NCBI RefSeq assembly: GCF_002751875.1
Contig: NZ_NMZM01000009.1
Span: forward strand, 62,001-126,000
Source: Oceaniglobus indicus
GTDB taxonomy: Bacteria > Pseudomonadota > Alphaproteobacteria > Rhodobacterales > Rhodobacteraceae
Length of the DNA stretch: 64,000 bases
Direction: 5' to 3'
The notes under the pieces: model-generated
Database searches by the model: none
What the model was told of the DNA's origin: nothing
Seen by the model: only the letters and a program-made list of their open reading frames with translations
In this document: positions 1 to 64,000 of the stretch, one piece after another
How positions within the stretch are numbered: position 1 is the first letter of the stretch
Layout: the number at the start of each line of letters is the position of its first letter
Made by a program: the position numbers and the translations under genes

Positions 1-1
1 C

Positions 2-664
2 GCCGCCGCCGCGTCGATCTGGGCGGCCTGGCATCATCCGCCCGACCTCAGCTACAATCTGGCGGTTCCGGTCTTCAAGAACGTGCTGCTGCACCTCGGC
101 TATTTCTTCATCCCCTTCGCGATGTTCGTGATTGTCGGCGCGGCCAACGCGGTGAACCTGACCGACGGGTTGGACGGCCTCGCGATCATGCCGGTGATGA
201 TCGCGGCGGGCACGCTTGGCGTTATCGCCTATGCCGTGGGCCGGGTCGATTTCACCGATTACCTCGAAGTGCATTACGTGCCCGGCACCGGCGAGCTGCT
301 GATCTTCACGGCGGGCCTGATCGGCGGGGGGCTCGGGTTCCTGTGGTACAACGCGCCCCCGGCGGCCGTGTTCATGGGCGATACCGGATCGCTGGCCCTG
401 GGCGGCGCGCTGGGTGCAATCGCGGTGGCGATCAAGCACGAACTGGTGCTGGGCATCGTCGGCGGCCTGTTCGTGGTCGAAGCGCTGTCGGTCATCATCC
501 AGGTGCTGTATTTCAAGCGCACCGGCAAGCGCGTGTTCCTCATGGCGCCGATCCACCACCACTTCGAAAAACGCGGCTGGGCCGAACCGCAGATCGTGAT
601 TCGCTTCTGGATCATATCCCTGATTCTGGCACTGATCGGGTTGGCCACGCTTAAGCTGCGTTGA
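2..664 (+). CDS. mraY: Phospho-N-acetylmuramoyl-pentapeptide-transferase (MraY), 3' part
   Basis: C-terminal part of the integral membrane enzyme that transfers phospho-MurNAc-pentapeptide from UDP to undecaprenyl phosphate, making lipid I. The reading frame is open from base 2, so the true start lies before the window. Family motifs are visible: [24 protein letters not shown] and the histidine motif [12 protein letters not shown], followed by a final hydrophobic helix and a short tail. Several hydrophobic segments fit the multi-spanning MraY fold. It is followed by murD in the same direction after about 145 bases that hold a copy of the dispersed GAGTATTT element. The identity is secure; only the 5' end is missing. 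Confidence 0.96.
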
Positions 665-687
665 CGCCCGCAAAAGCGGCCGCGCGG

Positions 688-709
688 TTTTTTCTTGCCG
701 AAAATACTC
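688..709 (-). repeat. Dispersed GAGTATTT...GCAAGAAAAA element, copy A
   Basis: Read on the minus strand this is GAGTATTT, TCG, then GCAAGAAAAAACC. It lies between mraY and murD, 24 bases after the mraY stop, and is the only copy that opposes the genes on both sides. The plus-strand version gives a run of six T directly after the GC-rich CCGCGCGG, so it might also weakly terminate mraY transcription; that is inference. Confidence 0.8.
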
Positions 710-809
710 ACTCCGCGCTTTGACACCATGCGCCACCATCGAAGAGGCAGCGCGCGCTGGAACGCGCCACTTTGACGCGCTACCAGGACGGAAAACCAAG
801 GGGGGCATC

Positions 810-2222
810 ATGATACCGGTCAGGGGTTACGAGAATGCGAAGGTCGCCGTGCTGGGGCTCGGCCGTTCGGGCCTTGCCAGCGCGCGTGCGCTGGAGGCGG
901 GCGGCGCGCACGCCCTGTGCTGGGACGACAGCCCCGAATCCCGCGCCGCCGCCGAGGAGGGCGGGCTCACCCTGCACGACCTGACGCGGGCCGAGGCCTT
1001 CGACGGGATCGCGGCGTTGATCGTCTCGCCCGGCATCCCGCACCTCTATCCCGAACCCAACCGCATCATCGCCCGCGCCTGGGAGGCGGGCGTGCCCGTC
1101 GACAACGACATCGGCCTATTCTTCCGCTCGCTCGCGGCCGGCGACTGGGATCAATACGACAGCGCACCGCGTATCGTGGCGATCACCGGCAGCAACGGCA
1201 AATCGACAACCTCGGCCCTGATCCACCACATCCTGATCGAAAACGGCCGGACCAGCCAGCTGGCCGGCAACATCGGCCGCGGCGTGCTGGACATCGATCC
1301 GCCGGGCGACGGCGGGGTGGTGGTGCTGGAACTCAGCTCGTACCAGACCGAACTTGCGCGCGCCCTGACGCCCGATGTGGCCGTGTTCACGAACCTCTCG
1401 CCCGACCACCTCGACCGCCACGGCGGCATTGGCGGGTATTTCGCGGCCAAGCGCCGCCTGTTCGCCGAAGGCGGGCCGGATCGCGCGGTGATCGGCGTCG
1501 ACGAACCCGAGGGCCAATACATGGCCAACCAGATGGTCGAAACCGCCGCCGACGACCGATTGATCCGGATTTCGGTCGAGCGCAAGCTGACCGGGCCGGG
1601 CTGGAGCGTGCAGGCAAAAAAGGGATTCCTGACCGAGACGCGCAAACACCGCCAGATCGCCACCGTCGATCTGCGCGACATCAAGGGCCTCCCCGGCACC
1701 CACAACCACCAGAACGCCTGTGCCGCCTACGGCGTCGCGCGCACGCTGGGCCTTGCGCCGCGCGCCATCGAACAGGCGTTCCACAGCTTTGCCGGTCTGC
1801 CCCATCGCAGCCAGACGGTGGGCGAAAAGGACGGCGTGCGCTTCGTCAACGACAGCAAGGCGACGAACGTGGACAGCGCCGAACAGGCGCTCAAGGCGTT
1901 CCGCAAGATCCGCTGGATCGCCGGAGGGCTTGGCAAGGACGGCGGCATCGCGTCCCTCGCCCCCTATCTCGGCGACGTGCGCAAGGCCTATCTCATCGGC
2001 CACTCGGCCCGCGACTTCGCCCTGCAACTGGGCGATACGCCCCACGAGATCTGCGAGGATATCGACACCGCGACGATCCGCGCCGCCGCCGATGCCGAGC
2101 CTGGCGATACTGTCCTGCTGGCGCCCGCCGCGGCCAGTTTCGATCAGTTCGCGAACTTCGAAAAGCGCGGCGAAGCCTTCGTTGCCGCGGTGCAACGCCT
2201 GATCGGGCCGCGCGACGACTGA
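810..2222 (+). CDS. murD: UDP-N-acetylmuramoyl-L-alanine--D-glutamate ligase
   Basis: Cytoplasmic ATP-dependent ligase adding D-glutamate to UDP-MurNAc-L-Ala. The 470-residue protein has an N-terminal Rossmann-like GLGRSGLA at about 16-23, the Mur-ligase P-loop ITGSNGKST at about 125-133, [14 protein letters not shown] in the central domain and NDSKATN in the C-terminal domain. The frame is open 30 codons further upstream, but the ATG at 810 is preceded by an AAGGGGGG ribosome binding site and gives the usual MurD N-terminus, so I chose it. It sits in the dcw cluster after mraY; ftsW follows only after an oppositely oriented gene. Confidence 0.96.
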
Positions 2223-2245
2223 GCCGGTCGAAGCGCTCCGCGCGG

Positions 2246-2269
2246 GAGTATTTGGAGCAAGAAAAATCC
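2246..2269 (+). repeat. Dispersed GAGTATTT element, copy B
   Basis: GAGTATTT, GGA, then GCAAGAAAAATCC, starting 24 bases after the murD stop and in the murD orientation. A small GC hairpin (CTCC...GGAG, 2236-2248) runs into its first bases. It faces copy C 14 bases further on. Confidence 0.85.
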
Positions 2270-2283
2270 GGGCGCGTCTTTGG

Positions 2284-2305
2284 TTTTTTCTTGCTTGAAA
2301 TACTC
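2284..2305 (-). repeat. Dispersed GAGTATTT element, copy C
   Basis: On the minus strand: GAGTATTT, CAA, then GCAAGAAAAAACC. It lies 19 bases beyond the stop of the leftward flavoprotein gene and in that gene's orientation. It is preceded on its own strand by a TCGCC/GGCGA hairpin with a three-base loop at 2306-2318. Confidence 0.85.
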
Positions 2306-2323
2306 TCGCCGAAGGCGACATCG

Positions 2324-3517
2324 CTATTGCCGCGCCGCGATCGCTGTGCCGCAAGCGTGGCCCGATGCCCATGCCCACTGGAAATTATACCCCCCCAGCC
2401 AGCCGGTCACGTCCACCACTTCGCCAATGGCATGAAGGCCCGGCACCCGCCGTGCGGCCATGGTGCGGCTGTCCAGATCGCGGGTATCGATGCCGCCCAG
2501 GGTGACCTCGGCGGTGCGGTATCCTTCGGTGCCGGACGGGCGCAGGGTCCAGCGGTGCAGGGCATCGGCGATCTCGCGAAGGCGGCTGTCGGGCTGGTCG
2601 GCCAGATTGCCGGTGACCTCCATGGTCGCGGCCAGATGTGCCGCCAGCCGCGCCGGGAGCAGATCGCCCAGATGGGTCGCGACCGCCTTGCGCCCTGCCG
2701 CGGCGCGCCGCTGGCGTAATTCCGCGAACGCGTCCCGTGCCGGCAGCAGATCGATGTCGACCGTGTCGCCGTCGCGCCAATAGGACGAGGTTTGCAGCAC
2801 CGCCGGCCCCGAAAGGCCGCGATGGGTGAACAGCATCGCTTCGTCGAAGCTGGCGCCGTTGCATGTCATGCGGATCGGCACGGCCACCCCGGCAAGCGGC
2901 GCGAACCGGGCCATGACGTCGGCCCCGAACGTCAGCGGCACAAGGGCCGGGCGGGTTTGCGTCATCCGCAAGCCGAACTGTTGCGCCAGCGTGTAAGACA
3001 GGCCGGTCGCGCCCATTTTCGGGATCGATTTCCCGCCGGTGGCCAGTACCAGGTTGCGCGCGGCCACCTCGCGCGTCGCCCCCTCGCGCGACAGGCGGGC
3101 GGTGAAGCCGGTGCCGTCATGGCTGATCCCGTCAACCGCGGTGCGCAACCAAAGCTCGGCGCCCGCCCGGGTCATCTCGGCCAGCAGCATCGCGACGATG
3201 TCTTTCGCGCTGTGATCGCAGAACAGCTGGCCCAGCGTCTTTTCGTGCCACCCGATCCCGTGCCGGTTCACCAGGTCGATGAAATCCTGCGGGGTATAGC
3301 GGCTGAGCGCCGATTTGGCGAAATGCGGATTGTCGGACAGGAAATTGCGCGGTTCCGTGTGCAGGTTGGTAAAGTTGCAGCGGCCGCCGCCGGAGATGCG
3401 GATCTTCTCGCCAGGGGCGCGGGCGTGGTCGATCACCAGCGTGCGACCGCCGCATCGTGCCGCGCACATCAGGCCCGCCGCGCCGGCGCCGAGGATGAGG
3501 GTATCGAAACGCTCCAT
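2324..3517 (-). CDS. HI0933/YhiN-family FAD-dependent oxidoreductase (BaiN-like)
   Basis: Cytoplasmic flavoprotein of the HI0933/YhiN family, often labelled aminoacetone oxidase-type or BaiN-like; the physiological substrate is not known. The 397-residue protein begins with a dinucleotide-binding motif (LILGAGAAGLMCA, about 6-18) and has the family signature ISGGGRCNFTN at about 42-52, with a C-terminal GWLGGYNFQWAWASG segment closing the FAD site. The frame is open far upstream, but only the ATG at 3517 gives the conserved N-terminus. It lies on the opposite strand between murD and ftsW, splitting the dcw cluster, and is divergent from ftsW. Family assignment is firm; function is open. Confidence 0.88.
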   Translation of the reverse strand: MERFDTLILGAGAAGLMCAARCGGRTLVIDHARAPGEKIRISGGGRCNFTNLHTEPRNFLSDNPHFAKSALSRYTPQDFIDLVNRHGIGWHEKTLGQLFCDHSAKDIVAMLLAEMTRAGAELWLRTAVDGISHDGTGFTARLSREGATREVAARNLVLATGGKSIPKMGATGLSYTLAQQFGLRMTQTRPALVPLTFGADVMARFAPLAGVAVPIRMTCNGASFDEAMLFTHRGLSGPAVLQTSSYWRDGDTVDIDLLPARDAFAELRQRRAAAGRKAVATHLGDLLPARLAAHLAATMEVTGNLADQPDSRLREIADALHRWTLRPSGTEGYRTAEVTLGGIDTRDLDSRTMAARRVPGLHAIGEVVDVTGWLGGYNFQWAWASGHACGTAIAARQ

Positions 3518-3681
3518 GGCTCCTGACACCACGGCTCGTGCGCCGGGACAAGGGGGCGCGTCACTTCGACAGGTTTCGAGGGCGGAGGTGTGGAAAAACT
3601 GTGGCACCGGGATGAATTGCGCGCTATGGTTCGGGATAGACCCGGCAAACGGGCAAGACAGAGCAGTAGGCGGCACATCCC

Positions 3682-4848
3682 ATGACGGAAATGGTCTATG
3701 GCACGGTTCACGTGCAGGGCGGCGAACCGATTCTTCCACGCTGGTGGAACACGATCGATCGATGGTCGCTGTCGTGCATCCTGCTGTTGTTCGGCATCGG
3801 CCTGCTTCTGGGGCTTGCGTCCTCGCCGCCACTGGCCGCGCGCAACGGGTTCGAACCGTTCCATTACGTCAAGCGACAGGCGATCTTCGGCTCGGCCGCC
3901 CTGCTGGCGCTTTGGCTGACCACGCTCATGTCGCCGCAACTGGTGCGGCGTCTGGCGGTTCTGGGGTTCCTCGGCGCGTTCGGCGCGCTGGCGTTGCTGC
4001 CGATCTTCGGCACCGATTTCGGCAAGGGCGCGGTGCGCTGGTATTCGCTGGGCTTCGCCAGCGTCCAGCCGTCCGAGTTTTTGAAGCCCGGGTTCATCGT
4101 CGTCGCCGCCTGGATGTTCGCCGCGTCGCAGGAGCCGGGCGGCCCGCCGGGCAAGTCCATGTCGCTGGTCATGTGCGTGGCTGTCGTCGGCTTCCTGGCG
4201 ATGCAGCCCGACTTCGGCCAAGCCTGTCTGGTGATGTTTTCCTGGGGCGTGATGTATTTCGTGGCCGGCGCGCCCATGGTCCTGCTGGTGGGCCTGGCGC
4301 TGGCCGTGATCCTTGCCGGGACGGTGGCCTATAACAACTCGGAGCACTTCGCGCGCCGGATCGACGGCTTTTTGTCGGCCGACCTGGATCCGACGACCCA
4401 GCTTGGCTATGCCACCGACGCCATCCGCGAGGGCGGCTTCTTGGGCGTCGGCGTGGGCGAGGGGCAGGTCAAGTGGTCGCTGCCCGATGCGCACACCGAT
4501 TTCATCATTGCCGTCGCGGCCGAGGAATACGGCCTGATCCTGGTGCTGTCGATCATCGCGCTTTACGCCACGATCGTCGTGCGGTCGCTGATCCGGCTGA
4601 TGCGCGAGCGCGATCCGTTCATCCGTCTTGCCGGCACGGGGCTGGCCTGCATCTTCGGCGTGCAGGCGATGATCAACATGGGCGTCGCCGTGCGCCTGTT
4701 GCCGGCCAAGGGCATGACGCTGCCGTTCGTCAGCTATGGCGGCTCGTCCCTGATCGCGGGCGGGATCGCCGTCGGAATGCTGCTGGCCTTCACACGCACA
4801 CGACCCCAGGGCGAGATCGGCGATATCCTGATCTCGCGGGGGCGGTAG
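3682..4848 (+). CDS. ftsW: Peptidoglycan glycosyltransferase FtsW
   Basis: SEDS-family septal peptidoglycan polymerase, a multi-spanning inner membrane protein of 388 residues. Conserved motifs include KGAVRW at about 115-120, QPSEFLKP at about 129-136 and MQPDFGQA, plus the C-terminal [10 protein letters not shown] loop. A cytoplasmic N-terminus of about 28 residues precedes the first membrane segment. RodA is the closest alternative, but the position directly before murG (one base between stop and start) and inside the dcw cluster argues for FtsW. No strong ribosome binding site is visible before the ATG. Transcription must start in the 164-base gap shared with the divergent flavoprotein gene. 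Confidence 0.95.
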
Positions 4849-4849
4849 G

Positions 4850-5986
4850 GTGGCGCGAGCCGACCAACACCCGCCCGGTGCGCTGATCGTTCTGGCGGCG
4901 GGCGGCACCGGCGGACACATGTTTCCCGCCCAGGCCCTGGCCGAGGCGCTGCTGGCGCGCGGATACCGGGTGCAACTGTCGACCGATGCGCGCGGTGCGC
5001 GCTATGTCGGTGGCTTTCCGGACGCGGTCGAGATCCGGCAGGTGAGTGCCGCGACCTTCGCGCGCGGCGGTCTGGCGGCGAAGATCGCGGCGCCGTTCCG
5101 CATTCTGGCCGGGGCGGCGGCGGCGCGCCGTGCCATGCTGCGCGAACGGCCGGCCGCTGTGGTGGGCTTCGGCGGTTATCCCTCGGTTCCGGCCCTGCTG
5201 GCCGCCGACATGCTGAAACTGCCCCGGGTGATCCATGAACAGAACGGGGTTCTGGGCCGGGTCAACCGGTTGTTTGCGCGCCGTGTGGATGCCGTGGCCT
5301 GTGGGACGTGGCCGACCGACCTGCCGGCCGGGGTCGAGGGCATCCATATCGGCAACCCGGTGCGCGCCGCGATCCTCGATCGTCTGGGCGCGCCCTATGT
5401 CGCGCCATCGGAGGCCGGGCGCCATGTTCTGGTCATGGGCGGCAGCCAGGGCGCGCGGATCCTGTCCGACGTGGTACCGGCGGCGCTGGCGTCGCTGCCT
5501 GATGAGTTGCGCGCGACGTTGCGGGTTTCGCATCAGGCCCGCGGCGAAGATCACCAGCGCGTGACCGACGCCTATGCCGCCGCCGCAATAAAGGCCGACG
5601 TGCAGCCCTTTTTCGAAGACGCGCCGCAAAGGTTCGCCGATGCGCAACTGGTGATTACCCGGTCGGGCGCGTCGACCATGGCCGATCTGTCGATCATCGG
5701 GCGCCCGTCGATTCTGGTGCCGCTGGCCGCCGCCATCCGCGACGAACAGACGGCCAACGCGCGTGGTCTGGTCGATGCGGGCGCCGCGATCCTGATGCCC
5801 GAGCCCGCGTTCACCGCATCCGCGCTGGCCGATGAGGTCCGCGCCATCCTGACCGACCCCGAGCGCGCGCGCGAAATGGCCGCCGCCGCTGCCGCCTTGG
5901 GGCGGCCGGATGCCACCGATCGCCTTGTCGCGCTGATCGAATCCCTGTTATCGCCCGAACGGACCAAGGACCGCACCGATGTTTGA
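4850..5986 (+). CDS. murG: UDP-GlcNAc:undecaprenyl-PP-MurNAc-pentapeptide GlcNAc transferase
   Basis: Peripheral inner-membrane glycosyltransferase that converts lipid I to lipid II. The 378-residue protein carries the N-terminal loop [10 protein letters not shown] (about 18-27), [30 protein letters not shown] and the UDP-GlcNAc site [10 protein letters not shown] followed by a [10 protein letters not shown] segment. The start is a GTG at 4850, one base after the ftsW stop with a GGGGGCGG ribosome binding site, so the two genes are probably translationally coupled. murC follows 19 bases downstream. All expected family motifs are present. Confidence 0.96.
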
Positions 5987-6005
5987 CATACCGAGAGAAC
6001 CCGCC

Positions 6006-7403
6006 ATGAACGCTGCCACCAAATTGCCGACCCAGTTGGGGCCGGTCCATTTCGTCGGGATCGGCGGCATCGGCATGTCGGGCATCGCCGAGGTGCTGCT
6101 GAACCACGGATATACCGTGCAGGGGTCCGATCTGAAGGCCAGCGCGATCACCGAGCGGCTGGAAACGCTAGGCGCAAACGTGATGGTCGGACAGGCCGCG
6201 GAAAACCTGGACGGGGCCGAGGTTGTCGTGATCTCGTCCGCGATCAAGCCGGGCAACCCCGAGCTTGACGCGGCCCGGGCGCGCGGGCTGCCCGTGGTGC
6301 GGCGGGCCGAGATGCTGGCCGAACTGATGCGGCTGAAATCGAACATCGCGGTGGCCGGCACCCATGGCAAGACGACCACGACCACCATGGTCGCGGCCCT
6401 GCTGGACGAGGGCGGCATCGATCCGACGGTGATCAACGGCGGCGTCATCCATGCCTATGGATCGAATGCGCGCATGGGGCAGGGCGAATGGATGGTGGTC
6501 GAGGCCGACGAGAGCGACGGCACCTTCAACCGCCTGCCGGCAACCATCGCCATCGTCACCAACATCGATCCCGAACACATGGAACACTGGGGCGATTTCG
6601 ACACCCTGCGCCAGGGGTTCCTGGATTTCGTCTCGAACATCCCGTTCTATGGCCTTGCCGTCTGCTGCACCGACCACCCCGAGGTGCAGGCGCTGGTGGG
6701 CAGGATCACCGACCGCCGCGTCGTCACCTTCGGCTTCAACGCGCAGGCCGACGTGCGGGCGATCAACCTGCATTACAAGGGTGGCGTCGCCTGTTTCGAC
6801 ATCGTGCTTCAGGCCGAGGATGCGGTGATCGAAGGTTGCGCGCTGCCGATGCCGGGGGATCACAACGTCTCGAATGCGCTGTCGGCGGTGGCGGTGGCGC
6901 GGCACTTGGGCATGAGCCATGACGAGATCCGCCGCGCGCTGGCCGCGTTCGGTGGTGTCAACCGTCGCTTCACCCGCGTGGGCGAGGTGAACGGCGTGAC
7001 CATCATCGACGATTACGGCCATCATCCAGTGGAAATCGCCGCGGTGCTGAAGGCCGCGCGCCAGGCCACCGAGGGCCGGGTGATCGCGGTGCATCAGCCG
7101 CACCGCTATTCCCGCCTGTCGTCGCTGTTCGACGATTTCTGCGCCTGTTTCAACGAGGCCGACGTCGTCGCCATCGCCGATGTCTATGCCGCGGGCGAAG
7201 ACCCGATTCCCGGCGCGTCGCGTGACGATCTGGTGGCGGGCCTGATCCGCCACGGCCACCGCCACGCCCGCGCCATCGTTTCCGAAGACGATCTGGAGCG
7301 GCTGGTGCGCGAACAGGCGCGCCCGGGCGACATGGTGGTCTGCCTCGGCGCCGGCACGATCAGCACCTGGGCCAACAATCTGCCCGAACGGCTGGGTAGA
7401 TGA
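6006..7403 (+). CDS. murC: UDP-N-acetylmuramate--L-alanine ligase
   Basis: Cytoplasmic ATP-dependent ligase adding the first amino acid, L-alanine, to UDP-MurNAc. The 465-residue protein has the N-terminal GIGGIGMSG (about 19-27), the P-loop GTHGKTTTT at about 118-126, the substrate-domain EADESDGTF and C-terminal [10 protein letters not shown]. An ATG at 5979 overlaps the murG stop, but the ATG at 6006 has GAGAG about ten bases upstream and gives the usual alphaproteobacterial N-terminus, so I prefer it. It belongs to the ftsW-murG-murC run. Confidence 0.96.
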
Positions 7404-7467
7404 GGCGCAGACTGCCGCGGCTTTCGCGGACCTCGACGTGCCGTCGACAGATGCAAGGGGGCGCGCC

Positions 7468-7722
7468 ATGCCGCTGACCTTGATCCTTGCGTGCCTCTGG
7501 TTCATCGCCGCCAATCTGGGGGCGCTCTTTCCCAGCCGGCACAACCATCGCCCGCTGGCGTGGGCGCTGATCGTCTGCGGTATTCCGCTTCTGGGGTTCG
7601 CGACCTCGCAACACGGCCCATGGGTGGGTCTGCTGTTGCTGGCGGGGGGCGTTTCGGTCCTGCGCTGGCCGGTGATGCATCTGGGCCGGTGGCTGAAACG
7701 GCGCGTGTCGTCAACGCAATAG
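7468..7722 (+). CDS. DUF2484 family small membrane protein
   Basis: An 84-residue protein with two or three hydrophobic segments (starting [19 protein letters not shown]) and a basic C-terminal tail. I recognise it as the DUF2484 type typically found between murC and murB in Rhodobacteraceae; function unknown. The ATG at 7468 is chosen because of the AAGGGGG ribosome binding site just upstream; ten further in-frame codons precede it. Position between two mur genes, 64 bases after murC and 10 before murB, suggests co-transcription and perhaps a cell-envelope role, which is inference. Confidence 0.85.
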
Positions 7723-7732
7723 GGGGCTGACG

Positions 7733-8677
7733 ATGGTGTATGACCTGCCGGACGTGCGCGGCACGCTGATGGCCAACCGGCCGTTGGCCGATCTGACCTG
7801 GCTTCGGGTGGGGGGGGCCGCGGATTGGCTGTTCCAACCTGCAGATCGTGATGACCTTTGCGCCTTCCTTGCCGCCTTGCCCGGCGATGTTGCGGTATTT
7901 CCCATGGGGGTCGGATCGAACCTGATCGTGCGCGACGGCGGATTGCGCGCCGTGGTGATCCGGCTGGGGCGCGGGTTCAATACGATCACGGTCGATGGCG
8001 ACACGGTCACGGCGGGGGCGGCGGCACTGGATGCCCATGTCGCGCGCCGCGCCGCAGACGGCGGCCGGGATCTGACCTTCCTGCGCACCATCCCCGGCAG
8101 TATCGGTGGCGCGGTGCGCATGAACGCCGGATGCTATGGCAGTTACGTCGCCGACCACCTGGTGTCGGCCGATGCGGTCCTGCGCGACGGCACCGTCGTC
8201 ACCCTGACGCCCGCCGACCTTGCGCTGGCCTATCGCTTCAGCACGCTGCCCGAGGGCGCGGTCCTGACCTCGGCCACGTTCCGCGCTGCGCCGGGCGATC
8301 CCGACGCGCTGCATGCGCAGATGGCCGATCAACTGGCGAAACGCGACGCGACCCAGCCGACGAAAGACCGCACCGCCGGATCGACATTCCGCAACCCCGC
8401 CGGCTATTCCAGCACCGGACAGGCCGACGATGCCCATGATCTGAAGGCGTGGAAAGTGATCGACGACGCCGGTTTGCGCGGCCATCGGCGCGGCGGCGCA
8501 CAAATGTCACCGAAACACCCCAATTTCCTGGTCAACGCCGATCACGCCACCGCCGCCGACCTGGAAGGTCTGGGCGAAGAGGTGCGCGAAAAGGTCTTCC
8601 AAAACAGCGGGATTCGTTTAGAGTGGGAAATCATGCGGGTCGGGGACACGATCGCTGATACAAAACAAGACACGTAA
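7733..8677 (+). CDS. murB: UDP-N-acetylenolpyruvoylglucosamine reductase
   Basis: Cytoplasmic FAD enzyme that reduces UDP-GlcNAc-enolpyruvate to UDP-MurNAc with NADPH. The 314-residue protein shows the FAD-binding region with [12 protein letters not shown], the motif [23 protein letters not shown] carrying the catalytic serine region, and [15 protein letters not shown] near the C-terminus. The lack of an extra insert in the middle suggests the type II form, which is inference. The ATG is preceded by AGGGGG. It follows DUF2484 by 10 bases and precedes ddl by 42. Confidence 0.95.
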
Positions 8678-8719
8678 ATAACAACAAATGGTCGCAACAG
8701 GCCATGTGTGGGGCGATAA

Positions 8720-9661
8720 GTGGCGGGTATGTCGAGCAGGACAAACCCCAAGGTGGCGGTCGTATCGGGCGGACCCTCGGCAGAGCGCGAGGTTTCCCTG
8801 TCTTCGGGACACGAGTGCGCGGCCGCACTGCGGGATGAAGGATTCGAGGTGGTCACGCTTGAGGCGGATCGCACCCTTCCCGCGACCCTGTCCGCCGTGT
8901 CGCCCGACGTCGTCTTCAACGCATTGCACGGCCGCTGGGGCGAAGACGGCTGCATCCAGGGTCTGCTCGAGTGGATGGGCATCCCCTATACCCACTCAGG
9001 TGTGCTGGCCTCGGCCCTTGCCATGGACAAGGAACGCTCCAAGGACATGTTCCGCAAAGCGGGTCTGCCTGTGGTGCCGTCGCTTCTGGCGCAATCGCGG
9101 CACGTCATGGCCAGCCATGTCATGGATCCCCCCTATGTGGTGAAGCCCTATAACGAAGGCTCCAGCGTCGGCGTCTACCTGGTGCATGAGGTGGCGAACG
9201 GGCCGCCGAAACTGGCCGATACGATGCCCGAATGGGTGATGGTCGAACGCTTCGCGCCGGGACGCGAGTTGACCACCACGGTGCTGGGCGCCGGCCCCGA
9301 CACCGAGGCGCGCGCGCTGGGTGTTACCGATATCATCACCGACGGCTGGTATGATTACGACGCGAAATACAAGGTCGGCGGCTCGCGCCACGTCATCCCT
9401 GCCGATGTGCCGCAACAGATTCACAGTGCGTGCCTGGATTACGCCCTGCGCGCCCACGAGGCGCTGGGCTGCCGCGGCCTGACCCGCACCGATTTCCGCT
9501 GGGACGAAAGCCGCGGTCTGGACGGGCTGATCCTGCTGGAAACCAATACGCAGCCGGGCATGACGCCCACATCGCTGGCGCCCGAACAGGCGGCCCATGC
9601 GGGGATGACGTTCGGCGCGCTGTGCCGCTGGATGGTCGAGGATGCCTCATGCAACAGATAG
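8720..9661 (+). CDS. ddl: D-alanine--D-alanine ligase
   Basis: ATP-grasp enzyme joining two D-alanines for the peptidoglycan stem peptide. The 313-residue protein has [14 protein letters not shown] near the N-terminus, [15 protein letters not shown], the flexible loop [10 protein letters not shown] and the C-terminal [18 protein letters not shown] chose the GTG at 8720, which has GGGG spaced six bases upstream; an ATG three codons later is the alternative but its GGCGGG sits too close. The end overlaps ftsQ by 13 bases, indicating translational coupling. Confidence 0.95.
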
Positions 9662-10527
9662 AACACAGCCCGCCGCGCCGCGATCCCGCGCCGTCGCGGC
9701 TGAACTACCGGATGCACCGGCTGATGCTGCGCCCGACGGTGCGACGCGCGCTGCGTTTCGGGCTGCCGGCGCTGTGTGTCGCGGCGGCGGTCGGGCTGTA
9801 TCTCTCCGACCAGGGGCGGCGCGACGGAATCGCGATGCTGGTGGACGATATCAAGTCGACGGTGCGCGAGCGCCCTGAATTCATGGTTCGGCTGATGGCG
9901 ATCGACGGTGCGTCGGCTGGCTTGGCCGATGACATCCGCGAGGTTCTGCCGGTCGATTTTCCGGTGTCGTCGTTCGATCTGGACCTGACGCGCATGCGCT
10001 CGGACGTGGCCGCCTTGCCGGCCGTGGCGCGGGTCGACATGCGGGTGCGGCCCGGTGGCGTGCTGCAGGTGGCGATCGTCGAGCGGATCCCCGTGGCGAT
10101 CCTGCGCACCAGCAACGCGCTGGACCTGGTGGACCGCTCGGGCATCCGCGTGGCGCCGCTGGGCGCGCGGTTCGCGCGTCCCGACCTGCCGCTGATCGCG
10201 GGGGCCGGCGCCGAGGACGAGATCGACGAGGCGCTGGAACTGTTCGCCGCCGCCGCCCCGCTGGCTGACGATCTGCGCGGTCTCGTGCGGGTCGGCAAGC
10301 GGCGCTGGGACATCGTGCTGGACGACGGACAGGCGATCCGGCTGCCGGAAACGGCGCCGGTTCCGGCGCTGGAACAGGTGATCGCGCTGGATCAGGCGCA
10401 GGATCTTCTGGCGCGCGAGGTGCAAGTGGTCGACATGCGCAATCCGCGCCGACCGACACTCCGGCTGGGCGAGAGCGCCAGCGAACGGATGCGCGAAATC
10501 AGGGCTTTGGAACTGGGAGACGACTGA
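9649..10527 (+). CDS. ftsQ: Cell division protein FtsQ
   Basis: Single-pass divisome protein of 292 residues that links early and late division proteins in the periplasm. An N-terminal basic cytoplasmic region (about 1-35) is followed by one membrane helix (about 38-54, [16 protein letters not shown]), a POTRA domain around 75-150 and the FtsQ beta domain. The ATG lies inside the end of ddl, so the two are coupled, and ftsA starts two bases after the stop. Sequence conservation of FtsQ is low; the call rests on architecture and on the ddl-ftsQ-ftsA-ftsZ order. Confidence 0.93.
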
Positions 10528-10528
10528 C

Positions 10529-11863
10529 ATGAAGGACCTCTACGAATCCCAGCGCGCCATGCGGGCCATGCGGCGGGCCGCCATGCAGCGGGGTGTCATC
10601 GCGATCCTCGACGTGGGCACGTCCAAGATCGCCTGCCTCGTGCTGCGCTTCGACGGGCCGGAAACGTTCCGCGAAAGCGACGGCGTGAAGTCCCTCGCGG
10701 GCCAGAGCAGTTTCCGGGTCATCGGCGCCGCCACCACCCGTTCGCGCGGGGTGCGGTTCGGTGAAATCGACGCCATGCGCGAGACGGAAAGCGCGATCCG
10801 CACCGCGGTTCAAGCGGCGCAGAAGATGGCGAATGTCCGGGTCGATCACGTCATCGCCTGCCTTGCCGGGGGCGAACCCCGCTCCTACGGGCTGGCCGGT
10901 CAGGTCGAGATCGAGGGCAACCATGTCAGCGAACAGGACGTCGCCCGCGTCATGGCCGCCTGCGACATGCCCGATTTCGGCGAAGGCCGCGAGGTGCTGC
11001 ACGCACAGCCGGTGAACTTCGCACTGGATCACCGGTCGGGCATGGCCGACCCGCGCGGCCAGATCGGCCAGACGCTGGCCTGCGACATGCATCTGCTGAC
11101 GGTGGACGGCAACGTCATCTCGAACCTGCTGTATTGCATCAAGCGGTGCGATCTGGAATTGGCCGGGCTGGCCTCGTCGGCCTATGTCGCCGGGTGTTCA
11201 TCACTGGTCGAGGACGAACAGGAACTGGGCGCCGCCTGCATCGACATGGGCGGTGGCGCGACGGGCCTGTCGATCTTCATGAAGAAACACATGATCTATG
11301 CCGACGCCGTTGGCTTGGGCGGTGATCAGGTGACGTCGGATATTTCCAAGGGCCTTCAGGTGCCGCTGGCCACGGCCGAGCGGTTGAAGACGGTGCATGG
11401 TGGCGTCGTGGCCACCGGTATGGACGACCGCGACCTGATCGAGATCGGTGGCGAGACCGGCGATTGGGATCTGGACCGGCGCACCGTGTCGCGTGCCGAA
11501 CTGATCGGCATCATGCGCCCCCGGGTCGAGGAAATCCTGGAAGAGGTGCGCGTGCGGCTGGACGGCGCAGGGTTCGAACACCTGCCGAGCCAGCAGATCG
11601 TGCTGACCGGCGGCGCGTCGCAGATCCCCGGCCTCGACACCCTGGCCCCCAAGATCCTGGGGCAGCAGGTGCGCATCGCCCGGCCGCTGCGCGTGACCGG
11701 CCTGCCGCAGGCCGCGACGGGCGCCGGCTTTGCCGCCGCGGTCGGTCTGTGCCTGTTCGCGGCGAACCCGCAGGATGAATGGTGGGATTTCCAGATTCCG
11801 GCCGACACTTATCCCCAGAGATCACTGCGTCGGGCCGTGAAATGGTTTAAGGACAACTGGTAA
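10529..11863 (+). CDS. ftsA: Cell division protein FtsA
   Basis: Actin-like ATPase that tethers FtsZ filaments to the membrane. The 444-residue protein has the phosphate-1 motif AILDVGTSKIACLV near residue 25, the phosphate-2 motif CIDMGGGATGLSIF and the adenosine motif VLTGGASQIPGL. The C-terminus ends in a basic, tryptophan-containing helix (RRAVKWFKDNW) suitable as the membrane-targeting amphipathic helix. The ATG at 10529 has GGGAGA upstream and follows ftsQ directly. Its stop is followed by the 172-base ftsZ leader. Confidence 0.96.
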   Translation: MKDLYESQRAMRAMRRAAMQRGVIAILDVGTSKIACLVLRFDGPETFRESDGVKSLAGQSSFRVIGAATTRSRGVRFGEIDAMRETESAIRTAVQAAQKMANVRVDHVIACLAGGEPRSYGLAGQVEIEGNHVSEQDVARVMAACDMPDFGEGREVLHAQPVNFALDHRSGMADPRGQIGQTLACDMHLLTVDGNVISNLLYCIKRCDLELAGLASSAYVAGCSSLVEDEQELGAACIDMGGGATGLSIFMKKHMIYADAVGLGGDQVTSDISKGLQVPLATAERLKTVHGGVVATGMDDRDLIEIGGETGDWDLDRRTVSRAELIGIMRPRVEEILEEVRVRLDGAGFEHLPSQQIVLTGGASQIPGLDTLAPKILGQQVRIARPLRVTGLPQAATGAGFAAAVGLCLFAANPQDEWWDFQIPADTYPQRSLRRAVKWFKDNW

Positions 11864-11896
11864 CCCCCAGATATTGCGGGCTTGGCGAAATCCCGC

Positions 11897-11934
11897 TTAA
11901 CGTGCTTCAACGCAGGCCAGATTTTGTTATAAAT
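11897..11934 (+). promoter_or_regulatory. Candidate ftsZ promoter with CtrA-like site
   Basis: In the 172 bases between ftsA and ftsZ, TTAA, seven bases, then CAAC (11897-11911) resembles the alphaproteobacterial CtrA site (TTAA-N7-TTAA) with mismatches in the second half. A TATAAA hexamer (11928-11933) follows at -10-like spacing. Cell-cycle control of ftsZ by CtrA is known in Caulobacter; its use here is inference. Confidence 0.35.
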
Positions 11935-12035
11935 AAGTGTTTTTCGGGTGACGTATGGACCGGAAAACGGTAGAATCGGACCATATCAAGGCGGAAAGCC
12001 CCGTAAGCGGGCAGTAAAACAGGCGGACACCGAAA

Positions 12036-13742
12036 ATGACACTGAACCTCATGATGCCCGAACAGGATGAACTGAAGCCCCGGATCACCGTGTTCGGCGT
12101 CGGCGGTGCCGGTGGCAACGCGGTCAACAACATGATCGAAAAGGAACTCGACGGGGTCGAGTTCGTGGTCGCCAATACCGACGCGCAGGCCCTGCAGCAG
12201 AGCTTTGCGCCCGCCAAGGTGCAGATGGGCATCAAGGTCACCGAAGGTCTGGGTGCGGGCGCACGTCCGTCCGTGGGTGCCGCCGCCGCCGAGGAAAGCA
12301 TCGAGCAGATCGTCGACCACCTGGCCGGCGCGCACATGTGCTTCATCACCGCCGGCATGGGCGGGGGCACCGGCACGGGTGCGGCGCCGATCATCGCGCA
12401 AGCCGCGCGCGAGCTTGGCGTTCTGACGGTGGGCGTTGTCACCAAGCCGTTCCAGTTCGAAGGCTCGAAGCGGATGAAGCAGGCCGAAGAGGGCGTCGAG
12501 CAGCTTCAGAAGATGGTCGATACCCTGATCATCATCCCGAACCAGAACCTGTTCCGTCTGGCCAACGAAAAAACCACCTTCACCGAAGCGTTCTCGATGG
12601 CCGACGACGTGCTGTATCAGGGCGTGAAGGGCGTGACCGACCTGATGGTGCGTCCGGGCCTGATCAACCTGGACTTCGCCGACGTCCGTGCCGTGATGGA
12701 CGAGATGGGCAAGGCGATGATGGGCACCGGCGAGGGCGAGGGCGAGAACCGCGCGGTCGAAGCCGCCGAGCGTGCCATCGCCAACCCGCTGCTCGACGAA
12801 ATCTCGCTGCGCGGCGCCAAGGGCGTTCTGATCAACATCACCGGTGGCCATGACCTGACCCTGTTCGAACTGGACGAAGCCGCCAACCGCATCCGCGAGG
12901 AAGTCGATCCCGAGGCGAACATCATCGTCGGGTCGACCCTGGACGAGGGTATGGAAGGCCGCATGCGCGTCAGCGTGGTGGCCACCGGCATCGACGTGTC
13001 GGACGTGCAGACCGAAATGCCGGTGCCGCGCCGCCGCATGTCGGCACCGCTGAAGACCACGACCACCCTGGAAGAGCCCGAGGCGCCCGTTGCCGCGGCA
13101 CCGGCGGCACGCACGGCACCGACACCGGCGCCGCAGGCCGAAGTGGCCCGGTTCCAACCCCGTCAGCAACCGCAGCAGGCCGAACCGGAAGCCGACGAGG
13201 TTGACGATTTCTTCGCCGACATGATGCCGGGTCGCGACGCACCGCAGGACGATCAGGACCTGTTCGGCGAACCGATGGAGCAGGGCGCCGACGACATGCC
13301 GCCCCCGGCCTATCAGCCGCAGCGCACCGCGCCCGCGGCTCACGATCACCGCACCGCCAATGCCGATCCCGAGGAGTTCGTCGCCCCCCGCGCACCCCGC
13401 GCCGGCACCCCGTCGCCCGAGGCGATGGCACGCCTTCAGGCCGCGGTGCAGCGCGCACCGGGTCAGCCGGGTCAGCAGCGTCCGGCCCAGAATGCCGCAC
13501 CCCAGCAGGGGCAGCGTCCGGCGGCCGCCGCAGGCGAGCGCCCGCGTTTCGGTATCAATTCGCTGATCAACCGGATGACCGGGCACCCCGATGCCCAGTC
13601 GACGGCGCGCGCCAAGGCATCTTCGGCTGCGCCGCAGGTCCGTCGCGAAGCGCCCCAGTCGAACCGGATCGAAGACCCGGAACTGAGCGCGGAACAGGAA
13701 CGGATCGAAATTCCGGCCTTCCTGCGGCGTCAAGCGAACTGA
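12036..13742 (+). CDS. ftsZ: Cell division protein FtsZ, with long C-terminal linker
   Basis: Tubulin-like GTPase that forms the Z ring. The 568-residue protein has the nucleotide loop [13 protein letters not shown] (about 21-33), the tubulin signature [10 protein letters not shown] at 109-118 and the T7-loop region [11 protein letters not shown]. From about 330 to 550 there is a long proline-, glutamine-, alanine- and acid-rich low-complexity linker. The last residues ([14 protein letters not shown]) form the conserved peptide that binds FtsA and other partners. A length above 550 is at the long end for the family because of the linker. The 172-base leader suggests its own promoter; a terminator follows. 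Confidence 0.97.
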
Positions 13743-13764
13743 CGCAGGGTCACATTCAGCTTGG

Positions 13765-13797
13765 AAAGGGTCAGCTTGCGCTGGCCCTTTTCGTTTT
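13765..13797 (+). terminator. Rho-independent terminator after ftsZ
   Basis: AAAGGGTCAGC, a four-base loop, then GCTGGCCCTTT form an 11-bp stem with one G-T pair, followed by a T-rich TTTTCGTTTT run. It lies 22 bases after the ftsZ stop and closes the dcw transcription unit before lpxC. Confidence 0.8.
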
Positions 13798-13970
13798 GGA
13801 ACAATGGGTTGTCGGTTGGCCGGCGAAAAATGGGCCGGTTCCCGCCCGTCTGTCGACGGGATGTTTCAGACCGTTGCAAAGATTGAATTGTCTATATGCC
13901 ATGGTGTGCTTAGCTCACTGTCAACGGGCGGAGAACACGCCCTGATCGTGCAGCAGAGGGACGTCGGACC

Positions 13971-14891
13971 ATGCAGATGACAGTCAAATCGCCCATCACC
14001 TTCACCGGCGTCGGCCTGCATTCGGGTCGCCCCGCGCGCATGATCCTGCGTCCCGCCGGGGCCGAGCATGGCATCTGGTTCAAGCGGACCGATGTCGCCC
14101 CCGACGCGGCCCTTGTTCCCGCCCATTGGGATGCCGTTCAGCCCACCCAGCTTTGCACCCGCATCGTCAACCGCCAGGGCACCTCGGTGTCGACGATCGA
14201 ACACGTCATGGCGGCCGTCGCCGGATGTGGAATCCAGAACCTGATGATCGAAATCGACGGCCCCGAAGTGCCGATCCTCGACGGATCGTCCGCGCCCTTC
14301 GTCAGCGCGATCCTGTCACGGGGTCTGCGCCGCCTGGATGCGCCGATCCGTGCGCTTGAGGTCTTGCAGACCGTCGAGGTCCGCAACGGCGACGCCTTTG
14401 CCCGCCTGACGCCCTGTGATCATCTGGAAATCGACTTCCACATCGACTTTCCCGACGCGGCCATCGGCGTTCAGGACAAGCGGCTTAACATGGCGAACGG
14501 CACCTTCGTGCACGAACTCTGCGACAGCCGGACGTTCTGTCGTCAATCCGACGTGGAAGCCATGCGCGCCAAGGGCCTGGCCTTGGGCGGAACGCTGGAA
14601 AATGCGGTGGTGGTCGACGGCGCGCAGGTGCTGTCGCCCGGCGGTCTGCGTCACGAGGACGAGGCAGTGCGCCACAAGATGCTGGATGCACTCGGTGATC
14701 TGGCGCTGGCCGGCGCACCGCTTCTGGCGCGCTATACGGGGTTTCGCGCAGGTCATTCGATGACGAACGCCTTGTTGCGCGCGCTTTTCGCGCGGCCTGA
14801 CGCCTGTCGGATGGTGGTTTGCGACACCGGCATGATGGCCCGCCTTCCGGGCGCGGGCCTGCGCCGCAGCGATGCACCGCGCCACGTCTGA
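13971..14891 (+). CDS. lpxC: UDP-3-O-acyl-N-acetylglucosamine deacetylase
   Basis: Zinc deacetylase catalysing the committed step of lipid A synthesis in the cytoplasm. The 306-residue protein opens with SPITFTGVGLHSG, has the zinc-site motif STIEHVMAAVAGCG, the PILDGSS loop and the C-terminal zinc motif RHKMLDALGDL that supplies the other His and Asp ligands. The ATG at 13971 has GAGGGA upstream. It lies 228 bases after ftsZ, beyond a terminator, so it probably has its own promoter; I could not identify convincing -35/-10 boxes. bamD follows after about 140 bases. Confidence 0.96.
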   Translation: MQMTVKSPITFTGVGLHSGRPARMILRPAGAEHGIWFKRTDVAPDAALVPAHWDAVQPTQLCTRIVNRQGTSVSTIEHVMAAVAGCGIQNLMIEIDGPEVPILDGSSAPFVSAILSRGLRRLDAPIRALEVLQTVEVRNGDAFARLTPCDHLEIDFHIDFPDAAIGVQDKRLNMANGTFVHELCDSRTFCRQSDVEAMRAKGLALGGTLENAVVVDGAQVLSPGGLRHEDEAVRHKMLDALGDLALAGAPLLARYTGFRAGHSMTNALLRALFARPDACRMVVCDTGMMARLPGAGLRRSDAPRHV

Positions 14892-15030
14892 TCCCGACCG
14901 ACATCACGGATACGCTTTGCGTGGCAATTCCGGCGCAAAGACGTTTTGCCCCGAAAACATCTGTGCTAAACGGACAGCAAGTGTGGGACGACGCTGTTGT
15001 GTTTCGGGCGTCGCGGGGAAGGAGCGTGGC

Positions 15031-15876
15031 ATGGGCCTCGGCAATGGCAAACTCGGGAAATCGGCCTGTGCGGTGGCGCTTGCGCTGGCCCTTGCGGCCT
15101 GTGGCAACAGCCAGTCCACGCGCAACCAACCGCTTGACGGGCTTTCGGCCGAAGGAATCTACAAGAAGGCCGAGTTCGAGCTTGAGGACAACAAGCCCGA
15201 AACCGCCGCCAAGTTCTTTGGCGAGGTCGAGCGTCTGTATCCCTATTCCGAATGGGCCAAGCGCGCGCTGATCATGCAGGCCTTTGCCTATCACCGCGAC
15301 AAGGATTACGAAGCCGCGCGATCCTCGGCCCAGCGGTTCATCGACTTCTATCCCGGCGACGACGATGCCGCCTATGCGCAATATCTTCTGGCGCTCAGCT
15401 ATTATGACCAGATCGACGACGTCGGCCGCGACCAGGGGCTGACCTTCCAGGCGCTTCAGGCGCTTCGCGAAGTGATCGAGCAATATCCCGACAGCGAATA
15501 TGCCCGCTCGTCGATCCTGAAGTTCGATCTGGCGTTCGATCACCTGGCTGCGAAAGAGATGGAGATCGGGCGCTATTACCTGAAGCGGCGCAATTATGCG
15601 GCATCGATCAACCGGTTCCGCGTGGTCGTCGAACAGTTTCAGACCACGACGCACACGCCCGAGGCGCTGCATCGTCTGGTCGAAGCCTACCTTTCCCTGG
15701 GCCTGACGGACGAGGCGCGCACCGCCGGTGCGATCCTTGGCCACAACTTCCAGGGAACCGAATGGTATCAAGACAGCTTTGCCCTGTTGACGGGTCAGGG
15801 TCTGACGCTGGAGCCTGCCGGCGACAGCTGGTTGAATACAGTCTATCGCCAGGTGATCCGCGGCCAGTGGTTGTAG
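15031..15876 (+). CDS. bamD: Outer membrane assembly lipoprotein BamD
   Basis: Lipoprotein of the BAM complex that inserts beta-barrel proteins into the outer membrane. The 281-residue protein begins with a lipoprotein signal peptide whose lipobox (LALAACG) places the lipidated cysteine at 24. The rest consists of TPR-like helices with the typical ETAAKFFGEVERLYPYSEWA and FIDFYPGDDDAAYAQYL repeats. The frame is open upstream, but the ATG at 15031 follows GGGGAAGGAG and starts the signal peptide. recN follows 37 bases later, an arrangement common in Rhodobacterales. Confidence 0.94.
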   Translation: MGLGNGKLGKSACAVALALALAACGNSQSTRNQPLDGLSAEGIYKKAEFELEDNKPETAAKFFGEVERLYPYSEWAKRALIMQAFAYHRDKDYEAARSSAQRFIDFYPGDDDAAYAQYLLALSYYDQIDDVGRDQGLTFQALQALREVIEQYPDSEYARSSILKFDLAFDHLAAKEMEIGRYYLKRRNYAASINRFRVVVEQFQTTTHTPEALHRLVEAYLSLGLTDEARTAGAILGHNFQGTEWYQDSFALLTGQGLTLEPAGDSWLNTVYRQVIRGQWL

Positions 15877-15880
15877 AGGG

Positions 15881-15898
15881 GATGGGGGCGACCCCATC
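15881..15898 (+). repeat. Hairpin between bamD and recN
   Basis: GATGGGG, a four-base loop, then CCCCATC form a perfect 7-bp stem between the bamD stop and the recN start. No T run follows, so it is not an obvious terminator; it could be an attenuator or mRNA stabiliser. Confidence 0.4.
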
Positions 15899-15913
15899 AT
15901 AGGGTAGACGCAG

Positions 15914-17563
15914 ATGCTGCGCGGACTCGACATTCGGGACATGCTGCTAATCGACCGGCTGGAACTGATGTTCCAGCCCGGTCTGAACGTGCTGACCGGA
16001 GAAACCGGGGCCGGCAAATCAATCCTTCTGGATTCGCTCGGCTTCGTTCTGGGCTGGCGCGGCCGTGCCGAACTGGTGCGCGCCGGCGCCGGGCAGGGCG
16101 AGGTGACGGCGTGGTTCGACCTGCCCCCCGGTCACCCCGCCCATGAAATCCTTGAAGAAGCCGGGCTGCCCGCGGGGGATGAACTGATCCTGCGCCGGAT
16201 CAACACCGCCGAGGGGCGCAAGACCGCGTTCGTCAACGACCGGCGCACCTCGGGCGAGGTTCTGCGCCAGTTGTCCGAAACGCTGGTCGAACTGCACGGC
16301 CAGCATGACGATCGCGGCCTGCTGAACCCGCGCGGCCACATAGCGCTGCTGGATCTGTTTGCCGGTGCCGATCTGGCGGTCGCTGCCACCCGCAATGCAT
16401 GGCGTGCACGTTCCGTTGCCGCCAAGCGGCTGGCCGAAGCCGAAGCCGCCGTCGAAAAGGTGCGGGCCGAGGAAGAATACCTGCGCCATTCGATCGGGGA
16501 ACTGGATGCGCTGGACCCGCAACCCGGCGAGGACGCCGCGCTGGATGCGACCCGTCGCCGGATGCAGGCGGCCGAGCGGATTCGCGAGGGGATCCAGAAC
16601 GCGCTTCAGGCGCTGGGGTCCGACGGGGCCGAGGGGCAGATGGGCGATGCCGCCCGCTGGCTCGAGGCTGCCGCGCCCCAGGCCGAAGGGATGCTCGACG
16701 CCCCGCTCGAGGCACTGACCCGCGCCTTTGACGCCTTGGGCGAGGCCGAGCAGGGGGTGGCGTCTTGCCTGGCCGCGCTGGATCTCGACCCCGAAGCGTT
16801 GGAGCAGACCGAAGAGCGCCTGTTCGCGATCCGGGGCCTGGCCCGCAAATACGACGTCCTGCCCGACGAATTGTCGGATTTTGCCGATGGGCTCCGCGTC
16901 AAGATCGAAGCCCTCGATGCGAGCGAGGCGGATCTGGCACGTCTGAAAGACACGGTTGCCGAAGCGGATGCCGCCTATGGTGATGCGGCCCGACGGTTGA
17001 GTGCGCTGCGCGTCGAGGCGGCCGGGCGGCTGGACACCGCGATGAAGGCCGAACTGGCGCCGCTGAAGATGGAGCGTGCGGTTTTCGCGACCCGGATCAC
17101 CCCGGCCACACCCGGGCCCGACGGCATCGACGACGTCTCGTTCACGGTCGCCACGAACCCCGGTGCGCCGGCCGGCCCCTTGGGCAAGATCGCGTCGGGC
17201 GGCGAGTTGTCGCGCTTTCTTCTGGCGCTGAAGGTCTGCCTGTCGCGCAGCAATACCGGTCTGACCCTGATTTTTGACGAGATCGACCGCGGGGTAGGGG
17301 GGGCAACGGCCGACGCCGTCGGACGTCGCCTGTCTGCCCTGGCCGAGGGGCAACAGGTTTTGGTGGTCACCCACTCGCCACAGGTTGCGGCCCTGGGCCA
17401 GCATCACTGGCGGGTCGAAAAGTCGATCACCGGCGAAGTCACCACATCCAACGTCGTGCCGCTGGACCCCCCGGCGCGGATCGACGAAATCGCGCGTATG
17501 CTGTCGGGCGACACCGTGACAGAAGAAGCGCGGGGCGCCGCCGCTAAACTGTTGGCTGGCTGA
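15914..17563 (+). CDS. recN: DNA repair protein RecN
   Basis: SMC-like ATPase in double-strand break repair. The 549-residue protein has the Walker A motif GETGAGKSILLDS at about 33-45, two long alanine/glutamate-rich coiled-coil segments in the middle, the ABC signature ASGGELSRFLLALK, Walker B LIFDEIDRGVGG and a C-terminal VVTHSPQVAALG. Length matches the family. It is co-oriented with bamD and probably co-transcribed. I looked for an alphaproteobacterial LexA box (GTTC-N7-GTTC) in front of it and found none. Confidence 0.95.
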   Translation: MLRGLDIRDMLLIDRLELMFQPGLNVLTGETGAGKSILLDSLGFVLGWRGRAELVRAGAGQGEVTAWFDLPPGHPAHEILEEAGLPAGDELILRRINTAEGRKTAFVNDRRTSGEVLRQLSETLVELHGQHDDRGLLNPRGHIALLDLFAGADLAVAATRNAWRARSVAAKRLAEAEAAVEKVRAEEEYLRHSIGELDALDPQPGEDAALDATRRRMQAAERIREGIQNALQALGSDGAEGQMGDAARWLEAAAPQAEGMLDAPLEALTRAFDALGEAEQGVASCLAALDLDPEALEQTEERLFAIRGLARKYDVLPDELSDFADGLRVKIEALDASEADLARLKDTVAEADAAYGDAARRLSALRVEAAGRLDTAMKAELAPLKMERAVFATRITPATPGPDGIDDVSFTVATNPGAPAGPLGKIASGGELSRFLLALKVCLSRSNTGLTLIFDEIDRGVGGATADAVGRRLSALAEGQQVLVVTHSPQVAALGQHHWRVEKSITGEVTTSNVVPLDPPARIDEIARMLSGDTVTEEARGAAAKLLAG

Positions 17564-17632
17564 TCGAATGTTCGATTTGTTCTTCTTCGGGCGCTGATAG
17601 CGTGAATACCCAGCACAAGATGTTGCAAAAGT

Positions 17633-18874
17633 CTAAGTCGGAAACGCCGTTGCCGATGCGATGGCCAGTCCGTCAACGACCCCGGTGAAGGGGTCGGAGC
17701 GGTGAAAGCGGGCCTTGGGGAACAGCCGGGCCATGGCCGCCTCGATCACGTGCAGCAGGCTTGAGCCACCGACAAACACCACGCGACTGATGTCGTCGGG
17801 CGCAATGCCTGCCGCATCACAGGTCAACCGGGCGCAGGCGCCGATGGTGTCGGCATGATCGCGCAAGCTGTCGTTCAATCCTTCACGCGTCAGATCGACC
17901 GCCAGCCCACGCTCGACCGCACCCAGTGCCACCCGCCCGCGGCCGCCGTTTGCCGCGATCTTTCCACGCTCGACCGCGAAGGCGATGTCGTGGCCCATGT
18001 GGTTTTCGAGGACGTCGCCGAGGCGCGAGAAAGGCCGCGGATCAACGGCCAGCCGTTCCCACTGCCGGACCTCGCGCAGGGTTTGCGGTGTCTGGACGAA
18101 GGGAATCTTTTCCCAGGTCGCCAGATCCTGAAACAGCGGGCGCGGTGCGGGCAGGGCGCCGGCACCGAAGGTGGGGCGGATCATCCCGCCATACCCCAGC
18201 AGCGGCATGACATGGATCAGGCTGAGCGTGCGGTCGAAATCGGTGCCGCCGACGCGCACGCCGCCCGAGGCCAGAACCTCAAGCCCGGCGGTGTTGTCCG
18301 GGCGGAACACCGTGAAATCGGAGGTGCCGCCGCCGATATCAACGATCAGGCCGATCCCGTCGCCGCCAAGCGCGCCGTTGGCGATTGCCGCCGCCTCGGG
18401 TTCGGGCAGGAAGGCGACGGCGTCAAATCCGGCCCGTTCGTAACATTCGCGCAGATCGGCCAGCGCCTGATCGTTGCGCCGTTCGTCGGACGAATGAAAC
18501 CGCACCGGACGCCCCGACAACGCGCGATCGAAGGTCTGCCCCGTCGCGGCCTCGGCGCGCCGTCGGATGCGGTCGAGAAAACGCGCGATGATGTCGATGA
18601 AATCCAGCCGCTCGTGCATCACCGCCCGCCGCTCGCGCATCAGGGGCGTGCCCAGAACGCTTTTCAGCGCACGCATGTAACGCCCGTCGCGGCCGTCGAT
18701 CAGCGCCCGGTTGGCCGCCTCGCCGAACAGGGTGCGCTGCGTGTCGGCATCAAAGAACACGGCCGTCGGGATCGTGCGCGCACCGGGCTCGATGTCGATC
18801 AGCCACGGCTTGCCGTTCACCAGAACGCCGCAAGCGGAATTGGAGGTGCCGAAATCGATCCCGAGCGTGGCCAT
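17633..18874 (-). CDS. Hsp70-family ATPase without substrate-binding domain (YegD-like)
   Basis: A 413-residue protein with the actin/Hsp70 ATPase fold: phosphate-1 LGIDFGTSNSACGV at about 4-17, phosphate-2 LIVDIGGGTSDFTVFRP near 180-196 and the adenosine motif VVFVGGSSLLHVI near 370. It stops after the nucleotide domain, lacking the peptide-binding and lid domains of DnaK, as in YegD proteins. The client is unknown. The ATG at 18874 has a GGGGG ribosome binding site. It is convergent with recN and divergent from the ClC gene. Confidence 0.85.
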   Translation of the reverse strand: MATLGIDFGTSNSACGVLVNGKPWLIDIEPGARTIPTAVFFDADTQRTLFGEAANRALIDGRDGRYMRALKSVLGTPLMRERRAVMHERLDFIDIIARFLDRIRRRAEAATGQTFDRALSGRPVRFHSSDERRNDQALADLRECYERAGFDAVAFLPEPEAAAIANGALGGDGIGLIVDIGGGTSDFTVFRPDNTAGLEVLASGGVRVGGTDFDRTLSLIHVMPLLGYGGMIRPTFGAGALPAPRPLFQDLATWEKIPFVQTPQTLREVRQWERLAVDPRPFSRLGDVLENHMGHDIAFAVERGKIAANGGRGRVALGAVERGLAVDLTREGLNDSLRDHADTIGACARLTCDAAGIAPDDISRVVFVGGSSLLHVIEAAMARLFPKARFHRSDPFTGVVDGLAIASATAFPT

Positions 18875-19099
18875 TGCGCCCCCGTTGCGTAAAAGACGAG
18901 GGATCTAGACCAACCATGGCGGGCGTGCAATCCACCGGCCCCAGATCGCTCTTGGAGCGCCGCGCACGATCCCCTAACACTGACCCGGATCCATGTTCGG
19001 GGTGCAATCCACGAAGGTGTCGGTCGGTCCTGCAACCGGATCGACCCGCCAGCCGTCCGCACCCGCCTGTCAGAGATTGCCGAAGCGAGGCCGCACCAC

Positions 19100-20785
19100 A
19101 TGCACCGACCCGAACCGCCCGTTGTCAGAAACCGGCTGTCACGGTTTGCCGAAACCTGTCGGTCGGGCTGGTCGGTGATGCGCAACCGGGGGCCGTCGCA
19201 AATCCAGTTCTGGTTCATCGCGCTGGCCGTGGGCATCGGTGCGGGCTTTGCCGCGCTGGGGTTTCGCATGGCGATCAACGGTTTGCAGGGATTTCTTTAC
19301 GGCACCGACGACGTGCTTCGGCTGCACAGTTTCGCCGGTGGTCTGGCTTGGTACTGGATCGTTTCGATTCCGGTCGCCGGGGGGTTGGTGACCGGTCTGA
19401 TCCTGCATTGGTTCACCCCCGATGCCCGCGTGCGGTCGGTCGCCGATGTGATCGAAGGGGCAGCGCTGTATGATGGACGGGTCGAAAAACGGGCCGGTCT
19501 GGCGTCGACCTTCGCATCGATCATCACCCTGTCCACGGGCGGTTCGACCGGACGCGAGGGGCCGGTGGTACACCTTGCGGCCGTCGTCTCAAGCTGGGTC
19601 TGCAACCTGATCGACGCCAACGGGATCACCGGGCGCGATCTGTTGGGGTGTGCCGTGGCCGCCGCCGTCTCGGCCAGCTTCAACGCGCCGATTGCCGGCG
19701 CGCTTTTCGCGCTTGAGGTGGTGTTGCGCCATTTCGCCATGCACACCTTTGCGCCGATCGCCATCGCATCGGTCGCCGGAACCGTCATCAACCGCATGGC
19801 CTTTGGCGACGTGACCGAGTTTTCGCTGGGCAACGACAGCCTGGTGGAATTCTATGTCGAACTGCCGGCTTTCCTGCTGTTGGGACTGACCTGCGGCGTT
19901 GTCGCCGTGCTGATGATGCGGGCGATCTTCTGGGCGGAAAGGGTGGGCGACCGGATACAGGCGAGAACCGGACTGCACCGCGCCTTGCGCCCGGCGATTG
20001 CGGGCGCGGTGCTGGGCGCCATTGCCATCGTCTTTCCCCATATCATCGGGGTCGGTTACGAAACCACGTCGCGCGCGCTGACCGGCGATCTGGTCCTGCA
20101 CGAAGCGATGATCTTTGCCGTGCTCAAGGTGGCGGCGGTGGCGATCACCATGGGCGGGCGCATGGGCGGCGGCGTCTTCTCGCCCTCGCTGATGGTGGGG
20201 GCACTGACCGGGCTGGCCTTCGGGACCATCGCAACCTCGGTCTTTCCCGATGTTTCCGGCTCGGAGACGCTGTATGCGCTGGCGGGGATGGGGGCGGTGG
20301 CTGCGGCGGTCCTTGGCGCGCCGATCTCGACCACGCTGATCGTGTTCGAGCTGACCGGTGACTGGCAGACGGGGATCGTGGTGATGGTCGCCGTGTCCCT
20401 GTCATCGGCCGTGGCCTCGCGGCTGGTCGACCGGTCGTTCTTCCTGACCCAACTTGAGTTGCGCAACATCGCGCTGTCCAAGGGGCCCCAGGCCTATCTG
20501 CTGTCGATGTTCCGGGTCGCCAACGTGATGCGCAAACCCGACGATCCGCGCGCCGCCCCCGACGACGCGGTCTGGGCCGCGATCGAAGAGGGCCACATGA
20601 TCGAGGCCAACGCCACGCTGAAGACGGCCATGCCCCTGTTCGAGGAAACCTATCGCATGTTCATCCCCGTGGTCCGCCTGGGCGCCAAGGGCGAAGAGCC
20701 CGAGATTTTGGGCGCCCTGTTCCACGTCGATGCCCTGCGCGCCTATAACAAGGCCCTGGCCGCGACAGCGGCCGAACGGTCATGA
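19100..20785 (+). CDS. ClC-family chloride channel or H+/Cl- exchanger
   Basis: Polytopic inner membrane protein of 561 residues that moves chloride, usually coupled to protons. The selectivity motifs are clear: GSTGREGPVVH with the gating glutamate, and GGRMGGGVFSPSLMVG. About ten or more hydrophobic helices span roughly residues 35-455, and a soluble C-terminal region of about 100 residues follows, plausibly a degenerate CBS-type regulatory part. The ATG at 19100 is used; an ATG at 19178 is an alternative. The 225-base gap upstream is shared with the divergent Hsp70-like gene. Confidence 0.9.
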   Translation: MHRPEPPVVRNRLSRFAETCRSGWSVMRNRGPSQIQFWFIALAVGIGAGFAALGFRMAINGLQGFLYGTDDVLRLHSFAGGLAWYWIVSIPVAGGLVTGLILHWFTPDARVRSVADVIEGAALYDGRVEKRAGLASTFASIITLSTGGSTGREGPVVHLAAVVSSWVCNLIDANGITGRDLLGCAVAAAVSASFNAPIAGALFALEVVLRHFAMHTFAPIAIASVAGTVINRMAFGDVTEFSLGNDSLVEFYVELPAFLLLGLTCGVVAVLMMRAIFWAERVGDRIQARTGLHRALRPAIAGAVLGAIAIVFPHIIGVGYETTSRALTGDLVLHEAMIFAVLKVAAVAITMGGRMGGGVFSPSLMVGALTGLAFGTIATSVFPDVSGSETLYALAGMGAVAAAVLGAPISTTLIVFELTGDWQTGIVVMVAVSLSSAVASRLVDRSFFLTQLELRNIALSKGPQAYLLSMFRVANVMRKPDDPRAAPDDAVWAAIEEGHMIEANATLKTAMPLFEETYRMFIPVVRLGAKGEEPEILGALFHVDALRAYNKALAATAAERS

Positions 20786-20939
20786 GGTGCCGCGCACCTT
20801 TCCCGCAGGCAGGTTCGGGCGCACGGGCCGGCGACAGATCGAACCGGCAGGCGTCAGGGGCGCGCCACGCCGCACCCGCGCGGCTTATGCCGCAGGCCGG
20901 CCTCTGGACACCGGCGGCGTTTCATCCAATATCAAAGGT

Positions 20940-22871
20940 ATGAGCCTGCCCCCCGGATTCCTCGACGAACTCAGAACGCGCACTTCGCTCAGCCAGGTGG
21001 TCGGGCGCAAGGTGATCTGGGACGCCCGCAAATCCAACCAGGGCAAGGGCGACATGTGGGCGCCGTGCCCGTTCCATCAGGAAAAAAGCCCGTCGTTCCA
21101 TGTGGATGACCGCAAGGGGTTCTATTACTGCTTTGGCTGTCATGCCAAGGGCGATGCCCTGGGCTTCATTCAGGAAACCGAGAATGTCGGCTTCATGGAA
21201 GCGGTCGAGATCCTGGCGCGCGAGGCGGGGATGCCGATGCCGGCCCGCGACCCCCAGGCCCAGCAGAAGGCCGACCGCCGCACGCAGCTGATCGAGATCA
21301 TGGAACAGGCCGTGGCTTTTTACCGGCTTCAGTTGAAAACCGGCGCGGCCTCGGCGGCGCGCGATTACCTGTCGCGCCGGGGTCTGGATCCCGCCGCGCA
21401 GGAGCGTTGGATGATCGGCTTTGCCCCGCCGGGCTGGCAGTCGCTGCGCGATCATCTGGCGTCCAGGGGCGTTTCGGACGAGCTTCTGATCGAACTGGGG
21501 CTGGCGAAACGATCGAACAACGACCGCCCACCCTATGATACGTTCCGCAACCGCATCCTGTTTCCGATCCATGACGCCCGTGGTCGCCCGATTGCCTTTG
21601 GCGGTCGCGCGATGGACCCGGACGACAAGGCCAAGTACCTGAACTCGCCCGAAACGCCGCTGTTTGACAAGGGGCGCACCCTGTACAATTTCGCCCCCGC
21701 CCGCGAGGCGGCCGGCAAGGCGAAAACCCTTGTGGTGGCCGAGGGGTACATGGACGTCATCGCGCTGTCGGAACACGGGTTCAGTGCGACGGTGGCGCCG
21801 TTGGGAACGGCGATCACCCCCGATCAGCTGGCGCTGATGTGGCGGATCGCGGATGAACCCGTCATCGCCATGGACGGAGATACGGCCGGGGTTCGGGCGG
21901 CGATGCGGGTGGTGGATGTGGCCTTGCCGCTGTTGCAGGCCGGCAAATCGCTGCGGTTCTGCCTGATGCCCGAAGGGCAGGATCCGGACGATCTGTTGAA
22001 GAACCAGGGCGCCGGCGCGATGCAGAAGCTGTTGGAGCAGGCGCGCCCCATGGTCGATCTGTTGTGGCAGCGTGAAACCGAAGGCGGCAGTTTCGACAGC
22101 CCCGAACGGCGCGCGGCCCTGGATCGGAACCTGCGCAGTGCGATCGGCAAGATCCAGGATCCGTTCATCCGGGCGCATTACGGCGAGGCCATCAAGCGGA
22201 TGCGCTGGAGCCTGTTCAACCCGTCCCGCCCCCGCCCGGCGTGGCAACCCAAGGGCGCGCGCGCGCGGGTCACCGCATCGGTGACCACGCGGGCGTCCAT
22301 GCTGGCGCAGGGCGATTCGAGGATGGACGAGATCCTGCGCGAACAGGTGATCCTGGCGGTGCTGCTGACCCATCCCGCGATCCTGCCCCAGTTCGAGGAT
22401 GCGCTGGAAAGACTGGAATTTCTGGATCCAGACCACGGCCGGATCGCCGCGGCGATGATCGTTCACCTCGAAGCCGACGACCTGCGCGCCGCGTTGGAGG
22501 GGGTCGTGGGCGCCGCGCCCCTTGAAAAGCTGTTTGCGCCGCGCCATGTCTCGCTCTGTCCGGCCGTGCGCGATCGCGAGGATTCAGACATCGCTGCGCT
22601 TTGCGTCGCCGAGGAACTGGGCAAGCTGCACGCGCATCGGGGTGCGCGCCAGGAAATCGAAGAGGCCATGCGCAACGCGGAAATCGACGGAAACGAAGGA
22701 ATGACCTGGCGCCTTGGCCAGGCCGCAGAAGCGCGAAACCGTGCCGAGCGCGCCCAGACCGAGGACCGGACCGAGTTTGAAATCGGTGCGAACGGGGCGC
22801 GGATCAACCGGGGCGAGCAGCGTGCATTTGATTCGCTGCTGGAAGAAATCAGCCGTGGCAAGGCGAAGTGA
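20940..22871 (+). CDS. dnaG: DNA primase
   Basis: Synthesises RNA primers at the replication fork. The 643-residue protein has the N-terminal CHC2 zinc finger with Cys43, His46, Cys64 and Cys67, the RNRILFPIHDARGR region of the catalytic core, the TOPRIM motifs VVAEGYMDVIAL and MDGDTAG, and a C-terminal helical domain that in the family binds DnaB. The frame is open 70 codons upstream, but the ATG at 20940 gives the usual N-terminus (SLPPGFLDELRTRTSL). Its only ribosome binding site is a weak AAAGG. rpoD follows, the partial macromolecular synthesis operon seen in many alphaproteobacteria. Confidence 0.96.
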   Translation: MSLPPGFLDELRTRTSLSQVVGRKVIWDARKSNQGKGDMWAPCPFHQEKSPSFHVDDRKGFYYCFGCHAKGDALGFIQETENVGFMEAVEILAREAGMPMPARDPQAQQKADRRTQLIEIMEQAVAFYRLQLKTGAASAARDYLSRRGLDPAAQERWMIGFAPPGWQSLRDHLASRGVSDELLIELGLAKRSNNDRPPYDTFRNRILFPIHDARGRPIAFGGRAMDPDDKAKYLNSPETPLFDKGRTLYNFAPAREAAGKAKTLVVAEGYMDVIALSEHGFSATVAPLGTAITPDQLALMWRIADEPVIAMDGDTAGVRAAMRVVDVALPLLQAGKSLRFCLMPEGQDPDDLLKNQGAGAMQKLLEQARPMVDLLWQRETEGGSFDSPERRAALDRNLRSAIGKIQDPFIRAHYGEAIKRMRWSLFNPSRPRPAWQPKGARARVTASVTTRASMLAQGDSRMDEILREQVILAVLLTHPAILPQFEDALERLEFLDPDHGRIAAAMIVHLEADDLRAALEGVVGAAPLEKLFAPRHVSLCPAVRDREDSDIAALCVAEELGKLHAHRGARQEIEEAMRNAEIDGNEGMTWRLGQAAEARNRAERAQTEDRTEFEIGANGARINRGEQRAFDSLLEEISRGKAK

Positions 22872-23005
22872 ATGTCCGTGACTCTTGGTGAGGGAGCGGT
22901 AAACAAATAAGGGTTAGCATCTGAACGAATCGGTGATTCGCGCTAAATGGTTCGTCGACGTTGCCCCGTTGATCGAATCGCCCCAAGTTGTGGAGGAAGT
23001 GCCCA

Positions 23006-25021
<2,016 letters not shown>

Positions 25022-25083
25022 GGTGACGTAGCAGGGCCGCGCGGTCCGCAGGCCCAGTTTGTCTGGCGAAAAGGAGCGTTGTC

Positions 25084-25359
25084 GTGTCCATTCTCAAACG
25101 CCTGTTCGGGGGCAAACCCGGCCTGCCCGCGGAAGCGGCGTCCGAGGCCTATGGCGATTACCGGATCGTGCCCGACCCTATCGCAGAAGGCGCGGTTCAT
25201 CGGCTGGCCGCGCGGATCGAGAAGGACACCGGTGATCAGACCAAGGTGCATCGGATGATCCGGGCCGACACCTTCCAAAACCGCGATCAGGCGATCGCCG
25301 CCGCCATCGTCAAGGCCAAACAGGTCATCGACGAACAGGGCGACGACCTGTTTGACTGA
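25084..25359 (+). CDS. HlyU family protein
   Basis: A 91-residue soluble protein starting SILKRLFGG and continuing with YRIVPDPIAEGAVHRLAARIEK and KVHRMIRADTFQNRDQAI. I recognise the HlyU-type fold, named after the Vibrio hemolysin regulator; most alphaproteobacterial members are short and of unknown role. The GTG at 25084 has AAAAGGAG upstream. It lies 62 bases after rpoD in the same direction and may be co-transcribed. DNA binding cannot be claimed from sequence alone. Confidence 0.75.
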   Translation: MSILKRLFGGKPGLPAEAASEAYGDYRIVPDPIAEGAVHRLAARIEKDTGDQTKVHRMIRADTFQNRDQAIAAAIVKAKQVIDEQGDDLFD

Positions 25360-25368
25360 CGCGCGGCG

Positions 25369-26043
25369 CTAGTTGCTGGGCATCAGGTAGACTTCGCGCA
25401 CGGTGTTGCGCGGATCGGCCGAAAGGGCGTGCATCACGGCATCGGCGACATCCTCGGGGTGCAGCTTGTCGGGTTTCGCTTCGTCAAAGAACGGCGTGTC
25501 GACCATGCCGGGCGCGACGATGGTGCAGCGGCCCCCCCATTCGCGCATCTCTTCGGCCAGGTTGCCGCCGTATCCATGCACGAACCATTTCGTCGCGCCA
25601 TAGATCGACCCCTTGATGTGATTGCGCCCGGCCGCTGATCCGGTCAGCACGATGTGCCCCTTGGTTTTCCTCAGATACGGCAGCGCGGCCTTGGCGGTGA
25701 ACAGGACGCCAAGGGTGTTCAGTTCGATCACCTGGCGCCACTCGTCGGGATCGCCGTTCTCCGTTCCCGACTTGCCGATGCCCATCCCCGCATTGGCGAA
25801 GGCGGCATCGATACCGCCAAACCGGTCGGCCAGTTGTTCGATCGCCGTCTGCTGTGCCTGGGCATCGGTGGCATCGCCCGGCAGGGCCAGGGCCGTTTCG
25901 CCGATCTCGTCCGCCAGTTTGCTGATCTTGTCTTCGCTGCGCGCGAACAGGCCCACGTTCCAGCCGGCCTTGGCCGCGGCCCGCGCAGTCGCCGCGCCAA
26001 TGCCCGAGGACGCCCCGGTGATGAATATCGTCTTGCTGCCCAT
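25369..26043 (-). CDS. Short-chain dehydrogenase/reductase (SDR)
   Basis: Cytoplasmic NAD(P)-dependent oxidoreductase of 224 residues. It has the cofactor motif TGASSGIGAA near 9-18, NAGMG, the catalytic serine region VLTGSAAGRN and YGATKWFVHG supplying the Tyr and Lys of the YxxxK motif. Substrate unknown. The ATG at 26043 is preceded by AAAGGA at good spacing, so it is preferred over an in-frame ATG five codons upstream that overlaps that site. Convergent with the HlyU-family gene (9 bases between) and divergent from yjbQ. Confidence 0.88.
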   Translation of the reverse strand: MGSKTIFITGASSGIGAATARAAAKAGWNVGLFARSEDKISKLADEIGETALALPGDATDAQAQQTAIEQLADRFGGIDAAFANAGMGIGKSGTENGDPDEWRQVIELNTLGVLFTAKAALPYLRKTKGHIVLTGSAAGRNHIKGSIYGATKWFVHGYGGNLAEEMREWGGRCTIVAPGMVDTPFFDEAKPDKLHPEDVADAVMHALSADPRNTVREVYLMPSN

Positions 26044-26125
26044 TTGCTGTCCTTTCATTATGATGCCTGCGACCAACGCGGTGGCGCCGCTGCGGTTGCG
26101 TCGGGGACAGGGAAAGGTGGCGGGG

Positions 26126-26548
26126 ATGATCGAAACCATCGAGATCGAGACGACAGGCGCAGGTCTTTACGAATTCACCGATCGCGTCACCGACTGGGTC
26201 GGACGCAGCGGTGCAGGCACGGGCCTTCTGACGTTGTTCGTGCGCCACACGTCCTGTTCCCTGCTGATCCAGGAGAACGCCGATCCCGAGGTGCAGATCG
26301 ACCTCCAGGCGTTTTTTCATCGCCTCGTGCCGCCGACCGACGATCCGACGATGGCTTATATCACCCACACCTATGAGGGGCCGGACGACATGCCGGCCCA
26401 CATCAAGGCCGCGATGATGCCGGTCAGCCTGACGGTGCCGGTGATCGACGCGACCCTTCAGTTGGGCCGATGGCAGGGCATATACCTGTTCGAACATCGC
26501 AGCCGACCGCACTGCCGGCAGGTTGTGCTTCACATGGGGGGAACATAG
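26126..26548 (+). CDS. YjbQ family protein (secondary thiamine-phosphate synthase enzyme)
   Basis: A 140-residue protein of the UPF0047/YjbQ family. Signature segments are LTLFVRHTSCSLLIQENADPE, the central HTYEGPDDMPAHIKA and C-terminal GRWQGIYLFEHR. Some members have weak thiamine-phosphate synthase activity, but the true role is unsettled. The ATG at 26126 is chosen for its GGAAAGG upstream; the long open frame before it is the shadow of the opposing SDR gene. Confidence 0.85.
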   Translation: MIETIEIETTGAGLYEFTDRVTDWVGRSGAGTGLLTLFVRHTSCSLLIQENADPEVQIDLQAFFHRLVPPTDDPTMAYITHTYEGPDDMPAHIKAAMMPVSLTVPVIDATLQLGRWQGIYLFEHRSRPHCRQVVLHMGGT

Positions 26549-26630
26549 GTGACGAAAGATTGAACCGGCGGGCCGCGCTCCGGGCACGGTTGCACGCTAT
26601 GGTTCCAGCAACGTTGAATCGGAGAACACC

Positions 26631-27023
26631 ATGCACCGCGCCCTATGCCTCGCCTTCGGTCTCGCGCTGGGTCTTGCCCCGGCGATCCTTCCTGCACAAA
26701 CCTTTCGCAGCGCCAACCGCCTGACCGTCCAGGCCACCGGCGGGCCGGATTTCAGGGTGTTGTTTCGGGGCGGCGCGCTGGAGCGTGATTATTGGTGCGC
26801 GGCGGCCAATTACGTCATCAGCGGCCTGGGGCTGCCCAGCCGCACCCGGCTGTTCCGCGCCACGCCGACCCCGCGCAAGCAGGGGCAGGGGGTGGGCTTT
26901 ACGCTGGACCCGGCGCGCGCCACCGCCAAGAACGGCCTTTCGGTTTTCGGCAGCGCCGACGGCACGATTTCGGCGGGACACGCGCGCAGCACCTTTTGCG
27001 TGATCGAACCCGAATTCTGGTAG
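26631..27023 (+). CDS. Secreted hypothetical protein
   Basis: A 130-residue protein with a clear Sec signal peptide (hydrophobic ALCLAFGLALGLAPAILPAQ, cleavage likely after about residue 22). The mature part has two cysteines (CAAANYVISGLGLP and FCVIEPEFW) that could form a disulphide. I recognise no domain. The ATG at 26631 has GGAGAAC shortly upstream. It stands alone between yjbQ and nrdR; the 164 bases between it and nrdR show no recognisable feature. Confidence 0.7.
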   Translation: MHRALCLAFGLALGLAPAILPAQTFRSANRLTVQATGGPDFRVLFRGGALERDYWCAAANYVISGLGLPSRTRLFRATPTPRKQGQGVGFTLDPARATAKNGLSVFGSADGTISAGHARSTFCVIEPEFW

Positions 27024-27187
27024 GGTTCGACCGCACGGCTGAGTCCGCCTCGCCACACCTTGGCCCCCAGATGCGGTGGCTTCCAGATTGCGCTACCCGA
27101 AGTGTTGACGCCTCTTCTATACTCGGTGCGTAACACGCCTTGACCCCGCGCGCCGGGACGGCACACCAAATCAAGGGAGACCGGCCG

Positions 27188-27652
27188 ATGCGCTGCCCGT
27201 TCTGCGGAAACATCGACACGCAGGTGAAGGATTCGCGTCCCGCCGAAGACCACGTGGCCATCCGCCGCCGCCGTTTCTGCCCGGCCTGCGGCGGTCGGTT
27301 CACAACCTATGAGCGGGTGCAGCTGCGCGATCTGGTGGTCATCAAGACCAACGGCCGCCGGGAAGAGTTCGACCGCGACAAGCTGGAACGCTCGATCCGG
27401 ATTGCTCTGCAAAAGCGTCCGGTCGAACCGGAACGCATGGATCAGATGATCAGCGGTATCGTGCGCCGGCTTGAATCCCTTGGCGAAACCGACATCCCCT
27501 CCAAGGCCATCGGCGAAATCGTGATGGAAAGTCTGGCGCGGATCGATACCGTCGCCTATGTGCGGTTCGCAAGCGTTTACAAGAACTTCCAGGCCGCGGA
27601 CGATTTCGACAGATTCGTCAGTGAGTTGCGCCCGCCGGTCCTGCCTGAATAA
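27188..27652 (+). CDS. nrdR: Transcriptional repressor NrdR
   Basis: ATP/dATP-sensing repressor of ribonucleotide reductase genes. The 154-residue protein has an N-terminal zinc ribbon (MRCPFCGN and [17 protein letters not shown]) and an ATP-cone domain from about residue 49 on. The frame extends upstream, but the ATG at 27188 starts the conserved zinc ribbon and follows CAAGGGAGA. ribD begins one base after its stop, so the two are probably translationally coupled, a very common pairing in proteobacteria. Confidence 0.96.
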
Positions 27653-27653
27653 G

Positions 27654-28742
27654 ATGGACCTGATCGAACCGATGCGCCACGCCCTGACGCTGGGGCGCAG
27701 GGGGTTGGGCCGGTGCTGGCCGAACCCCGCCGTGGGCTGCGTGATCATGTCGGGCGGTCGCATCGTCGGGCGCGGCTGGACCCAACCGGGCGGTCGGCCC
27801 CATGCCGAAACCATTGCGCTGGACCAGGCCGGAGCCCATGCGCGGGGGGCGACGGCCTTTGTCACGCTCGAACCTTGCTCGCATACCGGCCAGACGGCGC
27901 CCTGTGCATCGGCGCTGATTGCGGCCGGTGTCGCGCGTGTGGTCTGTGCGGCGGGCGATCCGGATCCGCGCGTCGCCGGACGGGGCCTTGCGATGTTGCG
28001 CGCGGCGGGGATCGAGGTGATCGAAGGGGTGCTGGGGGACCAGGCCGCCGACGATCACGCCGGTTTCCTGTCGCGGGTGACGCGCGGTCGGCCCATGGTC
28101 ACGCTCAAGCTGGCGACCAGCGTTGATGGGCGTATCGCCACCGTGTCGGGCGAAAGCCGCTGGATCACCGGTGCGGCGGCGCGGCGCACGGTTCATCGTT
28201 TGCGCATGACCCATGATGCGGTGCTGATCGGCGGGGGAACGGCCCGCGCCGATGATCCGATGCTGGACATCCGCGACATGGGCGACGTGGAACAGCCCGT
28301 GCGCGTCATCATGGCCCGCCAAGCCGGTTTGTCACGTGACGGACGACTGGCAAGATCGGCGCACCGGATCCCGTTGTGGCTGATGCACGGTGACGACATC
28401 GAAGATCTTGATGAGTGGCACGCCCTGGGCGCCCGCACCTTCGGCGTCCCGATCCGCGATGACCGGCTGGATGCGGCGGTCGCACTGCAGACCCTTGGCG
28501 CGGCGGGGCTGACCCGTGTCCTGTGCGAAGGGGGTGGCGCGTTGGCCGCGTCGCTGCTGCGGGCCGGTCTGGTGGATCGCCTGGTGGTTTTCGGTGCCGG
28601 TATTGCCATCGGCGCCGACGGACAGCCCGCCTTGGGTGCATTGGGCGTTCGCCATCTGGGCGCCGCGCCGCGGTTTACGCTGAACCGTGTGGCGCGTGTC
28701 GGCGATGACGTGATGCAGGTCTGGTCACGTCCGGCGCCATAG
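27654..28742 (+). CDS. ribD: Bifunctional riboflavin deaminase/reductase RibD
   Basis: Second and third steps of riboflavin synthesis from the GTP cyclohydrolase II product. The 362-residue protein has an N-terminal cytidine-deaminase-type zinc site (PHAETIAL and PCSHTGQTAPC) and a C-terminal reductase domain with TLKLATSVDGRIA and CEGGGALAASLL. The ATG at 27654 lies directly after the nrdR stop. Its 3' end overlaps the convergent kpsC end by 18 bases. The rest of the pathway (ribE, ribB, ribH) resumes at 33.5 kb beyond the capsule genes. Confidence 0.95.
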   Translation: MDLIEPMRHALTLGRRGLGRCWPNPAVGCVIMSGGRIVGRGWTQPGGRPHAETIALDQAGAHARGATAFVTLEPCSHTGQTAPCASALIAAGVARVVCAAGDPDPRVAGRGLAMLRAAGIEVIEGVLGDQAADDHAGFLSRVTRGRPMVTLKLATSVDGRIATVSGESRWITGAAARRTVHRLRMTHDAVLIGGGTARADDPMLDIRDMGDVEQPVRVIMARQAGLSRDGRLARSAHRIPLWLMHGDDIEDLDEWHALGARTFGVPIRDDRLDAAVALQTLGAAGLTRVLCEGGGALAASLLRAGLVDRLVVFGAGIAIGADGQPALGALGVRHLGAAPRFTLNRVARVGDDVMQVWSRPAP

Positions 28743-30773
28743 GTGCGCGTATCCGGCCAGCACGCCCTGCGCCTTGGCCAGCGTGCGGTTGAATGGCCCG
28801 GGGCGGGGGATCTGCCCGGTCGCAAGTCGGTCGGCCACCACCTCGGGCGGGCAGGGAGCGTTCGTGACCGGATCGTGATAGAGCGGATAGCCGATCAGCA
28901 CTGCGTGGGCCAGTTGCTCCAAGGTGGGCCGTGCGCGGCGCCGCGCTGTCACCGGGCCCAGATCGCGGGTCAGCCCCCAGCCGGCATAGAAGGGCGCCCC
29001 GAGACAGACCACGGATTTGCCCCGCAACAGGGCCTCGAACCCCAAAAGTGACGTCATCGTCCAGACATCGTCGACCTCTGCGACAAGGGCCATGGGATCG
29101 GTGCGTCCGATCACCAGGTCGGCATGGGCGCGGGCGTCGGCCTCGGATACCGTCCCGGCGCGCAACCCCGCTTCGACGTCGGGATGCGGTTTATACAGGA
29201 TCACGGCGCCGGGGTTCATCTGGCGCGCGGTTTTCAACAGCTCAAGGTTCGTGCGACAGGCGCCGCCGCCAAGCCGAATCGACGCGTCGTCTTCCACCTG
29301 ACCGGGCACGAGGATGCGGGGGCCGTCGGGCAGGTCGGGCACCGTAGTCGTGCCGATGTTGTATTTTGAAAGGTTTGTAGACAGCAACATTGCAATAAAT
29401 CGCCGCGAACGTTGCAGATCTGAAGGTGTCAGTGATGCCGATTCTCCGATGAGCCGTTCGAGTCGCGAGGCGCGGGTGGGGTCGTAATAGATCCCCATAT
29501 CGTCGGCGACCAGCGAAAGCGGCGGCACCAGATCCGCCCCCAAGCCGCGCGAGCGCAAGAACCCGTCTTCCAGCCGGAACAGCGGATCGGCGCGATGATC
29601 GGATGTCTCCTTGCCCGCCCAGACCAGCATCGGTCGTCCGAGGTTTTGCGCAGCAGTCGTGGCGCGCAGGGGATCGTCTTCGAACACCAATGGCTTGTGA
29701 CGTCCGAAGATCTTTTGCAACGGTTGCCGCTTCCACAGCCGCATCCCGCTGGCGACATGGCCTGCATGATCGCGCCGCCACGCGAAAACCTCGGCTTCGA
29801 GGATCGCCAGCGCGTCCTCGAAGCTGCACAGCCTGTCATGGAACGGATCGTACCAGGTCGGCGCCAGAATCATCGCCGCGGCAAACAGTTGCGCGCGCGT
29901 CAGGCGCCGTTCGCGCCGCGGCACAGGGTTTTCGTCCTGGGTCAGGCCCCAGCCGCCATAGAAAGGTTGCCCGAAGACCCGCGGGCGATGGCCTGCCAGC
30001 AGCGCCTCGAACCCCAGTTGTGAACTGACGACATAGACGGCAACGGCGCCTTCGAGCAGGGCCCAGGGCGACACGGCGTCGCTGAACAGCGTGGTGCGAT
30101 GATCCTCGTGCCGCGCCTCGAAATGTCCGGTTCTGTGTCCCTGTTGGGTTTCGGGGTGGGTTTTCAACAGGATTTTCCGGCCGGGATGTTCGATCTGGGC
30201 AAACGCCAGCATTTCATCGAACAGCGCGGCCGAGCCTGCGGCGTGGCGGATCGAGGCGTCGTCGCGGGTCTGATCGATGACGAGCACGTAACCGGGATCG
30301 GGCAGGGGAGCGGCGGGATCATGGGCATTGTATTTCGACAGATGGCCGCGTTTTAGCCGGGCCATGCCGTCGCGCGCGCGATCCAGAAGCGCCGTATCGT
30401 CCAGCGGATGGGTGGCAAGCAGGTGTTCCAGATCCGACGGGCGCGAACTGTCGAAATGCACGCCGCGCCGATCCAGCATCAGGCCGAGCGGCGGTGATCC
30501 GGCGCGTCCGGGCAGGACCGATCGCAGGAACGCATCCTCGACATGCAGCAAGGCCGCGCCGGTGCGTGCCGCCATGGCCTCGCCGCGATGGGCCGTGGGG
30601 CTTTTGCCCCAGACGGCGATCGTATCTTCGGGGCCGGGCCGACCGACGCGCAAGGCCCACCCCGACAATGCCAGGATGCGCCGCAACCGCCGTTGGGTCA
30701 GGAACCCGGTGTTGTAAACGAAAAGCCGCCGGAGAGCGGTCTCTCCGGCGGCATCGTCAGATCGGGTCGCCAC
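28725..30773 (-). CDS. kpsC: Capsule polysaccharide beta-Kdo transferase KpsC
   Basis: Cytoplasmic glycosyltransferase of group 2 capsules that builds the poly-Kdo linker on the lipid anchor. The protein of about 682 residues has the family's two related halves: the N-terminal half with VIDQTRDDASI and QPFYGGWGLT, and the C-terminal half with ILVPGQVEDDASI and APFYAGWGLTRD. The likely start is the GTG at 30773, five bases after the kpsD stop; longer in-frame starts would run deep into kpsD. The conserved LFVYNTGFLTQRR lies at about residues 17-29, so the coding region must include the strong hairpin at 30725-30752. It converges on ribD with an 18-base overlap. Confidence 0.88.
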   Translation of the reverse strand: MATRSDDAAGETALRRLFVYNTGFLTQRRLRRILALSGWALRVGRPGPEDTIAVWGKSPTAHRGEAMAARTGAALLHVEDAFLRSVLPGRAGSPPLGLMLDRRGVHFDSSRPSDLEHLLATHPLDDTALLDRARDGMARLKRGHLSKYNAHDPAAPLPDPGYVLVIDQTRDDASIRHAAGSAALFDEMLAFAQIEHPGRKILLKTHPETQQGHRTGHFEARHEDHRTTLFSDAVSPWALLEGAVAVYVVSSQLGFEALLAGHRPRVFGQPFYGGWGLTQDENPVPRRERRLTRAQLFAAAMILAPTWYDPFHDRLCSFEDALAILEAEVFAWRRDHAGHVASGMRLWKRQPLQKIFGRHKPLVFEDDPLRATTAAQNLGRPMLVWAGKETSDHRADPLFRLEDGFLRSRGLGADLVPPLSLVADDMGIYYDPTRASRLERLIGESASLTPSDLQRSRRFIAMLLSTNLSKYNIGTTTVPDLPDGPRILVPGQVEDDASIRLGGGACRTNLELLKTARQMNPGAVILYKPHPDVEAGLRAGTVSEADARAHADLVIGRTDPMALVAEVDDVWTMTSLLGFEALLRGKSVVCLGAPFYAGWGLTRDLGPVTARRRARPTLEQLAHAVLIGYPLYHDPVTNAPCPPEVVADRLATGQIPRPGPFNRTLAKAQGVLAGYAHLWRRT
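30725..30752 (-). terminator. Terminator-like hairpin at the kpsD/kpsC junction
   Basis: A perfect 12-bp stem (GCCGCCGGAGAG pairing with CTCTCCGGCGGC) with a four-base loop. On the minus strand it is followed by TTTTCGTTT. It starts 27 bases after the kpsD stop codon, exactly where a terminator would be expected, but lies within the 5' end of kpsC. It may attenuate kpsC transcription unless ribosomes or readthrough prevent it; the effect is inference. Confidence 0.7.
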
Positions 30774-30778
30774 GCAGG

Positions 30779-31909
30779 TTACTCGGAGATCGAGTTGAGC
30801 GTATCGACGGTTCCGATGGCGCCGGTCAGCGCGGAAAGCGTCTTGGTCCATTGGACATAGGGCGCTTCGGTCACATAGACGGTGTCCTGATCGCGCACCA
30901 CGAAATCGCGCGCTTCGAACATGCCGGTGGGGGCCGTCAGGTCGAGCACGTAAACCATCCGCTGTGTGCCGACCAGATCGGTGCGGCCCAGCACTTGGTT
31001 GGCGATCTCGGGTGGTTCGTTGCGGAACACGAACACGCCGGTGGGATCGGCCAGCGAGGTCGAGAGGCCCCCGACTTGGGCGATGGCCTCGATCGCGCTG
31101 ATGGTCCGGGTTTCAAACGGAATACGGCTCTGGGTGCCGGTGGCGCCCAGCACGGTGAACGACCTGGTATCTTCCTCGACAAGGATCCGGTCGCCGCCGC
31201 GCAACGCGACGTCAAGCTGCGGGTTGGCATAGAGATCCTGGAACCAGATCCGCCCCTTCTGTCCGCCGCGAATGAGGTTGATCTGCGCGATCTCGACCGG
31301 GATCGCGATCCCCCCCGCGCGCGCCAGCATGGCCGACAGGGTGCGGGTCGGCCGCTCGATCGCATAGACGCCCTGGGCGCCGACACCGCCGACGACCGAA
31401 ACGGTCGAGCCGTCCCCGGCAAGGCGGCGCACCTGCACCTGGGGGTCGGGGGTCTGGCTGTCCAGCTTTTCGGTGATCAGGCGGCGGATCGCCTCGGGCG
31501 TATTGCCGGCGGCGCGGATCCGTCCGGCATAGGGCACGAAGATAAAGCCCGAGCCATCGACCTGCACTTCTTCCAGCAGGGTGGCGTTGGTGCCTTCGGC
31601 GGCCAACAGGCCGTCATCGACGTTTTCATAGATGGTAAGGCCCAGCGTATCGCCCGGCCGGATCGTGTCGGATCCCACCACGCCCGATTGCAGGAACTGC
31701 GTCGAAAAGCCCAGCGCCGGCACAACCGATGTGGCACGGGTGACCCGGCTGTTGACGGCAACGATGAAAGCGTCGCCCGACCGTTGGACCGAGCCTTCGA
31801 AAATCTCGCTCTTGCTGGGCCCGGAACGGGGCAATCCGCAGCCTGCGACCAATGCCACAAGCGCGACGAGGGCGACGGACCTGGTCCAGCGCGATCCCTT
31901 GTTGTTCAC
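30779..31909 (-). CDS. kpsD: Polysaccharide export lipoprotein (KpsD/Wza family)
   Basis: Outer-membrane polysaccharide export component. The 376-residue protein begins with a lipoprotein signal (hydrophobic VALVALVALVAGC, lipidated Cys24), then a poly-export domain with IRPGDTLGLTIYENVDDG and VQVDGSGFIFVPYAGRI, and one or two SLBB-type beta-grasp repeats (SVVGGVGAQGVYAIERPTRT and FTVLGATGTQ). The start is a GTG at 31909 with AGGAGA upstream. It lies between kpsS and kpsC. KpsM/T/E transporter genes are not in the window. Whether it is closer to KpsD or Wza is not resolvable by eye. Confidence 0.85.
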   Translation of the reverse strand: MNNKGSRWTRSVALVALVALVAGCGLPRSGPSKSEIFEGSVQRSGDAFIVAVNSRVTRATSVVPALGFSTQFLQSGVVGSDTIRPGDTLGLTIYENVDDGLLAAEGTNATLLEEVQVDGSGFIFVPYAGRIRAAGNTPEAIRRLITEKLDSQTPDPQVQVRRLAGDGSTVSVVGGVGAQGVYAIERPTRTLSAMLARAGGIAIPVEIAQINLIRGGQKGRIWFQDLYANPQLDVALRGGDRILVEEDTRSFTVLGATGTQSRIPFETRTISAIEAIAQVGGLSTSLADPTGVFVFRNEPPEIANQVLGRTDLVGTQRMVYVLDLTAPTGMFEARDFVVRDQDTVYVTEAPYVQWTKTLSALTGAIGTVDTLNSISE

Positions 31910-32008
31910 TGCTCGGTCTCCTGACCTGTTTTTTTTCTGCCTCGGGTCGTCTTTTTTTTCGAAGCTACGGGAAAGGTGGCGAAAAAGCCAGACCGTGTCA
32001 CCAAAGCC

Positions 32009-33301
32009 TCATTTCACGATGCGCAACTGTTGCCTTGGTGCCGCTGTGCCATGCATCAGCGCCTGATAGGGGTCATCGTCGGCCAGCATCATGTCGACCA
32101 CCTGACGCAGCAACTGACGCCGCCCGCTGGACGAATAATAGCCGCCGGCGATCTGGCTCGTCTCGAGCAGGAAGTGGCGGTAATCGCGATAGGCGCGACT
32201 GTCGGGGCGCGCGGCGCGGGCGAAGAATTCGCCAATCGGTTGCGTGCTGACGAATTCGGGCTTGGCATAGACCGCGTCGCCGAACACCTTCAACGGCAGA
32301 CCGCGCCACAACACCTGTTGCGCGGCGGTCGAATTGACCGTCACGGCGCTGCGCGCGTGGTCCAGCATATGGGCCAGCTTGCCGCCGCGCACGTAATGCA
32401 CCCGGCCGGTGACTCCGTGCAGCTGCGCCAGGCGCCTTACCTCGCGCCGTTGCGGGGTGCGCCCGTCTTCCAGGGGGTGGGCCTTGACGACAAGATGGTG
32501 ATGCGTCGGCGCCCCCTTGGCGAAACCGGCGATCACCACTTCGAGGAACTCGGGCGTGCCGGAAAAGGGTGAATGCATCTGGAAATTGGCATCGTGATCC
32601 AGCTGAAGCAGTGCCAGGTGATAGGGAAAGCCACCGTGGGTGATGCGCCACGTCGCCTGAACGCGGTCGGCCCAGTGCCACGGCATCAGGAACAACCGCT
32701 TGAGATACAGGCGAAACTCCTGCGCGACGCCCATCGCGCGGTGCGGGCGAAACCGGGCATAGCGCCGGTTCGCCAGCAACACGAACGCGTGATACAGCGC
32801 GCCGTAAAAGATGTGCTGCCGCATGTCGCCCCAGCGTGCCGGCGCTTCGGGCATTTCCAGTTCGGCATTGGCCAGGGCCGCCCGCATCCGCGCGATGTCG
32901 AGGTCCATCAGCTGTGAATTGCCGTTCGATCCGCCCCGTTCGTAGGTGACCCAATAGGGGCGCAGGTACCCCTCCTCGAACACGTGCAGGCCCAGCCCCA
33001 GTCGGCGCGCCAGCGCCACCGCCGCCGCATGGATCGGCCGGGTGTCGCCATAGAGCGCGATATCGGTGATGCCCTTTTCGGCGACGATCCTTGCCAGGGT
33101 TTCGGGCCAATCCTCGGGCGCGCCCGTGTAGGCGATGTAACGGCGGCGATCGGACCAGAAGAACGCGTCGCCCCGGTTGAACCCGACACGCCATGTCCGT
33201 GCCCCGGCGGCGCGCAGCATCCTGGCCAGCCGGGCAAAGAACGGCCCGTGCGGCCCTTGCAGGAACAGGAAATGGCGTTCTGTTGGCTGATGCTTTGGCA
33301 T
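32009..33301 (-). CDS. kpsS: Capsule polysaccharide beta-Kdo transferase KpsS
   Basis: Transferase adding the first Kdo to the phosphatidylglycerol anchor of group 2 capsules. The 430-residue protein has the N-terminal LFLQGPHGPFFARLA, LHVFEEGYLRPYWVTYE and the C-terminal VVKAHPLEDG and NSTAAQQVLWRGLPLKVFG motifs of this family. The frame is open far upstream, but the ATG at 33301 gives the conserved N-terminus. It is the first gene of the leftward kpsS-kpsD-kpsC cassette, divergent from ribE; 99 bases with A/T tracts separate it from kpsD. Confidence 0.88.
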   Translation of the reverse strand: MPKHQPTERHFLFLQGPHGPFFARLARMLRAAGARTWRVGFNRGDAFFWSDRRRYIAYTGAPEDWPETLARIVAEKGITDIALYGDTRPIHAAAVALARRLGLGLHVFEEGYLRPYWVTYERGGSNGNSQLMDLDIARMRAALANAELEMPEAPARWGDMRQHIFYGALYHAFVLLANRRYARFRPHRAMGVAQEFRLYLKRLFLMPWHWADRVQATWRITHGGFPYHLALLQLDHDANFQMHSPFSGTPEFLEVVIAGFAKGAPTHHHLVVKAHPLEDGRTPQRREVRRLAQLHGVTGRVHYVRGGKLAHMLDHARSAVTVNSTAAQQVLWRGLPLKVFGDAVYAKPEFVSTQPIGEFFARAARPDSRAYRDYRHFLLETSQIAGGYYSSSGRRQLLRQVVDMMLADDDPYQALMHGTAAPRQQLRIVK

Positions 33302-33481
33302 TGTCCGATCCGGCCTTCGGTGCTGCGACAGGCGTTGCTTAGCGCCCAAACGTGAAGATTGCAGCCAAATCTGACCACCTTGTGGCATCACGCCGGCGGG
33401 CAGGCGGTTTTCGCGTGCCTCTTGCCTTGCGATCCTGCGCCCGCTACCCCGATCAGCGAGACAATCGAGGGCAGGAATACC

Positions 33482-34087
33482 ATGTTCACGGGAATTATCA
33501 CCGACATCGGCGAAGTGCTGGAAGTCGAACGGCGCGGCGATCTGCGGGCGCGCATCGCGACGGGTTATGACATCCCGGGGATCGACATCGGCGCGTCCAT
33601 CGCCTGTGATGGCGTCTGCCTGACGGTGATCGCCACGGGAAACGATCCGCGCGGGTGGTTCGACGTCGAGATTTCGGCCGAGACCGTGTCGGCCACCAAC
33701 ATCGGCGCCGATGGCTGGAAACCCGGCAAGCGGCTGAACCTCGAGCGGGCCTTGCGCGTCGGTGACGAGTTGGGCGGTCACATCGTATCGGGCCACGTCG
33801 ACGGCGTGGCGGTCATCACCGCGATGCACGACGAAGGCGACAGCACCCGCGTGACGCTTCAGGCGCCCGAAAGCCTGGCGAAATTCATCGCGCCCAAGGG
33901 ATCGGTCGCGCTGAACGGCACATCGCTGACCGTGAACGAGGTCGAGGGCGCGTCGTTCGGCATCAACTTCATTCCCCACACCAAGTCGGCGACGACCTGG
34001 GGCCGGGCCGAGGTGGGCGATTCCGTGAACCTGGAAGTCGATACCATGGCGCGCTATGTCGCGCGGCTGTCCGAGATGGCGGGCTGA
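33482..34087 (+). CDS. ribE: Riboflavin synthase, alpha subunit
   Basis: Dismutates two 6,7-dimethyl-8-ribityllumazines to riboflavin. The 201-residue protein has the N-terminal MFTGIITDIG and two lumazine-binding repeats, the second starting GGHIVSGHVDGVA. The ATG at 33482 is preceded by GAGGGCAGG. The 180-base gap before it is shared with divergent kpsS; I searched it for an FMN riboswitch (RFN element) and saw none. Confidence 0.95.
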   Translation: MFTGIITDIGEVLEVERRGDLRARIATGYDIPGIDIGASIACDGVCLTVIATGNDPRGWFDVEISAETVSATNIGADGWKPGKRLNLERALRVGDELGGHIVSGHVDGVAVITAMHDEGDSTRVTLQAPESLAKFIAPKGSVALNGTSLTVNEVEGASFGINFIPHTKSATTWGRAEVGDSVNLEVDTMARYVARLSEMAG

Positions 34088-34275
34088 AACCGGTCACGCC
34101 ACCGCGCCCCCCATGTCGTTGCAGCGGCCATCGGTGCGGCCGTGGCGCCGCCGGATGCCGGCGCGCGCCGGACCGATATCACCGACCCTGCGCGACGGTG
34201 CGGCATCCCCGCCTTTGAGCACTGGCGTTTCCGCCATGCCTGCGCTATCTGGCGCTCCGATACGAAGGAGCGCCC

Positions 34276-35382
34276 ATGTCCGATCCAAGTCATTACCATG
34301 ATGCCATCTCGTCGATAGAAGAGATCATCGAAGATGCGCGTGCCGGTCGCATGTTCATCCTTGTCGATCACGAAGACCGCGAGAACGAAGGTGATCTTGT
34401 CATCCCGGCGGAAATGGCCACGCCCGAGGCGGTCAATTTCATGGCCACCCACGGGCGCGGGCTGATCTGTCTGTCGTTGACGGGCGAACGCATCGACGCG
34501 CTGGGCCTGCCGTTGATGGCGTCGCAGAATTCGTCGCGCCACGAAACCGCCTTCACCATCTCGATCGAGGCGCGCGACGGCGTGACCACCGGGATCTCGG
34601 CCCATGACCGCGCCCTGACGGTGAAGGTCGCCATCGACGACGACGCCACCGCCGCCGATATCGCGACCCCCGGCCATGTCTTTCCGCTGCGCGCGCGCGA
34701 CGGCGGTGTGCTGGTGCGCGCCGGCCATACCGAGGCGGCCACCGACATCGCCCGGCTGGCCGGGCTGAAGCCCGCCGGCGTCATCTGCGAGATCATGAAC
34801 GACGACGGGCACATGGCCCGGCTGCCCGACCTGGTGGCCTTTGCGCAACGTCACGGCCTGAAGATCGGCACGATTTCCGACCTGATCGCCTATCGCCGCC
34901 GCAACGACAACCTGGTGCGCCAGAGCAGCGAGCAGACGATCACCTCGCAATTCGGCGGCGAATGGACCATGCGGATCTTTTCCGACGAAACCCAGGGCGC
35001 CGAGCATATCGCGCTGATCAAGGGCGATCTGTCGGGGGATGATCCGGTGCTGGTGCGGATGCACGCGCTGGATCCGGTGCTGGACGTGGTGGGCGCGGGC
35101 GGCGCGGCGCGGACCGCCGAATTCGGCAATGCCATGCGCGCGATCGCCGCCGAAGGGCGCGGTGCCGTCGTGCTGTTGCGCGATCTGCACATGAAGATCA
35201 GCGCCGAAAACGAAGTCTCGCCGCAGACCCTGCGCAACTATGGCCTGGGGGCGCAGATCCTCAGCACCCTGGGCGTGTCGAAACTGGTCCTGCTGACCAA
35301 TTCGCCCCGTCCAAAGGTCGTCGGACTGGATGCCTACGGCCTGGAAATCACGGGCACCCGCAAGATATCGGAGATCGAATAA
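34276..35382 (+). CDS. ribB: 3,4-dihydroxy-2-butanone 4-phosphate synthase with degenerate GTP cyclohydrolase II-like domain
   Basis: Makes the four-carbon precursor of riboflavin from ribulose 5-phosphate. In the 368-residue protein, residues about 10-210 form the RibB domain with DHEDRENEGDL, HGRGLICLSL, AGHTEAATDIARLAGL and the final GVICEI. The C-terminal 150 residues are RibA-like, but where GTP cyclohydrolase II has its HSECLTGD zinc site and RCDCG ligands this protein has MHALDPVLDVVG and no cysteines. GTP cyclohydrolase activity is therefore unlikely, as in RibBX-type proteins. AAGGAG precedes the ATG; the stop overlaps the ribH start (TAATG). Confidence 0.9.
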   Translation: MSDPSHYHDAISSIEEIIEDARAGRMFILVDHEDRENEGDLVIPAEMATPEAVNFMATHGRGLICLSLTGERIDALGLPLMASQNSSRHETAFTISIEARDGVTTGISAHDRALTVKVAIDDDATAADIATPGHVFPLRARDGGVLVRAGHTEAATDIARLAGLKPAGVICEIMNDDGHMARLPDLVAFAQRHGLKIGTISDLIAYRRRNDNLVRQSSEQTITSQFGGEWTMRIFSDETQGAEHIALIKGDLSGDDPVLVRMHALDPVLDVVGAGGAARTAEFGNAMRAIAAEGRGAVVLLRDLHMKISAENEVSPQTLRNYGLGAQILSTLGVSKLVLLTNSPRPKVVGLDAYGLEITGTRKISEIE

Positions 35383-35927
35383 TGGCCGGCGCATCGCATT
35401 ACACCCCGCCCATGCCCGAGTTCACCGATCCGGTGAAACTGTTGATCGTGGTGGCGCCCTATTACCGGGACATCGCCGATCACCTGGTTGCCGGGGCGAC
35501 CGCGCAGCTCGACGCGGTGGGCGCGACCTGGGATCTGGTCGAAGTGCCCGGCGCGCTGGAAATTCCCACCGCGATCCGCATCGCGCACCGCCAGAGCAAC
35601 TTTGACGGGTTCGTGGCGCTTGGCTGTGTGATCCGGGGCGAGACGACCCATTACGACACGGTCTGCAACGACAGCAGCCGCGCGCTGACCTTGTTGGGGC
35701 TGGACGCCTGCTGTATCGGCAACGGCATCCTGACGGTGGAAAACCACGAACAGGCAGCGGTGCGCGCAAATCCCGACGATCAGAACAAGGGCGGCGGCGC
35801 GGCCGCGGCGGCGCTGCACCTGATCGCGCTGAGCCGCAAGTGGCGGCGCGAACCCAAGGGCGTCGGATTCCAGCCAACTGGCAGCTATCGGGTGGCAGGG
35901 GACGACGAAGGCAAGACCACGGCATGA
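35382..35927 (+). CDS. ribH: 6,7-dimethyl-8-ribityllumazine synthase
   Basis: Condenses the RibB and RibD products into lumazine. The 181-residue protein has VAPYYRDIADHLVAGA, the EVPGALEIP motif, GCVIRGETTHYDTVCN with the catalytic histidine, and GILTVENHEQA. A C-terminal extension of about 25 residues after KWRREPKG is not part of the catalytic core. It overlaps ribB at its start and nusB at its end (ATGA), so ribB-ribH-nusB are translationally coupled. Confidence 0.95.
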   Translation: MAGASHYTPPMPEFTDPVKLLIVVAPYYRDIADHLVAGATAQLDAVGATWDLVEVPGALEIPTAIRIAHRQSNFDGFVALGCVIRGETTHYDTVCNDSSRALTLLGLDACCIGNGILTVENHEQAAVRANPDDQNKGGGAAAAALHLIALSRKWRREPKGVGFQPTGSYRVAGDDEGKTTA

Positions 35928-36385
35928 AATCCCCGACGAAACGCCAGATGAAATCGGCCGCGCGGCTCTACGCGGTTCAGGCGCTGTTCCAGATGGAACA
36001 TTCCTCGCTGTCGGCCGACAAGGTGCGCGTCGAATTCGAAGATCACCGGTTCGGCGCGATCTACGAGGGCGACGAGATGATGGAGGGCGACGTCGATCAC
36101 TTCCGCCGCCTGCTGGATGACGCGGTGAACCATCAGGCCAGGATCGACCAGATGACCGACCGCGCGCTGGTCGCCAAGTGGCCGATCGCGCGCATTGATC
36201 CGACATTGCGCGCGCTGTTCCGGGCCGCGGGGGCCGAGCTTGTCCAGCGTGCGACGCCGCCGCGGGTCGTCATCACCGAATACGTCGACGTCGCCCATGC
36301 CTTCTTTCCCGATGGCAAGGAGCCGCGGTTCGTCAACGGCGTGCTGGATCACATGGCGCGCGAGGCGCAGCCCGAAGCGTTCTGA
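35924..36385 (+). CDS. nusB: Transcription antitermination factor NusB
   Basis: RNA-binding component of the rRNA antitermination complex. The 153-residue all-helical protein has the N-terminal KSAARLYAVQALFQME (basic boxA-binding surface), IARIDPTLRALFRAAGAEL and C-terminal ITEYVDVAHAFFPDGKEPRFVNGVLD, typical of NusB. The ATG at 35924 overlaps the ribH stop. The ribH-nusB pairing is widespread in proteobacteria. Confidence 0.95.
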   Translation: MKSPTKRQMKSAARLYAVQALFQMEHSSLSADKVRVEFEDHRFGAIYEGDEMMEGDVDHFRRLLDDAVNHQARIDQMTDRALVAKWPIARIDPTLRALFRAAGAELVQRATPPRVVITEYVDVAHAFFPDGKEPRFVNGVLDHMAREAQPEAF

Positions 36386-36394
36386 AGGTGCCGC

Positions 36395-36422
36395 TTGACG
36401 GCATCGATCACGGGTTTAGGTT
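36395..36422 (+). promoter_or_regulatory. Weak candidate promoter before the 97-residue membrane protein gene
   Basis: TTGACG (36395-36400) followed after 16 bases by TAGGTT resembles a sigma-70 promoter with a poor -10. It lies between nusB and the gene starting at 36452. Confidence 0.3.
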
Positions 36423-36451
36423 AGGGTGATCCGCATCTGAAAGGCACATCC

Positions 36452-36745
36452 ATGCCGCCGATCTTCCGATTCTACATCCGCAATTGCGCCATCGGCTTTT
36501 TCTGGGCCGCGATCTTCGTGGCGTTGGTCCTGTGGTTCAATGTTGCCGGGCTCTGGCATCTGGTATCGGGGTCGGACATCGGGTGGCTGGCGCTTTTCCT
36601 GCTGTTCTTCTTCAACGGCCTGGTCTTTGCCGGCGCCCAATGCGGCGTCGCGGTCATGCTGATGACGGAACCCGAAGACAAGGGCCCGCGCGGCGGCCAC
36701 GCTCAGGCAGCGTCGCCATCGGTCGTTCCGGTGACGATCCGGTAA
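36452..36745 (+). CDS. Small membrane protein, function unknown
   Basis: A 97-residue protein with two hydrophobic helices (about 12-34 and 42-70) and a polar C-terminal tail containing EPEDKGPRGG. The ATG has GAAAGG about ten bases upstream. I recognise no characterised family. The last 43 bases overlap the end of the convergent ClpP-fold gene, so part of the tail is encoded over the opposing stop region; both frames look real. Confidence 0.7.
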   Translation: MPPIFRFYIRNCAIGFFWAAIFVALVLWFNVAGLWHLVSGSDIGWLALFLLFFFNGLVFAGAQCGVAVMLMTEPEDKGPRGGHAQAASPSVVPVTIR

Positions 36746-37536
36746 CGGGTCAGCTCATCGGGCAGAAAGACGTAGATCGCGTTGGGCGGCGTCACCAGCG
36801 CGTGGCGCATCAACAGCGGATCGAGCCCCATGTCGTCGAGATAGGCCATCACCTCGCCCTGGCCGCGTTGAATGTCCTCGACCGCAAGGAAGGCGGGCAG
36901 GATCGTGTTCTGGCCGAAGTAGTGCTGATGGACGCCGACGTAAGCCTGCGGATCCACCCGCCGCTCGGTCCCCGCCGCCAGGATATAGGGGCAGGCCGAC
37001 AGGCAGACATCACCGGCCGTCAGTTCGGTCTCGAACCCGCCATCGCGCAGCGCGCGCCCGATCTGGAGCGCATCGACGACCGAGCCGCCCGTGCTGTTCA
37101 GCAGCACGACCTCGGGCGCGGCCTCAAGCGTGATCAGCCGGTCCGTGAACCGCACCGCGTCGCCCGGGGCGATCTCGCCGGTGAGCCGCATCGCCGGGCG
37201 TCCGGCATACGCCACGACCTCGAACTGCAACCGCTGGGGCATGTCGGTGACGGGCGGAAACGGACGATCGGCCGGGCCTTCGGGCGCGTCGCGCGGACGA
37301 TACCGCCGGGTCTGATCGCCGGGGCGCGCCGGTTCGTCCAGTCGGGGGGCGGGGGGCGTGAAGGACAGGCCCTGAAGACCGGCGGCGATATCGCTGCCGA
37401 ACATGACCGCCGCCATCGCCAGTTGCAGCGCGAGGATCGCCTTGATCGTGGTGGCGACACCGGGGCGCCCGCGCCGCACCTGCATGGCGCTGTCGGCGGA
37501 GGGCGAAGCCTTGGTGAGCGTTGGCAACACGCGCAC
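36703..37536 (-). CDS. Predicted periplasmic ClpP/crotonase-fold protein (COG3904-like)
   Basis: A 277-residue protein with an N-terminal membrane anchor or signal (about 29-52), a proline/arginine-rich linker to about 100, then a ClpP-like domain: LNSTGGSVVDALQIGRALR (about 147-164), CLSACPYILAAG with a possible nucleophilic Ser180, and YVGVHQHYFGQN with a possible catalytic His203. This matches predicted periplasmic proteins related to Clp-type serine proteases; substrate and activity are unknown. It lies three bases after the 430-residue membrane protein gene and is probably co-transcribed with it. Confidence 0.75.
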   Translation of the reverse strand: MRVLPTLTKASPSADSAMQVRRGRPGVATTIKAILALQLAMAAVMFGSDIAAGLQGLSFTPPAPRLDEPARPGDQTRRYRPRDAPEGPADRPFPPVTDMPQRLQFEVVAYAGRPAMRLTGEIAPGDAVRFTDRLITLEAAPEVVLLNSTGGSVVDALQIGRALRDGGFETELTAGDVCLSACPYILAAGTERRVDPQAYVGVHQHYFGQNTILPAFLAVEDIQRGQGEVMAYLDDMGLDPLLMRHALVTPPNAIYVFLPDELTRYRIVTGTTDGDAA

Positions 37537-37539
37537 GGG

Positions 37540-38832
37540 TTATTCCGCCGCGTCGGGCAGGGGGCTGGCCGGTGCCGGTTTTTCGACGGCCGGTTTGGGG
37601 GCCGGACGATCGAGCGTGTCTTCCATGTCGCGCAACGCCGACACGGCGGCGCGCAATTCGGCCAGTGTCAGGGTGTCTTCCATCCCCACAGGATCGCGGC
37701 CCGAGCGGATGGCGGCCTGCGTGATCATCAGGATCAGGACCAGAACCGCCGGCAGCAAATCGATGGCGATGGCACCGGCCCAGGACGGAATGAAGTTTCC
37801 GGCGTAACGGATCACCGCATCGGCGCTGGAAATCGGCGTATAGGCGGTTTCGGCGGGCGGCTCCATCTGCATCACGTTCTCGGCCGCGGCGCGCAGCGTG
37901 TCGGCGCGCTGCCCCAGAAGGGTCAGGACCGAATCGATGGTGGCCTGTTGCCCGGCCTGAATGGCCGCGGTCGATCCGTCCAGCCGCGGCAACACGACCG
38001 AGGCCGACAGATCCTGCGCCGCCCGCGCCACCAAGGGTGCGACCGACAGTTGGCGCAACTGGGTGATGATGCCGGCAAGGCGCACGGCCTCTTCCGAGAA
38101 ATCGACCGACCGGGCCTCGACCGGGCCGGGTTCGACCGTCAGCGCGCGCATCCGGCTGAGGATCTCGTTGCCGACGGCAAACGCCTCGGCGACCAGCGGC
38201 TCCTGTGCCGCGATCTGGGTTTCCAGCCCGGTCAGCTCTTCCGACTTCTGGCGGAGCACGCGAAACACCGCACCACGCCCGGCAACGCCCGACAGATCGC
38301 CGGTGGCCTCCTGTTGCGACAGATCCTCGAAGCTCTGGCGCACGCGGGCGACATCGCGGTTCAGACCCTGCGCCGAGACGGTGATGGTGTTGGCCCGCTC
38401 CAGCGCGGCCTGATAATCCTGCACCGTATGGGCCAAGTGCTGTTCGACCGCGGCCGCCCCCGCCAAAGCAGCGGCGTTCAGCCAGGACGACATGGCAATG
38501 ATGGCCAGCGAACCCAACGCCATGGAAAAGAACAACCCCAGCCGCGCGGCAGCCGTGCGCACCGCGGGCAACAGCCGCATGAGGTAGGACCAGAACACGA
38601 AGATGCCGACCGAGACGGCGATGGAATAGGCCAGCGCCGCAAAGATCGACAACGCGCCGTCATCGTCCAGCAACGACGACACCCCGAGATAGGTATAGAT
38701 CCCCGACGCCACGGCCAGCACGCCAAGCGCGGTGCCCGAGAATGTTTCGAGCCACCCGAGGTGCGATTCGAGTTCGCGTGCATAGCGCACGCCCTGCGCT
38801 TCGGTGCGGCTGAGATGCTTGTCGTCTGTCAT
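37540..38832 (-). CDS. Membrane protein of unknown function with central coiled-coil region
   Basis: A 430-residue protein. Hydrophobic segments near 32-50, 63-82, 98-124 and again near 372-395 flank a long soluble region (about 130-365) rich in alanine, glutamine and acidic residues with coiled-coil character, for example LRQKSEELTGLETQIAAQEP. A short proline/lysine-rich tail ends the protein. I do not recognise the family. Immediate coupling to the ClpP-fold gene suggests the two form a membrane-bound unit, which is inference. The ATG at 38832 begins MTDDKHLSRTEAQG. Confidence 0.7.
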   Translation of the reverse strand: MTDDKHLSRTEAQGVRYARELESHLGWLETFSGTALGVLAVASGIYTYLGVSSLLDDDGALSIFAALAYSIAVSVGIFVFWSYLMRLLPAVRTAAARLGLFFSMALGSLAIIAMSSWLNAAALAGAAAVEQHLAHTVQDYQAALERANTITVSAQGLNRDVARVRQSFEDLSQQEATGDLSGVAGRGAVFRVLRQKSEELTGLETQIAAQEPLVAEAFAVGNEILSRMRALTVEPGPVEARSVDFSEEAVRLAGIITQLRQLSVAPLVARAAQDLSASVVLPRLDGSTAAIQAGQQATIDSVLTLLGQRADTLRAAAENVMQMEPPAETAYTPISSADAVIRYAGNFIPSWAGAIAIDLLPAVLVLILMITQAAIRSGRDPVGMEDTLTLAELRAAVSALRDMEDTLDRPAPKPAVEKPAPASPLPDAAE

Positions 38833-39176
38833 GCGGCTCCCCGGTCTTGCGGCTGACTATGGCGTGGCCTGCGGGCCGGCGAAAGACGGATGACGCAATC
38901 GTGGCACATGGTAGCTGGGTAGGGAAGGTATGGCGGGACCGCTGATCGACCGTCGGGGTGTTCATTCCCGAGAGCCTGTATACACAGGTGGGAACCAGGT
39001 AACCGGACCACGATCCGGACAGCGCCAGCCCCCTCGGAATTGATTAAGGCCACTGGAATAGAACCCCGGCACGAGAAGCGCAGTGCCCGCCACACCCAAC
39101 AGTTAGGTCCGGTGCAGGTTCGTGACAAGGGGCGATCGACTTGTTCGCGCGGTGCCCGGATCAGCCTTGGGGATTC

Positions 39177-39202
39177 GAGTATTTCGAGCAAGAAAAAGCC
39201 GG
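39177..39202 (+). repeat. Dispersed GAGTATTT element, copy D
   Basis: GAGTATTT, CGA, then GCAAGAAAAAGCC. Unlike most copies it is upstream of a gene (63 bases before the mmcB start) and not just after a stop codon. Confidence 0.85.
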
Positions 39203-39237
39203 AACATGCAGTGTATCGGCGGGTGGGGTTGATCTTT

Positions 39238-39252
39238 GTTTATGATTTGTTC
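39238..39252 (+). promoter_or_regulatory. Candidate LexA (SOS) operator before mmcB
   Basis: GTTT, seven bases, GTTC differs by one base from the alphaproteobacterial LexA box GTTC-N7-GTTC. It lies 13 bases before the mmcB start. mmcB is a known SOS-induced gene in Caulobacter, which supports the call. Confidence 0.45.
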
Positions 39253-39264
39253 ACACATCCCGGA

Positions 39265-39723
39265 ATGATGGACGCTTCCGCCTCTCCGTTTCCCCGGCCC
39301 GGCCAGTTGTTGGCGCGGGGCGTTTGCCGGCATCTGCTGGGTCACGATTTCATGAGCGTCGAGGAACTGGTGCCGACCCCGGGTCTGCGCGTCGATGTCA
39401 TGGCCTTGGGTCCGAAGGGCGAGGTCTGGATCGTCGAATGCAAGTCCAGCCGGGTCGATTTCACCTCGGACCGCAAATGGCAGGGGTATCTTGAGTGGTG
39501 CGACAGATATTTCTGGGCGGTGGATGCGGCGTTTCCAACCGATCTTCTGCCGGACGGGACCGGATTGATGATCGCCGACGCCTATGATGCCGAAATCCTG
39601 CGCATGGGGCCCGAGACGCGGCTGCCGCCGGCCCGGCGGCGCGTGATGACCCAGACTTTTGCCCGCCACGCCGCGCGACGGCTGCAGGCGCTGCGCGATC
39701 CGGGTCTGGCGCAGGCTTTCTGA
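39265..39723 (+). CDS. mmcB: MmcB family DNA repair protein (DUF1052)
   Basis: A 152-residue protein of the DUF1052/MmcB family, linked to mitomycin C damage tolerance in Caulobacter. The sequence VDVMALGPKGEVWIVECKSSRVDF has the D...E-x-K pattern of the PD-(D/E)XK nuclease fold (Asp in VDVM, Glu and Lys in VECKS). The ATG at 39265 lies right after the LexA-like site; upstream in-frame codons would cover that site, so I exclude them. It is followed by yajC after about 150 bases without clear features. Confidence 0.88.
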   Translation: MMDASASPFPRPGQLLARGVCRHLLGHDFMSVEELVPTPGLRVDVMALGPKGEVWIVECKSSRVDFTSDRKWQGYLEWCDRYFWAVDAAFPTDLLPDGTGLMIADAYDAEILRMGPETRLPPARRRVMTQTFARHAARRLQALRDPGLAQAF

Positions 39724-39875
39724 GCGCGGCGGTTTGCCGAAACGCGGCTGAATCTGCGTCCTGCCCTTGCTTGTAAGTCCCGGGGTGCGCAGATAGGGTG
39801 CGCGCGACGTGGGCTCGCGGGCCCTGACACACCGTGACGAACCTGACACCGACCAGAACCGAAGGACCCTTATTC

Positions 39876-40199
39876 ATGTTTGCAACGCCTGCCTATGCGC
39901 AAGCGGCTGGAGGCGCCGCGGGGGCGTTCACCAGCTTTGTTCCGCTGATCCTGATCTTCGCCATCATGTATTTCCTGCTGATCCGTCCGCAGCAGAAAAA
40001 GGTGAAGGTGCATCAGAAGATGGTCGAGGCCCTGCGCCGCGGCGACCAGGTGGTCACGGCTGGCGGGTTGATCGGCAAGGTGTCCAAGGTCAAGGACGAC
40101 GGCGAGATCGAGGTCGAACTGTCGGAGGGCGTGAAGGTGCGCGTCGTCCGTTCGACCATCGCGCAGGTTCTGAACAAGACCGAACCCGCCGCGTCCTGA
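39876..40199 (+). CDS. yajC: Preprotein translocase accessory subunit YajC
   Basis: Small single-pass inner membrane partner of SecDF. The 107-residue protein begins MFATPAYAQAAGG, has one hydrophobic helix (about 20-38, LILIFAIMYFLLIRPQQKK) and a soluble domain with RRGDQVVTAGGLIGKV. The ATG at 39876 is preferred over a GTG 14 codons upstream because YajC proteins commonly start at this point and GAAGGA lies upstream. secD follows after 33 bases. Confidence 0.95.
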   Translation: MFATPAYAQAAGGAAGAFTSFVPLILIFAIMYFLLIRPQQKKVKVHQKMVEALRRGDQVVTAGGLIGKVSKVKDDGEIEVELSEGVKVRVVRSTIAQVLNKTEPAAS

Positions 40200-40232
40200 C
40201 CCCCCGTTTTCTTCCAGCAATCAGGCAGGCAC

Positions 40233-41894
40233 ATGCTGCATATTCCGACGTGGAAGCGGATCGTCATCTGGGGACTTGTCGTTCTCGGATTGGTGTTCGC
40301 CCTTCCCAACGCCTTCTATTCACGGGTCGAGACGCACAACGACGCGATCCAGACCATCGAAATGCAGGGCAGCACGCCTGAACTGGTGGCGGATCGCGCC
40401 GCCTGGCCCGATTGGGCGCCGGCGACACTGGTCAATCTCGGGTTGGATCTGCGCGGTGGCGCGCATCTTCTGGCCGAGGTTCAGGTCAGCGATGTCTATG
40501 CCGACCGGATGGACGGCATGTGGCCCGACGTGCGCGACGCCCTGCGCGGCGCACGCGACCGGGTCGGCACCGTGCGTCGCACCGACGCCGAGCCCGGCAC
40601 GCTGTCGGTGCGCATCTCGCGCCCCGAGGGCATGGAAGAGGCGCTGCGCCTCGTGCGCGCACTCGCGGTTCCGGTGGCGACCCTGACCGGCGCGGGAGCC
40701 AGCGATCTGGTGGTATCCGGCGCCGGCGATACCATCACCGTGCAACTGAGCGAGGCCGAAAAGGTCGCCACCGACACCCGCACCATGCGCCAGTCGGTCG
40801 AGATCATTCGCCGCCGGGTGGACGAGGTCGGCACGCGCGAGCCGACGATCCAGCGGCAGGGCACCGACCGGATCCTGATCCAGGTGCCGGGCATCGGATC
40901 GGCCGCCGAGCTGAAGGACCTGATCGGCACCACCGCGCAGCTGACCTTCAACCCCGTGGTCGGCCGCACGTCGGACGCCAACACCCGCCCCGAGCCGCGC
41001 CAGAAGGTTCTGCCATCGCTGGATGAGCCGGGACAGTTCTATATCGTCGAATCCACACCGGTGGTCACCGGCGAGGAGCTGACCGATGCGCAACCGGCGT
41101 TCGATCAGAACGGGCGGCCGGCGGTCAACTTCCGCTTCAACCCGTCGGGCGCACGGAAATTCGGCGACTATACCGCCGAGAACATCGGATCGCCCTTTGC
41201 CATCGTGCTGGACGACGAGGTAATCAGCGCCCCGGTTATCCAGAGCCATATTCCCGGCGGCAGCGGCATCATCACCGGCAATTTCAACATCGAGGAATCG
41301 ACCAATCTGGCCGTGCTGTTGCGCGCCGGTGCGTTGCCGGCCGAAATGACGTTCCTGGAAGAACGCACGATCGGCCCCGAGCTGGGCCAGGACAGCATCG
41401 ATGCCGGGCGCATCGCCTGCCTTGTGGCCTTTGGCGCCGTCCTGGTGTTCATGGGGCTGAGTTACGGTCTGTTCGGCATGTTCGCCAATATCGCATTGCT
41501 GCTGAACGTCGGGCTTCTGTTCGGCCTGCTGTCGGTGATCGGTGCGACGCTGACCCTGCCGGGAATCGCCGGGATCGTTCTGACGATCGGCATGGCGGTC
41601 GATGCCAACGTTTTGATCTTCGAGCGGATCCGCGAGGAGTTGAAGACGGCAAAGGGTCCGGCGCGCGCGATCGAGCTGGGATACGAGCGCGCGCTTTCGG
41701 CGATCGTCGATGCGAACATCACCACCTTCATCGTCGCGACCATCCTGTTCACGCTTGGCTCGGGGCCGGTGCGCGGTTTCTCGATCACGCTTGGCCTTGG
41801 TATCCTCACATCGGTTTTCACCGCAATCTTCGTCACGCGGATCATCATCGTGATGTGGTTTGAACGCCGCCGCCCCAAAACGATCGAGGTCTGA
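40233..41894 (+). CDS. secD: Protein translocase subunit SecD
   Basis: RND-family membrane protein that uses the proton gradient to aid Sec export. The 553-residue protein has an N-terminal membrane helix, VNLGLDLRGGAHLLAEV, large periplasmic P1 and P4 domains, and a C-terminal set of five helices with GIVLTIGMAVDANVLIFERI. Length is slightly below that of E. coli SecD. secF starts one base after its stop. Confidence 0.96.
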   Translation: MLHIPTWKRIVIWGLVVLGLVFALPNAFYSRVETHNDAIQTIEMQGSTPELVADRAAWPDWAPATLVNLGLDLRGGAHLLAEVQVSDVYADRMDGMWPDVRDALRGARDRVGTVRRTDAEPGTLSVRISRPEGMEEALRLVRALAVPVATLTGAGASDLVVSGAGDTITVQLSEAEKVATDTRTMRQSVEIIRRRVDEVGTREPTIQRQGTDRILIQVPGIGSAAELKDLIGTTAQLTFNPVVGRTSDANTRPEPRQKVLPSLDEPGQFYIVESTPVVTGEELTDAQPAFDQNGRPAVNFRFNPSGARKFGDYTAENIGSPFAIVLDDEVISAPVIQSHIPGGSGIITGNFNIEESTNLAVLLRAGALPAEMTFLEERTIGPELGQDSIDAGRIACLVAFGAVLVFMGLSYGLFGMFANIALLLNVGLLFGLLSVIGATLTLPGIAGIVLTIGMAVDANVLIFERIREELKTAKGPARAIELGYERALSAIVDANITTFIVATILFTLGSGPVRGFSITLGLGILTSVFTAIFVTRIIIVMWFERRRPKTIEV

Positions 41895-41895
41895 C

Positions 41896-42858
41896 ATGCG
41901 CTTGCGACTGGTTCCAGAGACGACGAACATCGACTTCTTCGGCCGCGCCAGGCTGACGTTCGGGGCATCCTGCGTCGCCATGGTTCTGTCCGTGGTGGTC
42001 TGGGCGATGTTCGGGCTGAACTTCGGCATCGACTTTCAGGGCGGCACGACAATCCGGACGCAATCGGTTCAATCGGTCGATATCGGGGACTACCGTGCCG
42101 CCATCGCGCCGCTGGACCTGGGCGATGTCAGCATCACCGAGGTGTTCGATCCGACCTTCGGCGACGATCAGAACGTCGCGATGATCCGCATCCAGGCCCA
42201 GGACGACCAGGAAGCGGTGACGGCCGAGACCATCGCCGCGGTCGAGGCGGCCCTTCAGGAGGTCGATCCGTCGATCACCTTCCCGTCGGTCGAATCGGTG
42301 GGGCCGAAGGTGTCGGGCGAGCTGATCCAGACCGCGTTCATCGCGGTGGGTGCATCGCTTCTGGCGATCCTGTTCTACATCTGGTTGCGGTTTGAATGGC
42401 AGTTCTCGGTCGGTGCGGTGGTGGCGCTGTTCCATGACGTGATCGTGACCATCGGAATCTTTTCGGCGTTGCAGATCCGGTTCGACCTGGCAACCATCGC
42501 TGCGATCCTGACGATCATCGGCTATTCGATCAACGATACCGTCGTGATTTTCGACCGGCTGCGCGAAAACCTGATCAAGTATCGCAAGCGTGATCTGCGC
42601 GAGGTGATGAACATCTCGGTCAACGAAACGCTGAGCCGGACGTTGATGACGTCGGGCACCACCCTGATCGCGTTGATCGCACTCTTGATCCTGGGAGGTG
42701 ACGTGATCCGCGGCTTTGTCTTTGCGATCACGTGGGGCGTTGTGGTCGGCACCTATTCGTCGGTGTTCGTGGCCAAGAACGTCGTGCTGTTCATCGGCCT
42801 GAACCGCGAGGACAAGCCGACCGACAAGGGCAACCAGTTCGCAGGCATCGACGCCTGA
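41896..42858 (+). CDS. secF: Protein translocase subunit SecF
   Basis: Partner of SecD. The 320-residue protein has an N-terminal helix with FGLNFGIDFQGGT, a small periplasmic domain and five C-terminal helices including TIIGYSINDTVVIFDRLREN and TLSRTLMTSGTTLIALIAL, the SecF signatures. The ATG at 41896 is one base after the secD stop; an in-frame ATG 12 codons upstream would overlap secD and lacks support. Confidence 0.96.
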   Translation: MRLRLVPETTNIDFFGRARLTFGASCVAMVLSVVVWAMFGLNFGIDFQGGTTIRTQSVQSVDIGDYRAAIAPLDLGDVSITEVFDPTFGDDQNVAMIRIQAQDDQEAVTAETIAAVEAALQEVDPSITFPSVESVGPKVSGELIQTAFIAVGASLLAILFYIWLRFEWQFSVGAVVALFHDVIVTIGIFSALQIRFDLATIAAILTIIGYSINDTVVIFDRLRENLIKYRKRDLREVMNISVNETLSRTLMTSGTTLIALIALLILGGDVIRGFVFAITWGVVVGTYSSVFVAKNVVLFIGLNREDKPTDKGNQFAGIDA

Positions 42859-42944
42859 CAGGGGTTGGCCTGACGGCACCCTTGGCCATGGGTGGTCGGG
42901 CGTGCCCGGTCGCCCTATGCTCTGGTGCAGCAAGGAGAGGCGAG

Positions 42945-43298
42945 ATGCGACTGAACGAGATCACATTCACGGATGCCCGCCCGATCGACGGCTATGGCCC
43001 CGGCTTTTTCCGCATCGCGGGTGAGGTGATACATGGTGACGCGGCAATCGGTCCGGCGGGTGTGCGCCCCTGGGGCGGGTATGGCGATACCGAGACGTTG
43101 CTGGCCCTGGCGCAGGATCTCGACGTGCTGTTCATCGGGACCGGGGCCGAGATCGCGCATATCCCGGCGGCGTTGCGCGCGACCCTTGAGGCGGCGGGGC
43201 TGGGCGTTGAAACGATGGCCACGCCCGCGGCCTGCCGCACCTATAACGTCCTGCTGAGCGAGGGGCGGCGCGTCGGCGTCGCGCTGATTGCGGTCTGA
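42945..43298 (+). CDS. Mth938-like domain protein
   Basis: A 117-residue soluble protein of the Mth938/NDUFAF3-type fold (DUF498). Typical segments are [35 protein letters not shown] and [20 protein letters not shown]. Function in bacteria is not established; the mitochondrial relative helps assemble complex I. The ATG at 42945 has CAAGGAGAGG upstream. Its stop is one base before ccmA, and this position after secF is common in alphaproteobacteria. Confidence 0.88.
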
Positions 43299-43299
43299 G

Positions 43300-43914
43300 A
43301 TGACGCGGCTGCGGGTGCGCGATCTTGCCTGTGCGCGGGGCGGTGTGCCCGTATTGTCGGATGTCGCATTCACACTGGGGCAGGGGCGCGCGCTGATCCT
43401 GCGCGGCCCGAACGGCAGCGGCAAGACCACGCTGCTGCGCACGCTCGCGGGGTTGCAGCCGGCTCTGCGCGGCACGATCGATCCGGGGCCAGAGGCGGTC
43501 GCCTATGCCGGCCACGCCGATGGGTTGAAAGGCGGGCTGAGTGTGGCCGCCAACCTGACGTTCTGGGCGGGTATCTTCGGCACCCGCGACATCGCGCCGG
43601 CCCTTGAAGCGTTCGATCTGACGGACCTGCGCGAACGGGCCGCGCAGAACCTGTCGGCGGGACAAAAGCGGCGGCTGGGTCTGGCGCGGATGGTGCTGAC
43701 GCAGCGCCCGGTGTGGATTTTCGACGAGCCCACGGTATCTCTGGATACCGCCAGCGTCGGATTGTTCGCGAGAGCGGTCGAATCGCACCTGGCCCAGGGG
43801 GGCGCCGCCATCGTGGCGACCCATATCGACCTGGGATTGACGGCCGACGTTCTGGATATCGCACAGTTCCGGGCCCGCGCCATGGACGATCCCTTCGCCA
43901 CCGGTGTCGCATGA
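43300..43914 (+). CDS. ccmA: Cytochrome c maturation ABC transporter ATP-binding protein CcmA
   Basis: ATPase of the CcmABCD haem-handling complex. The 204-residue protein has Walker [18 protein letters not shown] (about 35-51), signature [15 protein letters not shown] and Walker [13 protein letters not shown]. The ATG at 43300 follows the Mth938 stop by one base; the end overlaps ccmB (ATGA), so translation is coupled. Confidence 0.94.
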
Positions 43915-44567
43915 TCCGGCTTGTCGCGCGGGATCTGATGCTGGCGGTGCGCGCCGGTGGCGGTTTCGGCCTCGGCGTCGCGTTCTTCCTGATCGTCGTG
44001 ACGCTGGTGCCGTTTGCCATGGGGCCGGACACCACGCGCCTGTCGGTGATCGCGCCGGGGGTGTTGTGGTTGGGCGCGCTGTTGGCGTGCCTGCTGTCGC
44101 TGGACCGCATGTTTGCGCTGGATTTCGAGGACGGCACGCTGGACCTGCTGGCGACTGCGCCGATCCCGTTGGAAGGGGTGGTGGCGGCCAAGGCCCTGGC
44201 GCACTGGTTGACGACGGGGCTGCCGCTGACGCTGGTCGCGCCGATGCTGGCGGTGTTGCTGAACCTGCCGGCACAGGGGTTTACCTGGCTGGTCGTCTCC
44301 CTCGCCCTTGGCACGCCGGCCCTGAGCATGATCGGCGCCTTCGGGGCGGCACTGACCGTCGGTCTGAAGCGCGGCGGATTGCTGCTGTCGCTTCTCGTGT
44401 TGCCGCTTTACGTGCCGACCCTGATCTTCGGCGCCGAGGTGGCGCGGCGGGGGGCCGAGGGCATGATGGTATCGACGCCCCTGGCGTTGCTTGCGGGCGT
44501 GAGCGGTTCGGTCCTGGCCTTGCTGCCATTCGCCGCGGCTGGTGCCTTGCGGGTCAATCTGCGGTAA
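43911..44567 (+). CDS. ccmB: Haem exporter protein CcmB
   Basis: Membrane subunit of the CcmABCD complex. The 218-residue protein has about six hydrophobic helices and the conserved [20 protein letters not shown] and [15 protein letters not shown] segments. It overlaps the ccmA stop by four bases. A hairpin-led copy of the dispersed element lies between it and ccmC. Confidence 0.94.
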
Positions 44568-44623
44568 CGTATCCGCATCATGCCACGTTGGTGCGGCTTG
44601 CGGATGCGGGACGCCTCCGGCGG

Positions 44624-44647
44624 GGGTATTTGAATCGGTAAGAAGCC
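44624..44647 (+). repeat. Dispersed GAGTATTT element, copy E (variant form)
   Basis: GGGTATTT, GAAT, then CGGTAAGAAGCCC, 57 bases after the ccmB stop. It is preceded by a CCTCC-GGC-GGGGG hairpin (44613-44625) that runs into the element. It shares the ATC-R-GTAAGAAG variant with copy H. Confidence 0.75.
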
Positions 44648-44685
44648 CGAGGGTATGACTTGGGCGGACGGGCGTAGGGAACTTC

Positions 44686-45414
44686 ATGTCGTTGTGGGAA
44701 TATGCAAATCCGGCCCGGTTCATGGTCCTCTCGGCGCGGATCGTTCCGGTCAGCGGCGGGTTGGCCGCGCTGTGCCTGGTTGTGGGGCTGGTGTGGGGGT
44801 TCTTCCTGACCCCCGATGATTACCGGCAGGGATCGACGGTCAAGATCATCTATCTGCATGTGCCGGCGGCGATGCTGGCGATCAATGCCTGGGTGATGAT
44901 GCTGGTCGCCTCGCTGATCTGGTTGATTCGCCGGCACCATGTCAGTGCGCTGGCCGCGCGGGCGGCGGGCCCGGTGGGGATCGTGATGACGCTGATCGCG
45001 CTGGTGACCGGTGCGTTCTGGGGGCAGCCGATGTGGGGCACCTGGTGGGCCTGGGATCCGCGGCTGACGTCGTTCCTGATCCTGTTCCTGTTCTACCTTG
45101 GTTACATCGCCCTGTGGGCGGCGATCGAGGATCCGGACACCGCGGCGGACCTGACTTCGATCCTGTGCCTTGTGGGATCGGTTTTCGCCGTCCTGTCGCG
45201 CTATGCGGTGAACTTCTGGAACCAGGGCCTGCACCAGGGCGCATCGCTGAGCCTGGACAAGGAGAAGAACGTGGCCGACGTTTTCTATTTTCCGCTATTG
45301 GTGTGCATTGCCGGGTTCGTCCTGTTGTTCGTGACCCTGGTCCTGGTGCGCACGCAGACCGAGATCCGGGCGCGGCGGCTTCACGCGCTGAACCTGCGGG
45401 CGCGGATGGGATGA
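44686..45414 (+). CDS. ccmC: Haem transport protein CcmC
   Basis: Membrane protein that binds haem and passes it to the CcmE chaperone. The 242-residue protein has six hydrophobic helices and the tryptophan-rich WGTWWAWDPRLTS periplasmic motif plus conserved histidines (YLHVPAAM and NQGLHQGAS). AGGGAAC precedes the ATG. The stop overlaps the ccmD start. Confidence 0.95.
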   Translation: MSLWEYANPARFMVLSARIVPVSGGLAALCLVVGLVWGFFLTPDDYRQGSTVKIIYLHVPAAMLAINAWVMMLVASLIWLIRRHHVSALAARAAGPVGIVMTLIALVTGAFWGQPMWGTWWAWDPRLTSFLILFLFYLGYIALWAAIEDPDTAADLTSILCLVGSVFAVLSRYAVNFWNQGLHQGASLSLDKEKNVADVFYFPLLVCIAGFVLLFVTLVLVRTQTEIRARRLHALNLRARMG

Positions 45415-45584
45415 TGCCGGATCTGGGGAAATACGCGGTATCGGTGTTGAGCGCCTATGGCGCCACCTTCGTCTTGCTTGCCTGCCTGGTCATATGGACC
45501 ATCTGGCGCGCGCGGCGCGTGGCCCGGCGGTTGGCCGAGGCCGAGTTGGACATGACAAACCAAAGGAAACGGCCCCGTGGCTAG
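45411..45584 (+). CDS. ccmD: Haem exporter protein CcmD
   Basis: A 57-residue single-pass membrane protein with a short N-terminus, one helix (about 8-31, SVLSAYGATFVLLACLVIW) and a basic, charged C-terminal tail (RARRVARRLAEAELDM), matching CcmD. It overlaps ccmC by four bases and ccmG by eight. In the family it stabilises CcmE release from CcmABC. Confidence 0.88.
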   Translation: MMPDLGKYAVSVLSAYGATFVLLACLVIWTIWRARRVARRLAEAELDMTNQRKRPRG

Positions 45585-46122
45585 GATTTCGCCTCTCATG
45601 ATTGCGCCCCCCCTGGTGTTTGCCGGGTTGGCCGTGATGTTTCTTGTCGGCATGTGGCGCGAGGATCCCAACGCCCTGCCATCGGCGCGCGAGGGGCAGT
45701 TGACCCCTGCGTTGCAGGTCGCACCGCTTGGCGATCTGGCGATGCTGGATGAGGCCGTCCTGCGCGCTCCGGGGGTGAAGCTGGTCAATTTCTGGGCCAG
45801 CTGGTGTGCGCCTTGTCGTGTCGAGCATCCCAACCTTGATGCGCTGGCGGCCGAGGGCGTGCCGATCTATGGCATCAACTACAAGGACAATCCCGAGAAG
45901 GCGTTGGGATTTCTGGCCGAACTGGGGAACCCCTATGTCGCGGTCGGAGCGGACGAAAAGGGGCGCACTGCGTTGGACTGGGGCGTTTACGGTGTTCCCG
46001 AGACATATGTCATCGACGGCGAGGGGCGCATCGTCATCCGCCACCCCGGCCCGTTGACCCAGCGCGTGCTTGAACAGACGATCCGCCCCGCCATGGAGAA
46101 GGCCGCCGGTCAGCCGGGATAG
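45577..46122 (+). CDS. ccmG: Thiol:disulphide interchange protein CcmG/DsbE
   Basis: Membrane-anchored periplasmic thioredoxin-like reductant of apocytochrome c. The 181-residue protein has an N-terminal membrane helix (about 8-26), FWASWCAPCRVEHP with the WCAPC redox site, and GVPETYVIDGEGRI. The GTG at 45577 overlaps ccmD by eight bases and has AAAGGAAA upstream. The end overlaps a small opposing ORF by 13 bases. Confidence 0.93.
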   Translation: MARISPLMIAPPLVFAGLAVMFLVGMWREDPNALPSAREGQLTPALQVAPLGDLAMLDEAVLRAPGVKLVNFWASWCAPCRVEHPNLDALAAEGVPIYGINYKDNPEKALGFLAELGNPYVAVGADEKGRTALDWGVYGVPETYVIDGEGRIVIRHPGPLTQRVLEQTIRPAMEKAAGQPG

Positions 46123-46223
46123 GCCACGAGGGCAAGCACCATCACGAACAGCCCCGTTTCGAGCAGTGGAATGGGCAGTCGGATGCGGCGCGCGGCCGCC
46201 AGGATCAGATCAGTCATGTTCAT
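46110..46223 (-). CDS. Possible 37-residue membrane peptide
   Basis: Short ORF MNMTDLILAAARRIRLPI... ending in one hydrophobic helix (LLETGLFVMVLALVAY). The ATG at 46223 has GGGGG just upstream. It is convergent with ccmG. I know no family; the combination of a ribosome binding site and a membrane helix is suggestive but not proof. Confidence 0.35.
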   Translation of the reverse strand: MNMTDLILAAARRIRLPIPLLETGLFVMVLALVAYPG

Positions 46224-46399
46224 CGCCCCCAAGCGTTGTCGAAAAACCATAACGTTTGATTGATGGAAGGCCAGAATACAGACTGTTTCCAATGTAGCCG
46301 GCAAATTTCCGCACCATTGGCCAAAGCGTTTTCATCCTGCTGCCCGATTTCCGTCAGAGTGTTGCGGAACACTTTCCCGGCAAAGGTGTGGAGTGTGTG

Positions 46400-46882
46400 A
46401 TGGATTCGGTTCTGAACAGTTTTGCCAGCTTGCTGGATGTAACGGCGGATGGTGCGGCGCGGGCCCTGACGGGCAGTGGCGGCGTCGGATCCGCGCCCCT
46501 GACCTTGATGGTGGTCCTTGCGGTGGGAATGATCGCCCAGCCGGTGTTCATCCTGTGCGCCATGCACCTGCGACCGGAGAACCCGTTGAAGGGCAAGGCG
46601 GGTGGCACGTGGATCATGGCGGCCGGGTTGATCTTCTATGGCGGTGCGGTGGTCACGGGCCGCGTCGGATGGATCGAACACGGGATCGAGAACCGGGTGG
46701 TTCATCCGTTCATGATCTCGGTCCTGGGGCGCGATACCTGTGATCCCGACGGATGGGCGGGATGCGACGTGGTATTCATCGACGGTTCCGAAATCCATAT
46801 CCGCCATGCCGACCGATACACGCCTGCGCGCGAAAGCGTCGCGCGCCCCCTGCCGCGCCCGCAGGTCTCGGCGGAAACGTAA
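46400..46882 (+). CDS. Hypothetical membrane protein
   Basis: A 160-residue protein with two hydrophobic helices (about 35-55 and 70-90) and a soluble C-terminal part with two cysteines (DTCDPDGWAGCDVVFIDG) that could pair. I recognise no family. I prefer the ATG at 46400, with GGAG shortly upstream, to a GTG four codons earlier. Convergent with acnA, with a shared hairpin terminator between. Confidence 0.55.
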   Translation: MDSVLNSFASLLDVTADGAARALTGSGGVGSAPLTLMVVLAVGMIAQPVFILCAMHLRPENPLKGKAGGTWIMAAGLIFYGGAVVTGRVGWIEHGIENRVVHPFMISVLGRDTCDPDGWAGCDVVFIDGSEIHIRHADRYTPARESVARPLPRPQVSAET

Positions 46883-46912
46883 ACGGCCGCCCCCTTTCAG
46901 GGACGGCCGCCA
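46883..46912 (-). terminator. Hairpin terminator between acnA and the 46400 gene
   Basis: CGGCCGCCCCCTTTCAGGGA followed by CGGCCGC can form a strong stem (CGGCCG arms plus CCCCT/AGGGA). It lies 19 bases beyond the acnA stop and directly after the opposing gene, so it may serve both. The T run on the acnA side is short. Confidence 0.5.
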
Positions 46913-46931
46913 CTTTGCCTTGATGTTCGGG

Positions 46932-49715
<2,784 letters not shown>

Positions 49716-49804
49716 TCCTGATCTCCCTTTGACTGGGTGCGCCTGTTCCCTTCGGTGTCGCCCATACCATGGCGTCAATCAAGGGGTTCACACACTGTAT
49801 ACCG

Positions 49805-49814
49805 TTGTGCACAA
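49805..49814. promoter_or_regulatory. Palindrome in the acnA/DUF1223 divergent region
   Basis: The perfect palindrome TTGTGCACAA is flanked by ATA and TAT arms three bases out. It lies 90 bases upstream of acnA and 134 upstream of the DUF1223 gene, where a regulator could act. No known iron-regulator motif (Irr, RirA or IscR type) matches by eye. Confidence 0.3.
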
Positions 49815-49947
49815 TGATATGCCAGTGGCGATCTGGCATCCATCCCGTCCCGCGGCGGCCGTTTTCGTCACATACCATCGCAAAACCTTGATTGGTCATT
49901 CACCATGGCCGGGGTTAGGCGGGTGACCGACAGCACGGGGGAAGTGG

Positions 49948-50655
49948 ATGAAGGTTTGGATGGCAGCAGCCCTTGCCGGCGTTGGCGCGCTGTGCGGGTT
50001 CGGCACGCCGGTTCCGGCGGGCGAGAACCCGGTTCTTGTCGAACTCTATACCTCGCAGGGATGTTCGTCGTGCCCGCCGGCCGACGAACTTCTGACCCGA
50101 CTCGCCGGCCGTGACGACGTGATCGCGCTGGCGTTGCACGTCGATTACTGGGATTACATCGGCTGGAAGGACATCTTCGGCCAGAAGGCGCACACCGCCC
50201 GGCAGAAGGGATACGTCCGTGCCGCCCAGGGCCGCACGATCTACACGCCGCAACTGATTGTCGGCGGACAGGACCATGTCGTCGGCTATCGCCCGATGGA
50301 GGTGGCCGACCTGCTGATGGCGCACAAGGCCCGCCCCGATGCAGTGCACCTGGCCCTGCACCGCGAGAACGGCAAGGTCGTCATCACGGCCGAGATGGCC
50401 AGCGCCGAACCCGGAGAGATGTGGGTGCAGGTCGCCGTGTTCATCCCCCGCGAAACCGTGCACATCGAACGGGGCGAGAACGCGGGCAAGACCGTGGTAT
50501 ATTCCAACATCGTGCGCAGCCTCGACAAGGTCGGCGACTGGGACGGCACCGCGCCCCTGTCGATCGCGGTCGACGCCCCCGCCGACGCGCCGCTTGCCGT
50601 CATCATCCAGCGGGCGGACTACGGCCCGGTTCTGGCGGCGGCTCGCCTCAACTGA
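49948..50655 (+). CDS. DUF1223 family secreted thioredoxin-fold protein
   Basis: A 235-residue protein with a short signal peptide (about 1-24) and a thioredoxin-like domain starting VLVELYTSQGCSSCPPADELL, where CSSC is a possible redox pair, followed by HVDYWDYIGWKD and YTPQLIVGG. Function of the family is unknown; a periplasmic redox role is plausible. GGGGGAAG lies upstream of the ATG. Its last 37 bases overlap the end of the convergent acyltransferase gene. Confidence 0.88.
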   Translation: MKVWMAAALAGVGALCGFGTPVPAGENPVLVELYTSQGCSSCPPADELLTRLAGRDDVIALALHVDYWDYIGWKDIFGQKAHTARQKGYVRAAQGRTIYTPQLIVGGQDHVVGYRPMEVADLLMAHKARPDAVHLALHRENGKVVITAEMASAEPGEMWVQVAVFIPRETVHIERGENAGKTVVYSNIVRSLDKVGDWDGTAPLSIAVDAPADAPLAVIIQRADYGPVLAAARLN

Positions 50656-51563
50656 TCCTCGGGTTTCCAGCGGCGGTGTATCCAGAACCATTGATCCATG
50701 TTCTGGCGCACCATCGCCTCGAGGCTGTCATTGGCGGCCTGGGTCATGGTGACCGGGTCGCTTTGCGGTATCTCGCTGTCGACGATGATGTCGAAATCCA
50801 GCCCGTTCGCCCGCCGCCGCCCGTAGATCGGAATGACGCAGGCGTCGTATTTCAACGCCCATTCCATGGCCGACGTGGCGGTGGGCGCGGTCTTGCCGAA
50901 GAACGTGACCGGCGCGCCGGCCCCGGCATATATATCGGTCAGGATCCCGATCATCCCGCCGCCGCGCAGATGGCCGATCAATCCGGCCAATCCCTTGCGC
51001 GTCGTCGGAAACATCGGCGCGCCGATCAGCGTCAGCGCGTTGACGTAATGGGCATTGAACCGGGGGTTGCGCATTTCACGATACAACCCGCCCAGATCAT
51101 GGCCATGGGCGGCAAGGACGGTGCGTGCCGCGTCATAGCTGCCGAAATGGGCGGTGATCACGACCGTCGGCCGGTTGGCCGCCCGCGCGCGCCGCAATGT
51201 CTCCAGACCCGGCCCGCCAAGCGGGCTGTCCTTGACCCGCTCGGTAAAGGCGCGTCCCGAATACAGTTCGATCAGGGTGCGGCCGGCATTGTTCGGCACG
51301 GCGCGCGTCAGGCGCCGCACTTCGTCTTCGGACAGATCCGGCATGACATGGGCCAGGTTTTCGCGCACCCTCGTGGTCCATCCCAAAAGGGGGGCCGCGA
51401 TGCGCGCGGTGATCCAGCCCATGAAAGGGACACGCACGCGATACGGCAACAGCGTCATGGCACCCAAAACGCTGCGAATCGCGGTATTCTGCACCCTGTC
51501 ACGAAGCGTGCTGCGCCTGAGCGGCATCGGTGGGATCCCCGTGTGATTTGCAGCCCAGTCCAT
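50619..51563 (-). CDS. LpxL/HtrB-type lysophospholipid or lipid A late acyltransferase
   Basis: Inner-membrane acyltransferase of 314 residues. The catalytic HX4D motif is AHFGSYDA with His139 and Asp144, followed by GLYREMRNPRFN, GLIGHLRGGGMIGILTD and a C-terminal WFWIHRRWK typical of LpxL/LpxM proteins. The frame continues upstream, but the ATG at 51563 is the last plausible start before the conserved part; one at codon 13 is an alternative. It probably adds a secondary acyl chain to lipid A; a related acyl acceptor cannot be excluded. Convergent overlap with DUF1223. Confidence 0.85.
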   Translation of the reverse strand: MDWAANHTGIPPMPLRRSTLRDRVQNTAIRSVLGAMTLLPYRVRVPFMGWITARIAAPLLGWTTRVRENLAHVMPDLSEDEVRRLTRAVPNNAGRTLIELYSGRAFTERVKDSPLGGPGLETLRRARAANRPTVVITAHFGSYDAARTVLAAHGHDLGGLYREMRNPRFNAHYVNALTLIGAPMFPTTRKGLAGLIGHLRGGGMIGILTDIYAGAGAPVTFFGKTAPTATSAMEWALKYDACVIPIYGRRRANGLDFDIIVDSEIPQSDPVTMTQAANDSLEAMVRQNMDQWFWIHRRWKPEDQLRRAAARTGP

Positions 51564-51898
51564 AAAGCCCGCCCCGTATGACCACAAGCGCACCGGCCGC
51601 GATGCGCCGATCAAGGCCGGCCCCTGCCAACGCGCTGGCAGCAGCGGCCGCCGTTCCATCCTGGCAGACCGATGTGGCAAATCCGATCGCGCAGAACGAC
51701 AGCCAGGCACGGCAACGCCGCGCCTGAAACAGACCCGAGCGTCCGTATCGATCCGTTTTCTGACACCAGCCCTCGACAGTGAGGGGTCAACTGCCCCCGC
51801 ACACCGTTTTACAGGCATCTATGGTTCGTGGCGCCCGGATCCCCGTTTTTTCTTGCCCGAAATACTCATCACACGGCCGCAACCGGCGCCGGCACCAG
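51564..51898. other. 335-base region between fliG and the acyltransferase gene
   Basis: Both neighbours are leftward. The region holds repeat copy F close to the fliG stop. The remainder (51564-51840) has only short shadow frames. I see no RNA gene and no convincing promoter, though one for the acyltransferase gene must exist here unless fliG reads through. Confidence 0.5.
51846..51867 (-). repeat. Dispersed GAGTATTT element, copy F
   Basis: On the minus strand: GAGTATTT, CGG, then GCAAGAAAAAACG, 32 bases beyond the fliG stop and in the fliG orientation. Confidence 0.85.
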
Positions 51899-52993
51899 CT
51901 ATTCATCCTCTTCGCTGACCAGCGCGATGTCGCCCCGATCCACCAGGCCGCGGATCGTTGTGACGACGCTGGTGCGCGCGGCATCGGCGACCTTTGCCTT
52001 GACCGTGCCGATTTCGGCCGCTTCCTCGCGCAGGGTGGCGGCCATGCGCTTGGACGTGTTTTCCAACAGGAACTCGACGGCCGCGGCGTTCGCCTCGTCG
52101 ACGCCCGCGACCATGACCACCAGGCTGTCGCGGTCGACATCCTTCAGTACGGCCGGCACGTCCAGCGGGCGAAGCCGGGTGGGGATATCGGGGAAGGTGA
52201 AGATCGCGCGCCGCACCTCGTCGGCGAAGGCGGCGTCGGTTTCGCCCAGCCCTTGCAACAGGTCATCGCGGGTGGCCGAGGGCGAGACGTTCAGGATCGC
52301 TCCGACCCGAGCGACCGCATCCGATGCGAAGGCCCGCGGCGGTTCCGCGTTCAGTTCCGCCGCCAGCGACAGGCCGATCCGGCGCACCGTATCGGGCCGT
52401 ATGGCGGCGGTCTCAGACATGGCGAAAGTCAGGCGGCGGGCCTTGTCGCCGGGCAGCTTTTCAAGGATTTCAGCGGCTTTGGCGACCTTCAGCTTCGACA
52501 GCACGACCGCGCCCACCTCGGCCGACTGGCGGCGCAACAACGGCAGCAGGCGATCGACGCTGAACTCTGCCAGGGCTTCCCAGGGATCGTTGTGCCAGAC
52601 CATGCCGGCCTGTTCGCGCAACTTGGCCGCCATGTCGGGGCTGATGACACCGTCCAGAATCGCCAGCGCCCCTTCCAGGCCGCCCGGAAAGGCCAGACCG
52701 ATACTGTCCAGCTCGTTGGCGAATTCCTCGATCACGGATTTCAGCGTGCGCCGATCGACATAGCGCATCTGGCTCATCTGCGTGGTCAATTCCGCCTTCA
52801 GGGGTTCGGGCAGCCCGACCAGCGGAAGCTTTGCCCCCTCGGCCAGCAACAGCCGCACCACGATGGCGGCCTTCTGGCGACGATTGAGCGTCGGTGCCGC
52901 CTGAATCCCGGTCAGCCGGCCGCGTGGTGCCGCGACGGTGGCTTTGGACGAAGGCGGGCGCGGGGCCGAGGGAACGGTGAGGTCAGTCGTCAT
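51899..52993 (-). CDS. FliG family flagellar motor switch protein, orphan
   Basis: A 364-residue protein with the middle and C-terminal FliG pattern: LNRRQKAAIVVRLLLAEG, FADEVRRAIFTFPDIP, LDVPAVLKDVDRDSLVVMVAG and LLENTSKRMAATLREEAAEIG. In the flagellar C-ring FliG transmits torque and sets rotation direction. The canonical EHPQ motif is not evident (VSPSATRDDL stands near its place), so the protein is divergent. No other flagellar gene is nearby. A CtrA half-site-like TTAACC lies about 65 bases upstream. The ATG begins MTTDLTVPSAP. Confidence 0.8.
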   Translation of the reverse strand: MTTDLTVPSAPRPPSSKATVAAPRGRLTGIQAAPTLNRRQKAAIVVRLLLAEGAKLPLVGLPEPLKAELTTQMSQMRYVDRRTLKSVIEEFANELDSIGLAFPGGLEGALAILDGVISPDMAAKLREQAGMVWHNDPWEALAEFSVDRLLPLLRRQSAEVGAVVLSKLKVAKAAEILEKLPGDKARRLTFAMSETAAIRPDTVRRIGLSLAAELNAEPPRAFASDAVARVGAILNVSPSATRDDLLQGLGETDAAFADEVRRAIFTFPDIPTRLRPLDVPAVLKDVDRDSLVVMVAGVDEANAAAVEFLLENTSKRMAATLREEAAEIGTVKAKVADAARTSVVTTIRGLVDRGDIALVSEEDE

Positions 52994-53130
52994 GGAACAT
53001 CCGAAACGTCAGTGGCGATGCCCGACCCTAGGACGAAACCGGTTAAGAGAGTGTTCTCATCCGCCCTGTCCGCGCCCGGCGTCGCCCGGGACTGTTCCCC
53101 ATGTCCGCGCCGACCCGCGCCCGCCCAGGT

Positions 53131-54438
53131 TCACCCCTCGCCGAACACGCGCCGGAAGATCGTGTCGACGTGCTTGGTGTGATAGCCGACGTCGAATTTC
53201 TCTTCGATCTCGGCAGCGGGCAGGGCGGCGGTGACTTCGGGATCGGCCAGAAGCTCGGTCTTGAAATCGCGGCCCTGTTCCCAGACCTTCATCGCGTTCC
53301 TCTGCACCATGGCATAGGCGTCCTCGCGGCTGACGCCTGCCTGGGTCAGCGCCAGCAGCACGCGCTGCGACATGACCAGCCCGCGAAACTTGTTCATGTT
53401 GGCCAGCATCGTGTCGGGATAGATCACCAGCTTGTCCACCAGGCCCGTCAGGCGGGCCAGCGCGAAGTCCAGCGTGATCGTGGTGTCCGGCCCGATGTTA
53501 CGTTCGACGCTGGAATGCGAGATGTCGCGCTCGTGCCACAGGGTGACGTTCTCCATGGCCGGAATCACCGACATGCGCACCAGCCGGGCAAGGCCGGTGA
53601 GGTTTTCCGACAGCACCGGGTTGCGCTTGTGGGGCATGGCGGAACTGCCCTTCTGGCCTTTCGAGAAGAACTCCTCGGCCTCCAGCACTTCGGTGCGTTG
53701 CATGTGGCGGATTTCGGTGGCGATATTCTCGATGCTCGATCCGATCACGCCGAGGCAGGCGAAAAATGCCGCGTGGCGGTCGCGGGGGATCACCTGGGTG
53801 CTGATCGGCTCAGGGGTCAGACCCATCTTGGCGCAAACGTGCTCCTCGACCGCGGGATTGATGTTGGCGAAGGTGCCGACGGCGCCGGAAATCGCGCCGG
53901 TGGCGATTTCGGCGCGCGCGGCGCGCAACCGGGTCAGGTTGCGGTCCATCTCGGCATAGAAGCGCGCGAAGGTCAGCCCCATGGTCGTCGGTTCGGCGTG
54001 GATCCCGTGCGAGCGGCCGATGCGGATCGTGTCCTTGTGTTCCAGCGCGCGGCGTTTCAGGGCGGCCAGCAACGCCTGGAGGTCGGCGATCAGGATGTCC
54101 GAGGCGCGCACAAGTTGCACGTTGAAACAGGTGTCCAGCACGTCGGACGACGTCATGCCCTGATGGACGAACCGCGCCTCGTCATGGCCGATGATCTCGG
54201 CCAGGTGGGTGAGGAAGGCGATGACGTCGTGCTTGGTGACGGCCTCGATCTCGTCGATGCGGGCGACGTCGAATTCGGTGTCCTTTGCCGTCCAGACCGC
54301 TTCGGCGCTGGCCTTGGGAATCACGCCAAGGTCGGCCTGCGCGTCGCAGGCGTGGGCTTCGATCTCGTACCAGATGCGGAACTTGGTGGCGGGCGACCAG
54401 ATGGCGACCATTTCGGGGCGGGAGTAACGCTCGATCAT
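53131..54438 (-). CDS. purB: Adenylosuccinate lyase
   Basis: Purine synthesis enzyme acting on SAICAR and adenylosuccinate. The 435-residue protein has the fumarase/aspartase superfamily signature SSAMPHKRNPV with the catalytic serine loop, the N-terminal MIERYSRPEMVAIWSP, HQGMTSSDVLDT and RSHGIHAEPTT. The frame is open upstream, but the ATG at 54438 gives the conserved N-terminus and has AAAGG upstream. It precedes fliG by 137 bases and is divergent from the DUF6314 gene. Confidence 0.96.
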   Translation of the reverse strand: MIERYSRPEMVAIWSPATKFRIWYEIEAHACDAQADLGVIPKASAEAVWTAKDTEFDVARIDEIEAVTKHDVIAFLTHLAEIIGHDEARFVHQGMTSSDVLDTCFNVQLVRASDILIADLQALLAALKRRALEHKDTIRIGRSHGIHAEPTTMGLTFARFYAEMDRNLTRLRAARAEIATGAISGAVGTFANINPAVEEHVCAKMGLTPEPISTQVIPRDRHAAFFACLGVIGSSIENIATEIRHMQRTEVLEAEEFFSKGQKGSSAMPHKRNPVLSENLTGLARLVRMSVIPAMENVTLWHERDISHSSVERNIGPDTTITLDFALARLTGLVDKLVIYPDTMLANMNKFRGLVMSQRVLLALTQAGVSREDAYAMVQRNAMKVWEQGRDFKTELLADPEVTAALPAAEIEEKFDVGYHTKHVDTIFRRVFGEG

Positions 54439-54626
54439 CGGCGGCCTTTCGGGGGTTGCTGCGGGTTGCGCGCGTTCTAGACTGCGCGGGCAGACGGGGC
54501 AATGGGCGGGGAACATGCGGTGCGGATATGGCACGCGGGGCTGGGGGCAAGAGGCGGCGGGACGCAGGGTGCAGCGGGCGGATGCCGCAGGCCCCGGGGT
54601 GCGATGGTCAGAAGCGATCCGGCACG

Positions 54627-55040
54627 GTGAGCCGCCGTCTGGCGGATTTCGCCGGCGCATGGCGAATCGCGCGGCGGATCGACGACCGGCGCACGGGAAC
54701 AATGGCCGATCTGGCGGGCACGGCGACCTTCAGCCGCGATCACGCCGGCCTGATCCATGACGAGGCGGGGGTTCTGCGCCTGCCGGGTGCCGCGCCACTG
54801 ACCGCGACGCGGCGGTATCTATGGCGACCAGCGCCCGGCGGCATCGCCGTTCATTTCGCGACCGGTGTGCCGTTCCACACCTTTGATCCCGTCGCCAGAC
54901 AGCCAGGCGCGCGCCACGATTGCGCGCCGGACCTTTACGTCGTGCGCTATGATTTCACCGGCTGGCCCGACTGGCGCGTGACCTGGACGGTTAGCGGCCC
55001 GCGCAAGGATTACAACAGCACTACCGCCTATCGCCGCTGA
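54627..55040 (+). CDS. DUF6314 family protein
   Basis: A 137-residue soluble protein with RRLADFAGAWRIARRI near the start, ATRRYLWRPAPGGIAVHF in the middle and a C-terminal YDFTGWPDWRVTWTVSGPRKDY. This matches a small family I associate with Rhodobacteraceae, function unknown; the pattern suggests a lipocalin-like beta barrel. The GTG at 54627 is used because it starts the conserved region; no strong ribosome binding site is seen and the open frame before it is likely a shadow. Confidence 0.75.
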   Translation: MSRRLADFAGAWRIARRIDDRRTGTMADLAGTATFSRDHAGLIHDEAGVLRLPGAAPLTATRRYLWRPAPGGIAVHFATGVPFHTFDPVARQPGARHDCAPDLYVVRYDFTGWPDWRVTWTVSGPRKDYNSTTAYRR

Positions 55041-55111
55041 GGCGGGGCTTGCAGCATGTCACGGCTCGGTGCAAACCCGCACCGAACCCCCAGAAGACGG
55101 AGACGGGACAC

Positions 55112-55717
55112 ATGACGAGCATGACACAAGATCAGGTGTTGATCGAAACACTGGATACGACCGGCGGCACCATGCGGCGCGTCCGGCAGGCGGGACTGAT
55201 CGTGCTGGGCATTGCCGTGCTCGCCGTCGCGGCGAAAATCGCCGTTCCCGTGCCGGGCAGCCCGGTGGCGATCAACATGGGCACCTTCGCCGTCCTGTCC
55301 ATCGGGGCGGCCTATGGCCCGCGCCTGGGGCTGGCGACGATCCTGGGTTACATGCTGCTCGGCGCGCTGGGTATGGACATCTTCCAGAGCTCGACCGCAG
55401 ATCTGAACGGCATCGCCTACATGACGGGCAGCACGGGCGGCTACCTCGTGGGGTATGTCCTTGCGACACTGGCGCTGGGCCTGCTGGCGCGACGCGGCTG
55501 GGACCGGTCGGTGCTGTGGATGGCCGGTGCCATGGCGATCGGCACGGCGCTGATCTATGTCCCGGGCCTGGCGTGGCTGGGCCAGCTTTACGGCTGGGAC
55601 CAGCCGATCCTTGCCTGGGGGCTGACGCCGTTCCTGATCGGCGATGCGCTGAAACTGGCCTTGGCGGCGCTGCTTCTGCCAAGCCTGTGGAAGGCGATCG
55701 GCAGCGCGCGCCAGTAA
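55112..55717 (+). CDS. bioY: Biotin transporter BioY
   Basis: Substrate-binding (S) component of an ECF-type biotin importer. The 201-residue membrane protein has about six helices and the conserved [38 protein letters not shown] and [12 protein letters not shown] motifs, matching BioY. No BioM or BioN gene is adjacent; solitary BioY occurs widely in bacteria. The ATG at 55112 has GGAGA upstream; in-frame upstream codons are not needed. A strong hairpin follows. Confidence 0.92.
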
Positions 55718-55724
55718 GCCCGGC

Positions 55725-55750
55725 GCCGCGCCCCGTGACCGGGGTGCGGC
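55725..55750 (+). terminator. GC hairpin after bioY
   Basis: GCCGCGCCCC, a six-base loop, then GGGGTGCGGC form a 10-bp stem with one G-T pair, eight bases after the bioY stop. No T run follows, so it may act as a Rho-associated or mRNA 3' end rather than a classical terminator. Confidence 0.45.
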
Positions 55751-55886
55751 CCTGCGTGCGGGGGCGGCGCGCGGGCCGCGTTTGACGGCGGCCGGATGCG
55801 GCGATGGGATACCGGGTGAAATCGGTGGTTCTCAAACCGGCAAAACGGTGCTTAACTCTGCGCAAAGATACCCAGGGAGGACATTC

Positions 55887-56369
55887 ATGACCAAGGTTTC
55901 CATGCGGGTGAACGGCAAGGCCGTCACCGCAGAGGTGGAGGGGCGCACCCTTCTGGTCGAGGCGCTGCGCGGACCGCTGGGGCTGACCGGCACCCATGTC
56001 GGCTGCGACACCAGCCAGTGTGGCGCCTGCGTAGTGCATGTGGACGGCAAGGCGGTCAAGGCCTGCACCATGTTTGCCGCCGAGGCCGAGGGCGCCGAGG
56101 TCACCACGATCGAAGGAATGGCCAACGCCGACGGATCGCTGGGCGTCATCCAGCAGGCGTTTCAGGACCACCACGGTCTGCAATGCGGGTTCTGCACGCC
56201 CGGCATGGTGATGAGCGCCGCCGCCCTGCTGAAGGACAACCCGAAGCCGAGCGAGGCCGAGATCCGCCATTACCTGGAAGGCAACATCTGCCGCTGCACG
56301 GGGTATCACAACATCGTCAAGGCGATCCAGGCCGCGTCGGGCCAGGATGTGGCGATCGCCGCCGAGTGA
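55887..56369 (+). CDS. coxS: CO dehydrogenase-type small [2Fe-2S] subunit
   Basis: Iron-sulphur subunit of a xanthine dehydrogenase-family molybdenum hydroxylase. The 160-residue protein binds two [2Fe-2S] clusters: the ferredoxin-type site with Cys40, Cys45, Cys48 and Cys60 ([10 protein letters not shown]), and the helical-domain site with Cys100, Cys103, Cys135 and Cys137 (QCGFCTPG and ICRCTGY). CAGGGAGG precedes the ATG. It is first in the order S-L-M, the arrangement of form II CODH operons. Partners are the next two genes. Confidence 0.93.
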
Positions 56370-56396
56370 GGCGCGCGGCGCCGGCGCTGGCGCCAT

Positions 56397-56422
56397 GAGT
56401 ATTTGAAGCAAGAAAAAGCCGG
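56397..56422 (+). repeat. Dispersed GAGTATTT element, copy G
   Basis: GAGTATTT, GAA, then GCAAGAAAAAGCC, 28 bases after the coxS stop, preceded by a GGCGCC-GGCGCT-GGCGCC hairpin. It lies inside the cox operon, so any termination must be partial. Confidence 0.85.
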
Positions 56423-56483
56423 GGCCGCACGACCGGTCCGGGGCGCAAGGCGGGGAGGCCCGTCTGTCTGGGAGGACAAGGAC

Positions 56484-58928
56484 ATGCCAAAGGATTCAGG
56501 CATCGGGGCCAGCCCGAAGCGGCGCGAGGACGTACGGTTTCTGACCGGCGACGGGCGTTATACCGACGACATCAACGTGGCCGGGCAGGCCTATGTGCAT
56601 TTCCTGCGCTCGGACGTCGCCCATGCGCGGATCGCGGGCATCGACACCTCGCAGGCGGAAGGGATGCCGGGCGTCGTGCGGATCTTCACCGGCGCGGATT
56701 TCGAGGCGGTGGGGGGCATTCCCTGCGGCTGGCAGATCACCGACCGCCACGGGGAAGTGATGCAGGAGCCGAAGCACCCCGTGCTGGCCCACGGCAAGGT
56801 GCGCCATGTCGGCGATCCGATCTGTGCCGTGGTGGCCGATACGCTGGCCCAGGCGCGCGACGCGGCCGAGGCGATCGTTCTGGACCTGGAGGAACTGCCC
56901 GCTGTCATCGACATGAAGGAGGCGGTGAAGGACGGCGCGACCAAGGTGCATGACGATCTGACCGGCAACCTGTGTTACGACTGGGGCTTCGTCGAGGAAA
57001 ACCGCGACGCGGTGGACGAAGCGATCAAGTCGGCGGCCCATGTCACGACGCTGGAACTGGTCAACAACCGTCTGATCGCCAACCCGATGGAGCCGCGCGT
57101 GGCGGTGGGCCAGTGGGAAAAGGGCACCGGCGATTACACGCTTTACACGACGTCGCAGAACCCCCATGTGATCCGGCTGCTGATGGGGGCCTTCGTCCTG
57201 GGCATCCCCGAGCACAAGCTGCGCGTGGTCGCACCGGATGTGGGCGGCGGCTTCGGCACCAAGATCTTCCACTACGCCGAGGAGGCGTTCTGCACCTTCG
57301 CCGCCAAGGAATGCCGTCGTCCGGTCAAGTGGACGTCGAGCCGGTCGGAGGCGTTCATGTCCGATGCGCACGGGCGCGATCATGTCACCAAGATCGAACT
57401 GGCGCTGGACGCAGAGAACAACTTTACCGCCGTGCGCACGGAAACCTATGCCAACATGGGGGCTTACCTGTCGACCTTCGCGCCGTCGGTGCCGACCTGG
57501 CTGCACGGCACGCTGATGGCGGGCAACTACCGCACGCCGCTGATTTATGTGAACGTGAAGGCGGTGTTCACCAACACGGTGCCGGTGGATGCCTATCGCG
57601 GGGCCGGGCGCCCCGAGGCGACGTTCCAGCTGGAGCGGGTGATCGACAAGGCGGCGCGCGAGCTGGGCGTCGATCCCATCGAGTTGCGCCGGCAGAATTT
57701 CATCACCGAGTTTCCCTATGCCACGCCCGTGGCAGTGGAATACGACACCGGCGATTACCACGCCACGATGGACAAGCTGATCGAGATCGCGGATGTCGCC
57801 GGCTTCGAGGCGCGCGCCGAGGAGAGCCGCGCGCGCGGCAAGCTGCGCGGTTTCGGCGTCAATTCCTATATCGAAGCCTGCGGCATCGCGCCGTCAAACC
57901 TTGTCGGGCAACTGGGTGCGCGGGCCGGTCTGTATGAATCGGCGACGGTGCGGGTCAACGCCACCGGCGGGCTGGTCGTGATGACCGGCAGCCACAGCCA
58001 CGGCCAGGGCCACGAGACGTCGTTTCCGCAGGTTGTCGCCGACATGATCGGCATCCCCGACGACATGATCGAGATCGTGCACGGCGATACCGCCAACACG
58101 CCCATGGGCATGGGCACCTATGGCTCGCGGTCCCTGGCGGTGGGCGGATCGGCCATCGTGCGCGCGACGGAAAAGATCATCGCGAAGGCCAAGAAGATCG
58201 CCGCCCACATCATGGAAGCGTCGGACCAGGACATCGAGTTGAAGGACGGCAAGTTCACCGTCGCCGGAACCGACAAGGAACTGGCCTGGGGCGACGTCAC
58301 GCTGGCGGCCTATGTGCCGCACAACTATCCGCTGGCCGAGATGGAGCCGGGGCTGGAGGAAACCGCCTTCTACGATCCCAACAACTTCACCTATCCTTCG
58401 GGCGCCTATGCCTGCGAGGTCGAGGTGGATCCCGAGACGGGCAAGGTCACCATCGAACGCTTTGCCGCCGCCGACGATTTCGGCAACGTCGTCAACCCGA
58501 TGATCGTCGAGGGGCAGGTCCACGGCGGCATCGCGCAAGGGGTCGGGCAGGCACTGCTGGAAAACTGCGCCTATGACGAGAACGGTCAGCTTATCTCGGC
58601 CAGCTATATGGATTATGCCATGCCGCGGGCGGACGATCTGCCGATGTTCACGGTCGATCATTCCTGCCAGACGCCCTGCACCCACAACCCGCTGGGCGTG
58701 AAGGGATGTGGCGAGGCGGGAGCGATCGCGTCACCGCCCACGGTGGTCAACGCGGTCTGTGACGCGCTGCAGCGCGCCGGCAAGAACGTCACCCATATCG
58801 ACATGCCACTGAGCCCGGCGCGGGTCTGGGCCGCCATGCAGGGGGCAGAGCCGACCATGGGGGCGGCGCAACCGGCCGCCGGATCGGCGGGGTCGGCCGA
58901 GGGACGCTCGCTGCACGGGCAGGGCTGA
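56484..58928 (+). CDS. coxL: Form II CO dehydrogenase-type large molybdopterin subunit
   Basis: Catalytic Mo-cofactor subunit of 814 residues. The active-site loop is AYRGAGR at 370-376, the form II signature; true form I CO dehydrogenases have AYxCSFR there. The conserved active-site glutamate is Glu744 in GCGEAGAIASPP. The N-terminal RREDVRFLTGDGRYTDDI and the cofactor-binding VGGGFGTKIF and GSHSHGQGHETSFPQV are typical. The C-terminus has a low-complexity Gly/Ala tail. The true substrate of form II enzymes is uncertain and may not be CO. The ATG at 56484 has GGGAGGA upstream. Confidence 0.92.
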   Translation: MPKDSGIGASPKRREDVRFLTGDGRYTDDINVAGQAYVHFLRSDVAHARIAGIDTSQAEGMPGVVRIFTGADFEAVGGIPCGWQITDRHGEVMQEPKHPVLAHGKVRHVGDPICAVVADTLAQARDAAEAIVLDLEELPAVIDMKEAVKDGATKVHDDLTGNLCYDWGFVEENRDAVDEAIKSAAHVTTLELVNNRLIANPMEPRVAVGQWEKGTGDYTLYTTSQNPHVIRLLMGAFVLGIPEHKLRVVAPDVGGGFGTKIFHYAEEAFCTFAAKECRRPVKWTSSRSEAFMSDAHGRDHVTKIELALDAENNFTAVRTETYANMGAYLSTFAPSVPTWLHGTLMAGNYRTPLIYVNVKAVFTNTVPVDAYRGAGRPEATFQLERVIDKAARELGVDPIELRRQNFITEFPYATPVAVEYDTGDYHATMDKLIEIADVAGFEARAEESRARGKLRGFGVNSYIEACGIAPSNLVGQLGARAGLYESATVRVNATGGLVVMTGSHSHGQGHETSFPQVVADMIGIPDDMIEIVHGDTANTPMGMGTYGSRSLAVGGSAIVRATEKIIAKAKKIAAHIMEASDQDIELKDGKFTVAGTDKELAWGDVTLAAYVPHNYPLAEMEPGLEETAFYDPNNFTYPSGAYACEVEVDPETGKVTIERFAAADDFGNVVNPMIVEGQVHGGIAQGVGQALLENCAYDENGQLISASYMDYAMPRADDLPMFTVDHSCQTPCTHNPLGVKGCGEAGAIASPPTVVNAVCDALQRAGKNVTHIDMPLSPARVWAAMQGAEPTMGAAQPAAGSAGSAEGRSLHGQG

Positions 58929-58967
58929 ACGGCGGGCGGCGGCCTTTCGGGGCTGCCGCGGGATTTC

Positions 58968-58991
58968 GAGTATTTGGATCAGTAAGAAGTC
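58968..58991 (+). repeat. Dispersed GAGTATTT element, copy H (variant form)
   Basis: GAGTATTT, GGAT, then CAGTAAGAAGTC, 40 bases after the coxL stop, following a GGCGGCC/GGCTGCC hairpin. Same variant as copy E. Confidence 0.75.
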
Positions 58992-59030
58992 AGGGCGTGG
59001 TTCCCTGTTTTCGACTGGAGGAGAGAGACG

Positions 59031-59816
59031 ATGTATGCATTCGACCTGGAACGGCCCACGACCCTTGCGGACGCCATCGCGGCGCTGAAGGGCGAGGACG
59101 CGCAGGCGCTGGGGGGCGGCCAGACCCTGATTCCGACGCTGAAACAGCGGCTGGCCATGCCCGCGAAGCTGGTCAGCCTTGCCGGGGTGGACGAGATCAA
59201 GGGAATTTGCCGCAATGATGCCGGTCGGCTTTGCGTCGGTGGCGGCACCACCCACGGCGAGATCGCGGCGCAGTCGGATTATCCGGCCCTCGCGGCCCTG
59301 GCGGGGCGGATCGGCGATCCGGCCGTGCGCAACCGTGGCACGATCGGCGGATCGGTCGCGAACAACGATCCTTCGGCCTGCTATCCGGCAGCCTGCCTTG
59401 CATCGGGCGCGACCATCGTGACCGATCGCGGCGAATACGCGGCGGATGATTTTTTCCAGGGGATGTTCACCACGTCGCTGGCCGAGGGCGAAATCGTGAC
59501 CGAGGTGCGGTTCCCGATACCGGAGGCGGCGAACTATCAGAAGTTCGCGCAGCCCGCCTCGCGGTTCCCGTTGGTCGGCGTGTTCGTGGCACGGTTTGCC
59601 GACGGCGTGCGCGTCGCCGTGACCGGTGCATCGGAAGGCGGTGTGTTCCGCTGGTCCGAGGCGGAGACGGCGCTGTCGTCGGACTTTTCGGTCGGGGCGC
59701 TGGAGGGGCTGAGCGCGTCGGCCGAGGGTCTGATCACCGACCTGCACGGATCAGCCGACTATCGGGCGCATCTGATCAAGGTGCTGACCGGCCGCGCGGT
59801 GACCGCGGCCGCGTAA
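59031..59816 (+). CDS. coxM: CO dehydrogenase-type medium FAD subunit
   Basis: FAD-binding subunit of 261 residues that passes electrons from the Fe-S clusters to acceptors. It begins with MYAFDLERPTTLADAIAAL, has the FAD motifs LGGGQTLIPTLK and TIGGSVANNDPSACYPA, and a C-terminal CO-dehydrogenase flavoprotein domain. TGGAGGAG precedes the ATG. It ends the coxSLM operon and is followed by a strong terminator. Confidence 0.93.
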   Translation: MYAFDLERPTTLADAIAALKGEDAQALGGGQTLIPTLKQRLAMPAKLVSLAGVDEIKGICRNDAGRLCVGGGTTHGEIAAQSDYPALAALAGRIGDPAVRNRGTIGGSVANNDPSACYPAACLASGATIVTDRGEYAADDFFQGMFTTSLAEGEIVTEVRFPIPEAANYQKFAQPASRFPLVGVFVARFADGVRVAVTGASEGGVFRWSEAETALSSDFSVGALEGLSASAEGLITDLHGSADYRAHLIKVLTGRAVTAAA

Positions 59817-59838
59817 AACCCACGCTGCATCGCAGATC

Positions 59839-59866
59839 AGGGCCGGGGAAACCACCGGCCCTTTTT
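59839..59866 (+). terminator. Rho-independent terminator after coxM
   Basis: GGGCCGG, an eight-base loop, then CCGGCCC followed by TTTTT. It lies 23 bases after the coxM stop and just beyond the stop of the convergent ASKHA gene, where it may serve both transcripts. Confidence 0.85.
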
Positions 59867-59870
59867 CGTG

Positions 59871-61910
59871 TCAACCGCGCCGGCGGCGGCGGCGTCCGCC
59901 ATCCGCGCCGCTGCCGTTGGTGTTGAAGCTGACGTCGGGCAGATCCACGATGCCGTTGAGGTGCGGAAAGGGATCGGTGGCGTGGGGCAGGGCGTTGGCG
60001 TTGACGAAATGCTCCTGAAACCGGGGGGCAATGGCGGTCTCCACCTTGGTGATCCGGTGCACGGTTGCTTCGATGTCGCGCCGCGCCGCACGGTTCAGCA
60101 GGGCGATCCGGGCCCCGGTTCCCGCGGCGTTGCCCGCGCTGCGCACGTGATCCAAGGGGGCATCGGGGATCATGCCCAGAACCATGGCGTGTTTCGCCGA
60201 GATATGCGCCCCGAACGCCCCGGCCAGAACGACGCGATCGACGGTGTCGGTGCCGAACTCGTCCATCAGCAGGCGCGCACCGGCGTAAAGCGCTGACTTG
60301 GCCAGCTGGATCGCCCGGATGTCGCCCTGCGTCACGGTGATCCGGGGGCCGTCGGTCGCGCTGGCGTCGTGGATCAGATACGAATGGGTGCGGCCCTCGG
60401 GGATCAGCCGGTCGGTTCCGGTTTGTGCCGCCGAGCCGATCAGGCCGTTGGGGTCGACAAGACCGGCCATCCGCATCTCGGCCACCGCCTCGATGATGCC
60501 GGATCCGCAGATGCCGGTGATCCCGGTGGATTTCGTCGCCTCGTCAAAACCGGCTTCGTCGGACCACAACGCGCACCCGATGACGCGGAAGCGGGGTTCC
60601 CTGGTGATCGGGTCGATCCGGATCTTTTCGATCGCGCCCGGCGCGGCGCGCTGGCCTGACGAGATCTGCGCGCCTTCGAAGGCGGGGCCGGTGGGCGATG
60701 AACAGGCCAGCACGCGGGTCGTGTCACCCAGCAGGATCTCGGCGTTGGTGCCGACGTCCACGATCAGGGTCAGGTCGGTCTGGCGGCCCGGTTCTTCGGA
60801 CAGGGCGACAGCGGCGCAATCGGCGCCGACGTGGCCCGCGATACAGGGCAGCAGATAGAGCTTGGCCGCCGGGTTCAGCCCCGACAGGTCAAGATCGCGC
60901 GCGTCCAGATCCATGGCGTCCGACGTCGCCAGCGCGAAGGGCGCCTGGCCCAGTTCGACCGGATCCAGCCCCAGCAGCAGATGGTGCATCACCGGGTTGC
61001 AGACGATCACCGCCTCGATGATGGCTTCGGCCGCGACGCCGGATTGTGCGGCGATTTCAAGTGCCAGATCGTTCATCGCCTCGCGCACGACACGCGTCAT
61101 CTCGGCCTCGCCACCGGGGTTCATCATGACATAGCTGACCCGGCTCATCAGGTCTTCGCCGAAACGGATCTGCGGGTTCATGACGCCGGCCGATGCCTTC
61201 ACCTCGCCGGTGGACAGGTCGCACAGGTGCGCCGCGATGGTGGTCGATCCGAGGTCGATGGCAAGGCCGTACAGGCCCCCCTCGTAAAGGCCGGGCCAGA
61301 GATCGACGATCGTGGGGGCGCGGTCGGTGTGGGGTTGGTTCAACGCCACCGTCACCTGCCACTTTCCCGCGCGCAGGACCGGTTGCAGCTTGCGCAGGAC
61401 CGAAAGCGGGGCAGAAACCGGACCGATGTTCCATTGCTCTTTCAAGGCCAGCGACACCCGTTCCAGATCACCCGAGGGTTCGTGCATGTCGGGTTCCGCC
61501 ACCTCGATGAAATAGAGGCGGGTGGCCGGGTCCAGTTCGATGTCGCGCAGGGTTGCTTCCTTGCGCACCACCTGGGCGTGCACCTGGCTTTCGCGCGGCA
61601 CGTCGATCACCACGTCGCCCTGCACCTTGGCCTGGCATCCCAGACGGCGACCCTCCTTCAGGCCGCGTTTGGATTTATACCGCTCTTCGACCGCGTTCCA
61701 GTCGGACAGGGCGTCTTGCTGAACGGTGACGCCGTGTTTCGAAAAGCTGCCATAACCCGGCGACACCTGGCATTTCGAGCAGATGCCGCGCCCGCCGCAG
61801 ACGGAATCCAGATCAACGCCCAGTTGGCGCGCGGCGGTCAGGATGGGCGTGCCGGCCGGAAAGCGGCCGCGTTTGCCCGAGGGGGTGAAGATGACGAGAG
61901 GATCGGTCAT
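59871..61910 (-). CDS. ASKHA-domain [2Fe-2S] protein, reductive activator of corrinoid enzymes
   Basis: Reactivates corrinoid proteins whose cobalt has oxidised, using ATP and an Fe-S electron path. The 679-residue protein has a ferredoxin-like N-terminus with Cys38, Cys44, Cys47 and Cys92, a linker domain, then the ASKHA ATPase region with YGLAIDLGSTTIAAHLCDL, LIVDVGTNAEILLG and VVLAGAFGAHIS. It ends in GGRRRRRRG, an Arg-rich tail also found on the neighbouring methyltransferase. The ATG at 61910 is chosen as the start of the conserved region. RamA/RACo-type function is inferred from family and context. Confidence 0.88.
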   Translation of the reverse strand: MTDPLVIFTPSGKRGRFPAGTPILTAARQLGVDLDSVCGGRGICSKCQVSPGYGSFSKHGVTVQQDALSDWNAVEERYKSKRGLKEGRRLGCQAKVQGDVVIDVPRESQVHAQVVRKEATLRDIELDPATRLYFIEVAEPDMHEPSGDLERVSLALKEQWNIGPVSAPLSVLRKLQPVLRAGKWQVTVALNQPHTDRAPTIVDLWPGLYEGGLYGLAIDLGSTTIAAHLCDLSTGEVKASAGVMNPQIRFGEDLMSRVSYVMMNPGGEAEMTRVVREAMNDLALEIAAQSGVAAEAIIEAVIVCNPVMHHLLLGLDPVELGQAPFALATSDAMDLDARDLDLSGLNPAAKLYLLPCIAGHVGADCAAVALSEEPGRQTDLTLIVDVGTNAEILLGDTTRVLACSSPTGPAFEGAQISSGQRAAPGAIEKIRIDPITREPRFRVIGCALWSDEAGFDEATKSTGITGICGSGIIEAVAEMRMAGLVDPNGLIGSAAQTGTDRLIPEGRTHSYLIHDASATDGPRITVTQGDIRAIQLAKSALYAGARLLMDEFGTDTVDRVVLAGAFGAHISAKHAMVLGMIPDAPLDHVRSAGNAAGTGARIALLNRAARRDIEATVHRITKVETAIAPRFQEHFVNANALPHATDPFPHLNGIVDLPDVSFNTNGSGADGGRRRRRRG

Positions 61911-62019
61911 GGCGCGCTCCGGAGGGCGAAAAACTTCAGGTGGTTCGGTCGTGGCGCGGGGTGCTGCGCGGGGGAAGGGCGCGCGCGTGGCGCGGCGCGG
62001 CGCCGGCCCGCGTGCGCGA

Positions 62020-63000
62020 TCAGGCGCGCCGGCGGCGGCGTCCGCCCCGGCCGGCGCCCGAATCCTGTGACGCCTGCGATGCCTGGGCGAAGGTCGCGCC
62101 ACCCTCGACCGCGTCCATGATGCGCGAGAACGCGATCCACTGTGACCCGTTGGCGTCGTGGTTCATCAGGAAGTTGGCGGCGCGGATCGCCTCCATCTCG
62201 GCGACGCGCATCGGGTTCATGATGGCCGAGGTCATGCCGGCGGTGATCGCCATGGGCAGGAACGCGGCGTTGATGCCGTGGCGGTGGGGCAGGCCGAAGC
62301 TGATGTTCGACGCGCCGCAGGTGGTGTTGACGCCCAGTTCATCGCGCAGGCGACGGATCAGCGCAAAGACCTGCTGGCCGGCGGTGGCCATGGCGCCGAT
62401 CGGCATGACCAGCGGATCGACGACGATGTCATGGGCCGGGATGCCGTGATCGGCCGCGCGTTCGACGATCTTCTTGGCCACGGCGAAGCGGACTTCGGGA
62501 TCTTCGGAAATGCCGGTGTCATCATTGCTGATCGCCACCACCGGCACGTTGTATTTCTTGACCAGCGGCAGGACCAGTTCCAGCCGTTCCTCTTCGCCGG
62601 TGACCGAGTTCAGAAGCGGCCGGCCCTCGGCGGCCTCGAGACCGTTCTGCAACGCGCCGGGGACCGAGGAATCGATGCACAGCGGCACGTCGGTGATGGC
62701 CTGGATCCGGGTGATCAGATCGCGCATCAGCGGGGGTTCGACAAAGTTGTTGTCGGCGTAACGCGGGTCTTCGGCCATCTTGTTGGTGAACACCGCGCCC
62801 GAGTTGACGTCCAGCACCATCGCCCCGCAGGCCACCTGTTCCAGCGCGTCGCGTTCGATGGTCGAGAAATCACCCAGCTCGAGTTCGGCCGACAGCTTCT
62901 TGCGCCCGGTGGGGTTGATGCGTTCGCCGATCACGCAGAACGGTTCGTCAAAGCCGATGACGACGGTTTTCGTTTTGGATTCGATTACGGTGCGGGTCAT
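62020..63000 (-). CDS. Methyltetrahydrofolate:corrinoid methyltransferase
   Basis: Pterin-binding TIM-barrel enzyme that moves methyl groups between a corrinoid protein and tetrahydrofolate. The 326-residue protein has VIGERINPTGRKKL, MVLDVNSGAVF, CIDSSVPGALQNGL, LNSVTGEEERLE, VVAISNDDTGIS and the C-terminal GASNISFGLPHRHGINAAFL, matching the MetH-type pterin domain. A low-complexity end leads to RGGRRRRRA. The ATG at 63000 has GGAAGGA upstream and overlaps the HAD gene stop (ATGA). A role in demethylation of betaine-like compounds is inferred. Confidence 0.9.
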   Translation of the reverse strand: MTRTVIESKTKTVVIGFDEPFCVIGERINPTGRKKLSAELELGDFSTIERDALEQVACGAMVLDVNSGAVFTNKMAEDPRYADNNFVEPPLMRDLITRIQAITDVPLCIDSSVPGALQNGLEAAEGRPLLNSVTGEEERLELVLPLVKKYNVPVVAISNDDTGISEDPEVRFAVAKKIVERAADHGIPAHDIVVDPLVMPIGAMATAGQQVFALIRRLRDELGVNTTCGASNISFGLPHRHGINAAFLPMAITAGMTSAIMNPMRVAEMEAIRAANFLMNHDANGSQWIAFSRIMDAVEGGATFAQASQASQDSGAGRGGRRRRRA

Positions 63001-63653
63001 GGATGGTGTCCTTCCAGGCGTCTGAGGTGATCCCAGAGCGCGGTGTCGTTGAAATCGTCGATGCAGGCGGCGGCGCCGGCGTCGGCCAGGGTCGCGCCGG
63101 GCAGGCTGGATCGGATGCCATAGGTGAACAGGCCCGCGCCAACGGCGGCGCGGATGCCCGAAGGTGAATCCTCGAACGCCAGTGATTTGGCGGGATCTGC
63201 ACCCAGTTGCGCCAGAGCGGCAAGATAGGGCGCCGGATCGGGTTTTCCGGCCGAGCATTCGCCACCGATGATGACGGTGGAAAAGCGGTCGCCCAGGCCG
63301 ATCGCGCCCAGCATGGCGTCGGCGTTGGCGCGCGGCGCGTTGGTGACGACGGCCACCGGCCAACCGCGGGCCGCCGCGTGATCCAGCAGGGCGACGGCAC
63401 CGGGGGTCGCGGGCACGCTGGCGCCCAGCCGGTCGCGAAACATCGCTTCCTTCTGATCGGACAGGGCCTGTGCATCTTCGTCGGGCAACAGATCGCCGAA
63501 GATGGCCGAGTTGTGCCGCCCGTGCAGGTGCGACAGGTAATAGGCCTCGTCGATGATCCGGCCATGGTCGGCCAGCAGTTCGGCAAAGACCTGCGCGTGC
63601 AGCGGATCGGAATGAATGAGCGTTCCGTCGAGATCGAAAAGAAGGGCTGGCAC
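62997..63653 (-). CDS. HAD-superfamily phosphatase (phosphoglycolate phosphatase-like)
   Basis: A 218-residue haloacid dehalogenase hydrolase with the nucleophile motif FDLDGTLIHSD near 6-16, VVTNAPR (motif II), GKPDPAPYL with the motif III lysine and FEDSPSGIRAA (motif IV). Substrate unknown. The GTG at 63653 lies five bases after the stop of the MTHFR-like gene, and the end overlaps the methyltransferase by four bases, so all are translationally linked. It may clear a side product of one-carbon metabolism. Confidence 0.85.
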   Translation of the reverse strand: MPALLFDLDGTLIHSDPLHAQVFAELLADHGRIIDEAYYLSHLHGRHNSAIFGDLLPDEDAQALSDQKEAMFRDRLGASVPATPGAVALLDHAAARGWPVAVVTNAPRANADAMLGAIGLGDRFSTVIIGGECSAGKPDPAPYLAALAQLGADPAKSLAFEDSPSGIRAAVGAGLFTYGIRSSLPGATLADAGAAACIDDFNDTALWDHLRRLEGHHP

Positions 63654-63658
63654 GTCGT

Positions 63659-64000
63659 TCAGCCCGCCGGTTTGACGGCATCGCCGCCCTGTTGCAGCGC
63701 CCATTCCGCGCTGGCCTTGATCCCGCCCAGGGGGAAGATGTGCACCTGCCGGATATTGGAGGCGGGATGGGCCGCCTTGTGCGCCGCCAGTTCGGCGACC
63801 ACGTCGGTCGGCTCATAGGGCAGCAGCAGCCGGGTCACATCCATCGCGCGCTTTTGTAACACGCGCAGCGACGGGCCGACACCGCAGGCGATGGCAAAGC
63901 GGATCAGCGTTTGCAGCTTTGCGGGACCGGCGATGCCGATGTGGATCGGCAGGTCGATGCCGTTCGCCTTCAGGGCGTCGGCCCAGGCGATCACCGGCGC
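63659..64000 (-). CDS. Methylenetetrahydrofolate reductase-like protein, 3' part
   Basis: C-terminal part of a gene that extends beyond the window. The visible 113 residues include IHIGIAGPAKLQTLIRFAIACGVGPS and IRQVHIFPLGGIKASAEWAL, matching the C-terminal region of MetF-type methylenetetrahydrofolate reductases found near corrinoid methyltransferase genes in Rhodobacteraceae. This fits a pathway that oxidises methyl groups via tetrahydrofolate. The call rests on this short segment and context. Confidence 0.65.
   Translation of the reverse strand, partial: APVIAWADALKANGIDLPIHIGIAGPAKLQTLIRFAIACGVGPSLRVLQKRAMDVTRLLLPYEPTDVVAELAAHKAAHPASNIRQVHIFPLGGIKASAEWALQQGGDAVKPAG

Follow-up and report, generated by a model that had tools for sequence, protein, structure and literature searches.

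Why do two adjacent genes for unrelated enzymes of corrinoid metabolism end in almost the same run of arginine codons? The question arises in a window of 64,000 nucleotides from Oceaniglobus indicus (the whole stretch of DNA analysed here), at one end of which lie the following features:

59871..61910, minus strand: RACo/RamA-like corrinoid reductive activase (RamA), 679 residues
59874..59900, minus strand: Arg-rich C-terminal tail of RamA, GGRRRRRRG, read from the sequence and preceded by a Gly-rich linker
62020..63000, minus strand: MtgD, methyltetrahydrofolate:corrinoid methyltransferase, 326 residues from ATG
62023..62052, minus strand: Arg/Gly-rich C-terminal tail of MtgD, GRGGRRRRRA, read from the sequence
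62997..63704, minus strand: HAD-family hydrolase reading frame between presumed metF2 and mtgD, named by HAD Pfam models, its start codon unsettled
63659..64000, minus strand: 3' part of presumed metF2, which runs beyond the window end and is named solely by its place beside mtgD, as in Ruegeria

RamA combines a 2Fe-2S ferredoxin domain with the linker, middle and ASKHA C-terminal domains of RACo, all four Pfam models (PF14574, PF17651, PF17650 and PF00111) scoring above their cut-offs, and 188 of the 198 family genomes contain a match. Its score against the NCBIfam model AcsV (NF040756), 385 bits, falls below the curated cut-off of 800; by this measure, the protein is a relative of AcsV and not AcsV itself. 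As a protein of RACo/RamA type, it is a putative ATP-dependent reducer of the Co(II) corrinoid. MtgD, which matches NF005719/PRK07535 at 400.8 bits (cut-off 259) as well as Pterin_bind, is by these matches the pterin-binding module of a split methionine synthase. The two genes lie on the same strand with 109 nt between them. Profile searches of presumed MetF2 gave no Pfam or NCBIfam match.

Both proteins belong to the split methionine synthase/glycine-betaine demethylase, which comprises MtgBCDE, RamA and DUF1638. The same genome also encodes a separate corrinoid protein, a homocysteine module, DUF1638 and an MttB-family protein, with B12-binding and cap domains, S-methyl_trans, DUF1638 and MTTB all above Pfam cut-offs; these remaining pathway genes lie outside the window (G000:C26, 6.7-12.8 kb, and G000:C11, near 338-340 kb). 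The split methionine synthase described in Phaeobacter inhibens, with its RamA-like (PGA1_c15200) and DUF1638 reactivation proteins, has the same components by domain, window RamA resembling PGA1_c15200 and MtgD resembling PGA1_c16040 in domain content; the role of the P. inhibens RamA-like protein in reactivation was drawn from genetic evidence only (PMC5764234). MtgBCD/MtgE of Ruegeria pomeroyi, where metF2 adjoins mtgD, constitute the same system, and there MtgC and MtgD take part in methionine synthesis as well as in betaine demethylation (PMC12478193). The earlier note had placed the window genes in a demethylation pathway, which is right for betaine demethylation but too narrow, since methionine is also made.

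We found the tails to be as the earlier note had described them, with matching Arg-rich ends (GGRRRRRRG and GGRRRRRA) on two proteins that share no Pfam family. In RamA, six arginines occupy 59877-59894 and the preceding GG 59895-59900; MtgD ends in ...SGAGRGGRRRRRA, with five arginines at 62026-62040 and GG at 62041-62046. The neighbouring ends, ...WDHLRRLEGHHP in the HAD-family reading frame and ...QQGGDAVKPAG in presumed MetF2, carry no Arg tail. An Arg run of at least 4 within the last 15 residues occurs in only one of 363 reading frames picked mechanically from this genome (400 kb of contig 11 supplied 315 and the window 48, MtgD not among them), and that one is window RamA. In the structural model of RamA, whose overall confidence is low, pLDDT stays under 50 over residues 651-679. 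RACo acts on the corrinoid iron-sulfur protein. Solved RACo of the Wood-Ljungdahl pathway (PDB 3zyy, 4c1n) shares the domain build of RamA and aligns with residues 4-645 of 679, and it has no counterpart of the 34-residue Gly/Arg extension that contains the tail. Likewise, none of 17 solved MtgD relatives aligns past residue 285 of the 327-residue query. Solved relatives lack the RamA tail and the MtgD tail, as well as the first 12 residues of MtgC.

Across Alphaproteobacteria, a dense Arg C-terminus, defined as 4 or more Arg within 9 consecutive residues of the last 25, was found in 105 of 108 RamA, 70 of 71 MtgD and 93 of 94 MtgE orthologues, and in 25 of 362 background reading frames, all from a single genome (the window together with 400 kb of contig 11). 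A stricter count of 5 Arg gave 103/108, 62/71 and 92/94, respectively, and 6/362 in the background. These counts cover reading frames past identity and length gates with duplicates removed; sub-gate rows, sequences with identical last 150 residues and 4 MtgB frames running off their locus were dropped beforehand. The orthologues are related, and the counts are therefore not independent events; we give totals because family members could be told from the rest only roughly (some records bear no title beyond 'Alphaproteobacteria bacterium', and one is titled 'Enemella evansiae'). Arg density was adopted after seeing results, a choice made on the data, in place of a stricter charge criterion (at least 6 R/K together with a net charge of +3 among the last 25 residues) that had missed many plainly tailed ends and was reached by 71/87 RamA, 38/53 MtgD, 66/93 MtgE and 24/362 background proteins. 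Of the three RamA misses, L183 reads through RRRGLRRRG into additional residues, RRKSNRRGTGR in L404 likewise precedes further sequence, and L403 has no Arg stretch. Two of these misses blur the line between solved and unsolved members, and so does an MttB-family structure, 4yyc, whose deposited sequence contains the Arg stretch in an Arg/Gly N-terminus.

The C-terminal tail is rare in MtgB (2/74), MtgC (2/157) and DUF1638 (6/148), and is absent from all nine orthologues of presumed MetF2, an in-pathway control that rests on gene position because the protein has no Pfam match. MtgB carries its arginines at the other end: 64 of 68 readable N-termini have 4 Arg in 12 residues (background 63/362; 6 of 74 MtgB have no readable start). 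The same N-terminal test found 1/88 RamA, 0/67 MtgD, 0/156 MtgC, 0/91 MtgE, 0/7 MetF2 and 13/121 DUF1638. The statement in the earlier note that further pathway members have Arg-rich ends is therefore borne out for the C-terminus of MtgE and the N-terminus of MtgB, and fails for presumed MetF2 and for most DUF1638 proteins, of which only a minority are Arg-rich. All 46 RamA linkers compared differ and span 7-14 residues, while the basic run stays at 4-7; in the last 12 residues, Arg outnumbers Lys by 267 to 4, as against 10290 to 3482 in background proteins. The tails do exist, they are conserved among the orthologues read from the family and the class, and they are rare elsewhere; their absence from close orthologues, which would have refuted the earlier note, was not observed. 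In distant relatives from other corrinoid systems, they were found in 0 of 16 RamA (16 of the 18 relatives listed over the ASKHA part) and 0 of 6 MtgD. They are conserved within, and restricted to, the MtgBCDE/RamA system; presumed MetF2 lacks them, as do the RamA and MtgD paralogues.

The near identity of the tail DNA, also reported in the earlier note, holds with a best match of 19 of 21 nt. Simulated encodings with the codon usage of this genome match equally well in a fraction of 0.1155 of 2000, and among 68 loci with both genes, tail pairs from the same locus and from different loci are equally alike (median 14/21 each). The likeness can be accommodated by codon usage. Some local feature peculiar to this genome may nevertheless lie behind the window pair, since it stands at the top of the cross-locus range, where a match of 19 is reached in only 0.13% of comparisons between loci. 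The equal medians and the simulation lend no support to gene conversion or duplication as the origin of the matching DNA.

The earlier note had offered docking tags as one possible role of the tails, and this idea acquires a candidate partner in the acidic N-terminus of MtgC, which is encoded outside the window. The first 36 residues of MtgC have a net charge of -9 or lower in 157 of 157 orthologues (median -14), as against 1 of 362 background proteins. The consensus, MADxDEIILSELxDEELVQQMHDDLYDGLKEEI, comprises an acidic free end followed by the acidic first helices of the cap domain. Other corrinoid proteins, too, have cap-domain helices of a somewhat acidic character. Of the 49 RamA-bearing genomes of the class that were searched, 45 yielded an MtgC orthologue; none was found in G372, G422, G268 and G389, which are 93, 70, 82 and 64% complete, respectively. 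RamA was read in three of these (G372, G422 and G268) and is tailed in each, and the same-genus genomes G468 and G319 do have MtgC. At the 15 loci with both, MtgC charge showed no significant correlation with the number of Arg in the RamA and MtgD tails.

Partners in this system thus bear complementary charges, with Arg ends on the enzymes and an acidic start on MtgC, which suggests a charge-based docking that holds the split enzyme together. On this sequence evidence, we lean towards reading the tails as docking tags, flexible and Arg-specific, by which the enzymes of a split cobalamin methyltransferase are brought to acidic MtgC. Each enzyme that would present its active site to the MtgC corrinoid carries a Gly-rich linker and a dense Arg cluster at one end: MtgB for the methyl-donor side, MtgD for the folate side, MtgE for the homocysteine side and RamA for reductive reactivation. 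Reversible contacts between Arg and carboxylates could hold these partners near the single shared hub and permit their exchange, substituting for the covalent linkage of modules in MetH. We infer that the tails bind the acidic N-terminus of MtgC, and such contact would be expected to raise rates of methyl transfer or reactivation. More tentatively, and with the balance slightly against it, one acidic hub and interchangeable enzymes with the same kind of tag might form a charge code, which new methyl-donor enzymes (MtgB paralogues) could join by gaining a tag. Counting against docking, P. inhibens MtgE (Bmt) can work in vitro by itself when given DMSP or betaine (PMC12366255).

Arg/Gly-rich ends are typical of proteins that bind nucleic acids or other polyanions, and the composition of the tails, all of the same chemistry, would by itself fit RGG or Arg-rich RNA-binding tails. 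They could therefore tie the enzymes to RNA, ribosomes, polyphosphate, the nucleoid or the inner membrane, co-localising the pathway, with MtgC acidity incidental or repelling. We regard this as unlikely, though worth serious attention: dense Arg ends are concentrated on partners of MtgC and seldom occur in background reading frames or at DUF1638 C-ends, and the acidity of MtgC is uniform, corrinoid proteins from systems that lack tails being less acidic (0 to -8; one paralogue at -9). A condensate of the whole pathway, built through multivalent contacts between Arg and acidic residues instead of one-to-one docking, draws on the opposite charges of the partners and on the general tendency of RG-rich tails to favour phase separation. 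Oligomeric MtgB and MtgC would act as scaffolds, for which the hexameric state of MttB also counts (PMC9842639); the tails are short for such a role, and we consider it improbable.

A role of the tails in keeping each enzyme, on its own, soluble, folded or safe from proteolysis accords with their terminal position and the predicted disorder of the RamA tail in its low-confidence model. It leaves unexplained why partners of MtgC are tailed and same-fold relatives elsewhere are not, and we think it very unlikely. Hardly any weight falls on the tails as neutral products of GC-rich repeats at gene ends: they are built of CGC/CGG repeats in a GC-rich genome, but persist throughout the class, even where protein identity has fallen to about 50%, and are missing from relatives of RamA and MtgD whose loci range up to 70% GC. 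At the loci of one genome with 32-33% GC (G259), both tails are kept with AGA, AGG, CGT and CGC codons. GC drift as their origin is rejected.

Among known systems, the docking reading resembles MtaB-MtaC, in which an extra N-terminal part of the corrinoid protein MtaC appears to stabilise the methyltransferase complex (PMC9842639), with the difference that in MtaC a domain occupies a groove and serves a single partner, whereas MtgC would offer a short acidic stretch to several. It also recalls the docking domains of polyketide and peptide synthetases, short N- or C-terminal elements that order a split multienzyme assembly (PMC9113145), except that here several enzymes would address one hub by charge. 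The main text of PMC5764234 contains neither 'tail' nor 'docking' and uses 'arginine' solely for biosynthesis, that of PMC12478193 contains neither 'arginine' nor 'tail', and a literature search on bacterial poly-arginine tails gave no relevant title among the 20 listed. A model marine bacterium depends on MtgC and MtgD for methionine and for the use of betaine, and expression of the genes is widespread in the ocean (PMC12478193). The tails offer a tangible way to ask whether charge docking replaces covalent linkage, and the charge code, if true, would be a non-covalent answer to MetH-type domain shuttling with the domains as separate proteins; such tags could serve to build shared-hub enzyme systems.

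Other corrinoid loci bear on how specific these charges are. The 16 corrinoid proteins beside tail-less relatives or MttB paralogues have N-terminal charges of 0 to -8, their starts being doubtful at loci L349 and L358 and none being available at L344. A corrinoid paralogue at L383 reaches -9; therefore, acidity alone is not exclusive to MtgC. MttB paralogues beside a different, less acidic corrinoid protein (L357, L358) keep basic N-terminal stretches. In one genome from outside the class (G557), a single locus (L359) encodes RamA, MtgB, MtgC and MtgD with all of their charged ends.

We found that the Arg-rich C-terminal tails described in the earlier note, on RamA, a RACo/RamA-type corrinoid activase, and MtgD, a methyl-THF:corrinoid methyltransferase, are conserved in orthologues. 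The pathway genes of Oceaniglobus indicus are distributed as follows.

59871-61910, minus strand: RamA, four RACo-type Pfam domains, C-terminus GGRRRRRRG
62020-63000, minus strand: MtgD, PRK07535 methyl-THF:corrinoid methyltransferase, C-terminus GRGGRRRRRA
contig 26, about 6.7-12.8 kb, outside the window: DUF1638, MtgC, MtgE
contig 11, outside the window: MtgB, one MttB-family gene

MtgC has B12-binding and cap domains and MtgE a homocysteine S-methyltransferase domain (both Pfam). MtgE ends in TRERRRRRG, MtgB begins MGETEAPRRARGGGGAARRAERT, and MtgC begins MSDEEIILSDLSDEELVLQMHDDLYDGMKDEI. These parts correspond to the split methionine synthase described from Phaeobacter inhibens, for which a RamA-like protein and DUF1638 are proposed to reactivate cobalamin (PMC5764234). 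They also correspond to the MtgBCD/MtgE system of Ruegeria pomeroyi, in which methionine synthesis and the use of glycine betaine both require MtgC and MtgD (PMC12478193).

A run of at least four Arg within the last 15 residues occurs in only one of 363 mechanically picked O. indicus ORFs, the window RamA, and 188 of the 198 genomes in the family have a match to RamA. Requiring at least 4 Arg per 9-residue stretch inside the last 25 residues, a density threshold picked after an earlier, poorer criterion had been tried, we found tails in 105/108 RamA, 70/71 MtgD and 93/94 MtgE orthologues read, compared with 25/362 background ORFs; at 5 Arg the counts were 103/108, 62/71, 92/94 and 6/362, respectively. 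The RamA linkers preceding the tail are all distinct within the family group (46/46), 7-14 residues long and about half Gly, and the basic run in these 46 proteins is 4-7 long. The last 12 residues of 47 RamA contain 267 Arg and 4 Lys (10290:3482 in background proteins), a strong preference for Arg that argues for a specific chemistry. The predicted RamA structure is disordered at residues 651-679, within a model of low overall confidence (mean pLDDT 66, 163 residues below 50).

The earlier note had also mentioned Arg-rich ends on further pathway members, which holds for the C-terminus of MtgE and the N-terminus of MtgB but not for the presumed MetF2 (0/9) or the C-terminus of DUF1638 (6/148). 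By the same 4-Arg C-terminal test, MtgB (2/74) and MtgC (2/157) are likewise nearly devoid of tails. MtgB instead bears N-terminal stretches that fall by eye into three groups, RRxRGGGGAARRA-like, RRKRGGGRAGNSARRG-like and AGRxARxAERSR-like, with 4 Arg in 12 residues in 64/68 proteins with a readable start and 5 Arg in 41/68 (background, 63/362 and 19, respectively). This N-terminal 4-Arg test was passed by 1/88 RamA, 0/67 MtgD, 0/156 MtgC, 0/91 MtgE and 0/7 presumed MetF2. The match to the MtgB-type structures 2qne and 9yce starts no earlier than residue 36-38, and the deposited sequence of 4yyc covers an N-terminal Arg stretch of the MtgB type. DUF1638 has an Arg-rich N-terminus in 13/121 proteins with a readable ATG, some MtgB-like in appearance (L082, L095, L334), and may dock in certain lineages only. 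These N-termini, which resemble a sporadic tagging of the MtgB kind, include those at loci L082, L095, L110, L330 and L334, as well as at L205, L213 and L217, where the starts are unsettled.

The N-terminus of MtgC is acidic throughout: the net charge of its first 36 residues is -9 or lower in 157/157 proteins read (median -14), compared with 1/362 in the background. Matches of solved corrinoid proteins to MtgC begin at residue 13 or later, the best one, 1y80, at 22. Because the predicted structure of a close orthologue (Palleronia, L262) has pLDDT below 50 at residues 1-4 and helices at 14-27 and 30-42, the acidity is predicted to lie partly on a short free end and partly at the surface formed by the first cap helices.

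In MetH, joined modules alternate at cobalamin, whereas in O. indicus the modules are separate proteins, and a single MtgC would have to contact MtgB, MtgD, MtgE and RamA. Flexible Arg tails could keep each partner close to MtgC through its acidic N-terminus, by a contact weak enough for partner exchange. We infer that the tails bind MtgC, and such docking is most likely how the system works. As precedents, an N-terminal addition of the corrinoid protein seems to stabilise the MtaB-MtaC complex (PMC9842639, in part), and polyketide and peptide synthetases are known to use short docking elements at their termini (PMC9113145, in part). Of the 49 RamA-bearing genomes searched in the class, 45 yielded an MtgC orthologue; the other four are 64-93% complete, and the three read all have RamA tails. 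Over 15 loci with both proteins, the correlation between tail and MtgC charge was not significant. In vitro, P. inhibens MtgE (Bmt) works by itself when supplied with other methyl donors (PMC12366255); therefore, its tail is not known to be necessary for catalysis as such.

Distant RamA relatives in other corrinoid systems have no Arg tail (0/16, among 18 listed; 15 adjoin their own corrinoid protein), nor do their MtgD-like neighbours (0/6), and 16 corrinoid proteins beside distant RamA relatives or MttB paralogues range in net charge from 0 to -8, the start being doubtful in two of them. Contrary cases are the MttB paralogues L357 and L358, which have basic N-terminal stretches, and a further corrinoid paralogue, L383, with a net charge of -9. 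Genome G259, with loci of 32-33% GC, retains both tails, encoded by a mixture of Arg codons: RamA ends ...SRTSRQNRRRRS and MtgD ends ...RAGRQRARRRG. In G557, from another class of the phylum, one locus (L359) holds RamA, MtgD, MtgB and MtgC with all ends charged, an untailed DUF1638 and no MtgE, and is a putative case of transfer.

The near-identity of the RamA and MtgD tail DNA was confirmed as an observation (19 of 21 positions); a fraction of 0.1155 of encodings simulated with O. indicus codon usage reach this level. By median match, same-locus pairs are not closer than cross-locus pairs (14 of 21), but 19 is reached by only 0.13% of the latter, in which genomes differing in codon usage are combined. 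The similarity adds little.

In their main texts, PMC12478193 uses neither "arginine" nor "tail", PMC5764234 neither "tail" nor "docking" ("arginine" solely for biosynthesis), and PMC12366255 does not use "arginine". Three papers in the open-licence literature combine arginine-rich with corrinoid, and their titles are unrelated to such ends; main texts were covered, so that an earlier description elsewhere is possible.

Several further observations concern related loci. In G284 (L228/L357) and G276 (L229/L358), which also contain the main system, an MttB paralogue with a basic N-terminus comes with a corrinoid protein of its own, which shares 48-50% identity with MtgC and is less acidic at the N-terminus. 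L350-L356 form a separate alphaproteobacterial locus type without Arg tails, in which a RamA relative is found with a corrinoid protein starting MAELSDI- or MANLSDI-like and, mostly, with an MtgD-like gene. The MtgC at L339, in a record titled Enemella evansiae, an actinobacterium, shares 82% identity with the query; contamination or misnaming is possible.

Two genes upstream of ramA and mtgD encode proteins without Arg tails. One product is a HAD hydrolase; the other gene, presumed to be metF2, is named solely from its position beside mtgD, as in Ruegeria, and its product matched no Pfam model. An ORF named by eye as L-serine dehydratase-like is also upstream, an enzyme raised on betaine in Ruegeria (PMC12478193, in part). 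Just past ramA and convergent with it is a three-gene molybdenum hydroxylase/CO-dehydrogenase-like set (55782-59816, plus strand), whose subunits were named by eye as 2Fe-2S, large and FAD.
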